Positions 1 to 46,602 of a stretch of 46,602 nt of DNA are shown here, piece after piece. Below the pieces are notes generated by a model. The model saw only the letters and a program-made list of their open reading frames with translations. It did no database searches and was not told where the DNA came from. The first letter of the stretch is position 1, and the number at the start of each line of letters is the position of its first letter. The stretch covers positions 1 through 46,602 of IMG/VR virus record IMGVR_UViG_3300032293_001398; one strand, 5' to 3'. This DNA comes from a virus. Made by a program: the position numbers and the translations under genes.

Positions 1-123
1 AGAGTGGACCGCCGCCACGATCAGCCAGGCTGAGGCCGAGGCTGGCACGGCAACCACCCGGCGGGCGTGGACTGCGCAGCGGGTGCGGCAGGCCATCGCC
101 GCTTGGTGGACCGGCGCCAGCAC
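1..123. repeat. Terminal direct repeat, left copy
   Basis: These 123 bases are identical to the last 123 bases of the window (46480-46602). The reading frame of the tail-fibre gene continues across the join, so the contig closes into a circle of 46,479 bp. This is either an assembler overlap on a circular or circularly permuted genome, or a short true terminal redundancy. Confidence 0.95.
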
Positions 124-1249
124 TGCGGCAGGCCGCGCCATGGTGGAGGCCCTCGACGCGGTCGCACAGCGCACGCTGCTGGGCCTGGGCACAGCTGACA
201 GCCCATCATTCACCGGCCTGACGATCACCGGCACCGCGCCGGTCGTCATCCCGCACATCCACGGCAGCATCGCCGGCAATTTTTACGTTCACGTCAGAAA
301 CACCAGCGGCGCCCCCTTGGCGGCTGGCACAGCGGTCTATGCGACCGGCAGCGTGGGCAGCACCGACCGGATCACAGTGGCGGCCTGCGACCCGACCGAT
401 CCGCTCAAAATGCCGGCGATTGCCGTGCTAGAGACCACCCTTGCCAACAACGGCGATGGCGACGCCGTGGTACTGGGCGAGCTGCGGCCCTTCAATACCA
501 ACAGCTATCAACTGGGCGATCAGCTCTATGTCGGCGCTGGCGGCGCCCTGGTGGCGACGATCCTGGCATCTGGCGAGGTGCAGCAGGTCGGCAGCGTGGC
601 GAGGGTGAACGTCAACACCGGCACGATTCTGGTCAACACCGGCGCGGCGATGGCTCGGGTGGGATTCACGGGGGCCTATGGCGATCTAAGCGGGCGCCCC
701 ACGCTGGGCACAGCAGCAGCAGCAGCTAGCACGGACTTCGCCCCCGCAGCGCAAGGCGTCACGAACGGCAACAGCCACGACCACAACGGCGGCGATGGGG
801 CGCAGATCGCTTACGGCAGCCTGTCGGGATTGCCGTCGATTCCCAGCACATACTCCGACCTGGGGCCTCTCGGTGACGGCCTAATACTGGTGCTCAGCAA
901 CAAGGGCGAAACAGCAACCGCCGGGACTAACTATGTCGAGTGGCCTGTGCCTGTGCCATCGGGGGACTTTACGCTGACAGCGGTGCGGTTTGGCAGTCAT
1001 ATCGACAACACCGGCAGCAGCAGCAGCACCTTCAATGCCTACAAACGCACCGCCGCCGGTACCAAGACATCGGTGCTGACCGGCAACGCCACGTTGGCAT
1101 CAGGCGCAAGCTTGGTGAATGCCTCCGCCTCGCTGATCGCCAGCCCGACATTTACCGCCGGGGACCGGATCGGCGTCGATCTGGTTGGCGTCGGCACTGG
1201 GGCTCAGGGCCTGTTCGCTCAATTTCTGTTTACCCGTTCTGCTGTCTAA
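2..1249 (+). CDS. Tail fibre protein, C-terminal part (continues from window end)
   Basis: This is the 3' part of a gene that begins at 46139 and crosses the circle junction; joined, it encodes about 529 residues. It is rich in Gly, Ala, Thr and Ser, with beta-structure-like repeats and a disordered stretch with a Gly/His/Asp-rich NSHDHNGGDGAQ segment, as in trimeric phage fibres. The C-terminal third (about 900-1249) resembles a small beta-sandwich head domain. It lies just before a possible adaptor protein and another fibre-like protein. A role in host recognition is inferred from composition and position; no catalytic motif is seen. The first in-frame start inside the window is a GTG at 83, but the true start is upstream across the junction. 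Confidence 0.8.
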   Translation, partial: EWTAATISQAEAEAGTATTRRAWTAQRVRQAIAAWWTGASTAAGRAMVEALDAVAQRTLLGLGTADSPSFTGLTITGTAPVVIPHIHGSIAGNFYVHVRNTSGAPLAAGTAVYATGSVGSTDRITVAACDPTDPLKMPAIAVLETTLANNGDGDAVVLGELRPFNTNSYQLGDQLYVGAGGALVATILASGEVQQVGSVARVNVNTGTILVNTGAAMARVGFTGAYGDLSGRPTLGTAAAAASTDFAPAAQGVTNGNSHDHNGGDGAQIAYGSLSGLPSIPSTYSDLGPLGDGLILVLSNKGETATAGTNYVEWPVPVPSGDFTLTAVRFGSHIDNTGSSSSTFNAYKRTAAGTKTSVLTGNATLASGASLVNASASLIASPTFTAGDRIGVDLVGVGTGAQGLFAQFLFTRSAV

Positions 1250-1251
1250 CC

Positions 1252-1866
1252 ATGACTGACACCATCAAGACCAATCTCGACACCGGCATTCGGTACTACG
1301 ACGAGCAAGGCCCGCGCGAGGGCCAGAGCGTCGATCTGTTTGTGCCGATGAGGAACAATGTGCCCACCAACCCAGCCGGCGCCAGGTGGCCCAACCTGTT
1401 CGGTCTGCCCTACGACGGCAACCAGATCAAGTTCTACCTGAGGGGCGAACCTCAGGTGCGCGAGTACGACTCTCAGATTTTCTGCGAGGTGGCCAGCTGG
1501 GGGCCTGTGGACTATCCGAACCCGAAGGTCGGCGGCCCTGTTGGGACGTGGGAAGAGACGTTGGAGGTACTGCGCCGGCCAGATGACGAGCTGCTCAATC
1601 AGGTGGAGGCCGCGAGGCTGCAGGCTAACGCCAGGCTGTATCCGAGCAACGAAGATCCAATGCTGGCCGTGCTGCTGGCTGAGGCCATCCGGCGGGATCA
1701 GGAGGGCACGGCAACTGCTGCCATGGTTGACCTGCTGCAGCGCCATCAGGCACTGGTCGAGGCGGGCTACGGCAACATAGAGCGGGCGAAAGAACTGCGC
1801 CAGCAGATCGAGGCAGGCCAGCCGTTTGACCTCTCTGCTGGATGGATCAATGAGCTGCCAGCATGA
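1252..1866 (+). CDS. Tail fibre-associated protein, unknown function
   Basis: A 204-residue protein that starts at an ATG two bases after the fibre stop codon, so it is in the same transcription unit. The N-terminal half is polar and beta-rich. The C-terminal half (about residues 110-200) is helical and rich in Glu, Arg, Leu and Gln. No signal peptide, membrane segment or catalytic motif is visible. Between two fibre-like genes, a fibre-attachment or fibre-assembly role is reasonable but is inference from position only. It might also be a small virion protein. Confidence 0.6.
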   Translation: MTDTIKTNLDTGIRYYDEQGPREGQSVDLFVPMRNNVPTNPAGARWPNLFGLPYDGNQIKFYLRGEPQVREYDSQIFCEVASWGPVDYPNPKVGGPVGTWEETLEVLRRPDDELLNQVEAARLQANARLYPSNEDPMLAVLLAEAIRRDQEGTATAAMVDLLQRHQALVEAGYGNIERAKELRQQIEAGQPFDLSAGWINELPA

Positions 1867-1900
1867 GTGGCGCAGGGGGCCTTATGCAGGAGGGAATCGG

Positions 1901-2665
1901 ATGCTGATTGTTCAAAGAAGGAGGGTGAGTGCCTACGACCCCGACGCGCAGGCGTACATCACTGCCGTGGAGGCTGCTGATACCCAGGCGCTGGAAGTTG
2001 GCGTGAAGGATGCAATAAATGCGTTTGTGGTGGGGTGCAAAGCTGATGGGATCTGGAGCGCTATCAAGGCGTCGTGCATCATGGCCGGTGCTCGCACACT
2101 GGCCGGTGCGCTGGTGCCGTTGGTGGGGGCGGCGCCGACTCGGTTCGGCACTGAAGGCGGGTGGAATTACAACCGCAAGACGGGGCTGCAGGGGAATGGG
2201 ACGAATAACTGCTTGAACAGCAACAGGGCCAATAATGCTGACCCGCAGAACAACAACCATAACGCAGTGCATGTGCAATCTGCTGGCTTGGCAGGTAGAT
2301 CCGTAATGGCCGCCCGGGGCGCTGCTGCGGGTTCAAACGCGCTGGGAACAGGGGGCGGAGCAAGGTCTAGGAATAGCGATGTAGATACATCAATTTCCTT
2401 GCCTACTGGTCTTTTTGGAGCATCCAGGGCAGCGAGTTCTAGTTTTACAATCCGAGCGGGTGGTAGCAACTTTGCAAAAACAAGAGCCTCGCAAACACCA
2501 GTTAGCGACAATCTTTTTGTTTTTGCAGACTCATCAAGTGGAACACCTATAGGTTTTTCTAACGGCAGATACGTCTTCTACAGCATCGGCGAGTCCCTAG
2601 ACCTCGCCCTCCTCGACGCCCGCGTGACCGCTCTGATCAATGCCATCGCGGCGGCGATACCGTAA
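1901..2665 (+). CDS. Putative receptor-binding tail protein
   Basis: A 254-residue protein. The ATG at 1901 is preceded by a good Shine-Dalgarno sequence (AGGAGGG, about 1888-1894), unusual in this genome, which decides the start; an in-frame TTG/ATG extension back to 1826 exists. Residues 30-80 form an Ala/Val-rich helical stalk. Residues 85-135 are Asn/Gly-rich (GWNYNRKTGLQGNG, then SNRANNADPQNNNH), a type of segment common in phage fibre heads. The C-terminus is beta-rich and ends in a helix. Its place at the end of the fibre cluster suggests a receptor-binding tip. AT content rises near 2370-2560 compared with its surroundings, hinting at domain exchange. Confidence 0.6.
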   Translation: MLIVQRRRVSAYDPDAQAYITAVEAADTQALEVGVKDAINAFVVGCKADGIWSAIKASCIMAGARTLAGALVPLVGAAPTRFGTEGGWNYNRKTGLQGNGTNNCLNSNRANNADPQNNNHNAVHVQSAGLAGRSVMAARGAAAGSNALGTGGGARSRNSDVDTSISLPTGLFGASRAASSSFTIRAGGSNFAKTRASQTPVSDNLFVFADSSSGTPIGFSNGRYVFYSIGESLDLALLDARVTALINAIAAAIP

Positions 2666-2669
2666 AGCA

Positions 2670-2843
2670 ATGAACACACTTACCACCACTCAGAACACTC
2701 TGGCCCAGCGTCCACCCGAAACGCTGCTTTCGTTTAGCATCGGCTCAGCCTGCGACCTTGCCGAACTGGACCGAGAGTTCAAGGCATGGCTCAGAACGCC
2801 AATCAAGCCTGAAGAAATCGAGAGGCCAAGCCGCACCTCGTAG
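2670..2843 (+). CDS. Small hypothetical protein
   Basis: A 57-residue ORF starting four bases after the preceding stop codon and ending before a strong terminator. It has a polar Thr/Gln-rich N-terminus and a possible helix around residues 30-45 (ELDREFKAWLRTP). No known family is recognised. Tight spacing and position before the terminator at 2891 suggest it is the last gene of the fibre operon. Confidence 0.55.
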   Translation: MNTLTTTQNTLAQRPPETLLSFSIGSACDLAELDREFKAWLRTPIKPEEIERPSRTS

Positions 2844-2890
2844 TGTCCCCGACTTCTCCGCCCTGCAATCCCCCAACCATCCACCACTCC

Positions 2891-2922
2891 ACCGGGCGCC
2901 GCGCCAACGGGCCCGGTTTTTT
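2891..2922 (+). terminator. Rho-independent terminator after tail-fibre operon
   Basis: A perfect 7-bp stem (ACCGGGC at 2891-2897 with GCCCGGT at 2911-2917), GC-rich loop, followed by a T run to 2922. It separates the fibre genes from the lysis genes. Confidence 0.8.
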
Positions 2923-2941
2923 GCGCCCTGCACACTGAGGT

Positions 2942-3079
2942 ATGACCACCCCAGCCCCCAGCATCCGAGAGCAGATCCTGGCCCACATCGCCACCGTCAC
3001 ACTGCCCGGCACGGTGCAGGTCGGCACGAGGATCTACAATACCGTTGCCCGCCTCGCCGGCCATGCCATCGCATCCTGA
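2942..3079 (+). CDS. 45-residue ORF, possible remnant of a tail-terminator-type protein
   Basis: ATG at 2942; translates to 45 residues beginning MTTPAPSIREQILAHIAT and ending in TGA at 3079, inside the start of the next gene. The N-terminus, with its IREQILAHI helix and a TRIYN segment, resembles the first 30-40 residues of phage tail-completion/terminator proteins, which are usually 130-160 residues long. If that resemblance is real, this is a decayed or recombined fragment. It could also be a genuine micro-protein coupled to the downstream membrane gene. The family resemblance is by eye only. Confidence 0.4.
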   Translation: MTTPAPSIREQILAHIATVTLPGTVQVGTRIYNTVARLAGHAIAS

Positions 3080-3386
3080 TCTGGCCAAAGCCTCCGCGAT
3101 CCTTGGCATGGTCGGCGGGGCTACGGTGCTTGGGCTCAATGTGGCCGCAGGCGGGCTCTACATTTACGATTGCCGCAAAGAGCGCGGCAGTGTCGGGGAA
3201 TGCTGGGACCGGGGCCTGTCGATCTCTGGCCTAGGCTCTGGCGGGCCACTGGCCGCAGCGCTGGGTATCGGCGGCTATGTGATCGGCGCCAGTAAGGGGC
3301 GCAAGGAAGGCCGCGAGGAAGGCTACGCCGAAGGATACTGGACGCTCAACCCTGATCTGCATTCTGGCGACGCCAACGCAAAATGA
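3063..3386 (+). CDS. Small membrane protein, holin candidate
   Basis: A 107-residue protein; ATG at 3063 chosen over an in-frame TTG at 3045. It has two hydrophobic stretches (about residues 12-38 and 63-80) separated by a Cys-containing polar loop (DCRKERGSVGECWDRG), and a highly charged tail (GRKEGREEGYAEGY). Two membrane segments plus a charged C-terminus immediately before an endolysin is the classic holin pattern. The stop overlaps the endolysin start (ATGA), so the two are translationally coupled. The role is inferred from topology and position; the segments are Gly/Ala-rich and less hydrophobic than in many holins. Confidence 0.6.
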   Translation: MPSHPDLAKASAILGMVGGATVLGLNVAAGGLYIYDCRKERGSVGECWDRGLSISGLGSGGPLAAALGIGGYVIGASKGRKEGREEGYAEGYWTLNPDLHSGDANAK

Positions 3387-4639
3387 CTTACGCTACCTTC
3401 CGCGCTGCTTTTGAGCACGCCATCCGCCAAGGCCATTTGACGCCGCATCAGCTGGCCGCACTGGAAGCGCACTGGAGACGGCAGACTGATAAGCAAAAGC
3501 AGGAGTTTACTGAAGACTGGCGAGCGCAAGGCAGCCCCGCAGCGCCGGCCCCGGCAAAGAATGAGCTGGCCAATCTTCAGTCATGGCTGGCATTCCTGAC
3601 GGGGCCTGAGGTTTTGCGGCTCAGCAAGAACAAGATCAGCCCGCTGACCCTGGCCGAAGCGTGCGGCATGATTGGCTGCATCGTCGTCGAAACGGGCCGG
3701 CCCCTGCTCGACAGGCTCGACGTGGTGGAAGCAGGCAGCGGCGCTGGCCGTGGCGCGATGCAGTACACGGGCGTGCGGCGCGTGGCCTACGACAAGGCCA
3801 GATCTGCCGCCATTGCCAAGGGGCTCGATCCAAGCAGCAACAGCTGGCAGCAGGCGTACTTCGCAGAGGAATATGCCGGAATGCACGATCCGCCGCAAGG
3901 GTCGTTGATCGGTTGGACGAAAGTGTTTGAGGATCGCCCGGCAGGGATGGACCCCAGCAGGGCGGCAGCACACTGGACGGCGCACTACTTCCGCCCTGGC
4001 GTGCCTCATCTCGACCGCCGGCAGCAGGAAGCGCAGCGCGTGTGGGGACTGGTGCAGTCGAAGCAGTTGTCCGCTGCCACGGCGCCGGCAGCAGGGCCGC
4101 AGCAGGGCATCACGATTCCCGCTGGCATGGTCGGGCCGAAGAAGGCGCCGCCGCTCAAGCCTGGCGATCACCATTTCGTTGCCGACGATCGAGCTGAAAC
4201 ACTCACGGCTTACACGCATGACGGCAAGCGCGTCTGGTCGATTCCCTGCCTGTGCAGAGGCCAAGGGCGCGAAGCGGAATGGAATACAATCGGTAGCGAT
4301 ACGCCGCCTGGGCTGTACCTAATCGGAAAAGTGTACCGCGACTATGAAAAAGACCCTTCTGCAACGTTTAGCGCTGATCGACGCGCTTACGGCTGGTATT
4401 CATTTGACATGATCGGCCAAGAAGGGCAGGAAGGCCCAGGCAGCCGCTATGGGCGCGACGGAATTATGATGCACGGCGGCGGAACGGCTTGCGGCTGGCC
4501 TGGCGCATGGGCGCCACGGCAAGCGCTGCATCCCACGCTCGGCTGCATTCGCCTGCACAATGTAGACCTGAGGGATCGCGTGCTGCCTTTGCTTGACCTG
4601 GGCCGCATTTGGGTGTCAGTGCTGCAAGAAGCAAGCTGA
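3383..4639 (+). CDS. Endolysin with C-terminal L,D-transpeptidase-like domain
   Basis: A 418-residue protein. Residues 1-50 are a helical N-terminus. Residues about 60-235 look like a lysozyme/muramidase-like domain, with VVETGRPLLD (Glu103) and a GSGAGRGAMQYTG segment. After a Pro/Ala linker (about 240-260), residues 265-415 match the YkuD-type L,D-transpeptidase fold: a conserved His near 364 (MMHGGG) and the catalytic Cys388 in HPTLGCIRLHNVDL. The usual [S/T]HGC motif has Leu instead of His, a tolerated variation. Such enzymes use a catalytic Cys on peptidoglycan stem peptides, so the pair of domains could cut glycan and act on peptides. It overlaps the holin candidate by four bases. The N-terminal assignment is less certain than the C-terminal one. 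Confidence 0.8.
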   Translation: MTYATFRAAFEHAIRQGHLTPHQLAALEAHWRRQTDKQKQEFTEDWRAQGSPAAPAPAKNELANLQSWLAFLTGPEVLRLSKNKISPLTLAEACGMIGCIVVETGRPLLDRLDVVEAGSGAGRGAMQYTGVRRVAYDKARSAAIAKGLDPSSNSWQQAYFAEEYAGMHDPPQGSLIGWTKVFEDRPAGMDPSRAAAHWTAHYFRPGVPHLDRRQQEAQRVWGLVQSKQLSAATAPAAGPQQGITIPAGMVGPKKAPPLKPGDHHFVADDRAETLTAYTHDGKRVWSIPCLCRGQGREAEWNTIGSDTPPGLYLIGKVYRDYEKDPSATFSADRRAYGWYSFDMIGQEGQEGPGSRYGRDGIMMHGGGTACGWPGAWAPRQALHPTLGCIRLHNVDLRDRVLPLLDLGRIWVSVLQEAS

Positions 4640-4797
4640 TGGTTCGCGTTTTCTGGTGGAACGGTGGGGCGTGGAGCGAGGACGTTCCAGAGCCTGAAGC
4701 GATGAATCGCGTGAAATGCTTGACTTCAATGGGTTACTTGTGTTGGTGGAAGCACCTCGATGAAGTGCCTCCACCGCAGCCGCATCAAGCGGCCTGA
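4639..4797 (+). CDS. Small hypothetical protein of the lysis block
   Basis: A 52-residue Trp-rich ORF (MVRVFWWNGGAWSEDVPEP) whose ATG overlaps the TGA of the endolysin by one base, suggesting coupled translation. No signal peptide, membrane segment or known motif is seen. It ends six bases before the convergent 34-residue minus-strand gene. Confidence 0.5.
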   Translation: MVRVFWWNGGAWSEDVPEPEAMNRVKCLTSMGYLCWWKHLDEVPPPQPHQAA

Positions 4798-4802
4798 TCG
4801 AG

Positions 4803-4907
4803 CTACCCGTTGGCAAAATGGCCAACGAGTGCAGCCAGACCGACGTTAAGCCAAAGAAAAGCCGAGACTGCAAGCAATTCCAGCATTAGCTCTTTCATGG
4901 CCTTCAT
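4803..4907 (-). CDS. 34-residue single-span membrane protein overlapping the cyAbrB gene
   Basis: On the minus strand, ATG at 4907 overlaps the TGA of the upstream cyAbrB-like gene (ATGA arrangement) and runs to a TAG at 4803. It translates to 34 residues: a charged start (MKAMKEL), one continuous hydrophobic segment (LELLAVSAFLWLNVGLAALV) and a short tail HFANG. This is the topology of a single-pass inner-membrane micro-protein. Overlap with the regulator gene argues for translational coupling. Function is unknown; because lysis genes converge on it, an antiholin or membrane-signalling role is possible but untested. Confidence 0.6.
   Translation of the reverse strand: MKAMKELMLELLAVSAFLWLNVGLAALVGHFANG
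4808..4827. terminator. Hairpin between convergent transcripts
   Basis: A perfect 7-bp inverted repeat (CGTTGGC at 4808-4814, GCCAACG at 4821-4827) with a 6-base loop lies exactly where plus-strand lysis genes and the minus-strand operon meet. It has no U run on either strand, so it may stabilise RNA ends rather than act as a classical terminator. Confidence 0.4.
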
Positions 4908-5485
4908 TCGCCGGCCTGATCGAGAAGCGGAGTGCTAGGCTCTTCAGCGCTCTTGCCCTTGCGGGGCACCACGGGCTTGACTTCGCCGGTCGGGGTGAGC
5001 AGAATCTGGCCATCGCCGGGGTAGGACACCTCGAAGATCGAGCCCTCGACAGCGCCCACATTGCGCGTGGCCAGTTGCGACACCAGCAAGATGCCTTGGC
5101 CGCTAACGCGAGCCTTGGTCAAGCCGGCATGGCTACGGCCACCGTTAGCAGACTTGTCGCCTATGTTGACGCCCTTGGCCTCCAGCAGCGCAGCATTGAA
5201 TTGCGCCATGGTGACGCGCTCTCGACCTGTCTTGGTAACAGTGTAGTAGCCGGCGTCGTAAGCGATCTTAGCGTGGCGGCGGCCAGCTTGCTGCTTTTCG
5301 TCGTAGAACGCCAGCAGCTCTTCGCCGGTCAGTCGCCCAAGCTCGGGCGATTCGGGGGCAGGGCAAGCGGCGACACTGTAATCAGCGCTGTCGATGATTT
5401 CCTGGTCGCCTTGCTCTTGAGGCTCGTCGATGATCTGGGGCTCTTCCATGATGGGCTCAAGAGCAGCTTTGGTCTTGGTGGGCAT
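4904..5485 (-). CDS. cyAbrB-like transcription regulator
   Basis: A 193-residue protein; start taken at the ATG at 5485, with an in-frame extension possible to 5512. The N-terminal 50 residues are acidic and disordered. The central part holds the cyAbrB signature: LTGEELLAFYDE, then AYDAGYYTVTKTGRERV, then QFNAALLEAKGVNIGD, followed by a second half ending in a beta-rich SIFEVSYPGDGQILLTP segment. cyAbrB proteins are DNA-binding regulators largely confined to cyanobacteria and linked to carbon/nitrogen balance and other host regulation. The gene has its own strong promoter within the end of the exonuclease gene. It may reprogram host or phage transcription; that is inference. The match to the family is by eye but extends over about 100 residues. 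Confidence 0.8.
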   Translation of the reverse strand: MPTKTKAALEPIMEEPQIIDEPQEQGDQEIIDSADYSVAACPAPESPELGRLTGEELLAFYDEKQQAGRRHAKIAYDAGYYTVTKTGRERVTMAQFNAALLEAKGVNIGDKSANGGRSHAGLTKARVSGQGILLVSQLATRNVGAVEGSIFEVSYPGDGQILLTPTGEVKPVVPRKGKSAEEPSTPLLDQAGE

Positions 5486-5507
5486 TGGATGAATGCGGAC
5501 AGGCAAA

Positions 5508-5536
5508 AGCATAGCACGTAATCAGGCGTGCATCAA
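5508..5536 (-). promoter_or_regulatory. Promoter for the cyAbrB gene
   Basis: On the minus strand, -35 TTGATG (5536-5531), a 17-bp spacer, and -10 TATGCT (5513-5508) with an upstream TGC forming an extended -10. It lies in the last codons of and just after the exonuclease gene and reads into the cyAbrB-like gene. Confidence 0.7.
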
Positions 5537-6421
5537 CGGGTAAAGCGCGTTGAGGGCAGCTTGAAAGACCGGGTGGCCACCAGCCATCACGGCCCGTTGG
5601 TGATGCAGCAGCAACCCGCCGGCAAATTGTTTCCACCCCTGGTCAAGGTCTGGCCGGTTCCAGTGCTGTTCTTTCACGCCGTCCACCGATAGCATGAAGT
5701 TGATCCCCCGCTGGACGCGCAGCCCATGAACCGCCTCCAGTCCAAAGGCGTAGCTGCCCTGCTGCATCTGCCAGCCGTCGCGCACGCGAGCGGTCGCTTC
5801 TTTCACCTTGTCGGCCTCAGCGTCAACTGCCGCCAAATGCTCGCAAATGCCGCGCATCATGTCGTCATCGGGAGCATAATCTACAAGCCGCTGGTAGCGC
5901 TCGGCAAAATGCTCGGCTTGGTTGCTCTTCCAGTCGCACAAGCTCAGGATACCATCTACCTCAGCGACAAGATCCGGCGTCAAGCCGTAGCAGCCGCCTG
6001 GATGGATCATTGGCTGTTCAATGATATAGACCTTCCCGATGCGGGGCAGGACGTGTTCAAGCCATAGCTGAAAAATCGCTTCCGCCTCTTCGCAAGCGCC
6101 GTCTTTTGTCCGCTCGTCTGCTACGCCAAGGCCGCAGTGTTGGATTAAAGCGTGAGTCTCCGTGCCAATAGCAGCGCGAATGTCCCGCATGTGATCCATG
6201 AAATACTCGGCGCCTCTTTCGTTAAGCCCTTTGCGCATCAATGACTTACGCCATGGCGTTTTATCAAAGTCCTTGCCGCCGCCTAGCGCAATAATGTGCG
6301 AAGACGAAGGGACTTGAACTACCAAGTCGTCGCCAGGGTCATGCTTAATGTAAAAATACTTGTGGTCTTTTTCCCTAAAAAAAACTCCCGGCTGGGCCGG
6401 GAGTAGATGTAGCTCAGGCAT
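5522..6421 (-). CDS. PD-(D/E)XK exonuclease, recombination type
   Basis: A 299-residue protein. The ATG at 6421 overlaps the stop of the upstream SSB-like gene by one base, which decides the start against a longer open frame. Motifs of the PD-(D/E)XK nuclease fold are visible: Glu135 in YIIEQPMIH, Asp150 in GLTPDLVAEVDG, and Asp163-x-Lys165 in LCDWKSN. Residues about 60-100 (RGAEYFMDHMRDIRAAIGTETHALIQH) fit the helical entry seen in RecB-like and Cas4-like phage exonucleases. It is encoded beside an ERF annealing protein, the usual exonuclease-annealase pair that makes 3' overhangs and anneals them. Odd feature: codons 6-16 contain a perfect intrinsic terminator in the sense direction. Confidence 0.8.
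   Translation of the reverse strand: MPELHLLPAQPGVFFREKDHKYFYIKHDPGDDLVVQVPSSSHIIALGGGKDFDKTPWRKSLMRKGLNERGAEYFMDHMRDIRAAIGTETHALIQHCGLGVADERTKDGACEEAEAIFQLWLEHVLPRIGKVYIIEQPMIHPGGCYGLTPDLVAEVDGILSLCDWKSNQAEHFAERYQRLVDYAPDDDMMRGICEHLAAVDAEADKVKEATARVRDGWQMQQGSYAFGLEAVHGLRVQRGINFMLSVDGVKEQHWNRPDLDQGWKQFAGGLLLHHQRAVMAGGHPVFQAALNALYPLMHA
6375..6402 (-). terminator. Intrinsic terminator inside the start of the exonuclease gene
   Basis: On the minus strand the exonuclease codons 6-16 read CTCCCGGC, CCA, GCCGGGAG, then eight T. This is a perfect 8-bp GC-rich stem with a 3-base loop and a U8 tract, in the same direction as the gene. It would stop most transcripts from the ERF/SSB promoter unless translation or another factor prevents folding. 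Confidence 0.8.
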
Positions 6422-7035
6422 CAGAAGTTCGCGGGCAGGCTGGGCATCGGCGCTGGGGCAGCGGGAGGCTGGCCGTGGATCGCGCCAGGCATGGGCTGCG
6501 CGGGCGCCGGAGGCGCCACCGGAGCAGGCGCTTGAGGCATGGGCGCCTGCTGATACTGCGGCTGCTGTGGGGCCTGAGGCTGAGGCGCGTACTGCTGCTG
6601 AGGCATCGGCGCAGGGGGCTGGGGAGCAGGCGCGTACTGAGGCTGCTGCGCGTACTGAGGCTGTGGCTGTGGCTGTGGCTGCTGAGGCTGCGCGTACTGA
6701 GCAGCAGCTTGCTGGCGCATGGCAGCACTTTGCTGCGTCTCGGTCACAGTCGAAAGCTGGCCGCTCAGGATGGGCCTGGCCTTGCCCGATGCCGACACGC
6801 CGCCTTGCTGGGCATAGAGCGCCAAATCGAGCTTGATGCACGGCTGGCCACCGATGTCCTGCGCGTACTGGCCGGCGTTGAAAGCAGCGGTCAGCTCTTG
6901 GAATAGAGCCCAGCTGATTTCCAGATTGCCTTTGAAGTCAGGCTGGTTGGCAGCAGTCTTGTGGCTATTAACCCAAAGCGCAGCGCGATTAGGGCGGTAC
7001 GGCGCTTGCTGCTGTTGCGGCTGGGAATAAGTCAC
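6421..7035 (-). CDS. Probable single-stranded DNA-binding-like protein
   Basis: A 204-residue protein; GTG start at 7035 overlaps the stop of the ERF gene (GTGA). The first about 95 residues are folded and beta-rich (KGNLEISWALFQELTAAF, then QPCIKLDLALYAQQGG), compatible with a small OB-like domain. The remaining about 110 residues are a low-complexity Pro/Gln/Ala/Tyr tail, much like the disordered tails of SSB proteins, although it ends PSLPANF rather than in the usual acidic tip. Between an annealase and an exonuclease, a single-stranded DNA-binding role is likely but not proven by sequence. Confidence 0.55.
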   Translation of the reverse strand: MTYSQPQQQQAPYRPNRAALWVNSHKTAANQPDFKGNLEISWALFQELTAAFNAGQYAQDIGGQPCIKLDLALYAQQGGVSASGKARPILSGQLSTVTETQQSAAMRQQAAAQYAQPQQPQPQPQPQYAQQPQYAPAPQPPAPMPQQQYAPQPQAPQQPQYQQAPMPQAPAPVAPPAPAQPMPGAIHGQPPAAPAPMPSLPANF

Positions 7036-7667
7036 TGAGGAAGTACAGGGAGAGGTTGAACGGGGTAGGCAATGGCAGAGGGCTGCATCATCTGCTGAGG
7101 ATGCATCGCCTGAGGCGCCTGAACTTGCTGCCCAGGGGCGGGCCAGGTGGGGCCTGCACCGGGAAAGCCGCCAGGGAGGCCAGGCAGAGCAGCAGCAGCA
7201 GAAGCGCTGTAACCGCCACTGTTGCCATCATCGTCATTTTCGGGACAAATGGCAAGTAGCGCAAACAGATTGTAACGAGTGCCGTAAGTCATCACGGCAC
7301 CAATACGCTGCTGATTGCTCAGGTCGGGAATCGGGAAGTCCGAACACAGCTCTTCAGTGCCATCGACAAAGGCAAGCGTAGTACGAACAACCCAAGAGCT
7401 GTTTTCCTGCAACGCTTGAGAGTAAACAGTGATGCCCTGCTCAAGCAGTGCAGGCTTAATAGCCTTGAGCAAACCAGGCAAGCCAAGATACTGCGACTTA
7501 AGATAGTCGTTCTTGCTATCTTTAGTGAGATCAGCAAAGCCAGGCGACGCAGCAGCAATGGCCTCAAGCAATGAGACCTTGCGTGGCTGAATCATCTGCG
7601 GCAGCGGGGCGACCGGCTGCTGCATAGGAACAGCTTGCGGCGGTGGAGCGGAAGGAGTGCGTGCCAT
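7032..7667 (-). CDS. erf: ERF-family single-strand annealing protein
   Basis: A 211-residue protein. After a Pro-rich start (residues 1-28) comes the ERF core: SLLEAIAAASPGFADLTKDSKN, LPGLLKAIKPALLEQGI, then the diagnostic segment QQRIGAVMTYGTRYNLFALLAI followed by an acidic NDDDG. ERF proteins anneal complementary DNA strands during recombination and circularisation of phage DNA. The C-terminal 60 residues are a Gly/Pro/Gln-rich linker. It leads the ERF, SSB-like, exonuclease cassette, with overlapping start and stop codons. It probably has its own extended -10 promoter about 7689-7697. Confidence 0.85.
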   Translation of the reverse strand: MARTPSAPPPQAVPMQQPVAPLPQMIQPRKVSLLEAIAAASPGFADLTKDSKNDYLKSQYLGLPGLLKAIKPALLEQGITVYSQALQENSSWVVRTTLAFVDGTEELCSDFPIPDLSNQQRIGAVMTYGTRYNLFALLAICPENDDDGNSGGYSASAAAALPGLPGGFPGAGPTWPAPGQQVQAPQAMHPQQMMQPSAIAYPVQPLPVLPQ

Positions 7668-7688
7668 AAAAGCAAGATGAACGATGGA

Positions 7689-7697
7689 ACAATAGCA
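7689..7697 (-). promoter_or_regulatory. Extended -10 promoter of the erf cassette
   Basis: The minus strand reads TGCTATTGT here, a TGn extended -10 box about 22 bases before the erf ATG, with no strong -35. Similar TGcTAnnnT boxes occur before several other genes in the window. Confidence 0.45.
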
Positions 7698-7706
7698 TGA
7701 AACAGG

Positions 7707-8132
7707 TCAGGGGGCAGCAGCAGGCAAAAGATTTTTCGCCCGAAGCCACCACCTCGCTAAATCGCCACTGGGCGTACCCTTGCCGAGCATAAAACGCTTG
7801 AGTGCTTCAGGCGCACTAAAAAAGTACGCCGTGCTGCTTTCTTCAACGATCAAGCCAAGCTCACCAGCGCGAAACACAATCATGTCTAGGTCGCAGCGAT
7901 CTGAGATCCCTGCCGGCGGGGGCTCGATGCCCAGGGCGTGCAGTACAGCTCGTTTGGTGAGCGACTCGGGGATCGCCGCAAGCTGCTTCCATGACGGGTT
8001 GGCCATCGGCACAGCCTCGCGCTCAGTCGCCTCAACACGCTGCCCCTGCTCGCTGGTTGGTGGCGCCGTCAGCAGCCGGTCGAGCGCGTCACAGATTTGC
8101 CTGGATGCGTTGCACCCATCCTCTTGATACAT
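7707..8132 (-). CDS. Hypothetical protein, early region
   Basis: A 141-residue protein, ATG at 8132. The middle contains PSWKQLAAIPESLTKRAVLHALGI and SDRCDLDMIVFRAGELGLIVEE, a helical pattern that could be a small winged or helix-turn-helix-like domain. The C-terminus holds a helix-rich ARWWLRAKNLLPAAAP segment. No family is recognised. It is transcribed after the primase-helicase and before erf, with a palindrome overlapping a TTGACA box just upstream, so a replication or recombination accessory role is plausible. Confidence 0.55.
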   Translation of the reverse strand: MYQEDGCNASRQICDALDRLLTAPPTSEQGQRVEATEREAVPMANPSWKQLAAIPESLTKRAVLHALGIEPPPAGISDRCDLDMIVFRAGELGLIVEESSTAYFFSAPEALKRFMLGKGTPSGDLARWWLRAKNLLPAAAP

Positions 8133-8160
8133 GAAGATCCCTTGAAAGCTCTAGCATTGC

Positions 8161-8185
8161 ACGCTTGACCGCTTGTGTCAAGCGT
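8161..8185. promoter_or_regulatory. 9-bp inverted repeat, candidate operator
   Basis: ACGCTTGAC (8161-8169) and its exact complement GTCAAGCGT (8177-8185) flank a 7-base spacer between the primase stop and the next minus-strand gene. On the minus strand the repeat contains TTGACA, a consensus -35. On the plus strand it is followed by TTTT. It may be an operator over a promoter, or a weak plus-strand terminator. Confidence 0.5.
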
Positions 8186-8186
8186 T

Positions 8187-10625
8187 TTAGTCGGGGAAGC
8201 GCCCCTTAGCAACAAATGTTTGCGATCCGCTCCGCTCCTGCCATTCCCCGAGCCCCATGCCAATCAACTGTTCCATCGCCGCTTTGACGTGAGGATTCTT
8301 AATAGTGGCACGGTACTTGACCGGGACGCATTGCGCCGAGAACTGGCCGACAGTGCAGCCGCTGCTGCTCTTGGCATAAGTATGGATGCGGCGCGGCAAA
8401 TCAAACGAACCATGCCGCTGCATCTGCGATTCCTGCTGCTCTACAATCGCATAGCTTTGCAACAAATCAACAAACACCACAGCACGCGCAAGCATTTGTT
8501 TCGATACATACAATTCATCGGGCGGAATCTCATTGGTCGCCACCTTGCACAAGTGCATGGTAAGCGCAACCTGCAAGATGTAGCCTAGGCGCTTGCCAAA
8601 TACTGCTCGCTGTGACTCCAATGATACTTTCTGCATTTTATCGTACGTGTCACGCGATAGCATGGCAAACAGCTCGATAGCATCGCGCTCAAGCCGCAGC
8701 ACAAGCGGCGGCACGCCAAGGCAGCGCAAATAAAAATCTTCCATGCACTGTTCTGCCATGTGAACAGCCTGTATTTCCTCCGGCGAACGAAAGAAGTTTG
8801 GCTCGACGTAATCATTGATCAGCGGCACCATCAAGCACCGGGCGAACAAACCAGCATCGTCGCCTTCCTCGATCATCTTGCGGAATACGCCAGGCTGCAC
8901 AGCCCCCAGCAGTGCATTCTGCACCTTGCCAACGATCATCTTCGACCGCCGGCCAACACGATGTTGCGAGTTCACCTTGCCATCAAACAGGCACAGGAAT
9001 GTTTCCCTGCCTCTGCCCTTGCCGCCTTGCTTGTATTCGTCAAAGTTGCCCAGAATCTCTTTCACCTCTTCTGAGTACAGGAACGTGCCCAGGCCCTCTT
9101 GATGATTGTCCGCAATAATGCCATTGAGCGATTCTGTTGTGAAGTCTGTTATGCAAGTGCGCAATGGTTCGGGCTTCTCGGGGCGCCGTGCTTTTGGCAA
9201 ATGCCCATAGCGCACCTCATATTCGCTGTCTTTATCTGCGCTGAGCTGATTAAAATGCTGGAATACAAGCCGCAGCCGATCACGGCATAAATGCGTCATT
9301 ATCGGGCTCTTGCCACTGCCGGACGGGCCAGCAAGCACCATCCAGATCACGGGCTCTTTCACAAATAGCCCGTCCCCCGCATCAATACGATGCCCTGCCT
9401 TCAGCACGCCGGCAGCAGTGGTGAGCACCACAGAGGCAGCCGTCAGCCCATCACACGGCAGGTTGCCGGTAAGCTCTTCAACGGCTGCGCAAATTGACTC
9501 CGGCAGATAGTCAGCCAGCTTGACGCTTTTGCGTTTGTATTCAAGCTCCTGCCTCCTGGCGATGGCATTGGTTGCGCCTAGTGCATCGCTTTCGACTTGG
9601 CGATCCTCTTCCAGTGAATCCCAGATCCGGCGGGTGTCAAACACCGAGGCATCATGGGCGCTGGCGATGTCTGCAATACCAGCTTGAATGTCAGCAGCAG
9701 ATACAGGGCCAGTTTCGTAAAAATCCTTTAGAGCTTGCTTGATTGCACCGTAGCTTGTACGGTTGAGCGGTGTCGGCTTTGCCCCTGCCGCTGCTTTAAT
9801 TGCAACAGCAATCAATGAACCCAGCTGCTCTGCCGGCATGTCGTCAACACTGCCGCCTTCAGGAACGTCGCAGATTGACTCTGCCGGGATAACGCGAAAC
9901 CCAATCTGCGCTAGATTTGCTGCCGCCATAAAGGCCGCAGCCTTTTTTCTGCCCGGTGCGTCGTTGTCAGAAATAAAATAAACAGTCTTGACACCAGCAG
10001 ATAGCAACCCTGCGTATCTAGCTCTGCAGGCTACCTCGTTACGCTGATGGCCGGGATGCGTGATTGCCGCAATCCCCGCAGTACGCAATACATCAACGCA
10101 TTTTTCGCCTTCGACCTCTATAACAGTTTGCCCAAATGCCGAATCAAGTGATCCATAAAACGGCCAGATCTCCGACCCTGCACCAGCGTTCCAGCGCTCA
10201 TTAAAAAAGAACTGCGGCTGAAACTCTTTTTTGTTGCCGGCGTCAAAATCATAGCGAAGCACGCGCAAATGCTGCGCATACTGATACACGGTGCTGGTGC
10301 ATTCGACCTGCTTGTGAATAGCCGGCGCTGTGGTGGCAGGGGTGAACATCGCACAGGACGGAAGCCCGTGATCGGCACGCTCTTGGTGGATCACGAACAC
10401 TGCACCGTCTCGGCTGTCGTCCCTGGAATCCCCAGTGTAGGCCCAGATCCGGCTCTCGCTGTCGCTCAGCGTGTCCCCCACCTTGAGCCCCTCGGGCGGC
10501 CCCTGAGACTTGCCACGGTGGCAGAACACCATCTGCTCATCTTGCCGGATGCGGCAATCCGTGTCTTTTACGCGCCCGCAAATCGGGCACGGGTTGCGCT
10601 TAGACGATGGAATCCACCTTTCCAT
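8187..10625 (-). CDS. Primase-helicase (zinc finger, TOPRIM, DUF3987-like ATPase)
   Basis: An 812-residue protein from the ATG at 10625; an in-frame TTG at 10658 would add 11 residues but lies in a palindrome. A zinc-binding motif is at the N-terminus (Cys13, Cys16, Cys24, Cys35). Residues about 165-250 match a TOPRIM domain, with IEVEGEKCVDVL and the acidic pair in FISDNDAPG. The C-terminal half carries a P-loop GPSGSGKS (433-440) and helicase-like segments resembling the DUF3987 family found with phage and island primases. Such proteins prime and unwind DNA at the origin. With no phage DNA polymerase seen, it probably loads the host replisome. It leads the minus-strand operon. Confidence 0.8.
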   Translation of the reverse strand: MERWIPSSKRNPCPICGRVKDTDCRIRQDEQMVFCHRGKSQGPPEGLKVGDTLSDSESRIWAYTGDSRDDSRDGAVFVIHQERADHGLPSCAMFTPATTAPAIHKQVECTSTVYQYAQHLRVLRYDFDAGNKKEFQPQFFFNERWNAGAGSEIWPFYGSLDSAFGQTVIEVEGEKCVDVLRTAGIAAITHPGHQRNEVACRARYAGLLSAGVKTVYFISDNDAPGRKKAAAFMAAANLAQIGFRVIPAESICDVPEGGSVDDMPAEQLGSLIAVAIKAAAGAKPTPLNRTSYGAIKQALKDFYETGPVSAADIQAGIADIASAHDASVFDTRRIWDSLEEDRQVESDALGATNAIARRQELEYKRKSVKLADYLPESICAAVEELTGNLPCDGLTAASVVLTTAAGVLKAGHRIDAGDGLFVKEPVIWMVLAGPSGSGKSPIMTHLCRDRLRLVFQHFNQLSADKDSEYEVRYGHLPKARRPEKPEPLRTCITDFTTESLNGIIADNHQEGLGTFLYSEEVKEILGNFDEYKQGGKGRGRETFLCLFDGKVNSQHRVGRRSKMIVGKVQNALLGAVQPGVFRKMIEEGDDAGLFARCLMVPLINDYVEPNFFRSPEEIQAVHMAEQCMEDFYLRCLGVPPLVLRLERDAIELFAMLSRDTYDKMQKVSLESQRAVFGKRLGYILQVALTMHLCKVATNEIPPDELYVSKQMLARAVVFVDLLQSYAIVEQQESQMQRHGSFDLPRRIHTYAKSSSGCTVGQFSAQCVPVKYRATIKNPHVKAAMEQLIGMGLGEWQERSGSQTFVAKGRFPD

Positions 10626-10640
10626 GTGATAGAGTCCCTG

Positions 10641-10660
10641 TGTTGAACGGTTGGTCAACA
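10641..10660. promoter_or_regulatory. Palindrome upstream of the primase gene, candidate operator
   Basis: TGTTGA (10641-10646) and TCAACA (10655-10660) form a perfect inverted repeat with an 8-base spacer, 16 bases before the primase start. On the minus strand it contains TTGACC, a good -35 candidate, with a poor -10 nearer the start. This is like the palindrome at 8161-8185. Confidence 0.45.
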
Positions 10661-10700
10661 GGGGTCGGGTGCTTGGCGGCGTCCCGGCCCCTTTTTCATG
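10661..10700 (+). terminator. Plus-strand terminator with the TTTTTCATG tail
   Basis: GGGGTCGGG (10661-10669) pairs with CCCGGCCCC (10683-10691), with one G-U pair, and is followed by TTTTT and CATG. The same TTTTTCATG follows the terminators at 28629 and 31928. Here it shields the plus-strand early genes from transcripts running antisense through the minus-strand operon. Confidence 0.65.
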
Positions 10701-10730
10701 CGCCGCTTTCGGCAGCGGCTCCCACTATGG

Positions 10731-10766
10731 CACGTCCTGCAAGTGTGCCACTTCCTGCAACTGTCA
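10731..10766. promoter_or_regulatory. Short direct and inverted repeats in the divergent region
   Basis: CCTGCAAGTG and CCTGCAACTG occur 18 bases apart, and AAGTG-TGC-CACTT forms a small dyad between them. They lie between the divergent primase and plus-strand small-gene operons, where a regulator could bind. The support is only the repeat itself. Confidence 0.3.
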
Positions 10767-10815
10767 CATCGACTTGCGCTGGAGCCGCTTTATCATGGGG
10801 TAACACCGCAGCTCA

Positions 10816-10971
10816 ATGGTCAATCGCATTAACTGGTCAGACCTTGAAAGGCGCGGCCTTATCACTCCTAGTCCCGGCAGGGAAGAGGTAGTGCGAGACA
10901 CGCTTGCAAGGGCTGCAGCCAAGAAAGCAGCCCAGGATGCTACGGTGCAATCTAAATCCAAACACAAATGA
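10816..10971 (+). CDS. Small basic protein, first gene of the plus-strand early operon
   Basis: A 51-residue ORF: MVNRINWSDLERRGLITPSP, then a helical Ala/Lys/Arg-rich half ending SKSKHK. The stop overlaps the next ATG (ATGA), which supports it as real over the competing frame from 10727. The sequence resembles a small DNA- or RNA-binding protein by charge only; no family is recognised. Confidence 0.55.
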   Translation: MVNRINWSDLERRGLITPSPGREEVVRDTLARAAAKKAAQDATVQSKSKHK

Positions 10972-11372
10972 CTGACTCCGTTCAACAGGTCTGGGTTGCT
11001 CCACTCACGCTAGGCGATCACGCACCTTTGCCGGCACTGGCCAAAGATGGTTTGGTGGCAGTGTACGACCGAAAAGCGCAACAGTTTGGCAGCTTTTGCG
11101 CTTACGACTTTTTGCCCTTCTATCCCACCTTTGACGAGTGCCGGCTGGCGATGATCGACCAGCTGATAATGCACCTGGCTCAGACCCGCGAAATGGTGCG
11201 CGAACTTGCCGCTACAATCGAGCACGTCAAGACCATTCCCTCTGCCCCCTTCCCCTCTGATGCCATGCGACAAGGCGACCGGCAAGAAGAAGCCGTACAA
11301 GAAAAAGCCAGCGCAGAAGCCGCCGAAGAAGTGAGGCCAGCTACTGAACTCAAGCGCCTCCGCCGCCGCTGA
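10968..11372 (+). CDS. Hypothetical protein
   Basis: A 134-residue protein. The first 60 residues look beta-rich (VYDRKAQQFGSFCAYDFLPFYP). The middle is a helix (RLAMIDQLIMHLAQTREMVRELAATIEHV), and the C-terminal 40 residues are Glu/Ala/Arg-rich and probably disordered. It overlaps its upstream neighbour by four bases and its downstream neighbour by one, so it is part of a tightly packed operon ending with the RusA gene. No family is recognised. Confidence 0.6.
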   Translation: MTDSVQQVWVAPLTLGDHAPLPALAKDGLVAVYDRKAQQFGSFCAYDFLPFYPTFDECRLAMIDQLIMHLAQTREMVRELAATIEHVKTIPSAPFPSDAMRQGDRQEEAVQEKASAEAAEEVRPATELKRLRRR

Positions 11373-11565
11373 TGCCAGACATTAACCTCGCGGCGCTCCA
11401 AGAGCGCCACCTGGCGGCTGTGCGCTGGGAAAAATCCGTGCCGCGTACTTCGCCCGTACCGGCAGACTCGACAATGCAACACGTTGCAAGCTGCTTGCCA
11501 GGCATCACATGAATGCCGCCCAAGATGCAGCCGCCGGCCTCAAGAAAAACCAAAGCTACAAGTAG
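11372..11565 (+). CDS. Small protein interrupted by a -1 frame change at an A5 run
   Basis: The ATG at 11372 overlaps the previous stop. The annotated frame stops at 11510-11512 after 46 residues. The -1 frame entered at the GGGAAAAA run (about 11427-11434) reads IRAAYFARTGRLDNATRCKL and on to HHMNAAQDAAAGLKKNQSYK, ending at TAG 11563-11565, directly against the RusA ATG. Joined, the two frames make about 64 residues of coherent helical protein. Either translating ribosomes shift -1 at the A run, one A was lost by mutation, or it is a sequencing error. Function is unknown. Confidence 0.5.
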
Positions 11566-12030
11566 ATGGACCTGATCACAAAGTTCTCAGTCGTTGGCCG
11601 CCCTGCACCGCAAGGTAGCAAAACGTATCTCGGCAAAGGTCGATTCAGGGAGCAGTCGAATCATGTAGCGGCTTGGCGCAATGATGTGCGCAATGCTGCA
11701 TCGGCTGCTTTTGGTGAGGCGCTAATCAATGGCCCCATCTTGACTGAAATGGTGTTTATGTTTTCTCGCCCGAAGTGCCATCACGTCAGCAACAACTATG
11801 ATCGGCCACTTAAAGCCGATGCCCCTTTCTGGCATACATCGGCACCCGACCGCGATAAGCTGGAGCGTGCAACTAATGATGCGTTGACCGGCGTGATCTG
11901 GGTGGATGATTCACAGGTAGCGGCAACGCTATCGCAGAAGATTTACGCAGAGCCAGCGGCACCAAGCGGGGCGATTATTCATGTGTACCGCCTGAGCGAT
12001 GAAGACCTAATCCAGCTCGCAAATGCCTGA
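11566..12030 (+). CDS. rusA: RusA-family Holliday junction resolvase
   Basis: A 154-residue protein, close to the usual RusA length of 120-150. Residues 8-20 contain the nucleic-acid entry motif VGRPAPQGSKTY. The metal-binding core is clear: APDRDKLERATNDALTG (Asp95, Asp97, Asp105) and IWVDDSQV (Asp114, Asp115), with Lys124 following. RusA dimers cut four-way junctions formed during recombination-driven replication, which fits the ERF and exonuclease genes. The last eight residues, DLIQLANA, and the DNA after the stop are repeated at the end of the next gene. Confidence 0.9.
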   Translation: MDLITKFSVVGRPAPQGSKTYLGKGRFREQSNHVAAWRNDVRNAASAAFGEALINGPILTEMVFMFSRPKCHHVSNNYDRPLKADAPFWHTSAPDRDKLERATNDALTGVIWVDDSQVAATLSQKIYAEPAAPSGAIIHVYRLSDEDLIQLANA

Positions 12031-12051
12031 CCACACTTAACACTTTCTCTC

Positions 12052-12222
12052 ATGGCCGTTTCTCAGGAACTCCTAGAAGTAATTGGCGACGTATTTTCTT
12101 GCACATGCAGGCCAGACAAAATTACCGCATCCTTTGACCCTATCAGCAGATCATTTACTGTCGTCTACGAGGATCTCGACGACGAATGGTACAAAGAGCT
12201 GATTCAGCTCGCCAATGCCTGA
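12052..12222 (+). CDS. Small protein sharing its C-terminus with RusA
   Basis: A 56-residue ORF from ATG 12052 with two Cys in FSCTCRPDKITASFD and an acidic stretch before the end ELIQLANA. The final codons and about 30 bases beyond the stop match the end of the RusA gene 190 bases upstream, so the region arose by duplication or recombination. A two-strand beta unit followed by a helix is possible. No function can be assigned. Confidence 0.55.
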   Translation: MAVSQELLEVIGDVFSCTCRPDKITASFDPISRSFTVVYEDLDDEWYKELIQLANA

Positions 12223-12267
12223 CCGTTTTCTACATTTTCTCATTTTCCCGCGATTTCATCTGCAGCC

Positions 12268-12564
12268 GTGACCTGTCCTACTCTCACCCTGGGCGAGCTG
12301 ATCATGCTTGGCGAATTGGCGCGGGGCGTTGAAGGGGAAGTCGAAGTTGAGATGGCCATGGCCCTGGGGCGTCCCCCTGAACCCTGGCCGCCGATGGCAC
12401 TGCTGCCGGTGCTGGCTGATGGGCATGAAATTGGACGCATTGAAAAAATCCAGTTTGTGTCAGGGGATACCGTGTATCAATTCCGCAGCACGTCGGGAAA
12501 TACACGATTTTCGTCCCTTAGCCCTCAGTCCGTACTTGACAGGCTTCAAGAGGTGCTAGGATAA
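12268..12564 (+). CDS. Hypothetical protein
   Basis: A 98-residue ORF starting at GTG 12268; an internal ATG at 12304 is the alternative. It begins with a helix (TLGELIMLGELARGVEGEVEVEMAMAL) and has a beta-rich middle (EIGRIEKIQFVSGDTVYQFRS) and a final short helix. No motif is recognised. It lies in the early small-gene operon with only 20 bases to the next gene. Confidence 0.5.
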   Translation: MTCPTLTLGELIMLGELARGVEGEVEVEMAMALGRPPEPWPPMALLPVLADGHEIGRIEKIQFVSGDTVYQFRSTSGNTRFSSLSPQSVLDRLQEVLG

Positions 12565-12585
12565 ACGGGTTGACCTTCAACACCC

Positions 12586-12879
12586 ATGACAACAAAAGTC
12601 GTAGACCTCCCTCCTTGGCCTACGGGCTGGGGAGAAGTCAAAATATCCCTCAACCCAAAAGGATCTTTCGACTTCGCGCTGCCTGCTAGCGAAGGAGGTC
12701 TTTCTTTCGTTGGCATTTTTCATGGCAATGCCAGCTTTGAGCTTGATGATCTTTTCTTTGCCGCAAACGTACTGTGGCAAATAACAGGCTTTGCCTGTGA
12801 CCTGTCAAGCACCCAGATTGAAGCCGACAGCGTTGCTTCAATTAAAGATCTCGTTCAAGCCTGGACTCTTAACCGCTAA
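12586..12879 (+). CDS. Hypothetical protein
   Basis: A 97-residue acidic protein from ATG 12586. It is beta-rich in the first half (WGEVKISLNPKGSFDFALP, then GLSFVGIFHGNASFELDD) and helical in the second. No catalytic or metal motif is seen. It is followed after seven bases by a coiled-coil protein. Confidence 0.6.
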   Translation: MTTKVVDLPPWPTGWGEVKISLNPKGSFDFALPASEGGLSFVGIFHGNASFELDDLFFAANVLWQITGFACDLSSTQIEADSVASIKDLVQAWTLNR

Positions 12880-12886
12880 ACCAACC

Positions 12887-13234
12887 ATGACAAAAGAAGC
12901 CGCCCAACAGCTCGCTGCACGCCTGCTGTATCTCCAGCAACAAAAGAAAACTCTCGAAACTAAAGAGCGCGAAGTCAAAGCCGAGCTTGAAGAACTTTAT
13001 GCCGCTGATGCCATACCGGCAAAGGATGATATGGATATGTTGTTTTCTGATGGCACATTTCACAAAGTACGCCTTGCCCGAGTCAAAACCGGAGCATACT
13101 TCAAGGTGAACGATGACTTCAAGGACGACTACAGCAAGGAGTCGCATAGCCTGCAAGCTCGCTATCTGAAGGCCGGCAAAGCGGAAATGGCAGACAAAGC
13201 AGCATCCTGGCGCGTGCAGGAGGTGGAGGCGTGA
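12887..13234 (+). CDS. Coiled-coil protein, unknown function
   Basis: A 115-residue protein. ATG 12887 is preferred over an upstream in-frame start that lies inside the previous gene. Residues 5-45 are a heptad-rich helix (LLYLQQQKKTLETKEREVKAELEELY), and the rest contains beta segments (MLFSDGTFHKVRLARV). Architecture recalls small phage proteins that inhibit host nucleases, but no family match is claimed. The stop overlaps the GTG start of the pentapeptide-repeat gene. Confidence 0.6.
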   Translation: MTKEAAQQLAARLLYLQQQKKTLETKEREVKAELEELYAADAIPAKDDMDMLFSDGTFHKVRLARVKTGAYFKVNDDFKDDYSKESHSLQARYLKAGKAEMADKAASWRVQEVEA

Positions 13235-13911
13235 TTACACCCGAACAGCTCCAGCAGCACGCAGCATGGTTGCGCAGCGATGGCGGCAAGCGGATTGAAG
13301 CCATCGGCGCCAACCTCCAGGGCGCCGACTTCTTGTGCTCCGACCTCCAGGGCGCCGACTTCCGGGGCTCCGACCTCGGGGACGCCAACCTCTGGGGCTG
13401 CAACCTCCGGGGCGCCAACCTCCAGGGCGCCAACTTCTGGGGCGCCAACCTCTGGGACGCCAACCTCCGGGGCGCCAACCTCCAGGGCGCCAACTTCTGG
13501 GGCGCCAACCTCCAGGGCGCCAACTTCTGGGGCGCCAACCTCTGGGACGCCAACCTCCGGGGCGCCAACCTCCGGGCCGCCAACTTCTGGGGCGCCAACC
13601 TCCAGGGCGCCAACTTCTGGGGCGCCAACCTCTGGGACGCCAACCTCCGGGGCGCCAACCTCCGGGCCGCCATTGGCAACATGCGCGAGATCAGGTCTGC
13701 GCAATTTGATACATGGGCGGTTACATGGTCCGCCGATGTGCTGGCTATCGGCTGCCAGCAACACGCCATTGGAAAGTGGCGCACTGCCGACCCGCGTTGG
13801 ATTGCTGCGATGGATTCACAAGCCAGCGACTGGTGGGCGCGCTATGGCGCGTTGGCGCTGCAGCTGATCGACGCATCGCCGGCTACTGGGGTGGTGCTGG
13901 AGGTGGGGTGA
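13231..13911 (+). CDS. Pentapeptide-repeat protein
   Basis: A 226-residue protein with a GTG start overlapping the previous stop. After a 28-residue N-terminal segment, about 24 tandem pentapeptides of A(N/D)(L/F)xx form residues 28-147 (GANLQGANFWGANLWDANLR-type units), which fold as a right-handed quadrilateral beta-helix. The C-terminal 78 residues are a separate Trp-rich helical domain. Pentapeptide proteins are very common in cyanobacteria and some mimic DNA and bind gyrase. Whether this one does so is unknown; the surface is not strongly acidic. The near-identical DNA repeats suggest recent expansion. Confidence 0.85.
   Translation: MITPEQLQQHAAWLRSDGGKRIEAIGANLQGADFLCSDLQGADFRGSDLGDANLWGCNLRGANLQGANFWGANLWDANLRGANLQGANFWGANLQGANFWGANLWDANLRGANLRAANFWGANLQGANFWGANLWDANLRGANLRAAIGNMREIRSAQFDTWAVTWSADVLAIGCQQHAIGKWRTADPRWIAAMDSQASDWWARYGALALQLIDASPATGVVLEVG
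13309..13671 (+). repeat. 15-bp tandem repeat array within the pentapeptide gene
   Basis: About 24 copies of a 15-base unit of the form GGCGCCAACCTCnnG encode the pentapeptides. Superimposed on this is a longer repeat of blocks (Leu-Trp-Asp, Leu-Arg-Gly, Leu-Gln-Gly, Phe-Trp-Gly) that are copied almost exactly, pointing to slippage or unequal recombination. The bias leaves all other frames open, creating long shadow ORFs. Confidence 0.9.
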
Positions 13912-14087
13912 TGGCCAAGTCCACGGGCGAGTATCTCACTGTCCAAATTGAAGCAGCCGAAAACGGATGGATTGTTAAGCAAGTACCGTCCAAAGGCGTA
14001 CCAGCAAAAGTGTTTGTCCGATGGGATGCTGTAGTTACATACGCCGCCTCATTGTTGACCACCAAGCCAACAGAATTAAAACTATGA
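13911..14087 (+). CDS. Small hypothetical protein
   Basis: A 58-residue ORF whose ATG overlaps the TGA of the pentapeptide gene by one base and whose own stop overlaps the next ATG. It is a compact beta-strand sequence (TVQIEAAENGWIVKQVPSKG, then KVFVRWDAVVTYAASLL). Its shape suggests a small beta-barrel or sheet. No family recognised. Confidence 0.6.
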   Translation: MAKSTGEYLTVQIEAAENGWIVKQVPSKGVPAKVFVRWDAVVTYAASLLTTKPTELKL

Positions 14088-14338
14088 CAACCCCATCCCT
14101 ATCCCCCGCCGCGCAGGCTGTATGGGATGCCTGGAATGACGCCTACGAAGCCCAAGGTCCATTAGAGGACATGGGCTACCCGCTTGCCGCCGCCCTCCGT
14201 GCTGCTGCGGATCAGGTGACGCCCAGCAGGCGAAACTATCAAGAGGCGTCAGACATTCTGGCAACCACATGCCTAAGTGGTATGCCTTTCGTCGCAAACG
14301 AGCTTCGCTTGATGGCCGACGAACTGGACCCCGCCTAA
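14084..14338 (+). CDS. Small helical hypothetical protein
   Basis: An 84-residue, Ala-rich, all-helical protein (SPAAQAVWDAWNDAYEAQ, ALRAAADQV, VANELRLMADELDP). The ATG overlaps the upstream stop (ATGA). Short proteins of this pattern occur repeatedly in cyanophage and cyanobacterial mobile DNA, but no function is established. It ends 26 bases before the helicase gene. Confidence 0.6.
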   Translation: MTTPSLSPAAQAVWDAWNDAYEAQGPLEDMGYPLAAALRAAADQVTPSRRNYQEASDILATTCLSGMPFVANELRLMADELDPA

Positions 14339-14364
14339 TTATCTGGAGGCTAATTAAGTAGGCC

Positions 14365-15774
14365 ATGTTTAAGCTGCTACACTATCAGTCTCCTCTTTGC
14401 ACTCAAACAGTCGAGCACATGAATGAAGGTGGGGCGCCATGTCTGGTGTCCCCCACCGGCAGCGGCAAGACTGTCATGCTGGCAGAAATCACACGGCTCT
14501 ATCGTGAATGGGGCTATCAAGTGATGCTCGCAGCACACCGCAACGAGATCATTAAGCAGCTTGCAGCATCATGCAGCAAGCATTGTGGTGAAGCAGTGGG
14601 ATTCTACACGGCTAATCGCATGACCGAGGATCGGGGTATCATGGTAACAATGATGCCCACATTAGCGCGGCGCCGCGAAGCTGTCAGCTCATTTCGTGGT
14701 CGTGTATTGCTGCTAGATGAAGCGCATCATATACAAGCCAAGACATATCAGGAGATCATTAAAGAAATACAGCCTGCATTCTTTGCCGGCGCATCTGCAA
14801 CGCCCATCACGCCCACTGGTGCCGGCCTAGGGAAATATGGCATCACCAAGCTAATTCTTGGCCCGCAGCCTAAACAGCTGATGGATGAAGGGAGCTTGTG
14901 TAAATACAAAATGTTTGGCGGCGACGAGGCCGTTGTCGATACTAAAGGGGTGCCAATTGTTGGCGGCGACTACAAGAAAGATGTAATTGAAGAACGCATT
15001 ATAGAAGTGCAGGGGGACTTCTTGCGTGACTTGCTGCACTTCAACCCTGACCTGCAACCCACCATTACTGTAACGATCAGCATTGATCACGCGCATATCA
15101 TCGCCGCAGAATACAAAGCAGCGGGGATCAGCGCTGAGGTTGTCATCGGGTCTACATCACAGCGCGACCGTGATTATGCTTTTGAGCGCTTCACTGCCGG
15201 CGATCTGAAAGTAATCGTCTCGGTTGCATTGATCGACGAGGGCCTTGATCTACCGGCTGCTACATGCCTGCAGCTGATTAGACCTACACGTTCATTGCGT
15301 CTCTGGAAGCAATTGATCGGGCGCGTGCTGCGCATTGATCCCAGCAACCCAGGCAAAGTAGCGCTGATCATTGACCACGGCAATTGCTGGCGGCAGCTAC
15401 CGCTGCCACATGAGCCGATTGATTGGACATTAGAGGGGAAGGTCAAGCCAAAGAAAGCGCGGCTTGTGCTTGATGAAAACAAGCAGGTTGTCGAAGCACC
15501 CGAGAAGCCCGAGCGTATTCTTGTTGCTCGCGGCGACCGGCAGCAGCTCAGGGAATTGTCTATCGAAAGCCTGTATGAGCAGCGCATACAAAAGCGCGTC
15601 AAAGCTGTCAAAAAGAATCTGTATCTAGTAGAAGCCAAAAACTTTAACCCGGCCATTCTGTGGCCCTGGGCGAACAACCCGGAGGGGCTTGATGATGGCC
15701 AACTGCGCCGCATTGAACGCGCTCTCGGCCTGCCTTACGGGCACTGCAACCCACCCGTCTCCGTGTTCCGTTAA
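14365..15774 (+). CDS. Superfamily 2 DEAH-box DNA helicase
   Basis: A 469-residue protein with the SF2 motifs in order: Q-like start, Walker A SPTGSGKT (29-36), motif Ia AAHRN, motif II LLLDEAHHI (DEAH 118-121), motif III GASATP (142-147), then in the second RecA domain SVALIDEGLDLPAA and motif VI QLIGRVLR. This order and the short length match the phage/restriction-type helicases related to UvsW and RadD. They unwind or branch-migrate DNA in recombination-dependent replication. A GGAGG lies 15 bases upstream of the ATG. The C-terminal 110 residues are specific to this protein. Confidence in helicase class is high; exact substrate is unknown. Confidence 0.9.
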   Translation: MFKLLHYQSPLCTQTVEHMNEGGAPCLVSPTGSGKTVMLAEITRLYREWGYQVMLAAHRNEIIKQLAASCSKHCGEAVGFYTANRMTEDRGIMVTMMPTLARRREAVSSFRGRVLLLDEAHHIQAKTYQEIIKEIQPAFFAGASATPITPTGAGLGKYGITKLILGPQPKQLMDEGSLCKYKMFGGDEAVVDTKGVPIVGGDYKKDVIEERIIEVQGDFLRDLLHFNPDLQPTITVTISIDHAHIIAAEYKAAGISAEVVIGSTSQRDRDYAFERFTAGDLKVIVSVALIDEGLDLPAATCLQLIRPTRSLRLWKQLIGRVLRIDPSNPGKVALIIDHGNCWRQLPLPHEPIDWTLEGKVKPKKARLVLDENKQVVEAPEKPERILVARGDRQQLRELSIESLYEQRIQKRVKAVKKNLYLVEAKNFNPAILWPWANNPEGLDDGQLRRIERALGLPYGHCNPPVSVFR

Positions 15775-15830
15775 TAAGTGTTAAGCTATCAGCACGCAGC
15801 GTTGCGCCCATGCCCGCTGCCGCTTATCGT
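15772..15830 (+). promoter_or_regulatory. TGACWAAnTGTTAAGC element with distant -10
   Basis: TAATAAGTGTTAAGC ends at 15786, starting in the stop codon of the helicase. A -10-like TATCGT follows 38 bases later (15825-15830). The spacing is about one helical turn longer than in most other copies of the element. Confidence 0.45.
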
Positions 15831-15854
15831 TGCATTGTCCAACAAACACCGCTC

Positions 15855-16133
15855 ATGTTCAACCTTTTCCGTCCTCGTATGCCGCGCAAGCGGAGCAGTC
15901 TTCAATTTATCAGCATCAATGGCAACACTTATTTCCGGCACCAGTCGGACATTATCAGGCTTGAGCCTGGCGACGTTGCCGGCGAAGGGAAAGTTTGCGA
16001 CGCTGATCACGTCGCGCCAAATGGTGTGACCATCGCGCAAATCGCTTACGCTATTGCGCTTGTTGAAGGGATGATCGCTGTTACGGATAATCCCTACGGC
16101 AGCCTGACGCGCTCTAGGCTGGGGCTCAACTGA
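15855..16133 (+). CDS. Hypothetical protein
   Basis: A 92-residue protein; ATG 15855 (MFNLFRPRMPRKRSSLQF) is preferred over an upstream extension that would start before the likely transcript start. The basic N-terminus is followed by strands (FISINGNTYFRHQSDIIRLEPGD) and helices (TIAQIAYAIALVEGMIAV). Stop and next ATG overlap. Function unknown. Confidence 0.55.
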   Translation: MFNLFRPRMPRKRSSLQFISINGNTYFRHQSDIIRLEPGDVAGEGKVCDADHVAPNGVTIAQIAYAIALVEGMIAVTDNPYGSLTRSRLGLN

Positions 16134-16303
16134 TGGAGCGCTTTAACTTATGGGTTACAATAAACGAGCATAGTAAGGTCATTTGCTGGGGCGAGCAGTC
16201 TGAGATGAATGACATTGCATTGCAGGCCGGCCTACCTGGGGACGTTCATGTTCTCCCCGATGGCCACGAACCATGCCTTTACAATCCGTCATGCGAACAC
16301 TAA
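16133..16303 (+). CDS. Small hypothetical protein
   Basis: A 56-residue ORF beginning MERFNLWVTINEHSKVICWG, with four Cys overall; the last (PSCEH) lies near the end. The ATG overlaps the upstream TGA by one base. The mixture of strands and Cys might fit a small fold with a metal or disulphide, but this is not established. Confidence 0.5.
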   Translation: MERFNLWVTINEHSKVICWGEQSEMNDIALQAGLPGDVHVLPDGHEPCLYNPSCEH

Positions 16304-16500
16304 TCGCTATCATTGCCCTTGCCAGCAGCATTGCCACAACTAACCTCACGCTTTCTATCGTTCTAGCTATTGTCGGCCTGATTCTTGTCTCCCCATGCAG
16401 ATTAACGTTGAGTACAATTCTATCCCAACGCTTGAAGAGCTTACCTCTGATCTTCAAGCGCTTGCGTTCCCTGTCTCAGTCGAAATCCGGCAAGGGGTAG
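16291..16500 (+). CDS. Possible small membrane protein overlapping its neighbours
   Basis: A 69-residue ORF from ATG 16291 with two hydrophobic segments (about residues 3-18 and 21-38; TLIAIIALASSIA, LSIVLAIVGLILVS) and a basic tail. It overlaps 13 bases of the previous gene and 106 bases of the next one, so its C-terminus is in doubt; the membrane part lies in the otherwise empty gap 16304-16394, which supports it. It might be a phage micro-membrane-protein. Confidence 0.4.
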   Translation: MRTLIAIIALASSIATTNLTLSIVLAIVGLILVSPCRLTLSTILSQRLKSLPLIFKRLRSLSQSKSGKG

Positions 16501-16652
16501 CTCGTTGGCCGAGGTACATTCCTGACGATGACGTTGACTGGGTTGATTGCGACAGCGTAAAAGACCTGCACGACTACATCTGGATTTGCGCTATTTCTGC
16601 CCTACCAATCAGGCTGAACATTCTTGATGATAATGAAGAAATCGACATTTAA
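16395..16652 (+). CDS. Small acidic hypothetical protein
   Basis: An 85-residue protein (MQINVEYNSIPTLEELTSDL, then PDDDVDWVDCDSVKDLHDYI), acidic, with a pattern of short strands and helices. The C-terminus DDNEEIDI overlaps the start of the HNH-like gene. No family recognised. Confidence 0.55.
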   Translation: MQINVEYNSIPTLEELTSDLQALAFPVSVEIRQGVARWPRYIPDDDVDWVDCDSVKDLHDYIWICAISALPIRLNILDDNEEIDI

Positions 16653-17118
16653 GCTCCCGCCCATCACTGAGCTGCGCTTGTTGTTTCACTACAATCCTCT
16701 AACGGGGGCCATTACCTACCTGCAGCAGCGTGGCCGCAAGGCGCCGGGGCAGCCGGCGGGAAGTGTGGTCGATGGGCGGCTTTGGCTTTCGATCAACGGG
16801 CAGCTCTATGCCGCCCCTGCCGTTGCCTGGGCGCTGTTCCATGGCCGCGATCCCGCCGCTGATGGCTTGCACATCACCCCCATCGACAACAACCCGCTCA
16901 ATCTGCAGCTGTCCAACCTGCAGCTCTCCCCTGAGCCGCACAGGCGCACCCCTGGCCCTCGCGTAGGCCGGCGGGCACAGCGAGCCTCCTGGCAGTCACA
17001 TGTTCGCTTTTCGCGGCGTAATGGGTGCTGGAAGGCATACCACAAACGGCGATTACTGGGAGAGTATGAAACTAAAGCGCTTGCGCTTAATGCAAAGCGG
17101 GAGGCGATGAATGGCTAG
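16633..17118 (+). CDS. Degenerate HNH/AP2-type homing endonuclease-like protein
   Basis: A 161-residue protein; ATG at 16633 chosen, with in-frame ATG 16627 also possible. It has the layout of HNH-AP2 homing endonucleases: N-terminal LFHYNPLTGAITYLQQRG, then SVVDGRLWLSINGQLYAAPAVAW, the HNH region HITPIDNNPLNLQLSNLQL, and an AP2-like C-terminus (SWQSHVRFSRRNGCWKAYHK, RRLLGEYETKALALNAKRE). In the active enzyme at 24232 the core reads VDHINGNRLDNR; here the catalytic Asp-His pair is replaced by Thr-Pro. It may be an inactive relic or a DNA-binding protein. It overlaps the genes on both sides. Confidence 0.7.
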   Translation: MKKSTFKLPPITELRLLFHYNPLTGAITYLQQRGRKAPGQPAGSVVDGRLWLSINGQLYAAPAVAWALFHGRDPAADGLHITPIDNNPLNLQLSNLQLSPEPHRRTPGPRVGRRAQRASWQSHVRFSRRNGCWKAYHKRRLLGEYETKALALNAKREAMNG

Positions 17119-17425
17119 GCTAGTACCGTTTGGGCTCACACCTAAAGATCGCCCCAGCCGTCGCATTCGATTTAGCAGTGTCAACATTGGCCGGTGCTTT
17201 TACTATAAGGGGCACTGGTGGCAGAGGCGCACTGTATTTACCGCTCGCCGTGCTGATTGCGATGATGATGATTCAACGCGATTCAGCAAAGGCTTGATGG
17301 TGTATGTTCTCGCTGAAGAGTGTGATGCTGGCAACATTTACTCAATGCAGCAGGAGCGGAAGCAGGGGCAGCTTGATCGAGAGTTTGAGCAGTTCATGGC
17401 GCCGACAGTGGTGGACGATCCGTGA
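17111..17425 (+). CDS. Hypothetical protein
   Basis: A 104-residue protein from ATG 17111, overlapping the HNH-like gene by eight bases. It is basic and aromatic at the start (RRIRFSSVNIGRCFYYKGHWWQRRTVF) and acidic-helical at the end. A beta-barrel nucleic-acid-binding fold is possible but not shown. It is the last gene before a terminator. Confidence 0.55.
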   Translation: MARLVPFGLTPKDRPSRRIRFSSVNIGRCFYYKGHWWQRRTVFTARRADCDDDDSTRFSKGLMVYVLAEECDAGNIYSMQQERKQGQLDREFEQFMAPTVVDDP

Positions 17426-17455
17426 GCCCGCTGGCCCAACCCTAATTTGGCACTG

Positions 17456-17471
17456 TGACAAAGTGTTAAGC
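17456..17471 (+). promoter_or_regulatory. 16-bp element TGACAAAGTGTTAAGC
   Basis: One of the best copies of the repeated upstream element. The -10 box TATGAT (17512-17517, extended by TGC at 17509-17511) is 40 bases after it, with a terminator hairpin between. It precedes the clamp-like gene. Confidence 0.6.
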
Positions 17472-17477
17472 GTTTAG

Positions 17478-17506
17478 GGGTGAGCGTGGCACGCTTGCCC
17501 TTTTTT
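17478..17506 (+). terminator. Rho-independent terminator before the clamp-like gene
   Basis: GGGTGAGCG (17478-17486) pairs with CGCTTGCCC (17492-17500), with two G-U pairs and a 5-base loop, followed by six T. The hairpin contains GGCACGCTTGCC, the exact reverse complement of a 12-mer at 19540-19551 in another promoter, so it may also be a protein-binding site. Confidence 0.7.
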
Positions 17507-17508
17507 GC

Positions 17509-17517
17509 TGCTATGAT
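17509..17517 (+). promoter_or_regulatory. Extended -10 promoter of the clamp-like gene
   Basis: TGCTATGAT matches the extended -10 consensus (TGnTATnnT) 39 bases before the ATG at 17556. The same nonamer occurs at 22631-22639. Confidence 0.6.
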
Positions 17518-17555
17518 GTCATTGTTGATTCAGCCGGCAGCGGCCGAGCATCACA

Positions 17556-18167
17556 ATGACCAAGGCATTCCTTCCCGCACAACTTATTTACGTTGCTGCG
17601 CAATTTACTAGCGCTGATGACTGCAAGAAAGTTCTCACGGCTATCCATGTTAGGCCGGCAAGTGAAGATGGCGGGGTGATCATTGTATCCACTGACGGGT
17701 ATCGCATGTTTCATGTTACATGCCCTGACGCCACTTGGTCCTGCGATCAGCCACTGCTGCTTGATGCTAAGCAGTTTAAGAAGCGCATTGCTTACGGTCG
17801 CTTCATTGCTATTGATGACACTGCCGGCAATGGTGAGGGGGCTCGTATTCTCGGCGGCAAGACTGCAACTGCCGAGTTCCTGCAGTCTATTCCCTGGCTT
17901 AGCGCTCATGCTGATTTGCAGTATCCCAACACTGATCAGCTTTGGCCTGATTCGTTTAAGAATACTCCTGAGGCGCCCACTTCATTTAACGCGCAGCTGC
18001 TAGGAGATTTTTTGCAACAGGTGACACGCTATAGCTGGAATGGTAATGCTGCCATGCAAGTCAATGGCCCAACCAATCCGCTTTTGCTTACGTCAACGAT
18101 TCGTGACACATGCCTTGAAAACGTGGAAATGCGCTTTCTGCTTATGCCTGTCCAGATTCGTGCCTGA
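17556..18167 (+). CDS. Short beta sliding clamp-like protein (two domains)
   Basis: A 203-residue protein resembling the second and third domains of the bacterial DnaN beta clamp. Residues 17-55 (FTSADDCKKVLTAIHVRP, then VIIVSTDGYRMFHV) match the central domain signature where bacteria have ATDGHRLA. Residues 143-203 (SFNAQLLGDFLQQV, VNGPTNPLLLTS, and the end RFLLMPVQIRA) match the C-terminal domain, including the MPMRL-like tip next to the peptide-binding pocket. Bacterial clamps are about 370 residues with three domains; this lacks the first. Two-domain clamps such as PCNA and T4 gp45 are trimers, so this might form a trimeric ring, or cap the host clamp. It has its own promoter, terminator and upstream element. 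Confidence 0.7.
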   Translation: MTKAFLPAQLIYVAAQFTSADDCKKVLTAIHVRPASEDGGVIIVSTDGYRMFHVTCPDATWSCDQPLLLDAKQFKKRIAYGRFIAIDDTAGNGEGARILGGKTATAEFLQSIPWLSAHADLQYPNTDQLWPDSFKNTPEAPTSFNAQLLGDFLQQVTRYSWNGNAAMQVNGPTNPLLLTSTIRDTCLENVEMRFLLMPVQIRA

Positions 18168-18183
18168 TCTTTTAATCCCAGCC

Positions 18184-18360
18184 ATGCCCGCCACCAACTA
18201 CACCGCCGAGCAACGCAAGCAAGCACTTCGCCACGGCATCATAAACGTTATCAAAGCCAACGGCCTTGAAGTCACCGGAGACTTTTGGTTTATGCTGATT
18301 TTTCGCACTGAATCTGAACTCAAAAAGATCGCTCAGGAGTTACACGTCAAAGCCGCCTAA
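18184..18360 (+). CDS. Small hypothetical protein
   Basis: A 58-residue protein, MPATNYTAEQRKQALRHGII with a following strand-helix pair (GDFWFMLIFRTESELKKIAQEL). It lies 16 bases after the clamp-like gene and is probably co-transcribed. It has the size of a small replication accessory or clamp-binding partner, but no clamp-binding motif is visible. Confidence 0.55.
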   Translation: MPATNYTAEQRKQALRHGIINVIKANGLEVTGDFWFMLIFRTESELKKIAQELHVKAA

Positions 18361-18437
18361 CCCACCTCACGGCCCGCCGGAACCCATCCGGCAGTCATTC
18401 ACTCAACTCGCAAGGTCTTACTGCAAAGGGAGTGGAA

Positions 18438-18463
18438 CCGGGGGCAACCGCCCCCCCTTTTTT
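18438..18463 (+). terminator. Rho-independent terminator after the clamp operon
   Basis: GGGGGC (18440-18445) pairs with GCCCCC (18450-18455) over a 4-base loop, followed by extra C and six T. Confidence 0.75.
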
Positions 18464-18474
18464 GTGCTTGCGGC

Positions 18475-18504
18475 TTGATTAGCTGGGCTTATGATTAGTA
18501 TAAA
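18475..18504 (+). promoter_or_regulatory. Sigma70-type promoter
   Basis: -35 TTGATT (18475-18480), 18-bp spacer, -10 TATAAA (18499-18504). It lies immediately after the terminator and would drive a short leader RNA containing the 32-residue ORF. Confidence 0.6.
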
Positions 18505-18525
18505 TGTATTGTTACACGTAGTCTC

Positions 18526-18624
18526 ATGGGTAGACTCAAGTTGGGGACCGGCTTTTGCTTTGCGATGACTACTGAACAGCAAAATTGCCCTGAGCAAATC
18601 AATCACACCCTAGCTGCCCTGTAA
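18526..18624 (+). CDS. Possible 32-residue micro-ORF
   Basis: ATG 18526 to TAA 18624, starting MGRLKLGTGFCFAMTTEQQN. It begins about 15 bases after the expected start of transcription from the promoter at 18475. There is no ribosome-binding site and no recognisable motif, so it may be part of a non-coding leader instead. Confidence 0.25.
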   Translation: MGRLKLGTGFCFAMTTEQQNCPEQINHTLAAL

Positions 18625-18688
18625 ACACTGGGTTTCGCAAGAGAAATTGCGTGTGACAGAGAGCCTTTGAATGTTTTTTTTTCACCCT

Positions 18689-18702
18689 GTATCCATTTAT
18701 AC
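18689..18702. promoter_or_regulatory. GTA-N8-TAC site, NtcA-box-like
   Basis: GTATCCATTTATAC is an exact match to the GTA-N8-TAC core bound by NtcA, the cyanobacterial nitrogen regulator. Its centre is about 55-60 bases upstream of the TATAAT at 18749, further than the usual class II distance. It could be a chance match in AT-rich DNA. Confidence 0.4.
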
Positions 18703-18748
18703 CAAAAAAAATAGGTACAACTATCCAGTTGCTCACAACAGTAGAGGG

Positions 18749-18754
18749 TATAAT
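18749..18754 (+). promoter_or_regulatory. TATAAT -10 box of the small terminase promoter
   Basis: A perfect consensus -10, about 155 bases upstream of the gene at 18912. A weak -35 (TTGCTC, 14-base gap, or AGTTGC, 16-base gap) lies before it, which suggests activator dependence. Confidence 0.5.
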
Positions 18755-18831
18755 TATTTAGTCATACTAAGGCTTTTACCCCCCTTAGGGGCATAGGACA
18801 GTAGATGCGTACTACCCATAAGCTGAGCCCG

Positions 18832-18882
18832 TTCCCCTGCCGGCCAGGGAAAGCGCGAGCAGGGGGTGATTTGCGCGAGCAG
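18832..18882. repeat. Hairpin and 20-bp-spaced direct repeats upstream of terS
   Basis: TTCCCCTG (18832-18839) pairs with CAGGGAA (18845-18851) with one bulge. GCGCGAGCAG occurs at 18853-18862 and again at 18873-18882, exactly 20 bp apart, on the same face of the helix. This lies 30 bp before the probable small terminase gene and could be its binding (pac or cos) site or an operator. Confidence 0.4.
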
Positions 18883-18911
18883 TTAGCATTCAGCGCAGAA
18901 CGAGCGAAACG

Positions 18912-19460
18912 ATGGACCTCCCCATTCACTGCCGGCCCGATAGCGAGCGACTACTAAGAGCGCATAATGCTTGGGTCGCTGACTGGGATCTAAGCAATCA
19001 AGAATCAGAAGAGGCCCCTGATTTTGATGCGCTCGTACAAAAGGCATTCACATTATACGCTCGTGGATTATTGCCCATTCAAGTTAGATGGAAGCTACGC
19101 CAGGACCATTCATCCGTGCCGGCCCGCGCCTTGACGCGAGCACAGCGGCACGCTGAGCAGGCCCTATGTGCCGCCGAGAGTGCCCCACCAGAGCTACGCC
19201 GCGCCATGGTCGCCGCTCAGCGCCAGCAGGCCATCCAGGGCGCCCTGGCGGACGGTCAGTGGGGAGCAGCGCTCAAGGGCTTGGACCGGGCTGGAGAGAT
19301 CGCTGGGGAGCTGCGGGAGAGTGCTGGCCTGAGCGCAGAGGATCTAGTGCTGACTGTGAGCGTCGAGGCCCATTCAGAGCTGCCTGAGGGCGATTCGCAG
19401 CCGGTTGCAGCCGAGACCGAAGGCAATCTCACCTCCGAGACAGCCGAGACAGAAGGCTAA
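18912..19460 (+). CDS. terS: Probable small terminase subunit
   Basis: A 182-residue protein. An N-terminal helical region (residues 1-75; FTLYARGLLPIQVRWKLRQD) could hold the DNA-binding fold. The centre (residues 95-150) reads RRAMVAAQRQQAIQGALADG, then GAALKGLDRAGEIAGELRES, the long-helix pattern of terminase small-subunit oligomerisation domains. It ends in a beta strand and an acidic tail. TerS recognises the packaging site and loads TerL. The call rests on this pattern and on direct repeats just upstream; TerL is unusually far away (3.5 kb) and on the other strand. Confidence 0.5.
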   Translation: MDLPIHCRPDSERLLRAHNAWVADWDLSNQESEEAPDFDALVQKAFTLYARGLLPIQVRWKLRQDHSSVPARALTRAQRHAEQALCAAESAPPELRRAMVAAQRQQAIQGALADGQWGAALKGLDRAGEIAGELRESAGLSAEDLVLTVSVEAHSELPEGDSQPVAAETEGNLTSETAETEG

Positions 19461-19516
19461 GCGCTTATTGAGAATGGCTGCGCCGCAATGAGTCTCGGCC
19501 AAGACAGTCCCTAATG

Positions 19517-19567
19517 CGACTGTTTGTTAAGCATTCATGGGCAAGCGTGCCATTCATGGGCTATTGT
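19517..19567 (+). promoter_or_regulatory. 16-bp element with -10 at 29 bp
   Basis: A weaker copy (CGACTGTTTGTTAAGC, ends 19532) followed exactly 29 bases later by TATTGT (19562-19567). Between them ATTCATGGGC occurs twice, and GGCAAGCGTGCC (19540-19551) is the reverse complement of a site at 17488-17499. Confidence 0.55.
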
Positions 19568-19595
19568 ATGGGGGCATTCATTCAAAAGGCATTCA

Positions 19596-19829
19596 ATGAA
19601 GCGCACTGTCAACGGAAGAAAGTATGGCTTGCGGGTGATGGACCGAGACGCCGCGGCCTCTCCGGGTTTGGCTGGCAGCCTTAACTATGCCATGCAAAGG
19701 CACGCTGAAACCGGCAAGCCCTACATTGTCTCGGCCTATGGGCATGTGACGCTTGATTGTCCGCACAATCGAAGCGTTTTAATGTCTGGTGACTTTGGCC
19801 CTGTCGCCGCCTTTACGGTGGCGCTGTGA
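19596..19829 (+). CDS. Small hypothetical protein with its own promoter
   Basis: A 77-residue basic protein (MKRTVNGRKYGLRVMDRDAA, then LAGSLNYAMQRHAETGKPYI) from ATG 19596, just after the promoter element above. It shows short strands and one helix. No family recognised. It ends inside the next copy of the 16-bp element. Confidence 0.55.
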   Translation: MKRTVNGRKYGLRVMDRDAAASPGLAGSLNYAMQRHAETGKPYIVSAYGHVTLDCPHNRSVLMSGDFGPVAAFTVAL

Positions 19830-19877
19830 CTAATTGTTAAGCATTCACCCTAGCCCGTGCCATTCATGGGCTAGTAT
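19827..19877 (+). promoter_or_regulatory. 16-bp element TGACTAATTGTTAAGC with -10
   Basis: A near-perfect copy (19827-19842) whose TGA is the stop codon of the upstream gene. TAGTAT (19872-19877) follows after exactly 29 bases, and it is flanked by GGGC and GCCC, forming a dyad over the -10. Confidence 0.65.
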
Positions 19878-19898
19878 GCCCCTAGTTGCATTCATCCC

Positions 19899-20144
19899 AT
19901 GAAACACACCACGCATTCAGGCTGCCAGATCACTTATGCGCCATTCTGGCTAGTTTGGCTGCCGCCGCCTGATGGTGGGCCAGAGCGGTTCCCGCACTTG
20001 CGAGTGACCCGCCCATCATCAGGCAATGGCGAACCACTGACTGAGCAGGAAGCGCTGCAGTGGTGGCTGCATTCTGCCGTGAATGGTTGCACGGCAACGG
20101 GAGAGGTCGAAGAATGCCTAGACCTGTTGCGTGATTGTGACTAA
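19899..20144 (+). CDS. Small hypothetical protein
   Basis: An 81-residue protein, MKHTTHSGCQITYAPFWLVW, with a Pro/Trp-rich first half and a helical acidic end (LTEQEALQWWLHSAVNGC, then EVEECLDLLRDCD). It carries its own promoter element and ends inside the next one. Function unknown. Confidence 0.55.
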   Translation: MKHTTHSGCQITYAPFWLVWLPPPDGGPERFPHLRVTRPSSGNGEPLTEQEALQWWLHSAVNGCTATGEVEECLDLLRDCD

Positions 20145-20188
20145 TTGTTAAGCACCTAGCCGCACCGCTGCCATTCATCCCCTATAGT
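20138..20188 (+). promoter_or_regulatory. 16-bp element TGACTAATTGTTAAGC with -10
   Basis: An identical 16-mer to the one at 19827. The upstream gene's TAA stop lies inside it. TATAGT (20183-20188) follows after 29 bases, within CCCC-TATAGTA-GGGG, again a dyad centred on the -10. Confidence 0.65.
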
Positions 20189-20214
20189 AGGGGAGCCCAA
20201 CCACTCAAACCGCC

Positions 20215-20733
20215 ATGACCCGCGTTACCGCTAAAATGCTGGATCGTAACTGCGCGATCCTGTGCCGTTTGCTCGATTGCCCTGACGCCCCATACATCAA
20301 CGGTGTTATTCAGCCTGGCTGCATTTATATCTCCAATGCGGGCTACGGCTACGGCATCGAGCAGATTGTAGACGAAAAGGGCTGCATTCAGGTTCACGCT
20401 TCCGGCATGTCTGCCGCTGAATGCTACCGATGGCTGGAGGGTGCCTTTATGGCCTGCCGCGTTACCGGGCATGATGGCCCAATAGCTGAGCGCTGGAATG
20501 GTCGCAGCCTGCTTAGCGGTTCCCGCGTTTGCGCTACCGTCAAGTATTGCGGCCCGACCCATACTAAGCCGGCTCGATGGAAAGCAACCATAGAAGATAT
20601 TTCTTGCTTTTCCCCATTCACTGATGGACCTGTTGAGGCGGGAATTAAAGTTGCGCGAAAACGCGAACTGAGCAGCGCCAAGCCGCGCCATGCTTCACAG
20701 GTTAGCCCAGACTTTTACGTGATTGAGTTTTAA
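20215..20733 (+). CDS. Hypothetical protein, Cys-rich
   Basis: A 172-residue protein with nine Cys, including NCAILCRLLDCPDAPYI and KYCGPTHTKPARW. The middle is glycine-rich and aromatic (GYGYGIEQIVDEKGCIQVHASG), and the C-terminus is basic. The Cys spacing does not match a standard zinc finger. It is the largest protein of the element-driven small-gene cluster; function unknown. Confidence 0.55.
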   Translation: MTRVTAKMLDRNCAILCRLLDCPDAPYINGVIQPGCIYISNAGYGYGIEQIVDEKGCIQVHASGMSAAECYRWLEGAFMACRVTGHDGPIAERWNGRSLLSGSRVCATVKYCGPTHTKPARWKATIEDISCFSPFTDGPVEAGIKVARKRELSSAKPRHASQVSPDFYVIEF

Positions 20734-20743
20734 GCATTCATCC

Positions 20744-20798
20744 GGCGCCATTCATGCTGGCGCCATTCATTCATTCATTCATTCATTCATTCATTCAT
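20744..20798 (+). repeat. ATTC microsatellite and GGCGCCATTCAT repeat
   Basis: GGCGCCATTCAT occurs at 20744-20755 and 20759-20770, and the second runs into about eight ATTC tetranucleotide units (20765-20798), directly before the ATG at 20801. CATTCA is strongly enriched in the noncoding DNA of 19.5-21.05 kb. Confidence 0.9.
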
Positions 20799-20800
20799 CC

Positions 20801-20929
20801 ATGATTGTCATTGTTCGCGCTAATCACTGGGAGCTGATTCGCTCCCCGCAAACGGTCGCGGCTGCCTGGCGGCTGGCAGACAAGCTAACCGCTCAAACTG
20901 GCGTAGCACACTGGGTTGGCAGAATGTAA
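20801..20929 (+). CDS. 42-residue hypothetical protein
   Basis: ATG 20801, right after the ATTC tandem repeat; translates MIVIVRANHWELIRSPQTVA, then AAWRLADKLTAQTGVAHWVG. A longer in-frame start at 20723 would translate the microsatellite and is rejected. It looks like a compact strand-helix-strand protein. Expression could vary with repeat number (phase variation by spacing), which is inference. Confidence 0.5.
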   Translation: MIVIVRANHWELIRSPQTVAAAWRLADKLTAQTGVAHWVGRM

Positions 20930-20952
20930 CGCTGCAGTCAGCCCGCCCATTG

Positions 20953-21002
20953 TGACAAAACGTTAAGCATTCAGGCCCCATTGCGCAATCCCGCGCTAGT
21001 GT
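20953..21002 (+). promoter_or_regulatory. 16-bp element TGACAAAACGTTAAGC with -10
   Basis: TGACAAAACGTTAAGC (20953-20968) followed after 28 bases by TAGTGT (20997-21002). It precedes the gene at 21030. This copy is not inside a stop codon, which shows the conservation is not just a stop-codon effect. Confidence 0.6.
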
Positions 21003-21029
21003 ATGGAGGTAGTCACGCATTCATTCATC

Positions 21030-21296
21030 ATGGCATCGCTTAAGTTTCGCGTTGACACCGAAGAGGTTAATGAGCACGACCAAACTGTAGGCTATACATG
21101 TTGGATAGGTGGACCCACCCTAGCCAGAATTATTGGCGCGGTTTGTGATGACAGCCGGCGCCGAACCGCATATGTTACGGGCGAACCAGATACATTCTTC
21201 AGCTTGCCTGCCAGGGTTAATGTAGGCAAGCGGAGCGTATCGGGATGGCTGAGTGTGGATGATGGCCTGTGGCGGTTCCACGGTAACTGTAACTAA
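21030..21296 (+). CDS. Small hypothetical protein
   Basis: An 88-residue protein. ATG 21030 is chosen because an in-frame ATG at 21003 overlaps the -10 box. It is beta-rich (MASLKFRVDTEEVNEHDQTV, YTCWIGGPTLARIIGAVCDD, then RVNVGKRSVSGWLSVDDGLW) and could be a small beta-sandwich. Function unknown. It ends in the next element. Confidence 0.55.
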   Translation: MASLKFRVDTEEVNEHDQTVGYTCWIGGPTLARIIGAVCDDSRRRTAYVTGEPDTFFSLPARVNVGKRSVSGWLSVDDGLWRFHGNCN

Positions 21297-21338
21297 GTGT
21301 TAAGCGCCCATAGGCAAGCGTCGCAGCTTGCCTATACT
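21290..21338 (+). promoter_or_regulatory. 16-bp element TAACTAAGTGTTAAGC with -10
   Basis: The element (21290-21305) spans the upstream stop codon. TATACT (21333-21338) follows after 27 bases. In between, GGCAAGC and GCTTGCC form a 7-bp inverted repeat just upstream of the -10. Confidence 0.6.
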
Positions 21339-21365
21339 GTCATTGTTCATCTGCTTAATCCTGCT

Positions 21366-21611
21366 ATGTACTTTGATCGCTTTGACATTGCAGAGGCTCA
21401 CTATTGGTTCGCTGTGCATTATCACGACGGCCAATTCTCTGAACTGTATGCGCGGCTTTGCCGCATCTCACGCTATTTCAAGCCTAGCATTCTTTCCAAT
21501 GGCCCATCATCGGAAAACGCTTGCGTCATTTACAATCAACTCGAATCTAAGCACGGTTTCCCTGAGTCACCCTATGAAGCGCTAGATTCTGGTGAAGCCT
21601 GCCTAGTTTGA
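21366..21611 (+). CDS. Small hypothetical protein
   Basis: An 81-residue protein, ATG 21366 (MYFDRFDIAEAHYWFAVHYH), chosen over an earlier TTG-type start that overlaps the -10. It has a helical aromatic N-terminal half. This type of sequence (AHYWFAVHYHDGQFSELYAR) occurs in small cyanophage proteins, but function is not known. It is followed after 35 bases by another small gene. Confidence 0.55.
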   Translation: MYFDRFDIAEAHYWFAVHYHDGQFSELYARLCRISRYFKPSILSNGPSSENACVIYNQLESKHGFPESPYEALDSGEACLV

Positions 21612-21646
21612 TTCCCTCCCATCATCCCATCGCTCTTTATCTCGTC

Positions 21647-22027
21647 ATGGCCCAAGCCTACACTGACTGGAACCACGTTCCAGCACACTTGGAAGCTAAG
21701 ATCCGTAAAATATGGAACGGATCTGGCACGGCAATCTGCGATATAGGGTATGATCGCAACAGTGATCAAGTGACAGTCTACAGGCTAACAGACTATAAAG
21801 TAGCGCTAAACTTAGACTATCTTACGATTGATCAAAAGGTTAGGCTCTTTGACCTTGTGGCCGCAAGTGGGGGCATCTTGTCCAACTTGTTGCATTCTCT
21901 CGCTTTTGAGATTGAAACTATTAGGGTGCACGATGAAATATATCACTTGCCTGGCTTGATCGTTGGAACGTGGCCGCATTGCAATACGTTTGGCGCCATG
22001 GATGAGACAGGTTACGTGCATACTTAG
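21647..22027 (+). CDS. Hypothetical protein
   Basis: A 126-residue protein from ATG 21647 (MAQAYTDWNHVPAHLEAKIR). Strands in the first half (SDQVTVYRLTDYKVALNLDY) and a helix (DQKVRLFDLVAASGGILSNL) follow, then a beta-rich end. No motif recognised. Last plus-strand gene of the small-gene region. Confidence 0.6.
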   Translation: MAQAYTDWNHVPAHLEAKIRKIWNGSGTAICDIGYDRNSDQVTVYRLTDYKVALNLDYLTIDQKVRLFDLVAASGGILSNLLHSLAFEIETIRVHDEIYHLPGLIVGTWPHCNTFGAMDETGYVHT

Positions 22028-22091
22028 TCTAGTGTGACCAAATGTAACGGCTCCCATGCCTCCTGAGCCTATACTTAACCGCCGCAGATTC

Positions 22092-22121
22092 CTGCCCTCC
22101 GTGATAGCAAACGGGGGGCAG
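22092..22121. terminator. Strong hairpin, likely transcription end
   Basis: CTGCCCTCCGT (22092-22102) pairs with ACGGGGGGCAG (22111-22121) with one G-U pair over an 8-base loop. A weak T tract (GGTTTT) follows after about eight bases on the plus strand. Confidence 0.55.
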
Positions 22122-22150
22122 GGTTGCGGTTTTCGCGGTGTGTGGGCGGG

Positions 22151-22302
22151 TCCCTTACCACCCCCATCCAGCACTCTCAAATAATACATTTACCCTTTCC
22201 AACCAACCCTCCCAAACAACGCACTTATTCTCCCCCATCATCCCCACCACACTTACCCCACCAATAAACCCGCAGCACAAACAAGGGGGGGGGCGGGGGG
22301 TC
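22151..22302. other. G-free tract followed by G-runs
   Basis: Positions 22151-22284 contain only four G in 134 bases on the plus strand, whereas C, A and T are abundant; then comes a run of nine G, one C and six G. The minus strand is a long G-rich, almost C-free tract that could form G-quadruplex or R-loops. Candidate origin or packaging feature. Confidence 0.6.
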
Positions 22303-22432
22303 GAATCCACAAAAGCTCAACCCCCATATTTTCACCAGATTTTAGAAAAAATCAGACCCCATCACCTTTGACAAACGCAGCTCCATCGCTGCCATGAAGC
22401 AAGTGTAATGCGCTTGCGCAATACCACGCTGC

Positions 22433-22594
22433 TTAGTGCAGTGTCAATGATTTGCGCGAAACAAGCCGCGAGACGCCTTTCGGGTCAATGACAACGACGC
22501 GCCCACCAGAGGGCAGCAGCTTGTAAGCGTATGGCAGCTTCCAGCCAGATTGGCCGTCATGCTTGACCATCGTGTAAGTCGTTGGGCGTTCCAT
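22433..22594 (-). CDS. 53-residue hypothetical protein
   Basis: Minus strand ATG at 22594, stop at 22433. Translates MERPTTYTMVKHDGQSGWKL, then PYAYKLLPSGGRVVVIDPKG and a short basic end. It looks like a small beta-hairpin-rich protein. It is antisense to a rejected extension of the zinc-ribbon ORF, and its upstream end faces that gene divergently. Confidence 0.55.
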   Translation of the reverse strand: MERPTTYTMVKHDGQSGWKLPYAYKLLPSGGRVVVIDPKGVSRLVSRKSLTLH

Positions 22595-22630
22595 GGCTCC
22601 ATACTACCCCATTTCTCGCCGGCAACAGTG

Positions 22631-22639
22631 TGCTATGAT
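22631..22639 (+). promoter_or_regulatory. Extended -10 promoter of the zinc-ribbon gene
   Basis: TGCTATGAT, the same nonamer as before the clamp-like gene, lies about 22 bases before the chosen start codon at 22661. Confidence 0.5.
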
Positions 22640-22660
22640 GCAGTTTGCCAACGTAAATCT

Positions 22661-22909
22661 TTGTTAATCAACAGCCTGGCTCCGCCGTGCCCCAAATGCG
22701 AGTGCGCAAAGTCAAATATCGTGCAAACGTGTGCGCTGCGGGATGGCAGTAGAGTGCGCAGGCGTAAATGTGGCGATTGTGGGTTTTTGTGGTACACGCA
22801 GCAGCCGGCGGAAGAAAGAATCCTCGACACCTGCCGGCTGATCTGGGAGGGGAACAGGGTCAGTGGGCTGCGACCGCCGGCAGAATCGACGGAAAATGAG
22901 AAAATGTAG
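22661..22909 (+). CDS. NrdR-like zinc-ribbon protein
   Basis: About 82 residues from TTG 22661; a GTG at 22628 is an alternative but overlaps the -10. Two CxxC pairs (CPKCECAKSNIVQTC, then RRKCGDCGFLW) with a Ser-x-Val and an RVRRRKC run between them strongly resemble the zinc ribbon of NrdR, the repressor of ribonucleotide reductase genes. The ATP-cone domain of NrdR is missing; the C-terminal 35 residues are unrelated. It may bind DNA or RNA on its own, for example acting on host nucleotide metabolism. It converges on the terminase gene. Confidence 0.65.
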   Translation: MLINSLAPPCPKCECAKSNIVQTCALRDGSRVRRRKCGDCGFLWYTQQPAEERILDTCRLIWEGNRVSGLRPPAESTENEKM

Positions 22910-22922
22910 AGAATCCGGGCAA

Positions 22923-24263
22923 TCAGTAAACGCGATGCGTGGTGATCGCCCCTGTCTCCCCTTTATTCATGTTGAAGCGACCCAGGCATAAATAGCCAAA
23001 GGCGTCAAACGAGTGGTCTACACCGAGCTTCTTGTTTGGCATTCGCGTACCTTCAGCGTAGCCTAAAGTCCTGAAGCTCTTAATCAGCTCACGGCAGCGT
23101 GGGTTGATCTTGGTATGCACCTCGCCATCAGCTGTACGCAGCGCTGCATTAACCGCCCGTATCTTGTCAGCAATGTTATACGGGGCCTCGGGAGCGTAAA
23201 CTGTAATTCCGGCCTTGCGGAGGATCTGATGATCGCTCACGCCTACGCCGGAAGTTTGTTTGCGCTTGCCGGTGGGGTCGGGGCAGGCAATTTTACGTCG
23301 ATTTTCGCCATAAAGATCATTGAGCACTTCAGCCATATCCCAAGTTGTCGCACCTTTTAAGTTCAGCTCGTTAAAGACACGCAATTCGACGGCTCGACCC
23401 TTAACGCGGACGATATTGGCGCAAATAGCGGTCAATGGGTCGTTGTTAAAGTCCATGCCGATGTAAAGCGGCAGATTTTCATCATCTTCAACGGTCGAGT
23501 CAAGGTTTAGCATTGAAAAGCACGATGCAACCAGCCCTGAATTGCTGATAATTTTGGCCTCGTATTCGCGTTGGAAAACTTCAAGAGCAAGCGTGCGGCG
23601 GGCCTCTTCAATCTCCTGCGGTGGGATGTTGCCGCCCTGCAGTGACGTGTATTCATAAAGCGCCCATTGCTCGGGATCGAGGCGCTGCAGCCCAGGATCG
23701 GCCTGGTCGGCATCAGTGAGCAGCAGCACCAGCTCGTAGAACCAGCCCGAGACGCCCTCGGGGGACGGCGTGGTCGTGAACAGGCCCCAGCCCAGGCGAT
23801 CAGACAACGCCGGCCTGATGACTGACCGCCAAGCGTCCTCGGGCAGGAAGGCGCATTCGTCAAGGACCGCCCCGGACAGCGCTCGACCGCGCAAGGAATC
23901 GTAGTTCTCGGCCCCCTTCAGCTCAATGCTGGAACCGTTAATTAGCGTAATCGAAAGATTGGATTCGTTCTTTTTTCTGATCCATTGCTTCGGAGTCATG
24001 CGCTTCAGCGTCTCCCAAGCAATGTCATGCGCCATGCGGTATGAAGGGGCAACATAAAAGTAATCCCCGACTCGTTCGCTGGCACCACGCAGCAGCTCGG
24101 TGCATCCCAGCACCGTCTTTCCTCCCCTCCTGCCGGCAAGAACGACGCGAAAGCGCCTGCGATCACGAAAAATACGTCCCTGCATTGGACGCAGGGAGAT
24201 AGAGTTTTTGCCTGCTAAAAAGTCACCGCTTTCACGGGACTTCGGGGGCGCTGCGACTGGCAT
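22923..24263 (-). CDS. terL: Terminase large subunit
   Basis: A 446-residue protein, normal length. ATPase: Walker A GRRGGKT (44-50), Walker B GAVLDECAFL (Asp135, Glu136), coupling motif FTTTPSP (162-168). Nuclease: Asp271 in YIGMDFNNDP, Asp329 in CPDPTG, and Asp416/Asp420 in VDHSFDAFG. TerL pumps DNA into the capsid and cuts it. It lies on the minus strand, while portal and capsid genes run on the plus strand, an uncommon arrangement. Its start overlaps the end of the HNH gene by 32 bases, so it depends on that gene's transcript or on a promoter inside it. Confidence 0.92.
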   Translation of the reverse strand: MPVAAPPKSRESGDFLAGKNSISLRPMQGRIFRDRRRFRVVLAGRRGGKTVLGCTELLRGASERVGDYFYVAPSYRMAHDIAWETLKRMTPKQWIRKKNESNLSITLINGSSIELKGAENYDSLRGRALSGAVLDECAFLPEDAWRSVIRPALSDRLGWGLFTTTPSPEGVSGWFYELVLLLTDADQADPGLQRLDPEQWALYEYTSLQGGNIPPQEIEEARRTLALEVFQREYEAKIISNSGLVASCFSMLNLDSTVEDDENLPLYIGMDFNNDPLTAICANIVRVKGRAVELRVFNELNLKGATTWDMAEVLNDLYGENRRKIACPDPTGKRKQTSGVGVSDHQILRKAGITVYAPEAPYNIADKIRAVNAALRTADGEVHTKINPRCRELIKSFRTLGYAEGTRMPNKKLGVDHSFDAFGYLCLGRFNMNKGETGAITTHRVY

Positions 24264-24765
24264 AAGACGAAAACTCTCCGTGATACTCTAGCTCGGCTTT
24301 GCGGCGAGCCTCCACTGCTTGCTCGATGCTGGGGAAGAGCCCCAGGTGCATGTTTTTGCCGTTTTTCATAATTCTTGCTCTCCAAATGCCGGGCTTGTGC
24401 TCGGTTATCCCCAAGCGCCCGCTTTTGTTATCGTCGTGCGCTTTGACGTTCTTGTTATTGTCAAGGCGCTCTGCGGCGCGAAGATTGCAAAAGCGATTGT
24501 CTAGGCGGTTGCCATTGATATGATCGACCTGAAGGCCCCTGGGGTCAACTCCGCTGCCCAGCATCCAGATAATCCTGTGAATCAAATATCGCTGGCCTTT
24601 AATGCTTGTAATGAAATAGCCGCAGTTGTTAATTGTGCCAGCGCGAGTGCCTTTTATGCTGCTGCCTCGCGTGACTAGCCAGATAAGCTGCCCCTTCTCA
24701 ATGTCCCAAGAGAAAAGCTCGCTCAGCTGCTGAATTGAAGGCAGGGCCTTGTAGGATGATTCCAT
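24232..24765 (-). CDS. AP2-HNH homing endonuclease
   Basis: A 177-residue protein. N-terminal LFSWDIEKGQLIWLVTRGSS, then GYFITSIKGQRYLIHRIIWM, followed by an intact HNH core VDHINGNRLDNRFCNLR (Asp-His and Asn conserved) and an AP2 DNA-binding domain (GIWRARIMKNGKNMHLGLFP, AVEARRKAELEYHGEFS). Such free-standing enzymes spread by cutting alleles that lack them. Here it sits directly before TerL and overlaps it, so it may also serve in packaging, as some HNH proteins near terminases do. The paralogue at 16633 has lost the catalytic His. Confidence 0.85.
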   Translation of the reverse strand: MESSYKALPSIQQLSELFSWDIEKGQLIWLVTRGSSIKGTRAGTINNCGYFITSIKGQRYLIHRIIWMLGSGVDPRGLQVDHINGNRLDNRFCNLRAAERLDNNKNVKAHDDNKSGRLGITEHKPGIWRARIMKNGKNMHLGLFPSIEQAVEARRKAELEYHGEFSSYASRSAPEVP

Positions 24766-24798
24766 CGTCTGACAGGCAGGCGGTCATGGGCCGGGGTG

Positions 24799-24829
24799 TT
24801 GACGCACCGCTGGCCCTCACCACTATACA
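24799..24829 (+). promoter_or_regulatory. Possible portal promoter
   Basis: TTGACG (24799-24804), 19-bp spacer, TATACA (24824-24829), in the divergent gap between the HNH/TerL and portal genes. A TAGACT at 24833-24838 is an alternative -10. Confidence 0.4.
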
Positions 24830-24859
24830 GGCTAGACTGCCTGCAAACGCGCCGCTGCA

Positions 24860-26350
24860 ATGGACATTACAAGAATCAGGCTGACGCATCGGCGCTACAC
24901 GGATAACGATAGCCCGTTTTTCATGGATCTCACAAATCTGCGGATGCGCAGAAAGTGGGAGATCATGCAAGCGGTGACGAATGGCACTGAATATCTGCAC
25001 GAAAATGCAGAAGTGTATCTGCCGCGTGAACCACGCGAAAATCCGGCAGAAACAGAAGATGGCGTCAAATACGACCCGTGGCAGGCTCGCGTTAATCTGT
25101 CGGTGTTGGCGCCGTTCACCAAGCGCTTGATCCATAACGCTGCGGGCATGGTGCTCAGGCGGCAGATTCAGCTGGAAGGCGGCGATCCGTGGTGGTCGGA
25201 GACGTGGCGCAAGGATGTAGACGGTGACGGCTCATCGCTTGATCAATTTGCCAAGAAGCGGCTTGAAGTGGCGTTGACGTATGGCATGTCGTCGCTGATC
25301 GTTGATGCCGGCAAGCGCCCCGAGGCCCGCACTGCTGCCGATGAACTCGATCCCCTGCGCCCGTATCTGGTGCCGGTGGACCCGTGGCAGTACCTGGGCA
25401 GCCGGCGGGAAAGCGATCAGCCCGGCGCCCCGCTGACGATGTTCCGCTATCAAGAGGAACGCAAGACAGCAAAAGGGACGTACGGTGAAGAATATGTGCC
25501 CATTGCACGCATCATCACTCCAGGCGCATACCAAGTATTTGAGGCGGACAAGCAAGACGCTATTGAAAGCGGTAGTTATGATCTGAGCTACATCCCACTG
25601 GTCAGCATTTACGCTGAACGCGAGGGATTCTTGTGCGCTTCGCCGCCATTGGCGGATGTTGCCCACCTAAACATCGCTCATTACCGCCGGCTGGCTGACT
25701 TACTGCATTCGCTGCACATTGCTGCCATCGGCTTGCTTGTGCTTGAAGACTATGAAGGCGAGGAGGGCGTAACGGGGCTGAATTATGCTATCAAAATGAA
25801 CCCGAACACAAAAGCGTACTGGGTGCAGTGCGATGCGGGTTCATTTGTCGCGCAAGGCGAGCTGCTGGACCGCTTAGAAAATGAAATCTCGCATTTGGGC
25901 GTTACAAAGCTGCTCGGGCAGAAGTTTGTAGCAGAAAGCGCTGATGCTAAGCGCATTGATCAGCAGCAAGCGAATTGCGTGCTATCTGTTGCTGCGCAAG
26001 AACTTGAGGCGGCGCTAAATGAAGCGGTTAGGATTGCGTCGGAATATAACGGCAAGGAGCCGCCAAAAGTTATTATTAGCAAGGACTTTGACTTCTACCG
26101 CTTGCTTGGTCAAGACGTGAGCGTGCTAAGTGATCTGTCTGACAAGGGGCAGATTACGCTTGAGCTGCTTCACAAGATCCTGTATCACGGCGAATGGATA
26201 CCTGAGGATGTTGACCTGAAGCAGCTCGCCTCAGATGCCAGAACTTTGCAAGAGCAGCTGCGTCAGCGTGCTATGCTTGAGCAGCAATCGCAAAACGCAA
26301 ATGACGGCGACAGTACAGGAAGCGAGGAATCGGCTACTGATACTGATTGA
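24860..26350 (+). CDS. Portal protein (DUF4055-like)
   Basis: A 496-residue protein matching the DUF4055 type of portal by pattern: RKWEIMQAVTNGTEYLHENAE, YLPREPRENPAETEDG, RVNLSVLAPFTKRLIHNAAG, FAKKRLEVALTYGMSSLIVD, YLVPVDPWQYLG, HLNIAHYRRLADLLHSLH. The portal is a dodecameric ring at one capsid vertex through which DNA passes. An in-frame ATG at 24923 is a possible later start. The C-terminal 50 residues are Gln-rich coiled coil and acidic. It heads the plus-strand late operon. Confidence 0.85.
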   Translation: MDITRIRLTHRRYTDNDSPFFMDLTNLRMRRKWEIMQAVTNGTEYLHENAEVYLPREPRENPAETEDGVKYDPWQARVNLSVLAPFTKRLIHNAAGMVLRRQIQLEGGDPWWSETWRKDVDGDGSSLDQFAKKRLEVALTYGMSSLIVDAGKRPEARTAADELDPLRPYLVPVDPWQYLGSRRESDQPGAPLTMFRYQEERKTAKGTYGEEYVPIARIITPGAYQVFEADKQDAIESGSYDLSYIPLVSIYAEREGFLCASPPLADVAHLNIAHYRRLADLLHSLHIAAIGLLVLEDYEGEEGVTGLNYAIKMNPNTKAYWVQCDAGSFVAQGELLDRLENEISHLGVTKLLGQKFVAESADAKRIDQQQANCVLSVAAQELEAALNEAVRIASEYNGKEPPKVIISKDFDFYRLLGQDVSVLSDLSDKGQITLELLHKILYHGEWIPEDVDLKQLASDARTLQEQLRQRAMLEQQSQNANDGDSTGSEESATDTD

Positions 26351-26462
26351 GCAAAAAGCGCTTGAGACTTATGACGACATGCTAAAAGCCCTTGGGCCTC
26401 TGCGTTGTGCAGCTGCCCAAGGGCCTTGCGGTGCGTGTGATCAGTGCCCGCGAGCGCGTTGA
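26301..26462 (+). CDS. Small Cys-containing protein overlapping the portal gene
   Basis: A 53-residue ORF from ATG 26301, overlapping the portal end by 50 bases in another frame. It begins MTATVQEARNRLLILIEQKA and ends in a Cys cluster (LRCAAAQGPCGACDQC), which could bind a metal. The unique part (26351-26462) is coding-like, but the overlap weakens the call. Confidence 0.45.
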   Translation: MTATVQEARNRLLILIEQKALETYDDMLKALGPLRCAAAQGPCGACDQCPRAR

Positions 26463-26719
26463 CTGGCGCGGGTGGAGCGTACAAGCTCAGGGGCGATCAT
26501 CGGCTCCTGAAGCACCTCGGTCTCGCACATGCCATCGGCATACACGGTCTTTTCCAGCACCAGGCCGGCGATGTTGACCCGCTCCACCTCAGGGGCGGGA
26601 TCTTCGGCTTCAACCTCCGCAGCAGGGGTGGGCTCTTCGGTCTCGACCTCAGCGACAGGGGCGGGCTTGGGGGACGACGCGGGTGCGCGAGCGGGTGCTT
26701 TGGGATCGACAGTTGCCAT
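26441..26719 (-). CDS. Minus-strand hypothetical protein between portal and scaffold
   Basis: A 92-residue protein, ATG at 26719. Residues 1-48 are a Pro/Ala/Glu repeat region (PKPAPVAEVETEEPTPAAEV), and the C-terminal half is a compact RVNIAGLVLEKTVYADGMCE, TEVLQEPMIAPELV segment. It is a single leftward gene inside the rightward head operon. A function in the head, or as a moron-type insert, is possible. Confidence 0.55.
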   Translation of the reverse strand: MATVDPKAPARAPASSPKPAPVAEVETEEPTPAAEVEAEDPAPEVERVNIAGLVLEKTVYADGMCETEVLQEPMIAPELVRSTRASQRARGH

Positions 26720-26739
26720 TGGTGCTTTTGAGCGGCTAC

Positions 26740-26756
26740 GCGCTACACTGTAGCGC
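26740..26756. promoter_or_regulatory. Inverted repeat before the scaffold gene
   Basis: GCGCTAC-ACT-GTAGCGC, a perfect 7-bp dyad with a 3-base centre, lies in the divergent gap between the minus-strand gene and the scaffold gene. TACACT inside it resembles a -10, so it could be an operator over a promoter. Confidence 0.45.
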
Positions 26757-26772
26757 ATCCATCAATCATCCC

Positions 26773-27447
26773 ATGACGCTCACGCCGGAAGAAATCACCG
26801 CGCTGCAGGAAAGGGCCGCAAGGGCAGAAGAGCTGGAACAGCGTCTTGCTACGGTCGATGGCAAGAAAGGCGAGATTCTGGACGAAAAGAAGCAGCTGCA
26901 GCAGCAGCTGAAGGAATTGCAGGACCGGGAAGATGCCCGCAAGAAACAGGAGCTGGAAGAGCAGGGGAGAACTGCCGAGCTGCTGGAGCGCGAGCGCAAG
27001 GAAAAGGAAGAGCTGCAAAAACAAATTGCAGAGAAGGATCAGGCCATCCAGCAGGCTGAAGAGCAGCGCACCAAGGATCGGCTGCGGGCTGATTTTGTTG
27101 CCGGCGTGGGCAGCGAAGCGTTTGCGCCGATGCAGCTCTGGGCGCTGTTTCAGTCTGCCGTGCAGGACCGTGACGGCAAGACGGTGGTGCTGTTTAAGGG
27201 CGCTGAGGTCACCCCTGGCGAGCTGGCCGGCAAGCTGCGCAACGACGCCGAGTATGCCCATCACCTCAAGCCCAAGGGCGCAGGCGGCATGGGCTCCAAG
27301 CCGGCGACCGGCGGCCCCATCGAGGTATCGGGCAACCCGTACCTGCCTGGCGGCAATGTGACCCAGCGCATCATGCTGGAACTCGACAACCCAGACCTTG
27401 CTGCTAAGCTCAAGGCTGAAGCGGCTGCCGCCGCAAGCAAAGGGTGA
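26773..27447 (+). CDS. Capsid scaffolding protein
   Basis: A 224-residue protein. ATG 26773 is taken since the longer frame runs into the neighbouring gene. Residues 5-105 are one long Glu/Lys/Gln-rich coiled coil. The C-terminal half includes a helix region (FAPMQLWALFQSAVQDRDGK) and a Gly/Pro-rich linker followed by the basic helical end typical of capsid-binding tails. Between portal and major capsid genes this is the usual place for the scaffold, which directs capsid assembly and is then removed. Confidence 0.8.
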   Translation: MTLTPEEITALQERAARAEELEQRLATVDGKKGEILDEKKQLQQQLKELQDREDARKKQELEEQGRTAELLERERKEKEELQKQIAEKDQAIQQAEEQRTKDRLRADFVAGVGSEAFAPMQLWALFQSAVQDRDGKTVVLFKGAEVTPGELAGKLRNDAEYAHHLKPKGAGGMGSKPATGGPIEVSGNPYLPGGNVTQRIMLELDNPDLAAKLKAEAAAAASKG

Positions 27448-27518
27448 GGCTGCGCTGATCCCCGAGCACAACATGACTGCTGCGCGGTCGTGTCAACGCA
27501 AACCTTGCTTTTCCTCCA

Positions 27519-28607
27519 GTGCCCTATCTCGGCAACCTCGGCGGAACGTTTCAGAGCGATGTTGCGAGCCTGACACGGCTGGCGACTTCTGCACCGTTCG
27601 CCCAATACCTCCAAGAGCAGATTTTTCTGCAATCCCGCATGATCCGCTCGGGGATCATTGCAACCAACCCCGGCCTGACTGCCCCCACCGGCACTCGGAT
27701 CGAGGCGCCTTTCTTCAAGCCGCTCAACCCGGTTGAAGAGCGCATGACCTCCAGCGACGACTGGGGCACTTCTGGCGAAGGTCATTTCACCTTTCAGAAG
27801 ATCCAGGCTGCTACGCAGTACGCCACCATCACCCATCGCGGTTTTGCTTACGCCATTGACAAGCTGACCCGGCTTGCCATTGGCGAAGATCCGATGGTGG
27901 TACTGTCCAACCAGCTTGCGCCGGCCATGGACAAGCTGCGCACTGCCAAGTTCATCTCTCAGATGGAAGGTCTGCTTGGCACTGGTGGCCCGCTGAATGC
28001 CACCAACAACCTGAACAAGTCCGTCACCACTGGCGCTGCTGAGGCCAACTACCTCACCGCCGGCAATGTGATCGAGGCTCGTTACAAGCTCAATGAGCGC
28101 CAGAGCGAAATCACGACCATCGTGATGCACTCGCTGGTTAGTGCTTACCTTGAGCAGATCGGTCAGCTCACTTTCTACCCCGCCGGCAACCTGGCTTCTG
28201 GCCAGAACATTGCATTTGGCGCTGGTGGCGTGAACATCCGCGACACTTCGGTTGGCTACTTTGCCGGCCTGCAAGTGGTCGTTGATGATCAATGCCCCAT
28301 CATCGGCACCTCCGGCCAGCAGCGGCAGTTCGTCTGCTATCTGGCCGGCAATGGCGTGATGCAGGAAGGCGACCAGATCCCCATGGAGATCGAGCCTGAT
28401 CGCAATGCGCCCAGCAAGCAAGATGGTATCATTATCGACTACCATCATGTGCAGCACATTCCGGGTACTTCGTGGAATGCCAACTTCGACAATCCCACGA
28501 ATGCACAGCTGGCGACCGGCGCTAACTTCAGCCTGGTGTATGGCGATGCTCGCCTTATTCCTGCAGTGCGCCTGATCGTGAACAGCCCCTACGGCGGCAC
28601 GGTCTGA
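27519..28607 (+). CDS. Major capsid protein (HK97-like fold probable)
   Basis: A 362-residue protein with GTG start at 27519. The pattern SLTRLATSAPFAQYLQEQIF, APFFKPLNPVEERMTSSDDW, TITHRGFAYAIDKLTRLAIG, MDKLRTAKFISQMEGLLG and IVMHSLVSAYLEQIGQLTFY is that of a phage capsid subunit of the HK97 superfamily (long helix, peripheral and axial domains). It is the gene after the scaffold and is followed by a terminator. No protease is encoded nearby, so maturation cleavage is not indicated. The fold is inferred from context and pattern. Confidence 0.85.
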   Translation: MPYLGNLGGTFQSDVASLTRLATSAPFAQYLQEQIFLQSRMIRSGIIATNPGLTAPTGTRIEAPFFKPLNPVEERMTSSDDWGTSGEGHFTFQKIQAATQYATITHRGFAYAIDKLTRLAIGEDPMVVLSNQLAPAMDKLRTAKFISQMEGLLGTGGPLNATNNLNKSVTTGAAEANYLTAGNVIEARYKLNERQSEITTIVMHSLVSAYLEQIGQLTFYPAGNLASGQNIAFGAGGVNIRDTSVGYFAGLQVVVDDQCPIIGTSGQQRQFVCYLAGNGVMQEGDQIPMEIEPDRNAPSKQDGIIIDYHHVQHIPGTSWNANFDNPTNAQLATGANFSLVYGDARLIPAVRLIVNSPYGGTV

Positions 28608-28628
28608 GGCGTCGGCTGACGATGGATC

Positions 28629-28650
28629 AGGGGGCTCCGGCCCCCTTTTT
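28629..28650 (+). terminator. Terminator after the major capsid gene
   Basis: GGGGGC-TCCG-GCCCCC with an outer A-T pair and five T (28646-28650), then CATG. The loop and tail are the same as in the terminator at 31928. Confidence 0.85.
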
Positions 28651-28667
28651 CATGGCCTGATCTGGGC

Positions 28668-28673
28668 TATGCT
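28668..28673 (+). promoter_or_regulatory. -10 box after the capsid terminator
   Basis: TATGCT, 18 bases after the TTTTTCATG terminator tail, with CTGAT in between as at 31928-31975. It probably restarts transcription for the connector genes. Confidence 0.5.
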
Positions 28674-28699
28674 GGAGACTGAGCCCCGCATCTACTCAG

Positions 28700-28921
28700 A
28701 TGGCTTCCTTCAATTCCCTCAAGGCCAAGAAAGGTCAACTCGACCTTGAAGTTGGCGTCACTGTCGCCAACCTGCCCACCGCCTCCACCTATACCGGCTG
28801 GCCCATCCGCGTAGTCACCGACGCCACATCCCCCGCTGTCGGCTCTGCACCTACCGGCGGCGGTTCCGCCAAGGCCCTGGTGTGGAACAACGGCACCGCT
28901 TGGCGCGTGTTTGCGGTCTGA
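28700..28921 (+). CDS. Small structural protein, possible head decoration or fibre
   Basis: A 73-residue protein (MASFNSLKAKKGQLDLEVGV, then a Thr/Pro/Gly-rich region, ending KALVWNNGTAWRVFAV). The end resembles the VxxxDGTxWR segments of small phage surface proteins. It sits between the capsid and head-tail connector genes, where decoration proteins often lie. No direct evidence of function. Confidence 0.55.
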   Translation: MASFNSLKAKKGQLDLEVGVTVANLPTASTYTGWPIRVVTDATSPAVGSAPTGGGSAKALVWNNGTAWRVFAV

Positions 28922-28926
28922 TCGCC

Positions 28927-29493
28927 ATGAGCAGCGTCCGCTGGTGGCCGTGGCATCGCCTGGCCGAGCCCTACCCTCGCCCGGCCATCAGCGGCGAACC
29001 GGCGTGCAACTGCACGCCTCCGGAGCTGATCGTGGTGGCCGATGCCGACGCCTACATGGCGACCACGCTCAAGGCGGCCACCTGGGCGGCGCTTACATCC
29101 ACGCAGAAAGGGCAGGCGCTCAAGTCCGCCCAGGACGCACTGCGCACATTGCGCTGGTGTACGGATGAAGAGACATGCTGCGGCAGGGATCTGGACGACA
29201 GCTACACGGCTGCCGCTTCAGAGCTGGCGCTTGTATTGTTTAACGATAGTACGGCAGTATTTGGCGCTGCTGATCAACTGCCCAAACCCGTTGTATCGAG
29301 GGAAAAGCTGGGCGATTTGGAGCAATGGTTTTTCTCTCCCGCGCAAATCCGTAGCCCAAGCGTACTGCCGAATGATGGGCGTGTTGGCAGGCACTCGCCA
29401 ACAGTCTTGCGCCTGTACCCGTGGCTGCTTGATTTAATCGGCTGCTGGGTGTCGCGCAAGAATGAAACGGTCATTCCATTGTTCCGAGGGTAA
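28927..29493 (+). CDS. Head-tail connector (adaptor) protein
   Basis: A 188-residue protein. Residues 38-80 (LIVVADADAYMATTLKAATW, AALTSTQKGQALKSAQDALR) follow the helical pattern of gp6-type and DnaT-like head-completion adaptors. It begins five bases after the previous stop and ends against the next start. The N-terminus carries two Cys (ACNCTPP). Adaptors sit under the portal ring. Call from order and pattern. Confidence 0.65.
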   Translation: MSSVRWWPWHRLAEPYPRPAISGEPACNCTPPELIVVADADAYMATTLKAATWAALTSTQKGQALKSAQDALRTLRWCTDEETCCGRDLDDSYTAAASELALVLFNDSTAVFGAADQLPKPVVSREKLGDLEQWFFSPAQIRSPSVLPNDGRVGRHSPTVLRLYPWLLDLIGCWVSRKNETVIPLFRG

Positions 29494-29976
29494 ATGAGTG
29501 CTCCGCAAGATGCTTGGGCTAAACCACTGGCCAAGCGGCTTGTTGATCGCTTCCGCTCGCAAGCGCTTTCCTACATTCGCATCACCCCCGGCACTTACGA
29601 TGAAACAACCGGCACGGCGACTGTAACCGAAACCGTCGTTCCTGCTGCCGGCGCCGTTGTCAAGTCAATGCAAGGCGAGCGCGACGGGGTGCAGCAGGGG
29701 CATGAAGTTGAGGTATGGATTGACCATGAAACGGTGCCGTGGCCGATTACAACCAATGATCGCCTGCAGTATTTGGGCAAGCGATGGAAGATTACGGCAA
29801 TCGACCCCACCTATGGCAGCGGCGGCGAACTGCCTACTGGCCCTGTTTACCTGACCACGCTTGATGGCAAAATTATCACTACGCTTGACGGCAAGGCGCT
29901 GATTGCGCTGGGATCGCAAAATGCTTCGGCGCAATTTAACATGTACGCCAGCAAGGTAACAGCGAGGGCGGAATAA
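29494..29976 (+). CDS. Head closure (stopper) protein
   Basis: A 160-residue beta-rich protein (LSYIRITPGTYDETTGTATV, then PITTNDRLQYLGKRWKITAI) typical of head-completion stopper proteins that keep DNA in the capsid. It starts right after the adaptor stop codon and overlaps the next gene by one base. Near the C-terminus GPVYLTTLDGKIITTLDGKA repeats the segment TLDGK. Confidence 0.7.
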   Translation: MSAPQDAWAKPLAKRLVDRFRSQALSYIRITPGTYDETTGTATVTETVVPAAGAVVKSMQGERDGVQQGHEVEVWIDHETVPWPITTNDRLQYLGKRWKITAIDPTYGSGGELPTGPVYLTTLDGKIITTLDGKALIALGSQNASAQFNMYASKVTARAE

Positions 29977-30578
29977 TGGCAAGACGTGCTCCCAGAAGAG
30001 CGGGCAAGGGCAATGACTTGCGTAATTTGGCCCCCGATGTTCGCAAGGCTGCTTTCGATGCGTTGCGCAATGCCGCAAAGGAAGTATTGAACGACCTTGC
30101 TGAGATCAGCCCGAACTGGGGCGGGACGTTTAGGGAGAGCTGGTACGTCGAGACATCCGATGGCAAGAGAGGCGTAAGGCCAACAGGCGAAGGTGGCAAA
30201 TACAATCTGTTTAACATCCCTCAGCTTGGCACGCAAAGCCGCACCGCCAGGGGGCAATTCGGCCCTGTCGTTCCGCCAGCCAACAAGATCCAGCTTTTTA
30301 TCGGCAACTCGGCTCCATACGCGCAAGAAGCGATGGATCTAATTCCAGGCAGGTTCAAGTATCCCGGCTTTGAGCCGGCAGGGGAAGAGCAGCCAAGAGG
30401 CACGCGCCAGAATGGCATTCGCGGCGATCTGCGTGCGCCTGGCAAAAATCGCTCTACCGCACCGCTGGATTGGTACTCTACCTACATGGGCGGCGGTGCA
30501 TTTACAGCCGCTTTTAACAAGGGCGCCAAAGCAGGCTTCCTTGAGGCCCGCAATCGTCCGCGCCCCGTGCAGCAATGA
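29976..30578 (+). CDS. HK97 gp10-like neck/tail-completion protein
   Basis: A 200-residue basic protein with the layout of the gp10 family: a helical N-terminus (DVRKAAFDALRNAAKEVLND), a beta-rich middle with GGTFRESWYVET, and a late NSAPYAQ segment. It lies third in the standard connector order adaptor, stopper, neck, terminator. Start and stop codons overlap those of its neighbours. Confidence 0.7.
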   Translation: MARRAPRRAGKGNDLRNLAPDVRKAAFDALRNAAKEVLNDLAEISPNWGGTFRESWYVETSDGKRGVRPTGEGGKYNLFNIPQLGTQSRTARGQFGPVVPPANKIQLFIGNSAPYAQEAMDLIPGRFKYPGFEPAGEEQPRGTRQNGIRGDLRAPGKNRSTAPLDWYSTYMGGGAFTAAFNKGAKAGFLEARNRPRPVQQ

Positions 30579-31015
30579 CTGTATTACAGCAAATCCGTGG
30601 CATCTATGAGCGCATTGTTATTGATGCCGCTGATCCCGTGCCAACATTTGTCGAAAATCAATCGACGGTGGACTTTGACGCCCTGAGCGAGTATTGCTTG
30701 ATCCGCGTTAATTTTGGGCTGATACAAGAGCCTGTAATTGGCGGGCCGGCGCAATGGCATGTGCGCGGCGCGTTGGTGTGCGAAATCTACTCACGCAAAA
30801 ATATCGGCCCTGGCCGTGGCATCGAAATTGCGGCGCCGATCATCGACGCGCTCAGCGCCCTCAATGCCCCCACCCCGCCGGCAACCCAGCAGATCATCGC
30901 TCGCGTCGGCCCCGTGACTGGCCCCACGCAGGCGCAGCTGCAGGACAGGCCGCATCACTTCACGCGCTTCTCGATGCCGTTCCTGGCCCGCAGCCGGCCC
31001 GTCTTGGCACCGTAG
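30575..31015 (+). CDS. Tail terminator protein
   Basis: A 146-residue protein (MTVLQQIRGIYERIVIDAAD, then YCLIRVNFGLIQEPVIG, HFTRFSMPFLARSRP). Size, sheet-helix pattern and place before the tail-tube gene are those of tail terminators, which cap the tube at the head end. It overlaps the previous gene by four bases. Its stop is part of TAGCCGTGAT, a decamer found again at the stop of the tail-tube paralogue at 44102. Confidence 0.65.
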   Translation: MTVLQQIRGIYERIVIDAADPVPTFVENQSTVDFDALSEYCLIRVNFGLIQEPVIGGPAQWHVRGALVCEIYSRKNIGPGRGIEIAAPIIDALSALNAPTPPATQQIIARVGPVTGPTQAQLQDRPHHFTRFSMPFLARSRPVLAP

Positions 31016-31076
31016 CCGTGATTGCCGTAGACTGAGGGCTCAAGCTCTACAAGCCGGCCACGGGCCGGAAGCTCCG

Positions 31077-31907
31077 ATGCCCGTTACCAACTGCGGTCAA
31101 ACGACCGTCCTGACTGGCCAGGACGGCATGATCACCATGAAGCCTCCCGGCACGCAAGCCTGCCTGCTGGACTGGACCGACTTCCCCGTGCCGGTGTCCC
31201 CGGCAACCACCTCGCTGCTCAAGGTCCCCGCGACCTCTGATTTTCGGGTGAATGATCCCGTGACCTTCACCGTGAAGGGCACTGCTGATCTGGACAGCGC
31301 CCTGACCGCCAACACGGTCTACTACATCAAGACCCGCCCTTCTGCGACCACCGTAACCATTTCCGCCACCTTGGGCGGCAATGCTATCGCCTTTGCCGGG
31401 AGCGGTGGCGTCAACAGTGCCGATACCCCTGGCGCCGGCAATCACATTGAGATGAACTTCGCCAGCGCTTTTGCCATGTGCGAAGTGCCTTCGGTGACGC
31501 TGACCATCACTCGCGGCGAAATTGACAACACCGCGCTTCCTTGCAAGCCGTCGTCCGCTGGCGGCGGCCCCAAGCTGGCCCAGTTCCGGTCCTACCAGTC
31601 TGGCTTCGCTGATGGCAATGGCACGCTGACACTGCGGCTGATCGAGGATTTGGCGGCCTTCAACAATCGCATCATTCAAGGCACGCTGTTCAATGATCAG
31701 GACGGTGCTGTACTGAAGGCGTATTTTAACGCTATCGCCGCCTCCGGCGGCGCCACTGTTGATGATGCCGCCTCTCTTTACAGCGAGTTTCCCGTCATCC
31801 TGCTCGGCTTTGACACTGGCATCAGCCAGGACGAAGGCCCCACTGAAGTGTCCGTGAACTTCCGTATCTCCGGCCAGCCTACGCATCTGTTTGGCCTGAC
31901 GCTCTGA
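31077..31907 (+). CDS. Major tail tube protein
   Basis: A 276-residue beta-rich protein (VLTGQDGMITMKPPGTQACL, a DPVTFTVKGTADLDSALTAN insert, SVTLTITRGEIDNTALPCKP, RSYQSGFADGNGTLTLRLIE). Its place between terminator and G/T chaperones plus tape measure is that of the tail tube. An added domain (residues about 50-130) seems inserted in the tube fold. A close paralogue is at 43139. An upstream -10-like TAGACT (31028) and a CCGGCC-ACG-GGCCGG hairpin (31054-31068) lie before the ATG. Confidence 0.75.
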   Translation: MPVTNCGQTTVLTGQDGMITMKPPGTQACLLDWTDFPVPVSPATTSLLKVPATSDFRVNDPVTFTVKGTADLDSALTANTVYYIKTRPSATTVTISATLGGNAIAFAGSGGVNSADTPGAGNHIEMNFASAFAMCEVPSVTLTITRGEIDNTALPCKPSSAGGGPKLAQFRSYQSGFADGNGTLTLRLIEDLAAFNNRIIQGTLFNDQDGAVLKAYFNAIAASGGATVDDAASLYSEFPVILLGFDTGISQDEGPTEVSVNFRISGQPTHLFGLTL

Positions 31908-31927
31908 CCACTTGCGGATAACCACAC

Positions 31928-31951
31928 AGCGGGGCTCCGGCCCCGCTTTTT
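31928..31951 (+). terminator. Terminator after the tail tube gene
   Basis: GCGGGGC-TCCG-GCCCCGC with an outer A-T pair, five T, then CATG. It shares loop and tail with the capsid terminator. Confidence 0.85.
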
Positions 31952-31966
31952 CATGCGCTGATTCGG

Positions 31967-31975
31967 TGCTACAAT
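31967..31975 (+). promoter_or_regulatory. Extended -10 promoter of the tail chaperone genes
   Basis: TGCTACAAT, an extended -10 box, 12 bases after TTTTTCATG and 24 bases before the next ATG. Confidence 0.55.
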
Positions 31976-31998
31976 TCAACCGTTGCATTCCCTCTCTC

Positions 31999-32358
31999 AT
32001 GGCCAAAAACATCAAGGAACTGCTCAAGCGCACCCGCCAACGCCGCAAGGCTGAGATCACGCTGAGCACGGGCGATGTGATCGAGCTGTACTTCATGCCT
32101 CTCAGTGAAGCAGAGGACGAAAAGATCCGCGAAGCAGTCGAAAGCGACAAGCGCAACAATGCCTATGGTCTGCGCGTGCTGGTGAACAAAGCCGAGTATG
32201 AAGACGGCAGCAAGATGTTCACTGTTGGCGACATTGGCATGATGCGCAATGAATACGCCAAAGGTGACTTGACCGCCATGATGGAAGCACTGGTGTTCAA
32301 CGGGGGCGTACTGGCAAAGGAAGACCCCAAAAGCGATCAAGGAAGCGATCAAGAATGA
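31999..32358 (+). CDS. Tail assembly chaperone, G-like
   Basis: A 119-residue protein (MAKNIKELLKRTRQRRKAEI, then LYFMPLSEAEDEKIREAVES, DLTAMMEALVFNGGVLAKED). Its location directly before the tape measure and its small helical/acidic character fit the lambda gpG type chaperone that coats the tape measure. The last codons carry a run CCCCAAAA (32325-32332), where a +1 shift joins the downstream T-like frame into one longer protein. Confidence 0.75.
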   Translation: MAKNIKELLKRTRQRRKAEITLSTGDVIELYFMPLSEAEDEKIREAVESDKRNNAYGLRVLVNKAEYEDGSKMFTVGDIGMMRNEYAKGDLTAMMEALVFNGGVLAKEDPKSDQGSDQE

Positions 32359-32368
32359 TCCGCGCTTA

Positions 32369-32533
32369 ATGGTCCGTCTTGCGTTGTGCAAGGAGCTGGG
32401 AATGACACCTTCTCAGCTCAAGCGCGAAGCAACGCAAGACGACATTATTATGTTGGCGGCATATTTCGATATTCTCGCTGACGAAATGCCCAAGCCAGGC
32501 GCTACGCCTGTCCCGAGCCCCAGAAGGCGCTAG
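32369..32533 (+). CDS. Tail chaperone T-like domain, made by +1 frameshift or internal start
   Basis: Open frame +1 to the G-like gene, continuous from about 32282 to TAG 32531-32533. From the slip site it reads KAIKEAIKNDPRLMVRLALC, KELGMTPSQLKREATQDDII and MLAAYFDILADEM, matching the gpT pattern (LGMTxxEL...AYFD). A separate ATG exists at 32369. At 32326-32332 the codons CCC AAA A allow the Lys tRNA to re-pair with AAA one base downstream (+1). Such G and GT products are needed in a fixed ratio for tail assembly. The start given is the internal ATG; the fused product would begin at 31999. Confidence 0.7.
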   Translation: MVRLALCKELGMTPSQLKREATQDDIIMLAAYFDILADEMPKPGATPVPSPRRR

Positions 32534-32564
32534 TCTGGGGCACTGACACCGGGGCAGGCGGGGC

Positions 32565-35500
32565 GTGGCTGATTATCAGGCTCAGATTCGCCTCGGCATC
32601 GAGGGCCTGGGTCAGCTGCGAACGCTTGAAACTCGACTGCAAAGCGCGGTTGATCTGCTTGGACGCCTTGAAAAAGCGAACGCCAATGTAGGGCAAGCTG
32701 CTCAATCGAGCCAGCGCAATGTAGAAGCCGCCAGACGGCGCAGGCTTGCTGCCGGGCTTGACCTTCAGAGGGCAGGTCGCACAGTCGAAAACGTGGCGAT
32801 GCGCCGCGATCCCAGCACCGGGCTTTTTCTTCCCGGCGGCGCAAATGCTACAGCAAGAAGGCTGGCCAGCGCAAACCTGCGCTTGGCGCAACGCGAGGCC
32901 AGGGAATCAAATCGCGCACTTGGCGAAGAAGAACGAAATCGAAGGCTGATTTTTGCCGCTCAGCAGAGATACGCTAGGGCGCTTGACCGGGCCGGCAATA
33001 TCGTTGGCGGCGTACAGGGCAATGTCAATGACACGCGGCAGCGCGTTGATGCTGCATTGCGCACCATTCGCCGCGAAAGCCGCGATAATTATCTTGATCT
33101 GTTGTTTGGCGGGCGTCAGCAGCGCCTCGCTCAAGAAGGCGGCGGTCGCAGGCTCCCCGCAAACTTGCAACAGCAAATTGTAAGCAATCGCACCGCATTT
33201 GATCTTGCCAGATCTGCAGGCGACCTGCCCACAATGAGCAGGCTTGCTACTGAGCTGGCTGGATTGGTAAGAGCGCAAAATGAGCAGAACCGCCTTACGG
33301 CGGGTCGCTCTGGCGCATTTGAGAAAGCGCGGCGCGGGCAGGAGCAGCTCGACGTACTCGCGGCACGCCCAGGTGTTGACGATGCACGCATCAGGCGATT
33401 GCGGGCACAAGCTGCAGGGGTCATTGAGGCCAGCCAGCAGGGTGACATTACTCGCGCAAACGCTTTAGCGCGGCGCATGAATGCGTCGATCATGCGTTAT
33501 ACGCGAGAGCTTGATGCGGCGGCGCGTGATCTGCAGCAACAGCAGCGGGCGGGCTTCAGAAGCCTCAACGTGCGCCAGAGCTGGGCAGCAGTGCTGCAGG
33601 ACATTGGCGCCGAGCAGCAGATCAGGGCTCGCGCATTGCCGAGCAGTTCACTGCTGGCCCAGCGTGTTGCCCAGACAGGCGGCGAAGCTCCCGTTGAGTT
33701 GATGCTTTACGGCAAGGAAAAGGCTGCTGCCGAGAAAGCGGAGGCAGAGCAGAAGAAGCGAGCAGCAGGCTCGGCTAAACGGTTTGCCGATGCAGTCGAA
33801 CGCGAGGCGAAGCGGCTGGAGCGGCTTGGCATCGGGCAAGGCCCGGTGCGCAGCCTCGGCGGGGCGGTCCCGATGGGCGGGCAGTCGAGGGGCGGCTTCA
33901 ACCAGCTCCCCTTCCCTGCCGGCCCAGGCAATGCCAGGGGCATCGCGCAGTTCCGGGCGATCCAGCAACAGCAGCGAGCCGGCGGGGCGCCCCAGGGCTT
34001 CTTCCAGGGCAACGCACGCAAGGCGATCAGCGAGGGCCTGATCGGCGGTGCCTTCCCGCTGCTGTTTGGCCAGGGCCTCGGGGCATCCGTCGGCGGTGCG
34101 GCGGGTGGTGTCAGCGGCGGCCTGATCGGCGGATCGTTCGGCTTCGGCCTGTCGCTGATCGGCACTGCACTGGGCAGCGCTGTTGATACCACCACCAACA
34201 ACCTGAAAGAACTTGCCGCATCGCTCAAGTCGCCCAATGATGCCATCACCGCACTGGAAGCAAGCGGCTTTCGTGTTGGCGATAGCCTGAAGTTCCAAGC
34301 TGAACAGCTGCAATCTGTTGGTCGCGCTTATGACGCGCAGACGCTTGTATTGCAAGAAGTCGAAAGGCGGCTTGGCGCGGGCAGCGTTCAAGAGCTGAAT
34401 GCGCTCAATGGAGAGCAAAAGCGCTTGCAAGAGAGCTGGGCTGCACTTGCTGGCGAAATACAGCGAGCGCTCTTGCCTGCGGTAATTGGCGCGACTGGCT
34501 TCATTGCTGACCTTGCTGCTGGCATTGCTGCCATCCCGACGCCTCCCGCTTGGCTGCTTCGCGCTCTGCAGTTTGCAACTCCCGTGACACTTGGGCCGCA
34601 AGCGCTAATTGATGCTGCCAGAAATCGCGGACGTGCCACTGCCGCCACGGCGCCAACCCGCGTGCCACTCACACCCCAAGAAGCATTCGCCTCTGAATCA
34701 ACCCGTATCCAAGAGTCGCGCAGAGTTGCAGATCAGATCCGCTCGGCGTACCGCGAAGCATTCCAGCTACAGCGGCAAGCATACGATCTGCAGCGTGAAG
34801 GCGCGGACATCAACCGCGAGATTGCAGATTATTCTTACAGAAAAGAGCGCGAGATATTTGACCTGCGCCAGCAGGTTGCAGAGCGGGAAATTGAGAACAA
34901 CCGTGCAGCAGCGCAGAACCGAATTGAGCGCAGTGATCTGAACGCAAGGCAAACATTTGCGGCGGCGACTGGTTTTGAGCAGCAGCTGCTCGCCAATGTC
35001 CGCGAAGTGATGCGGACCCGGCGGGAAGGCGAAGCGGACATTGAACAATCGCGCAGAAAACTAGAGCTGGCGATAGCCAGGCTCAGCCGCGATGTTGAAG
35101 ATTACAAGCGCACAAACGCACGCGAAATTGAGGACATTGAGCGGCGCAAGTTGGCATATACGCGCTCGGTGGAAGATTACAAGATGAACGTTGCAGATTA
35201 TGTACTGCAACGCGCAAGAGAGGCCGCTGACTTTATGCGGCAGGCGATGACACTGCCCGAGGTCGGCGGTGGCGGTGCTGTTGGTGGGCTGGCGCCTTAC
35301 GCGCCCGTGTCTCCGCTGCAGCGGATTCCGTACATGACGGAAATCGACGCAGCTGCGAGGGCCGGAAATGTCGATCCCCGCCTGCTTGCCGGCCTTGTCA
35401 GGCAAGAGTCGAACTTCAGGCCGGGAGCTGTAAGCGGCTCTGGCGCAATAGGACTTGGCCAGCTTATGCCTGGCACGGCTCAAGAGCTTGGCGTCAACCC

Positions 35501-37991
35501 GAGGGATATTCAGCAAAACCTTCTAGGCGCAGCGCGGTATCTGCGCCGCATGATTGATATGTTCGGCAGCGTCGAGGCTGGCCTGCGAGCATACAATCAA
35601 GGCCCTGGCGCTCAGCAGAGAACCCCGGCAGGGAATAGCCGCGAATCACGCGAATACCCTGGCTTGGTGCTTGGCCACGCCAGGCGCTACGGATTCAATC
35701 CTCAGGCGGCGGTGGGTGCCCCCGGCGCAATGCCTGGCGGCGTCGTTGCTCGCACTGGCGCGACTGGTATCGGCAGTGGCGCTCACCTTGACGTGCGCTG
35801 GGCTGACGGCAGGCCGATCACGGCAGCAGACGCAGATCGCTTTATCCGTGTCGCCGGCAAGCTGCCATCGAGTTATGGCGTTACCAGTGGCTACGGCCCG
35901 CGCAGGGCGCCTGTCCCAGGGGCCTCGACATTCCACCGAGGGGTTGACTTTGGCACCCCGGCGGGCCAGCCAATCACGCTTACCGGGGGTGCCAGGCTCA
36001 CAGGCGCAATGACGGAAGCGCAGAGCGGCGGCGGCGGGATTGTCGGCATCATCGACACCCCGATGGGGCAGATGAAACTGCTGCATCTTGAGCGCGTCCT
36101 TGGCACGCCCCAAGCAACTGCCGCTGCGCAAGTCTCCAACATTCCCCAGCCGCGCTTCAACCCGGTCGCGGTTGGCGCTACGCCTTCTGCTGCACCGATC
36201 AATGCTGAGCGCATGGCCGTGCTATCGCGCATGGTCGGCAGCGAGCAAGAGGCGCAACGGATTCTGGAAGAGCAAAACAAGCTCAGGCAGAAAGGCATTG
36301 AGCTTGCCCAGGTCGAGCAAATCCTGCAGGGCAATCAAGTGCCGGCACTTGAGCAAGAGTTTGCCGCGCTGCAAAGCAAGCTCAAGGCTCGCCGCGATTC
36401 GCTCGGATTGAGCAGCAACGAGCTTGCGTTGGTCGATCTTGAAGCAGAAAGCAAAGCGCGAATTGCGCGGATTGAAGAAGAGCGAGCCGGTGCGCTTGCA
36501 AAAGCCAGCAAGCAATACAAGGGAGCCGATCTTGCCAAGGCCCAGCAAATGATTAACGAGCAAAGTAAGCTCGGGCTGAGCATTGCCAAGGCGGAAGAGC
36601 AGCAGAAGCGCGAAAACCTAGAGCTGGTAAACCAAATAGCAAACGCGCAAGAAGCGAATGACTTGCTAATCAATGCACGCAAAGAAAAAGAAGTGGCAAC
36701 GGTTGAAAATGCTGCTTTGCTGCGCGGCGAGCTTAACGCAAGCGCTGTCGAGCTGGCCAGGCTGTCTGATGGTTACAAAGCCATGAGCGAACAGCAAAAA
36801 GCAGCCTATGAGCTTGATGTTGCCAGAACCGAAGAGCTGCGCAAGCAAGAGGAAATCTTGCGAGGCACAAACAAGATCAACAAAGAAACTCCGATCATAG
36901 GAACTGGCTTGCGTGCTGGCCGTATAGGCGCAGAAGCGCGAGGCTTTGAGGAAGTGCTGAATCAGGGCGGAACGCCCGAGCAGGCAAGCGCAAGGGCTGA
37001 CGCGATCAAAAGGCAAGAAGATGCGCGAATGGTTTGGGAGGGGCTTGAAAAAAACATTGTTGATGTATCCAACGCAATTTCCGGCGGGCTTACCAATGGC
37101 CTGCTTGATGTAATCAGCGGCGCCAAAAAGATTGAGGACGTAGGCCGCGAGGTGCTTGATGGCATCGCTCGCACGTTTGCCGACACCGCACAGCAGCAGC
37201 TGAGCACGCTTATGCAACGCAATCTCGCGTCGATGCTTGGCGGCCCCGAAGGCCAGCTCACCAAGATGCTCGGGGGCGCATCTGCTACCGCCGGCCCGCA
37301 GGCACTGGGCGCGGCCTCGTTTGCCGCCAGCAACTCAGTCATGGCCTTTGGTGTTGCGCTGCAGACCGTGACCGCGCAGATGGGCGTCTCGGGGGCGCTC
37401 AGTGGTTTCGGCTCGGCTGCCGCCGGCGGCATCGGCTCGGCATTTTCCGCTGCGGCCCCGAATATCCTGGGCGGCTTCTTCCCTGGTGCGTCCTTGCTGC
37501 CGAGCATGGATTTTGATTTGCCTGACGATGAAATCGGTGCGGGAGCTTCGGTAGCCCTTTCTCCCAGCTCTCTAGCAAACGGAGCCGTCCAGTCTCTCCT
37601 GAGCAAGCTACCTAGCATTTTCGCCAGCGCCTTTCTTGGCGGCGCTTCGGGGATGCCAAACTTTTTCGGCGGTTTCCGCGCTGGCGGCGGGCCGGTCGTC
37701 CCAGGCAAGGGGTACATCGTTGGCGAAAGGGAGCCCGAGTTTTTCTTCCCCAGTGCAGCCGGAAAAATTGTGCCACGCTCGGACATGGAAAAAGCCGCCG
37801 CATTGCGGGAAGGTGAATCGAACAACAAGCCCATTGATCTGCGCTACACTGTGACAGAAGAGCGCGGCAAGCGGTATGTTACCGAGGAGCAATTCCTGAA
37901 GAGCAATGCCGCCTTGGCTCAGCGCACCCAGGCTATGACTTACGCCGGCATGAGAAACAGCAAGCAAATCCGCGAGTACACGGGAATCTAA
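32565..37991 (+). CDS. Tape measure protein with lytic transglycosylase and M23-like domains
   Basis: An 1808-residue protein with a GTG start at 32565. Residues 1-420 are coiled coil. Residues about 490-550 are Gly/Ala-rich hydrophobic segments able to cross a membrane. More coiled coil follows at about 720-880. A transglycosylase domain (about 915-1020) has catalytic Glu948 in VRQESNF and GLGQLMPGTA, AYNQGPG motifs. An M23-like metallopeptidase region (about 1105-1190) has His1124 and Asp1128 in FHRGVDFGTPAG and a later LLHLE. C-terminal coiled coil and Gly-rich segments finish it. It sets tail length, and its enzymes probably open the host wall during DNA entry. Confidence 0.9.
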   Translation: MADYQAQIRLGIEGLGQLRTLETRLQSAVDLLGRLEKANANVGQAAQSSQRNVEAARRRRLAAGLDLQRAGRTVENVAMRRDPSTGLFLPGGANATARRLASANLRLAQREARESNRALGEEERNRRLIFAAQQRYARALDRAGNIVGGVQGNVNDTRQRVDAALRTIRRESRDNYLDLLFGGRQQRLAQEGGGRRLPANLQQQIVSNRTAFDLARSAGDLPTMSRLATELAGLVRAQNEQNRLTAGRSGAFEKARRGQEQLDVLAARPGVDDARIRRLRAQAAGVIEASQQGDITRANALARRMNASIMRYTRELDAAARDLQQQQRAGFRSLNVRQSWAAVLQDIGAEQQIRARALPSSSLLAQRVAQTGGEAPVELMLYGKEKAAAEKAEAEQKKRAAGSAKRFADAVEREAKRLERLGIGQGPVRSLGGAVPMGGQSRGGFNQLPFPAGPGNARGIAQFRAIQQQQRAGGAPQGFFQGNARKAISEGLIGGAFPLLFGQGLGASVGGAAGGVSGGLIGGSFGFGLSLIGTALGSAVDTTTNNLKELAASLKSPNDAITALEASGFRVGDSLKFQAEQLQSVGRAYDAQTLVLQEVERRLGAGSVQELNALNGEQKRLQESWAALAGEIQRALLPAVIGATGFIADLAAGIAAIPTPPAWLLRALQFATPVTLGPQALIDAARNRGRATAATAPTRVPLTPQEAFASESTRIQESRRVADQIRSAYREAFQLQRQAYDLQREGADINREIADYSYRKEREIFDLRQQVAEREIENNRAAAQNRIERSDLNARQTFAAATGFEQQLLANVREVMRTRREGEADIEQSRRKLELAIARLSRDVEDYKRTNAREIEDIERRKLAYTRSVEDYKMNVADYVLQRAREAADFMRQAMTLPEVGGGGAVGGLAPYAPVSPLQRIPYMTEIDAAARAGNVDPRLLAGLVRQESNFRPGAVSGSGAIGLGQLMPGTAQELGVNPRDIQQNLLGAARYLRRMIDMFGSVEAGLRAYNQGPGAQQRTPAGNSRESREYPGLVLGHARRYGFNPQAAVGAPGAMPGGVVARTGATGIGSGAHLDVRWADGRPITAADADRFIRVAGKLPSSYGVTSGYGPRRAPVPGASTFHRGVDFGTPAGQPITLTGGARLTGAMTEAQSGGGGIVGIIDTPMGQMKLLHLERVLGTPQATAAAQVSNIPQPRFNPVAVGATPSAAPINAERMAVLSRMVGSEQEAQRILEEQNKLRQKGIELAQVEQILQGNQVPALEQEFAALQSKLKARRDSLGLSSNELALVDLEAESKARIARIEEERAGALAKASKQYKGADLAKAQQMINEQSKLGLSIAKAEEQQKRENLELVNQIANAQEANDLLINARKEKEVATVENAALLRGELNASAVELARLSDGYKAMSEQQKAAYELDVARTEELRKQEEILRGTNKINKETPIIGTGLRAGRIGAEARGFEEVLNQGGTPEQASARADAIKRQEDARMVWEGLEKNIVDVSNAISGGLTNGLLDVISGAKKIEDVGREVLDGIARTFADTAQQQLSTLMQRNLASMLGGPEGQLTKMLGGASATAGPQALGAASFAASNSVMAFGVALQTVTAQMGVSGALSGFGSAAAGGIGSAFSAAAPNILGGFFPGASLLPSMDFDLPDDEIGAGASVALSPSSLANGAVQSLLSKLPSIFASAFLGGASGMPNFFGGFRAGGGPVVPGKGYIVGEREPEFFFPSAAGKIVPRSDMEKAAALREGESNNKPIDLRYTVTEERGKRYVTEEQFLKSNAALAQRTQAMTYAGMRNSKQIREYTGI

Positions 37992-38516
37992 ATGCTTACC
38001 GTAGCGCCTTACATAGAGCTTCTCACCGCTGCGGCGGCGCAGTTTTCGCCGCGTCAACTGTACCAGCCATACTTCCCGAATGAAATAAGAACCTACGGCG
38101 GGCTAAGCTATGTGTTCAGCCCGTTCAGCGTTGCTGGCGATTATTCTTCTGACGGGACCGAAGCTGGCGAGCTGGAGTTGATTGCGCCTGCTAACATGAT
38201 CTCGGGCGCTTTGCTTTGGCAGGCATCAGAAGGCCGTTACTTCATCAGGGTCAACACAATGCTTTTGATCGGCACGCCGCCAGCGAACGAAACGGGTTAT
38301 CCGACCTACGCGGAATCGGCAATTCTCAGCTCAACGATTTGCGTCTGCGATTCTTTTGCGTACACTGATGCTGTCCCTGACGAGGAAGACGAGATGGCGC
38401 TTGTTACGCTGAGGCTTTCCAACCCGCTCAATTTTGTGGCTGGCACGTCTCCAACCCGCAGGCTCACAGCTGCTCAGGTCGGCCCGCTTCCATCCAGCGG
38501 AGGGCTCACGTTTTGA
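37992..38516 (+). CDS. Minor tail protein after the tape measure
   Basis: A 174-residue protein (MLTVAPYIELLTAAAAQFSP, then GGLSYVFSPFSVAGDYSSDG, ICVCDSFAYTDAVPDEEDEM). It starts at the base following the tape measure stop and overlaps the next gene by four bases. The position and beta-rich pattern resemble distal tail or DUF1833-type minor tail proteins. No enzymatic motif. Confidence 0.6.
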   Translation: MLTVAPYIELLTAAAAQFSPRQLYQPYFPNEIRTYGGLSYVFSPFSVAGDYSSDGTEAGELELIAPANMISGALLWQASEGRYFIRVNTMLLIGTPPANETGYPTYAESAILSSTICVCDSFAYTDAVPDEEDEMALVTLRLSNPLNFVAGTSPTRRLTAAQVGPLPSSGGLTF

Positions 38517-38896
38517 CGTTCTGGCGCAGCTGGGTCGGGCTCCCCTGGGCGCTCAATGCCGACCCGAGGGACGGGCAGGCAGCGTGCTGCTTCAGGACCG
38601 CGCAGGCGACCCGCGAAGAGCTTGGGATGCACTGGCCGGCAGATCGCATGACTCACTGGTATTCCGACGCGCAGGCGGGCGCCTGGCAGGGGCTCCGGTG
38701 GGATTGGCTGGAGCTGACCGTGCCCATCGAGCACCCCGAACCTGGCGCTCTGATCCGCTTCGATAATCAAGATGACAGCTTTGGCGTTGGTGTGCTGGCT
38801 GATGCGCAAACCCTGCTTACAGTGCGGCATCATGGACGATTGATTGTCGGCCCAGCTTCCGCTTTCCGCCGGCTTAAACTGTATCGCTTGCAATGA
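38513..38896 (+). CDS. Tail assembly protein, possibly NlpC/P60-like
   Basis: A 127-residue protein. WVGLPWALNADPRDGQAACC at residues 5-25 recalls the start of phage tail-tip cysteine peptidases (NlpC/P60, gpK type), and HHGRLIVG near residue 107 could supply a His. The typical catalytic Cys context (DCxGL) is not present, so it may be inactive or another fold. It lies just before the tip protein, as gpK does, and overlaps both neighbours. Confidence 0.45.
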   Translation: MTFWRSWVGLPWALNADPRDGQAACCFRTAQATREELGMHWPADRMTHWYSDAQAGAWQGLRWDWLELTVPIEHPEPGALIRFDNQDDSFGVGVLADAQTLLTVRHHGRLIVGPASAFRRLKLYRLQ

Positions 38897-41800
38897 TCCC
38901 TCTCCTTCCTTACGAAAAGCGCCTGGCCGAGATTCTTGGCATCAGCCAAGAGAAGTATCAGGAATGGAAGGCGATCACGCTGAAGCATTCTATCGAAAAG
39001 CCGGCAGCGGCTGAAGGCCCAGTGTGCGGCCCGCTTGCGCCGCTGGTGCCATATCTTGCCAACCTTGCAATTTCAGTCGGCGTCACGCTGCTTTCATCGC
39101 TGCTGTTCCCGACACCGCAGCAAAGCCGCATTGTCACCAAGCGCACCAGGCGCGATCCGCGCACAAGCAATCAACGATCATCGCCGCGTTTTGGCTTCGA
39201 CTCGCTGCAGGGGCCGGCGGAAGTCGGGCAATTCGTGCCGGTCGTTATTGCTAAACGCGAAGGCAATCTAGGCGGCGTGCGCGTCAACATGCCGCTGTTG
39301 TGGTCGCAGGTGCTGGCGCAAAACGGCTCGCTGATGTTTCGCGGCATTTTTCTTGCCGGCACTGCCAATATGTCTCAAAGTGCCTGGGATCAGCGCGGCT
39401 GGGCATTTGGTAACAATACGCTGGGCGCTTATGCGTACACCGGCACTGCGCTTAGCAGGGGGGCGAGATACTCGATCTACTACGCACCTGACGGCGGGCG
39501 AATCAATGACACCCAGCTGATTGCCGGCAGGGAAGCGAGCCGGGACACCGGCAACTCTGACAACTATGGCGGTCAAGATGTTTTTGCTGTTGACATAGGC
39601 AATGGCGAATACAAGACGGCCTTTTGCATGGCAGAGAGCCCGTCAACCAGTACAGCGTTTGGCCTTTACGGCTGGTGCCCAAATGTAATGATGCACCGAG
39701 CGACGGTGCAGATACAGCCAACGATTACGGCCAGGGTGAACAATGATGGCGACGTTGCGACGGATGATGACGCGGCTGCGCTTGTTGAATTGTGGAAGGG
39801 CAAGTTTTACTGGTCGATGCGTGGGGCGCTGACCCAGTACAGGGCGTCGGGATCTTCGACATGGACAAACCCAGCAGGCAGCACTTCTGGCAGCTTTGCC
39901 ATCCAGGGCCAGGACGTAAGCATTGGCGACGGCTTGCGCTATGTGCTCTCCCCCAATACGGACGCAGACACTCGCATCAAGTTTGATACAAGCAACTGCA
40001 GGATTAAAAACAATAAGGCCGACTCAGCGCAAAAGATGGCCGGCGTTGCGGCCTCTGTCGTTGGCGTGCAAAATGCAGCAGATACAGCCTTAGTGCCAAA
40101 CGAGCTTTACAAGATTGGCACTTGCTGGGCAGTGCTAGAAGAAAGAATATCGGAAACCAGCGAAACAATTTTTGTTAGCGACTCAGAGAATGAGCCCATC
40201 GGCGGCGGCAATAGAATGGAATACATTTTTACTGTTGTCAAGGCGGGCCGGGTACAATTTGCAGGACAAGGCTTTCTGAATCCGCCAGAGCAAGCGACGA
40301 CAATTTTACCTGATCAATACAACCCCAGCAATGACTTCGCGGACATGGAAAGCGGGACAGAAGGCCGCTACAAAGTCTGCTCGGAAGCGGCGCAAATCTT
40401 TCGCATGGCGGTGGCATCTGTTGGAGCGATCAGGGAATACAAGGTATGCGAACTTATCATACAATCAAAGATTGGCATTACAATAAATGGCCTGACCGGT
40501 TTTCGCGCATGTCCGACAATCCAAGAGGTCAATGCCAAGGCCGGCCAAGAGCAGGCCGGCGATGACGCCGAAGGCCGCCTTACTGTTTCGCGCTTTGATA
40601 GCAGCGGCAGCCTCGTTACTACCAAAAGTCGGCGTTACAGCGCGTTTTCGTTGCAGTACAGCGACAATCGAGGTAGCGCATGGACTGACTTCCCGGAGGT
40701 GTTTGCCGTTGCCGGCGTGAACGGAGAAGATATTTACAACTACTTGCGAGTTAGCTTTCCTTCTTACAAGCGATGGGAAGTGCGACTCATTCCTATTTCC
40801 AGCTGGGAGGTGCGCAAAGACGGACTTACAAGGATTGTCGTGCTTGACACCAATAGCAACGCTGAAGTTGACACTGATGCCGGCGGGGTCAACGTATCAA
40901 CGACTGGCTACATTATCGACCCGACTGTTGCCAAGAGGCGCAAGCTGAAAAGTCTTGAGCCGGATTCGGACATTGGCTTGGGATGGTCTGATTCTGCGTA
41001 CAATTCAATGCTTGATGGGTATGCAAGATTTGCGGAAGCATTTTCATACGACAACGTGCAATCAACGGTCGGCAGTTCGCCCGAGCATCAGATCAAGCAC
41101 GTCAATTACTATGGCGACCTTGACTTGACGCCTTCTTACCAAAGCCTGGCCGGCCTTGGCGTCAATATCTCAGCCTCGCTGGAGTTCAACAGTCTCGCCC
41201 AGTTTAGCGGCTTTTGCAACAACGGCTATGAAATGCCAAGGCTGCTTAACAGCGACACGGTAGGAGCAAGTCATTTGTTCCCTGACTGGCTGCGCGAGCT
41301 AATGACCAGTACAAAACTGGGCGCATTTCCGGCAACGCAGCTTGCGCAAATTGATCGCCTCAGCTTCCAAGAAGCAGCGCAATGGTGCCAGGATCGAGAA
41401 TACTTTTACGACGCCGTAGAAGATGAGCCGCTCAACATTCTTGACTGGGCGACAGAGACTGCGCAAGCGCACTTGCTGAAACTGGTTAAGCTGGGCGGCG
41501 TTTATTATCTGCGCAAGGCGATTGAGTTTACTAACCCGCTAGACATTAAGGGTCAGTTTAACAATGGCAACATCGAAGCGGGGTCGTTTAAGTTTGACAG
41601 CATCGACTACCTGACCAGGCAGCCGTTTATTGTTCAGGTTAAATGGCGCGAAGAATCAATTGGCGCCGAAGCGCCACTGTTCCCGCGTGAGCGCGTTGCA
41701 ACTGTTAGGCAGGCTGGCACTAGCGCTAACGCCCCAGTCCGCACGCTTGATCTATCAAAATGGTGTACAAATTACAAGCAGGCGATTGATGCAGCTTGCT

Positions 41801-42279
41801 ACTTAATCAGGTTCGTCACTATCCATGACCACAGAATCAGTCTCAGGACCACGCCGGATGTGCTGGCAGCCGAGCTGCGATCTGGCGGCTTCTTTAAGCT
41901 CGACATTGATGTAACCAATTACAATAAAGCCGTGCAGGGGTTTATACAATCGAGCGGCAAGATTGTCACTACACGCCCCGACCTGCTGCCAACAGTCAAC
42001 GGCGCCTACCCTGGCCTGGTGTGGAACATGGCAAGCGACCCAGTAGAGCAAAATATAACGATCACTGGCGGGCTTGGATCACCAGCTAACCATTTTTTCG
42101 CCATTGCAAATAACAATACAAAACAACGAACTTACGAAATTAAAAAAGTAGACATTGACGCCGAAGGGGTTATCACTGTTGACGCTTTCCATCATCCGAC
42201 AAACCCCAGCGGCATGAGCTTGCTTGGGGTAAATTGGACTACATACGTTACTGACGCGAACTGGGTAATTGAGCTATGA
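38893..42279 (+). CDS. Tail tip/host-specificity protein, gpJ-like
   Basis: An 1128-residue protein. The N-terminus carries a helical hydrophobic segment (residues 45-72; LVPYLANLAISVGVTLLSSL), like the membrane-associated N-terminal part of tail-tip gpI/gpJ region proteins. The rest is beta-rich and includes FAVDIGNGEYKTAFCMAESP, GLTGFRACPTIQEVNAKAGQ and LAQFSGFCNNGYEMPRLLNS segments resembling the central tail-tip hub of siphoviruses. It forms the tip that contacts the cell. The length is normal for the family. It overlaps both neighbours by four bases. Confidence 0.75.
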   Translation: MIPLLPYEKRLAEILGISQEKYQEWKAITLKHSIEKPAAAEGPVCGPLAPLVPYLANLAISVGVTLLSSLLFPTPQQSRIVTKRTRRDPRTSNQRSSPRFGFDSLQGPAEVGQFVPVVIAKREGNLGGVRVNMPLLWSQVLAQNGSLMFRGIFLAGTANMSQSAWDQRGWAFGNNTLGAYAYTGTALSRGARYSIYYAPDGGRINDTQLIAGREASRDTGNSDNYGGQDVFAVDIGNGEYKTAFCMAESPSTSTAFGLYGWCPNVMMHRATVQIQPTITARVNNDGDVATDDDAAALVELWKGKFYWSMRGALTQYRASGSSTWTNPAGSTSGSFAIQGQDVSIGDGLRYVLSPNTDADTRIKFDTSNCRIKNNKADSAQKMAGVAASVVGVQNAADTALVPNELYKIGTCWAVLEERISETSETIFVSDSENEPIGGGNRMEYIFTVVKAGRVQFAGQGFLNPPEQATTILPDQYNPSNDFADMESGTEGRYKVCSEAAQIFRMAVASVGAIREYKVCELIIQSKIGITINGLTGFRACPTIQEVNAKAGQEQAGDDAEGRLTVSRFDSSGSLVTTKSRRYSAFSLQYSDNRGSAWTDFPEVFAVAGVNGEDIYNYLRVSFPSYKRWEVRLIPISSWEVRKDGLTRIVVLDTNSNAEVDTDAGGVNVSTTGYIIDPTVAKRRKLKSLEPDSDIGLGWSDSAYNSMLDGYARFAEAFSYDNVQSTVGSSPEHQIKHVNYYGDLDLTPSYQSLAGLGVNISASLEFNSLAQFSGFCNNGYEMPRLLNSDTVGASHLFPDWLRELMTSTKLGAFPATQLAQIDRLSFQEAAQWCQDREYFYDAVEDEPLNILDWATETAQAHLLKLVKLGGVYYLRKAIEFTNPLDIKGQFNNGNIEAGSFKFDSIDYLTRQPFIVQVKWREESIGAEAPLFPRERVATVRQAGTSANAPVRTLDLSKWCTNYKQAIDAACYLIRFVTIHDHRISLRTTPDVLAAELRSGGFFKLDIDVTNYNKAVQGFIQSSGKIVTTRPDLLPTVNGAYPGLVWNMASDPVEQNITITGGLGSPANHFFAIANNNTKQRTYEIKKVDIDAEGVITVDAFHHPTNPSGMSLLGVNWTTYVTDANWVIEL

Positions 42280-42686
42280 GTATCGTCAACGCACTGCCAG
42301 GAATAGCGCCAACGCTCAGGACGCAAACGCTTGCCAAGTGGCCGCAGGGTCGCATGAAAATGCGCAATGGCCGCACGGTTCACTGGGGGCTTTCAAGCAG
42401 GCCAGGCGATGACTCTGTTGAGCTTGCGTGGGAAAACATTACTTATGCTCAAGCCGAGCAGCTGTGCCAAATATGGGACGCAAATTACGGCATTTACGGG
42501 CAGCTAACGCTACCGACTAGCATATTTGCCGGCACCTCTGGCGGGCTGTATTCGCTTGTCGCAGTGCCATTTCCAAATACAAGCTGGGCGTTTGCTGGGC
42601 CGCCCGAGGTCGAAGCAGTAAAGGCTGGGCGCTGCACTGTTAGCATTCCAATCAAAACTCGCGGTTTTGTCAGCTACGGCACATGA
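42276..42686 (+). CDS. Minor tail protein, paralogue A
   Basis: A 136-residue protein. Residues 45-75 (VELAWENITYAQAEQLCQIW) and the end (WAFAGPPEVEAVKAGRCTVS) match the next gene's LIFENVSNDQALALLLPW and WTMAREPRKESVKNGRFDVT in order and spacing. The pair are tandem duplicates, probably minor tail-tip proteins binding near the hub. No catalytic motif. Confidence 0.6.
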   Translation: MSIVNALPGIAPTLRTQTLAKWPQGRMKMRNGRTVHWGLSSRPGDDSVELAWENITYAQAEQLCQIWDANYGIYGQLTLPTSIFAGTSGGLYSLVAVPFPNTSWAFAGPPEVEAVKAGRCTVSIPIKTRGFVSYGT

Positions 42687-43084
42687 CAATCACTTTGCCG
42701 GCCTACACCCCGTCGCGCTGGACTTTCAGGCTGCCCGACTATCCAATTCTTGTCAACTCATGGCGCTCGTCTGCATTCCCCGAGATTTTAGGGAGCATCC
42801 CAAACGGCGCCGAATGGCAGCTGATATTTGAGAATGTAAGCAACGATCAAGCGCTGGCATTGCTGCTGCCCTGGAGGGCAACCGGGTGCGGCCAATGGCC
42901 ACTCGATCCCCTGCCGACAGCGCTCGCGGGCGGCGTCAACAATACGGCTTTTGCCAAAAGATTAACCGGCACGACATGGACAATGGCGCGAGAGCCGCGA
43001 AAAGAATCTGTCAAGAATGGCAGATTTGATGTAACTATTGAGCTTATCTATGAGCTGACAATGACTTCAAGCTATCGCGTTTAA
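42683..43084 (+). CDS. Minor tail protein, paralogue B
   Basis: A 133-residue protein overlapping paralogue A by four bases. It keeps the same FEN-V/I-x-x-xQA, LP-x3-AG and W-x-A-x-x-P-x-x-E-x-VK-x-GR order but has a different N-terminus (TPSRWTFRLPDYPILVNSWR). Divergence is high, so the duplication is old. It ends 54 bases before the second tail-tube-like gene, with TGCTAGAGT, an extended -10-like box, in the gap. Confidence 0.6.
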   Translation: MTITLPAYTPSRWTFRLPDYPILVNSWRSSAFPEILGSIPNGAEWQLIFENVSNDQALALLLPWRATGCGQWPLDPLPTALAGGVNNTAFAKRLTGTTWTMAREPRKESVKNGRFDVTIELIYELTMTSSYRV

Positions 43085-43138
43085 TGGCACGGATGGAATT
43101 GAAATGCTAGAGTTCCAGTAACGCCTCGCGCCCGTCTC

Positions 43139-44104
43139 ATGCCAGTTTCCGGCAAGCGTAAAAGAACAGTTCTGACCGGCCAAGACGGGATGATCACCCT
43201 CAGGCCGCCTGGGACGCTGATATGTTTGCGCGACTACAGCGATTTCATGGCTGGTGGCATGATCAACGTGCCAGCAAGCTGTGACCTGCGCATCAATGAT
43301 CCAGTAGTTTTTACAAAAAAGGGATCTGCGCAGCTTGATGATGCAGTCGAAGACGGCGTTATTTATTACATTGCCGCCCGCCCTACGCCTAGCACAGCGC
43401 AAATATCTGATTCCGCAGGAGGTGCTTCCATTACCTTTGCCGGCAATGGCGGGTTGGCAGGCGCTGATACGCCAGGAGACGGGAATTACATTGAAATGGG
43501 CTTTGCGCTTGACCAAGCGCTATGCGAGGTGGCATCGGTCACGCTATCAATCATACGCGGGGAGGTTGACAAAACAGCCATTCCAAGCCAGCCGGCGTCA
43601 GGCGCGGGCGGCCCAAAAATGGCGCTCTTCCGCTCATACCAAGCCGGATACGCTGACGGCAAAGGGGTTTTAACTATTCGCCTGACGGAAGACCTGGAGG
43701 CGTTTAATGTTCGGTTAGTGCAAGGCGTGCTGTTCAACAATCAAAGTGGAGCAATCCTAAAAGCATACTTCAATGCGGTCGCTGCCACGGGAGCGCTTTA
43801 TGCAGACGACTCGCAATCGCTTTACAGCGAGCTGCCGATTGTACTGCTTGGCTTCAACACAAGAATATCACCAGAGAACGGCCCAACTGAGTTGGCGATT
43901 GATTTTCGTGTATCCGGCCAGCCGGTCAATGCGTTTGGATCTGGCGCTCTGACGCCGCCCCCTGCGCCGGTCTTGGCCTTCTGCCCACTGCTGACTGTTG
44001 CCGGCTTGCCGAGCAGCATGTTCGCGCCCATCGTCACATTCCCCGCCGGCCCAGTGATCGAGCTGGGCGTGACGGGCACCCTGGAGGTCGCAGCAGCGCT
44101 GTAG
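43139..44104 (+). CDS. Second tail-tube-like protein with C-terminal extension
   Basis: A 321-residue paralogue of the tail tube protein at 31077: shared segments include VLTGQDGMIT, the NDPV-F-KG insert, VTLSIIRGEVDKTAIPSQPA, RSYQAGYADGKGVLTIRLTE and GQPVNAFG. It has about 50 extra residues at the end (Pro-rich linker, then a short beta region PAGPVIELGVTGTLEVA). Such an extended tube protein could be a minor tube subunit, a tail spike collar or an alternative tube. It is located among tail-tip genes, far from the normal tube position. Confidence 0.7.
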   Translation: MPVSGKRKRTVLTGQDGMITLRPPGTLICLRDYSDFMAGGMINVPASCDLRINDPVVFTKKGSAQLDDAVEDGVIYYIAARPTPSTAQISDSAGGASITFAGNGGLAGADTPGDGNYIEMGFALDQALCEVASVTLSIIRGEVDKTAIPSQPASGAGGPKMALFRSYQAGYADGKGVLTIRLTEDLEAFNVRLVQGVLFNNQSGAILKAYFNAVAATGALYADDSQSLYSELPIVLLGFNTRISPENGPTELAIDFRVSGQPVNAFGSGALTPPPAPVLAFCPLLTVAGLPSSMFAPIVTFPAGPVIELGVTGTLEVAAAL

Positions 44105-44123
44105 CCGTGATAGCGATATGAGC

Positions 44124-44129
44124 TAGTAT
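44124..44129 (+). promoter_or_regulatory. -10 box before the structural gene at 44151
   Basis: TAGTAT, 22 bases before the ATG. CCGTGA (44105-44110) and TCACGG (44143-44148) flank it as an inverted repeat 32 bases apart. No clear -35. Confidence 0.4.
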
Positions 44130-44150
44130 TGGCAAAATTACGTCACGGTC

Positions 44151-45212
44151 ATGGCAGTTACCAAAGAAACCTATACCGCCTTAGCCTCAGCAAGCTGGAC
44201 AGCATCCGACGCTGCTAACATATTTAGAGATGCGTTTATTGACGCAGGCTACATGACGGACTGGCACGATAGCTTTACGGCAGCCGGGTATCAATTTCGC
44301 GTCTTAAAGATTGAGCACGACGCGACCAAAGCCTATGGCTCGTCATTTTATTATTTTGCTTTCTCGACAGGCGAGTGTGGCGTTTCCCTTGCGAGTGGCT
44401 GGGAAAGCAATGTTCCAACCGGAACGCAATTTCTTGACTATCATCGACTGCCCTCAGCAATGAGCAGTATCATCTCTAACTTTGGCGCAACAAACCTTGC
44501 TGTCAGTATCAGCGGCGGCAACTTTAGCCTATCCGCGACATCCCACTTGCTTCTTGATCGCTATACGTCCGGCGACGACACGAAGCAAAGCTGGTTCGTT
44601 TTGCGTCAAGGGACCAATATAAGCCGCCCTTTTACAATTTTACACAAAAATACGGTTCTGCAGCCTTGGCTCGATTTGAGCAAGGGAGTGATAAGCGGCG
44701 TTAGCACTGTTGACGCAAGAGTGTTTAACAGAGCTGGAGTGCTGGCATTCAGGCAGCAAGAAAATATCCGTAGGGCTCTTTTGTTTGGGCAGGCTTTACG
44801 TGGAGATGCAGAAGTTACCTTTGCCGGCAGTCGCTTTCACGGCATAGATTACAACTCTTTCGTTTATCAAGGACTGGGCAGCCAAAGCAACTCAACTTTC
44901 AATAACTATGGCAACGCCACTGCCAACACCAATGGCGGCAGCATGACTCTCCCCGTCGGCAAAACCTCTGCCAACCCTGCATTCACGACCGATTACGTTC
45001 CCATCTGCACCGATCTGCCATGGTCGCCGTGGACCCCAACGCGCCTTGCTGATGATTTCGCGGTCTACATGCACTACGCCAGCAATGCAATCGCTTATGG
45101 CAACAAGTTTATTGTGCAGGCTGGCACCAACGAATGGGAGACACTGGCTTTTGCCAATAACGCCGTCGTTAGCGACGGCGCTTCTGCTACATTCCTTGCA
45201 AGGGTTGTTTGA
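44151..45212 (+). CDS. Virion structural protein, probable tail-associated
   Basis: A 353-residue protein with Ala/Ser/Thr-rich beta sequence (MAVTKETYTALASASWTASD, WESNVPTGTQFLDYHRLPSA, SVDARVFNRAGVLAFR type segments). It looks like a globular virion protein with a Gly/Asn-rich loop (STFNNYGNATANTNGGSMTL). It has no catalytic motif. Place between the second tube-like and third tube-like genes suggests a tail-tip or baseplate role. Confidence 0.6.
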   Translation: MAVTKETYTALASASWTASDAANIFRDAFIDAGYMTDWHDSFTAAGYQFRVLKIEHDATKAYGSSFYYFAFSTGECGVSLASGWESNVPTGTQFLDYHRLPSAMSSIISNFGATNLAVSISGGNFSLSATSHLLLDRYTSGDDTKQSWFVLRQGTNISRPFTILHKNTVLQPWLDLSKGVISGVSTVDARVFNRAGVLAFRQQENIRRALLFGQALRGDAEVTFAGSRFHGIDYNSFVYQGLGSQSNSTFNNYGNATANTNGGSMTLPVGKTSANPAFTTDYVPICTDLPWSPWTPTRLADDFAVYMHYASNAIAYGNKFIVQAGTNEWETLAFANNAVVSDGASATFLARVV

Positions 45213-45214
45213 TC

Positions 45215-45691
45215 ATGGCAGTCATTGTAGGCACTAACGGCGCAGCGAAGCTCAACTTGGGCGGCGGCTTTAAGTACGTCGCCAATATGTTTTCGTGGAA
45301 TGCACGGCTAAGGCGTGAAATGTTGCGCCAGACAACGCAAGCTGATAATTACGAAAAGCGCACAGCTGGTTTGGGCGATTGGACTGGCTCTTTTTCATTC
45401 AGGCTGCAATTCTCTGACGATACCAGCGTTGCGCAAAGTGCATGGCAACTGCTTAATTTTGCTTTTAGCAATACTGATGATACACTTAAAGCCAGCATGG
45501 AGTTAATTCTGCAATCAGAGAAATTGCCGCCCGACTTTGACATTTTTAAGACAACGGTATCAGGGATCATTAAATTAACCGGCACTGTTGTCATTGGTGA
45601 CATCAGCATGGATTGCGAAGACCCCGAGCAGCCCATCGTTGCCGTGGCGGACTGGGAAGGCGACGGAGTGCTTACCCTTGCCCGCAGCTGA
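45215..45691 (+). CDS. Tail-tube-fold protein, third copy candidate
   Basis: A 158-residue protein; ATG 45215 is chosen over an in-frame TTG at 45209. The sequence MAVIVGTNGAAKLNLGGGFK, ANMFSWNARLRREMLRQTTQ, GLGDWTGSFSFRLQFSDDTS and a final VAVADWEGDGVLTL is the pattern of small tail tube proteins: N-loop, SWxx strand, T-rich arm, GSFSF strand. Length is right for a tube subunit. It is not closely related to the two longer tube-like proteins. Its role as tube or tip protein cannot be decided from sequence. Confidence 0.55.
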   Translation: MAVIVGTNGAAKLNLGGGFKYVANMFSWNARLRREMLRQTTQADNYEKRTAGLGDWTGSFSFRLQFSDDTSVAQSAWQLLNFAFSNTDDTLKASMELILQSEKLPPDFDIFKTTVSGIIKLTGTVVIGDISMDCEDPEQPIVAVADWEGDGVLTLARS

Positions 45692-45719
45692 TTCTGGCCC
45701 CGCCCCCCCGTGCCGCGCT

Positions 45720-46142
45720 ATGATGCTTCTGACCCTGCCGGCCCCACCAGTGCGCCACGAAGAGCGAATCGGCAAGCTGGAGCGCGACCTGGCGGTACTG
45801 GAGCGCATCGTTGAGCAGCTTGTCGCCGGCATGGACGCCGAGCACAAGGCCATCAAGGAGAGTCGGGCAGAAGATCGGCTTGCGCTGAAAGAGCTGGGCG
45901 AAAAGATGGAGCGCTCAGTTGCAAGTTTGGCAGACGAAATGAAAAGGCTTGCAGAGCGCAATGCAGCTGTTGATGCAAGCGTGCTTGCCAAGCAATCACA
46001 AGCGCTGGGCGCTATTGCTGTGACTCGCTGGATTGTTGGCACAGCGCTTACCATTGGAGCGCTGGTGCTCACATATCACGCCGGCCAGGACAGCAGCCCA
46101 CGTCAAGACCGGAAGCCGTATCACGCGAGGTTGATGCAATGA
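45720..46142 (+). CDS. Coiled-coil membrane protein, XhlA-like
   Basis: A 140-residue protein; ATG 45720 is given, with ATG 45723 and GTG 45750 as alternatives because TATGAT (45719-45724) may be a -10. Residues 14-95 form a coiled coil (ERIGKLERDLAVLERIVEQL), and residues 108-125 form a membrane span (VTRWIVGTALTIGALVLTY) followed by a short basic tail. Coiled coil plus C-terminal anchor is the XhlA pattern, a holin-associated or spanin-like lysis helper. It is not near the endolysin, so a tail-anchor role is also possible. It overlaps the fibre gene start by four bases. Confidence 0.55.
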   Translation: MMLLTLPAPPVRHEERIGKLERDLAVLERIVEQLVAGMDAEHKAIKESRAEDRLALKELGEKMERSVASLADEMKRLAERNAAVDASVLAKQSQALGAIAVTRWIVGTALTIGALVLTYHAGQDSSPRQDRKPYHARLMQ

Positions 46143-46602
46143 CGGAGCAAACAACGACAATTACTGACAGGCCAAATGCCACATTGCCGCTGACCGGCAA
46201 TGAGCGGCTGGTGATGGATGAAGTGGGCGAAGGGGCGCGAACGGTTGATGCCCCTGCCTCTGCTATCGCTGCTCTCGTCACGAAGCAAAGTGTAGGACTT
46301 GGGAGTGTAGACAATACTTCAGACGCCAATAAGCCTGTGTCTGTTGCACAGGCAGCGGCGATTGCGGGCGCGGTGTCAGCCCACGTAGCAGCTGCAGACC
46401 CGCATCCTGGCTACCTGACTGCCGCCGAGGGCGATGCGGCTTACGTGGGAGCGAGCGATGCCCGCCTAGCCGACGCCCGAGAGTGGACCGCCGCCACGAT
46501 CAGCCAGGCTGAGGCCGAGGCTGGCACGGCAACCACCCGGCGGGCGTGGACTGCGCAGCGGGTGCGGCAGGCCATCGCCGCTTGGTGGACCGGCGCCAGC
46601 AC
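46139..46602 (+). CDS. Tail fibre protein, N-terminal part (continues at window start)
   Basis: ATG 46139, overlapping the upstream stop, begins MTEQTTTITDRPNATLPLTG. It carries the GLGSVDNTSDANKPVS segment, a hallmark of phage tail fibres and collar-linked fibre proteins, then an Ala-rich helical stalk (ATISQAEAEAGTATTRRAWT). The frame runs off the window and continues at base 1 (allowing for the 123-base repeat), giving about 529 residues to the stop at 1249. The N-terminus attaches to the tail; the distal part recognises the host. Confidence 0.85.
   Translation, partial: MTEQTTTITDRPNATLPLTGNERLVMDEVGEGARTVDAPASAIAALVTKQSVGLGSVDNTSDANKPVSVAQAAAIAGAVSAHVAAADPHPGYLTAAEGDAAYVGASDARLADAREWTAATISQAEAEAGTATTRRAWTAQRVRQAIAAWWTGAS
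46480..46602. repeat. Terminal direct repeat, right copy
   Basis: Identical over 123 bases to positions 1-123. See the left copy for interpretation. Confidence 0.95.

Follow-up and report, generated by a model that had tools for sequence, protein, structure and literature searches.

An upstream element at helically phased distances from -10 boxes, a putative activator site, heads promoter cassettes of small genes in a clade of uncultured cyanobacterial viruses

Which function would be served by a short element that recurs in front of individual small genes of a phage, at set distances from a -10 box? This question is raised by the IMG/VR virus record IMGVR_UViG_3300032293_001398, the whole of which, 46,602 bases, was analysed and is termed the window here. 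From the sequence features described below, we consider it likely that the element is an upstream activator site of clade-specific, -35-less promoters of the sigma-70 type in freshwater-type cyanosiphoviruses, with a binder that would probably be encoded by the phage and with cassettes that are shuffled among phages. The gene content of the window is that of a tailed phage, comprising helicase, portal, terminase, capsid and tape-measure-type genes; no near match to the first 25,000 bases was found among deposited phages, and no tRNA genes were found in the window. The portal protein is nearest to that of cyanophage S-2L (34%), followed by those of other cyanobacterial siphoviruses, and this affinity, together with a cyAbrB-like gene, makes a cyanobacterial host very probable. 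The host likely belongs to the order of Cyanobium, while the portal itself gives no host assignment, since its homologues in three genomes of that order are only 33-44% identical. The product of 17556-18167 looks, on inspection by eye, like the sliding clamp of a DNA polymerase and is assigned as RusA-like by PHROGs; a scan of viral contigs with this protein gave no matches, and a weak Pfam beta-clamp match (E 0.057) was seen in one of 89 clade proteins scanned.

The first-pass annotation had reported seven plus-strand copies of a 16-mer, each followed by a -10 box of the form TAnnnT, and all seven are present in the window at the distances it had claimed (Table 1). When up to three mismatches are allowed, the 16-mer has 11 matches, as compared with 1.4 expected from dinucleotide shuffles, none of 100 of which reached 11. 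The copy at 19517, weak by the 16-mer (three mismatches), is identical in two relatives, G021 and G022. It is also a further copy without a stop codon, beyond those at 17456 and 20953, and the earlier remark that such copies exist is right. Relatives, too, have an element where copy 1 stands, immediately behind the helicase gene, and copy 2 is retained in six of eight orthologs of its downstream gene.

Table 1. Features of the window that bear on the repeated element; distances run from the element end to the -10 box.
Feature	Position	Strand	-10 box	Distance	Basis
cyAbrB-like transcription regulator gene (PF14250), candidate regulator	4904..5512	-			Pfam match over cut-off
Helicase gene	14365-15774	+			
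Hypervariable cassette island, helicase to large terminase; contains every strong element of the genome	15775..22922	+			
Element copy 1 (TTAATAAGTGTTAAGC)	15771..15786	+	TATCGT 15825-15830	38 bp	window sequence
Element copy 2 (TGACAAAGTGTTAAGC)	17456..17471	+	TATGAT 17512-17517	40 bp	window sequence
Stem-loop GGGTGAGCGTG/CACGCTTGCCC with T6 run, terminator-like, between copy 2 and -10	17478..17506	+			sequence
Element copy 3 (CGACTGTTTGTTAAGC)	19517..19532	+	TATTGT 19562-19567	29 bp	window sequence, G021/G022 identity
Element copy 4 (TGACTAATTGTTAAGC)	19827..19842	+	TAGTAT 19872-19877	29 bp	window sequence
Copy 4 stem-loop CTAGCCC...GGGCTAG	19850-19874	+			
Element copy 5 (TGACTAATTGTTAAGC)	20138..20153	+	TATAGT 20183-20188	29 bp	window sequence
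Element copy 6 (TGACAAAACGTTAAGC)	20953..20968	+	TAGTGT 20997-21002	28 bp	window sequence
Element copy 7 (TAACTAAGTGTTAAGC)	21290..21305	+	TATACT 21333-21338	27 bp	window sequence
Copy 7 stem-loop TAGGCAAGC...GCTTGCCTA	21311-21334	+			
Large terminase gene, convergent with the island	22923-24263	-			

Relatives were collected by a pattern scan of viral contigs and by a search with the helicase protein, and as many as twelve strong copies occur per relative. Their wider consensus, YGTKACWAANTGTTAAGC, comprises about 18 letters, is longer than the 16-mer and contains two half-sites 10 bp apart; a trained position matrix, YGT[TG]AC[AT]AANTGTTAAGC, equally reads as two GTTA-type half-sites with a period of ten bases, its core columns carrying 1.4-2.0 bits, while the stretch between element and -10 box diverges. 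Exact sites of the core AANTGTTAAGC number 93 in 21 of 22 records, and those of the reversed pattern 0. For a comparison of the clade with unrelated viruses, contigs were fetched by exact element matches and by an AbrB search; 118 of 130 clade elements have a correctly spaced -10 box, versus 26 of 181 chance matches in unrelated viruses (among the matches listed), and no repeated, promoter-linked element was found in unrelated viruses among the matches listed. Nor was the element found in the known relatives S-2L, S-H1 and KBS-S-2A. The element is real and clade-specific, and by these sequence comparisons it is confined, together with its spacing, to one clade of uncultured cyanobacterial viruses. 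Cyanophage S-2L (L261, MW334946) has five near-identical promoter-like repeats on the minus strand, TTGCG ~17 bp TTTAATA, at 2502, 3221, 4150, 5270 and 5939, close to the beginnings of small genes of this strand; their motif differs from the element, and the style of a repeated promoter is alike.

Conserved spacing in related phages had been named as support for a promoter role, and such conservation is found: among 146 sites, TAnnnT is most frequent at 29 bases (41 sites) and 39 bases (32 sites) from the element, with 1.5 expected per distance. Since copied cassettes may inflate these peaks, sites with downstream 50 bases at least 60% alike were merged, whereupon TAnnnT at 28-30 or 38-40 bases was seen in 29 of 41 non-redundant sites and in 0, 0, 2 and 1 cases in equal-sized control windows. 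The repetition consists in part of copied cassettes and not of independent sites. The other 12 of the 41 strong elements are without TAnnnT at the expected distance, where some of them have CATAAT instead. When dissimilar sites are aligned, element and -10 box prove conserved and most of the spacer does not; because spacers less than 60-65% identical go together with an unaltered element, -10 box and spacing, the spacing is under selection in its own right. Within the sequence evidence it is this spacing that argues most strongly for the element as part of a promoter, and the two discrete distances fit a contact on one face of the helix. Good -35 boxes had been said to be absent, and indeed no more than 5 of 37 dissimilar sites match TTGACA in at least four of its six bases at 16-18 bp. 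If the spacing is taken together with the orthologs treated below, the sequence gives good support to the proposal of a promoter set with a common upstream element at helically phased positions. Downstream of the element two styles occur, GCTAnnGTnnGGgaGcA in the short-spacing class and TATnaTtaCaTTGTTCAAC in the long-spacing class. A conserved box, TTGTTCAAC, lies ~5-15 bases after the -10 box in the long-spacing promoters of the clade (17518-17528 in the window), around the expected transcription start, and is possibly an operator or a start-site signal. Leaders of the short-spacing class contain many ATTCAT repeats (window 19533-21030), which recur in relatives, and a run of ATTC units is located near 20765-20800.

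In ten genomes, all strong elements lie on the helicase strand within the island between helicase and terminase, and in most of them the first element directly follows the helicase gene. Portal and helicase are encoded on one strand and the large terminase on the other, in the window as well as in relatives. Each element stands close behind the preceding gene. Lack of conservation upstream of orthologous genes had been named as an outcome that would speak against a regulon; at the level of sequence, 14 of 27 orthologs of element-preceded window genes retain the element, as against 2 of 107 that have one where the window gene is without it. Where the upstream flank is conserved, the agreement ends 0-10 bases after the element in 26 of 30 cases. 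Agreeing downstream flanks start in or just before the element; for these the fit often failed, as the genes become dissimilar a short way past the promoter. Judged by these junctions, whole units are exchanged between phages, breaking at the element. Of 42 dissimilar sites, 23 have a predicted stem-loop between element and -10 box (z below -1), in some cases with a T run, and with roughly half of the sites so equipped, many units would be composite terminator-promoters. That the element heads a shuffling cassette, that a stem-loop frequently precedes the -10 box, and that the strong copies are gathered in a single genomic island are points absent from the first-pass annotation.

With regard to the protein that would bind the element, its restriction to the clade and its lack of enrichment in Cyanobium-type genomes favour a phage-encoded factor over one of the host. 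The only recognisable candidate is the cyAbrB-like protein, put forward here as a hypothesis only. Its gene is found in eight of eight relatives of at least 42 kb, and the PF14250 family in only Synechococcus elongatus among 14 control genomes; no classical helix-turn-helix or other known DNA-binding regulator was seen among 89 small clade proteins. The predicted structure is of low confidence (pLDDT 61), with AbrB and SpoVT among the top fold matches, which are insignificant, and a genome scan with an AbrB alignment gave no matches. To our knowledge, cyAbrB proteins are not known for a tight site like the element. A phage-captured homologue of this nucleoid and transition-state regulator might have come to activate a plug-in promoter in a sequence-specific manner, which we advance tentatively and with considerable doubt; if true, any small gene captured with a cassette would join the regulon of the cyAbrB homologue.

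Alternatively, the phage might have taken over an OmpR-family response regulator of its host, either PhoB or an RpaB-like protein acting on HLR1-like sites, and by means of this binder the cassettes would follow the light, redox or nutrient state of the host. The first half-site, GTTACWAA, and the 10-bp period agree with the HLR1 consensus (G/T)TTACA(T/A)(T/A)NN(G/T)TTACA(T/A)(T/A) (PMC11633204), the location near -50 to -60 is that at which RpaB activates, and use of host PhoB by cyanophages provides a precedent (PMC10976474); due to this partial match a host regulator of this family is still to be considered. GTTAAG, however, which is the most conserved half, deviates from HLR1, a repeated promoter-linked form is lacking in unrelated viruses among the matches listed, and host genomes are not enriched in the element, so that we regard a host binder as unlikely. 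The exact element is absent from 399 genomes of the order of Cyanobium, as is the reversed control, albeit the true host may lie elsewhere. With one mismatch there were 8 versus 6 control matches in 38 Cyanobium-type genomes, phages in the same search being matched as expected; with two mismatches, 9 versus 12 in 11 such genomes; and for the combination of core, spacing and -10 box, 4 versus 22. A host regulon with the same element is rejected for Cyanobium-type genomes, there being no excess over control. A full HLR1 site is likewise rejected, the second half being GTTAAGC in nearly all copies, and so is a Pho box, which requires three tandem TTAA repeats (PMC11126600), the element consensus having a single TTAA. 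Some host matches, TGACCAATTGTTAAGC for example, are shared by several genomes, in an apparent conserved gene end. Cyanobium-type psbA promoters (L159, L163, L164) have a CGCAAnnTTCTGTTACRTTGC-like sequence in common, of which the part TTACATTG is present also at long-spacing phage promoters.

That swaps break at the element or no more than a few bases away, and that it is placed close behind the previous gene, would also agree with a boundary of homologous or site-specific cassette exchange, for which the -10 distance is simply inherited with the cassette. Such a boundary would not predict a pair of discrete spacings that differ by one helical turn, nor the persistence of element, -10 box and spacing beside diverged spacers, and scanning of the proteins covered here revealed no recombinase; we consider it distinctly unlikely as the main role. 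Asymmetric, orientation-fixed sites at gene ends are known as stoperators of mycobacteriophages, and the element has these properties, which might suggest a repressor site that silences cassettes at gene boundaries. Its fixed distance upstream of the -10 box without overlap of the promoter core, and its restriction to one island, render such silencing improbable. A contact of the UP-element type for the alpha subunits of RNA polymerase, without a dedicated regulator, would suit an A+T-rich element at ~-59 to -42, but not one with the strongly conserved G and C of GTTAAGC, unlike A-tract UP elements, nor its occurrence at -69 to -52; as Cyanobium-type genomes show no excess of such promoters either, this contact is judged very improbable.

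Summarizing, and returning to the activator site as the preferred reading, a putative activator protein, most likely phage-encoded, would bind at ~-59 to -42, or upstream of this by one turn of the helix, possibly as a tandem dimer on the half-sites GTKAC and GTTAAG, 10 bp apart, and would recruit host RNA polymerase to the TAnnnT -10 box; binding, activation and the identity of the binder are what we infer here. Element, optional stem-loop and -10 box would constitute a regulatory cassette heading individual small genes, and as cassettes would shuffle between phages at the element, new genes would be connected to the regulon as soon as they join the island. By this, an uncultured cyanophage group would gain a defined promoter class, and small genes of no assigned function, probably host-acting, would be marked as one regulon. 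It suggests a way for phages to acquire small genes pre-wired for expression, and element plus spacing may be used to find cassettes in metagenomes and to retrieve the regulator.

The proposed mechanism is a variant of known activator-dependent phage promoters and of PeSL-type cassettes. Late promoters of P2/P4 (Ogr/delta) and the Mor/C promoters of Mu have an activator site at ~-50/-55 and no -35 box, an arrangement that would be shared here by the putative site; a tandem GTKAC/GTTAAG stands in place of their TGT-N12-ACA dyad, two positions one helical turn apart are used, and no Ogr, Mor or C homologue was seen. HLR1 of RpaB is alike in the half-site GTTACAWW, the 10-bp period and the activating position upstream of the core promoter, and differs in that GTTAAGC replaces the second (G/T)TTACA(T/A)(T/A), a form not used in Cyanobium-type genomes. 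In integron attC sites, a hairpin brings GTTRRRY together with a RYYYAAC that lies upstream of it, and an integron integrase acts with them; GTTAAGC fits GTTRRRY, whereas the stem-loops lie downstream of it, beside the promoter, and no integrase was seen among the proteins scanned, in a scan not aimed at integrases. SAS/ESAS of cluster K mycobacteriophages are likewise short repeated elements with a dyad before many small phage genes, but they are located at the ribosome-binding site, whereas the present element precedes the expected transcription start by 50-60 bp. The promoter-stem-loop (PeSL) cassettes of T4-type phages (Arbiol 2010 and Comeau 2014, cited in PMC4503421) belong to another kind of phage: a T4-type early promoter in a T4-like myovirus is rejected for the window, with its cyanosiphovirus-type portal, long tape-measure-type protein and lack of a -35 box. 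Compared with PeSL, the units of this cyanobacterial siphovirus are headed by a conserved far-upstream element, have a stem-loop in about half of the cases and are without -35. In principle they may also resemble PeSL as composite units of promoter and stem-loop placed between small genes, a -10 box being present in most copies and the stem-loop at the frequency given above. What they have in common with PeSL is that genes are shuffled at these units, as is seen here from the swap junctions at the element.
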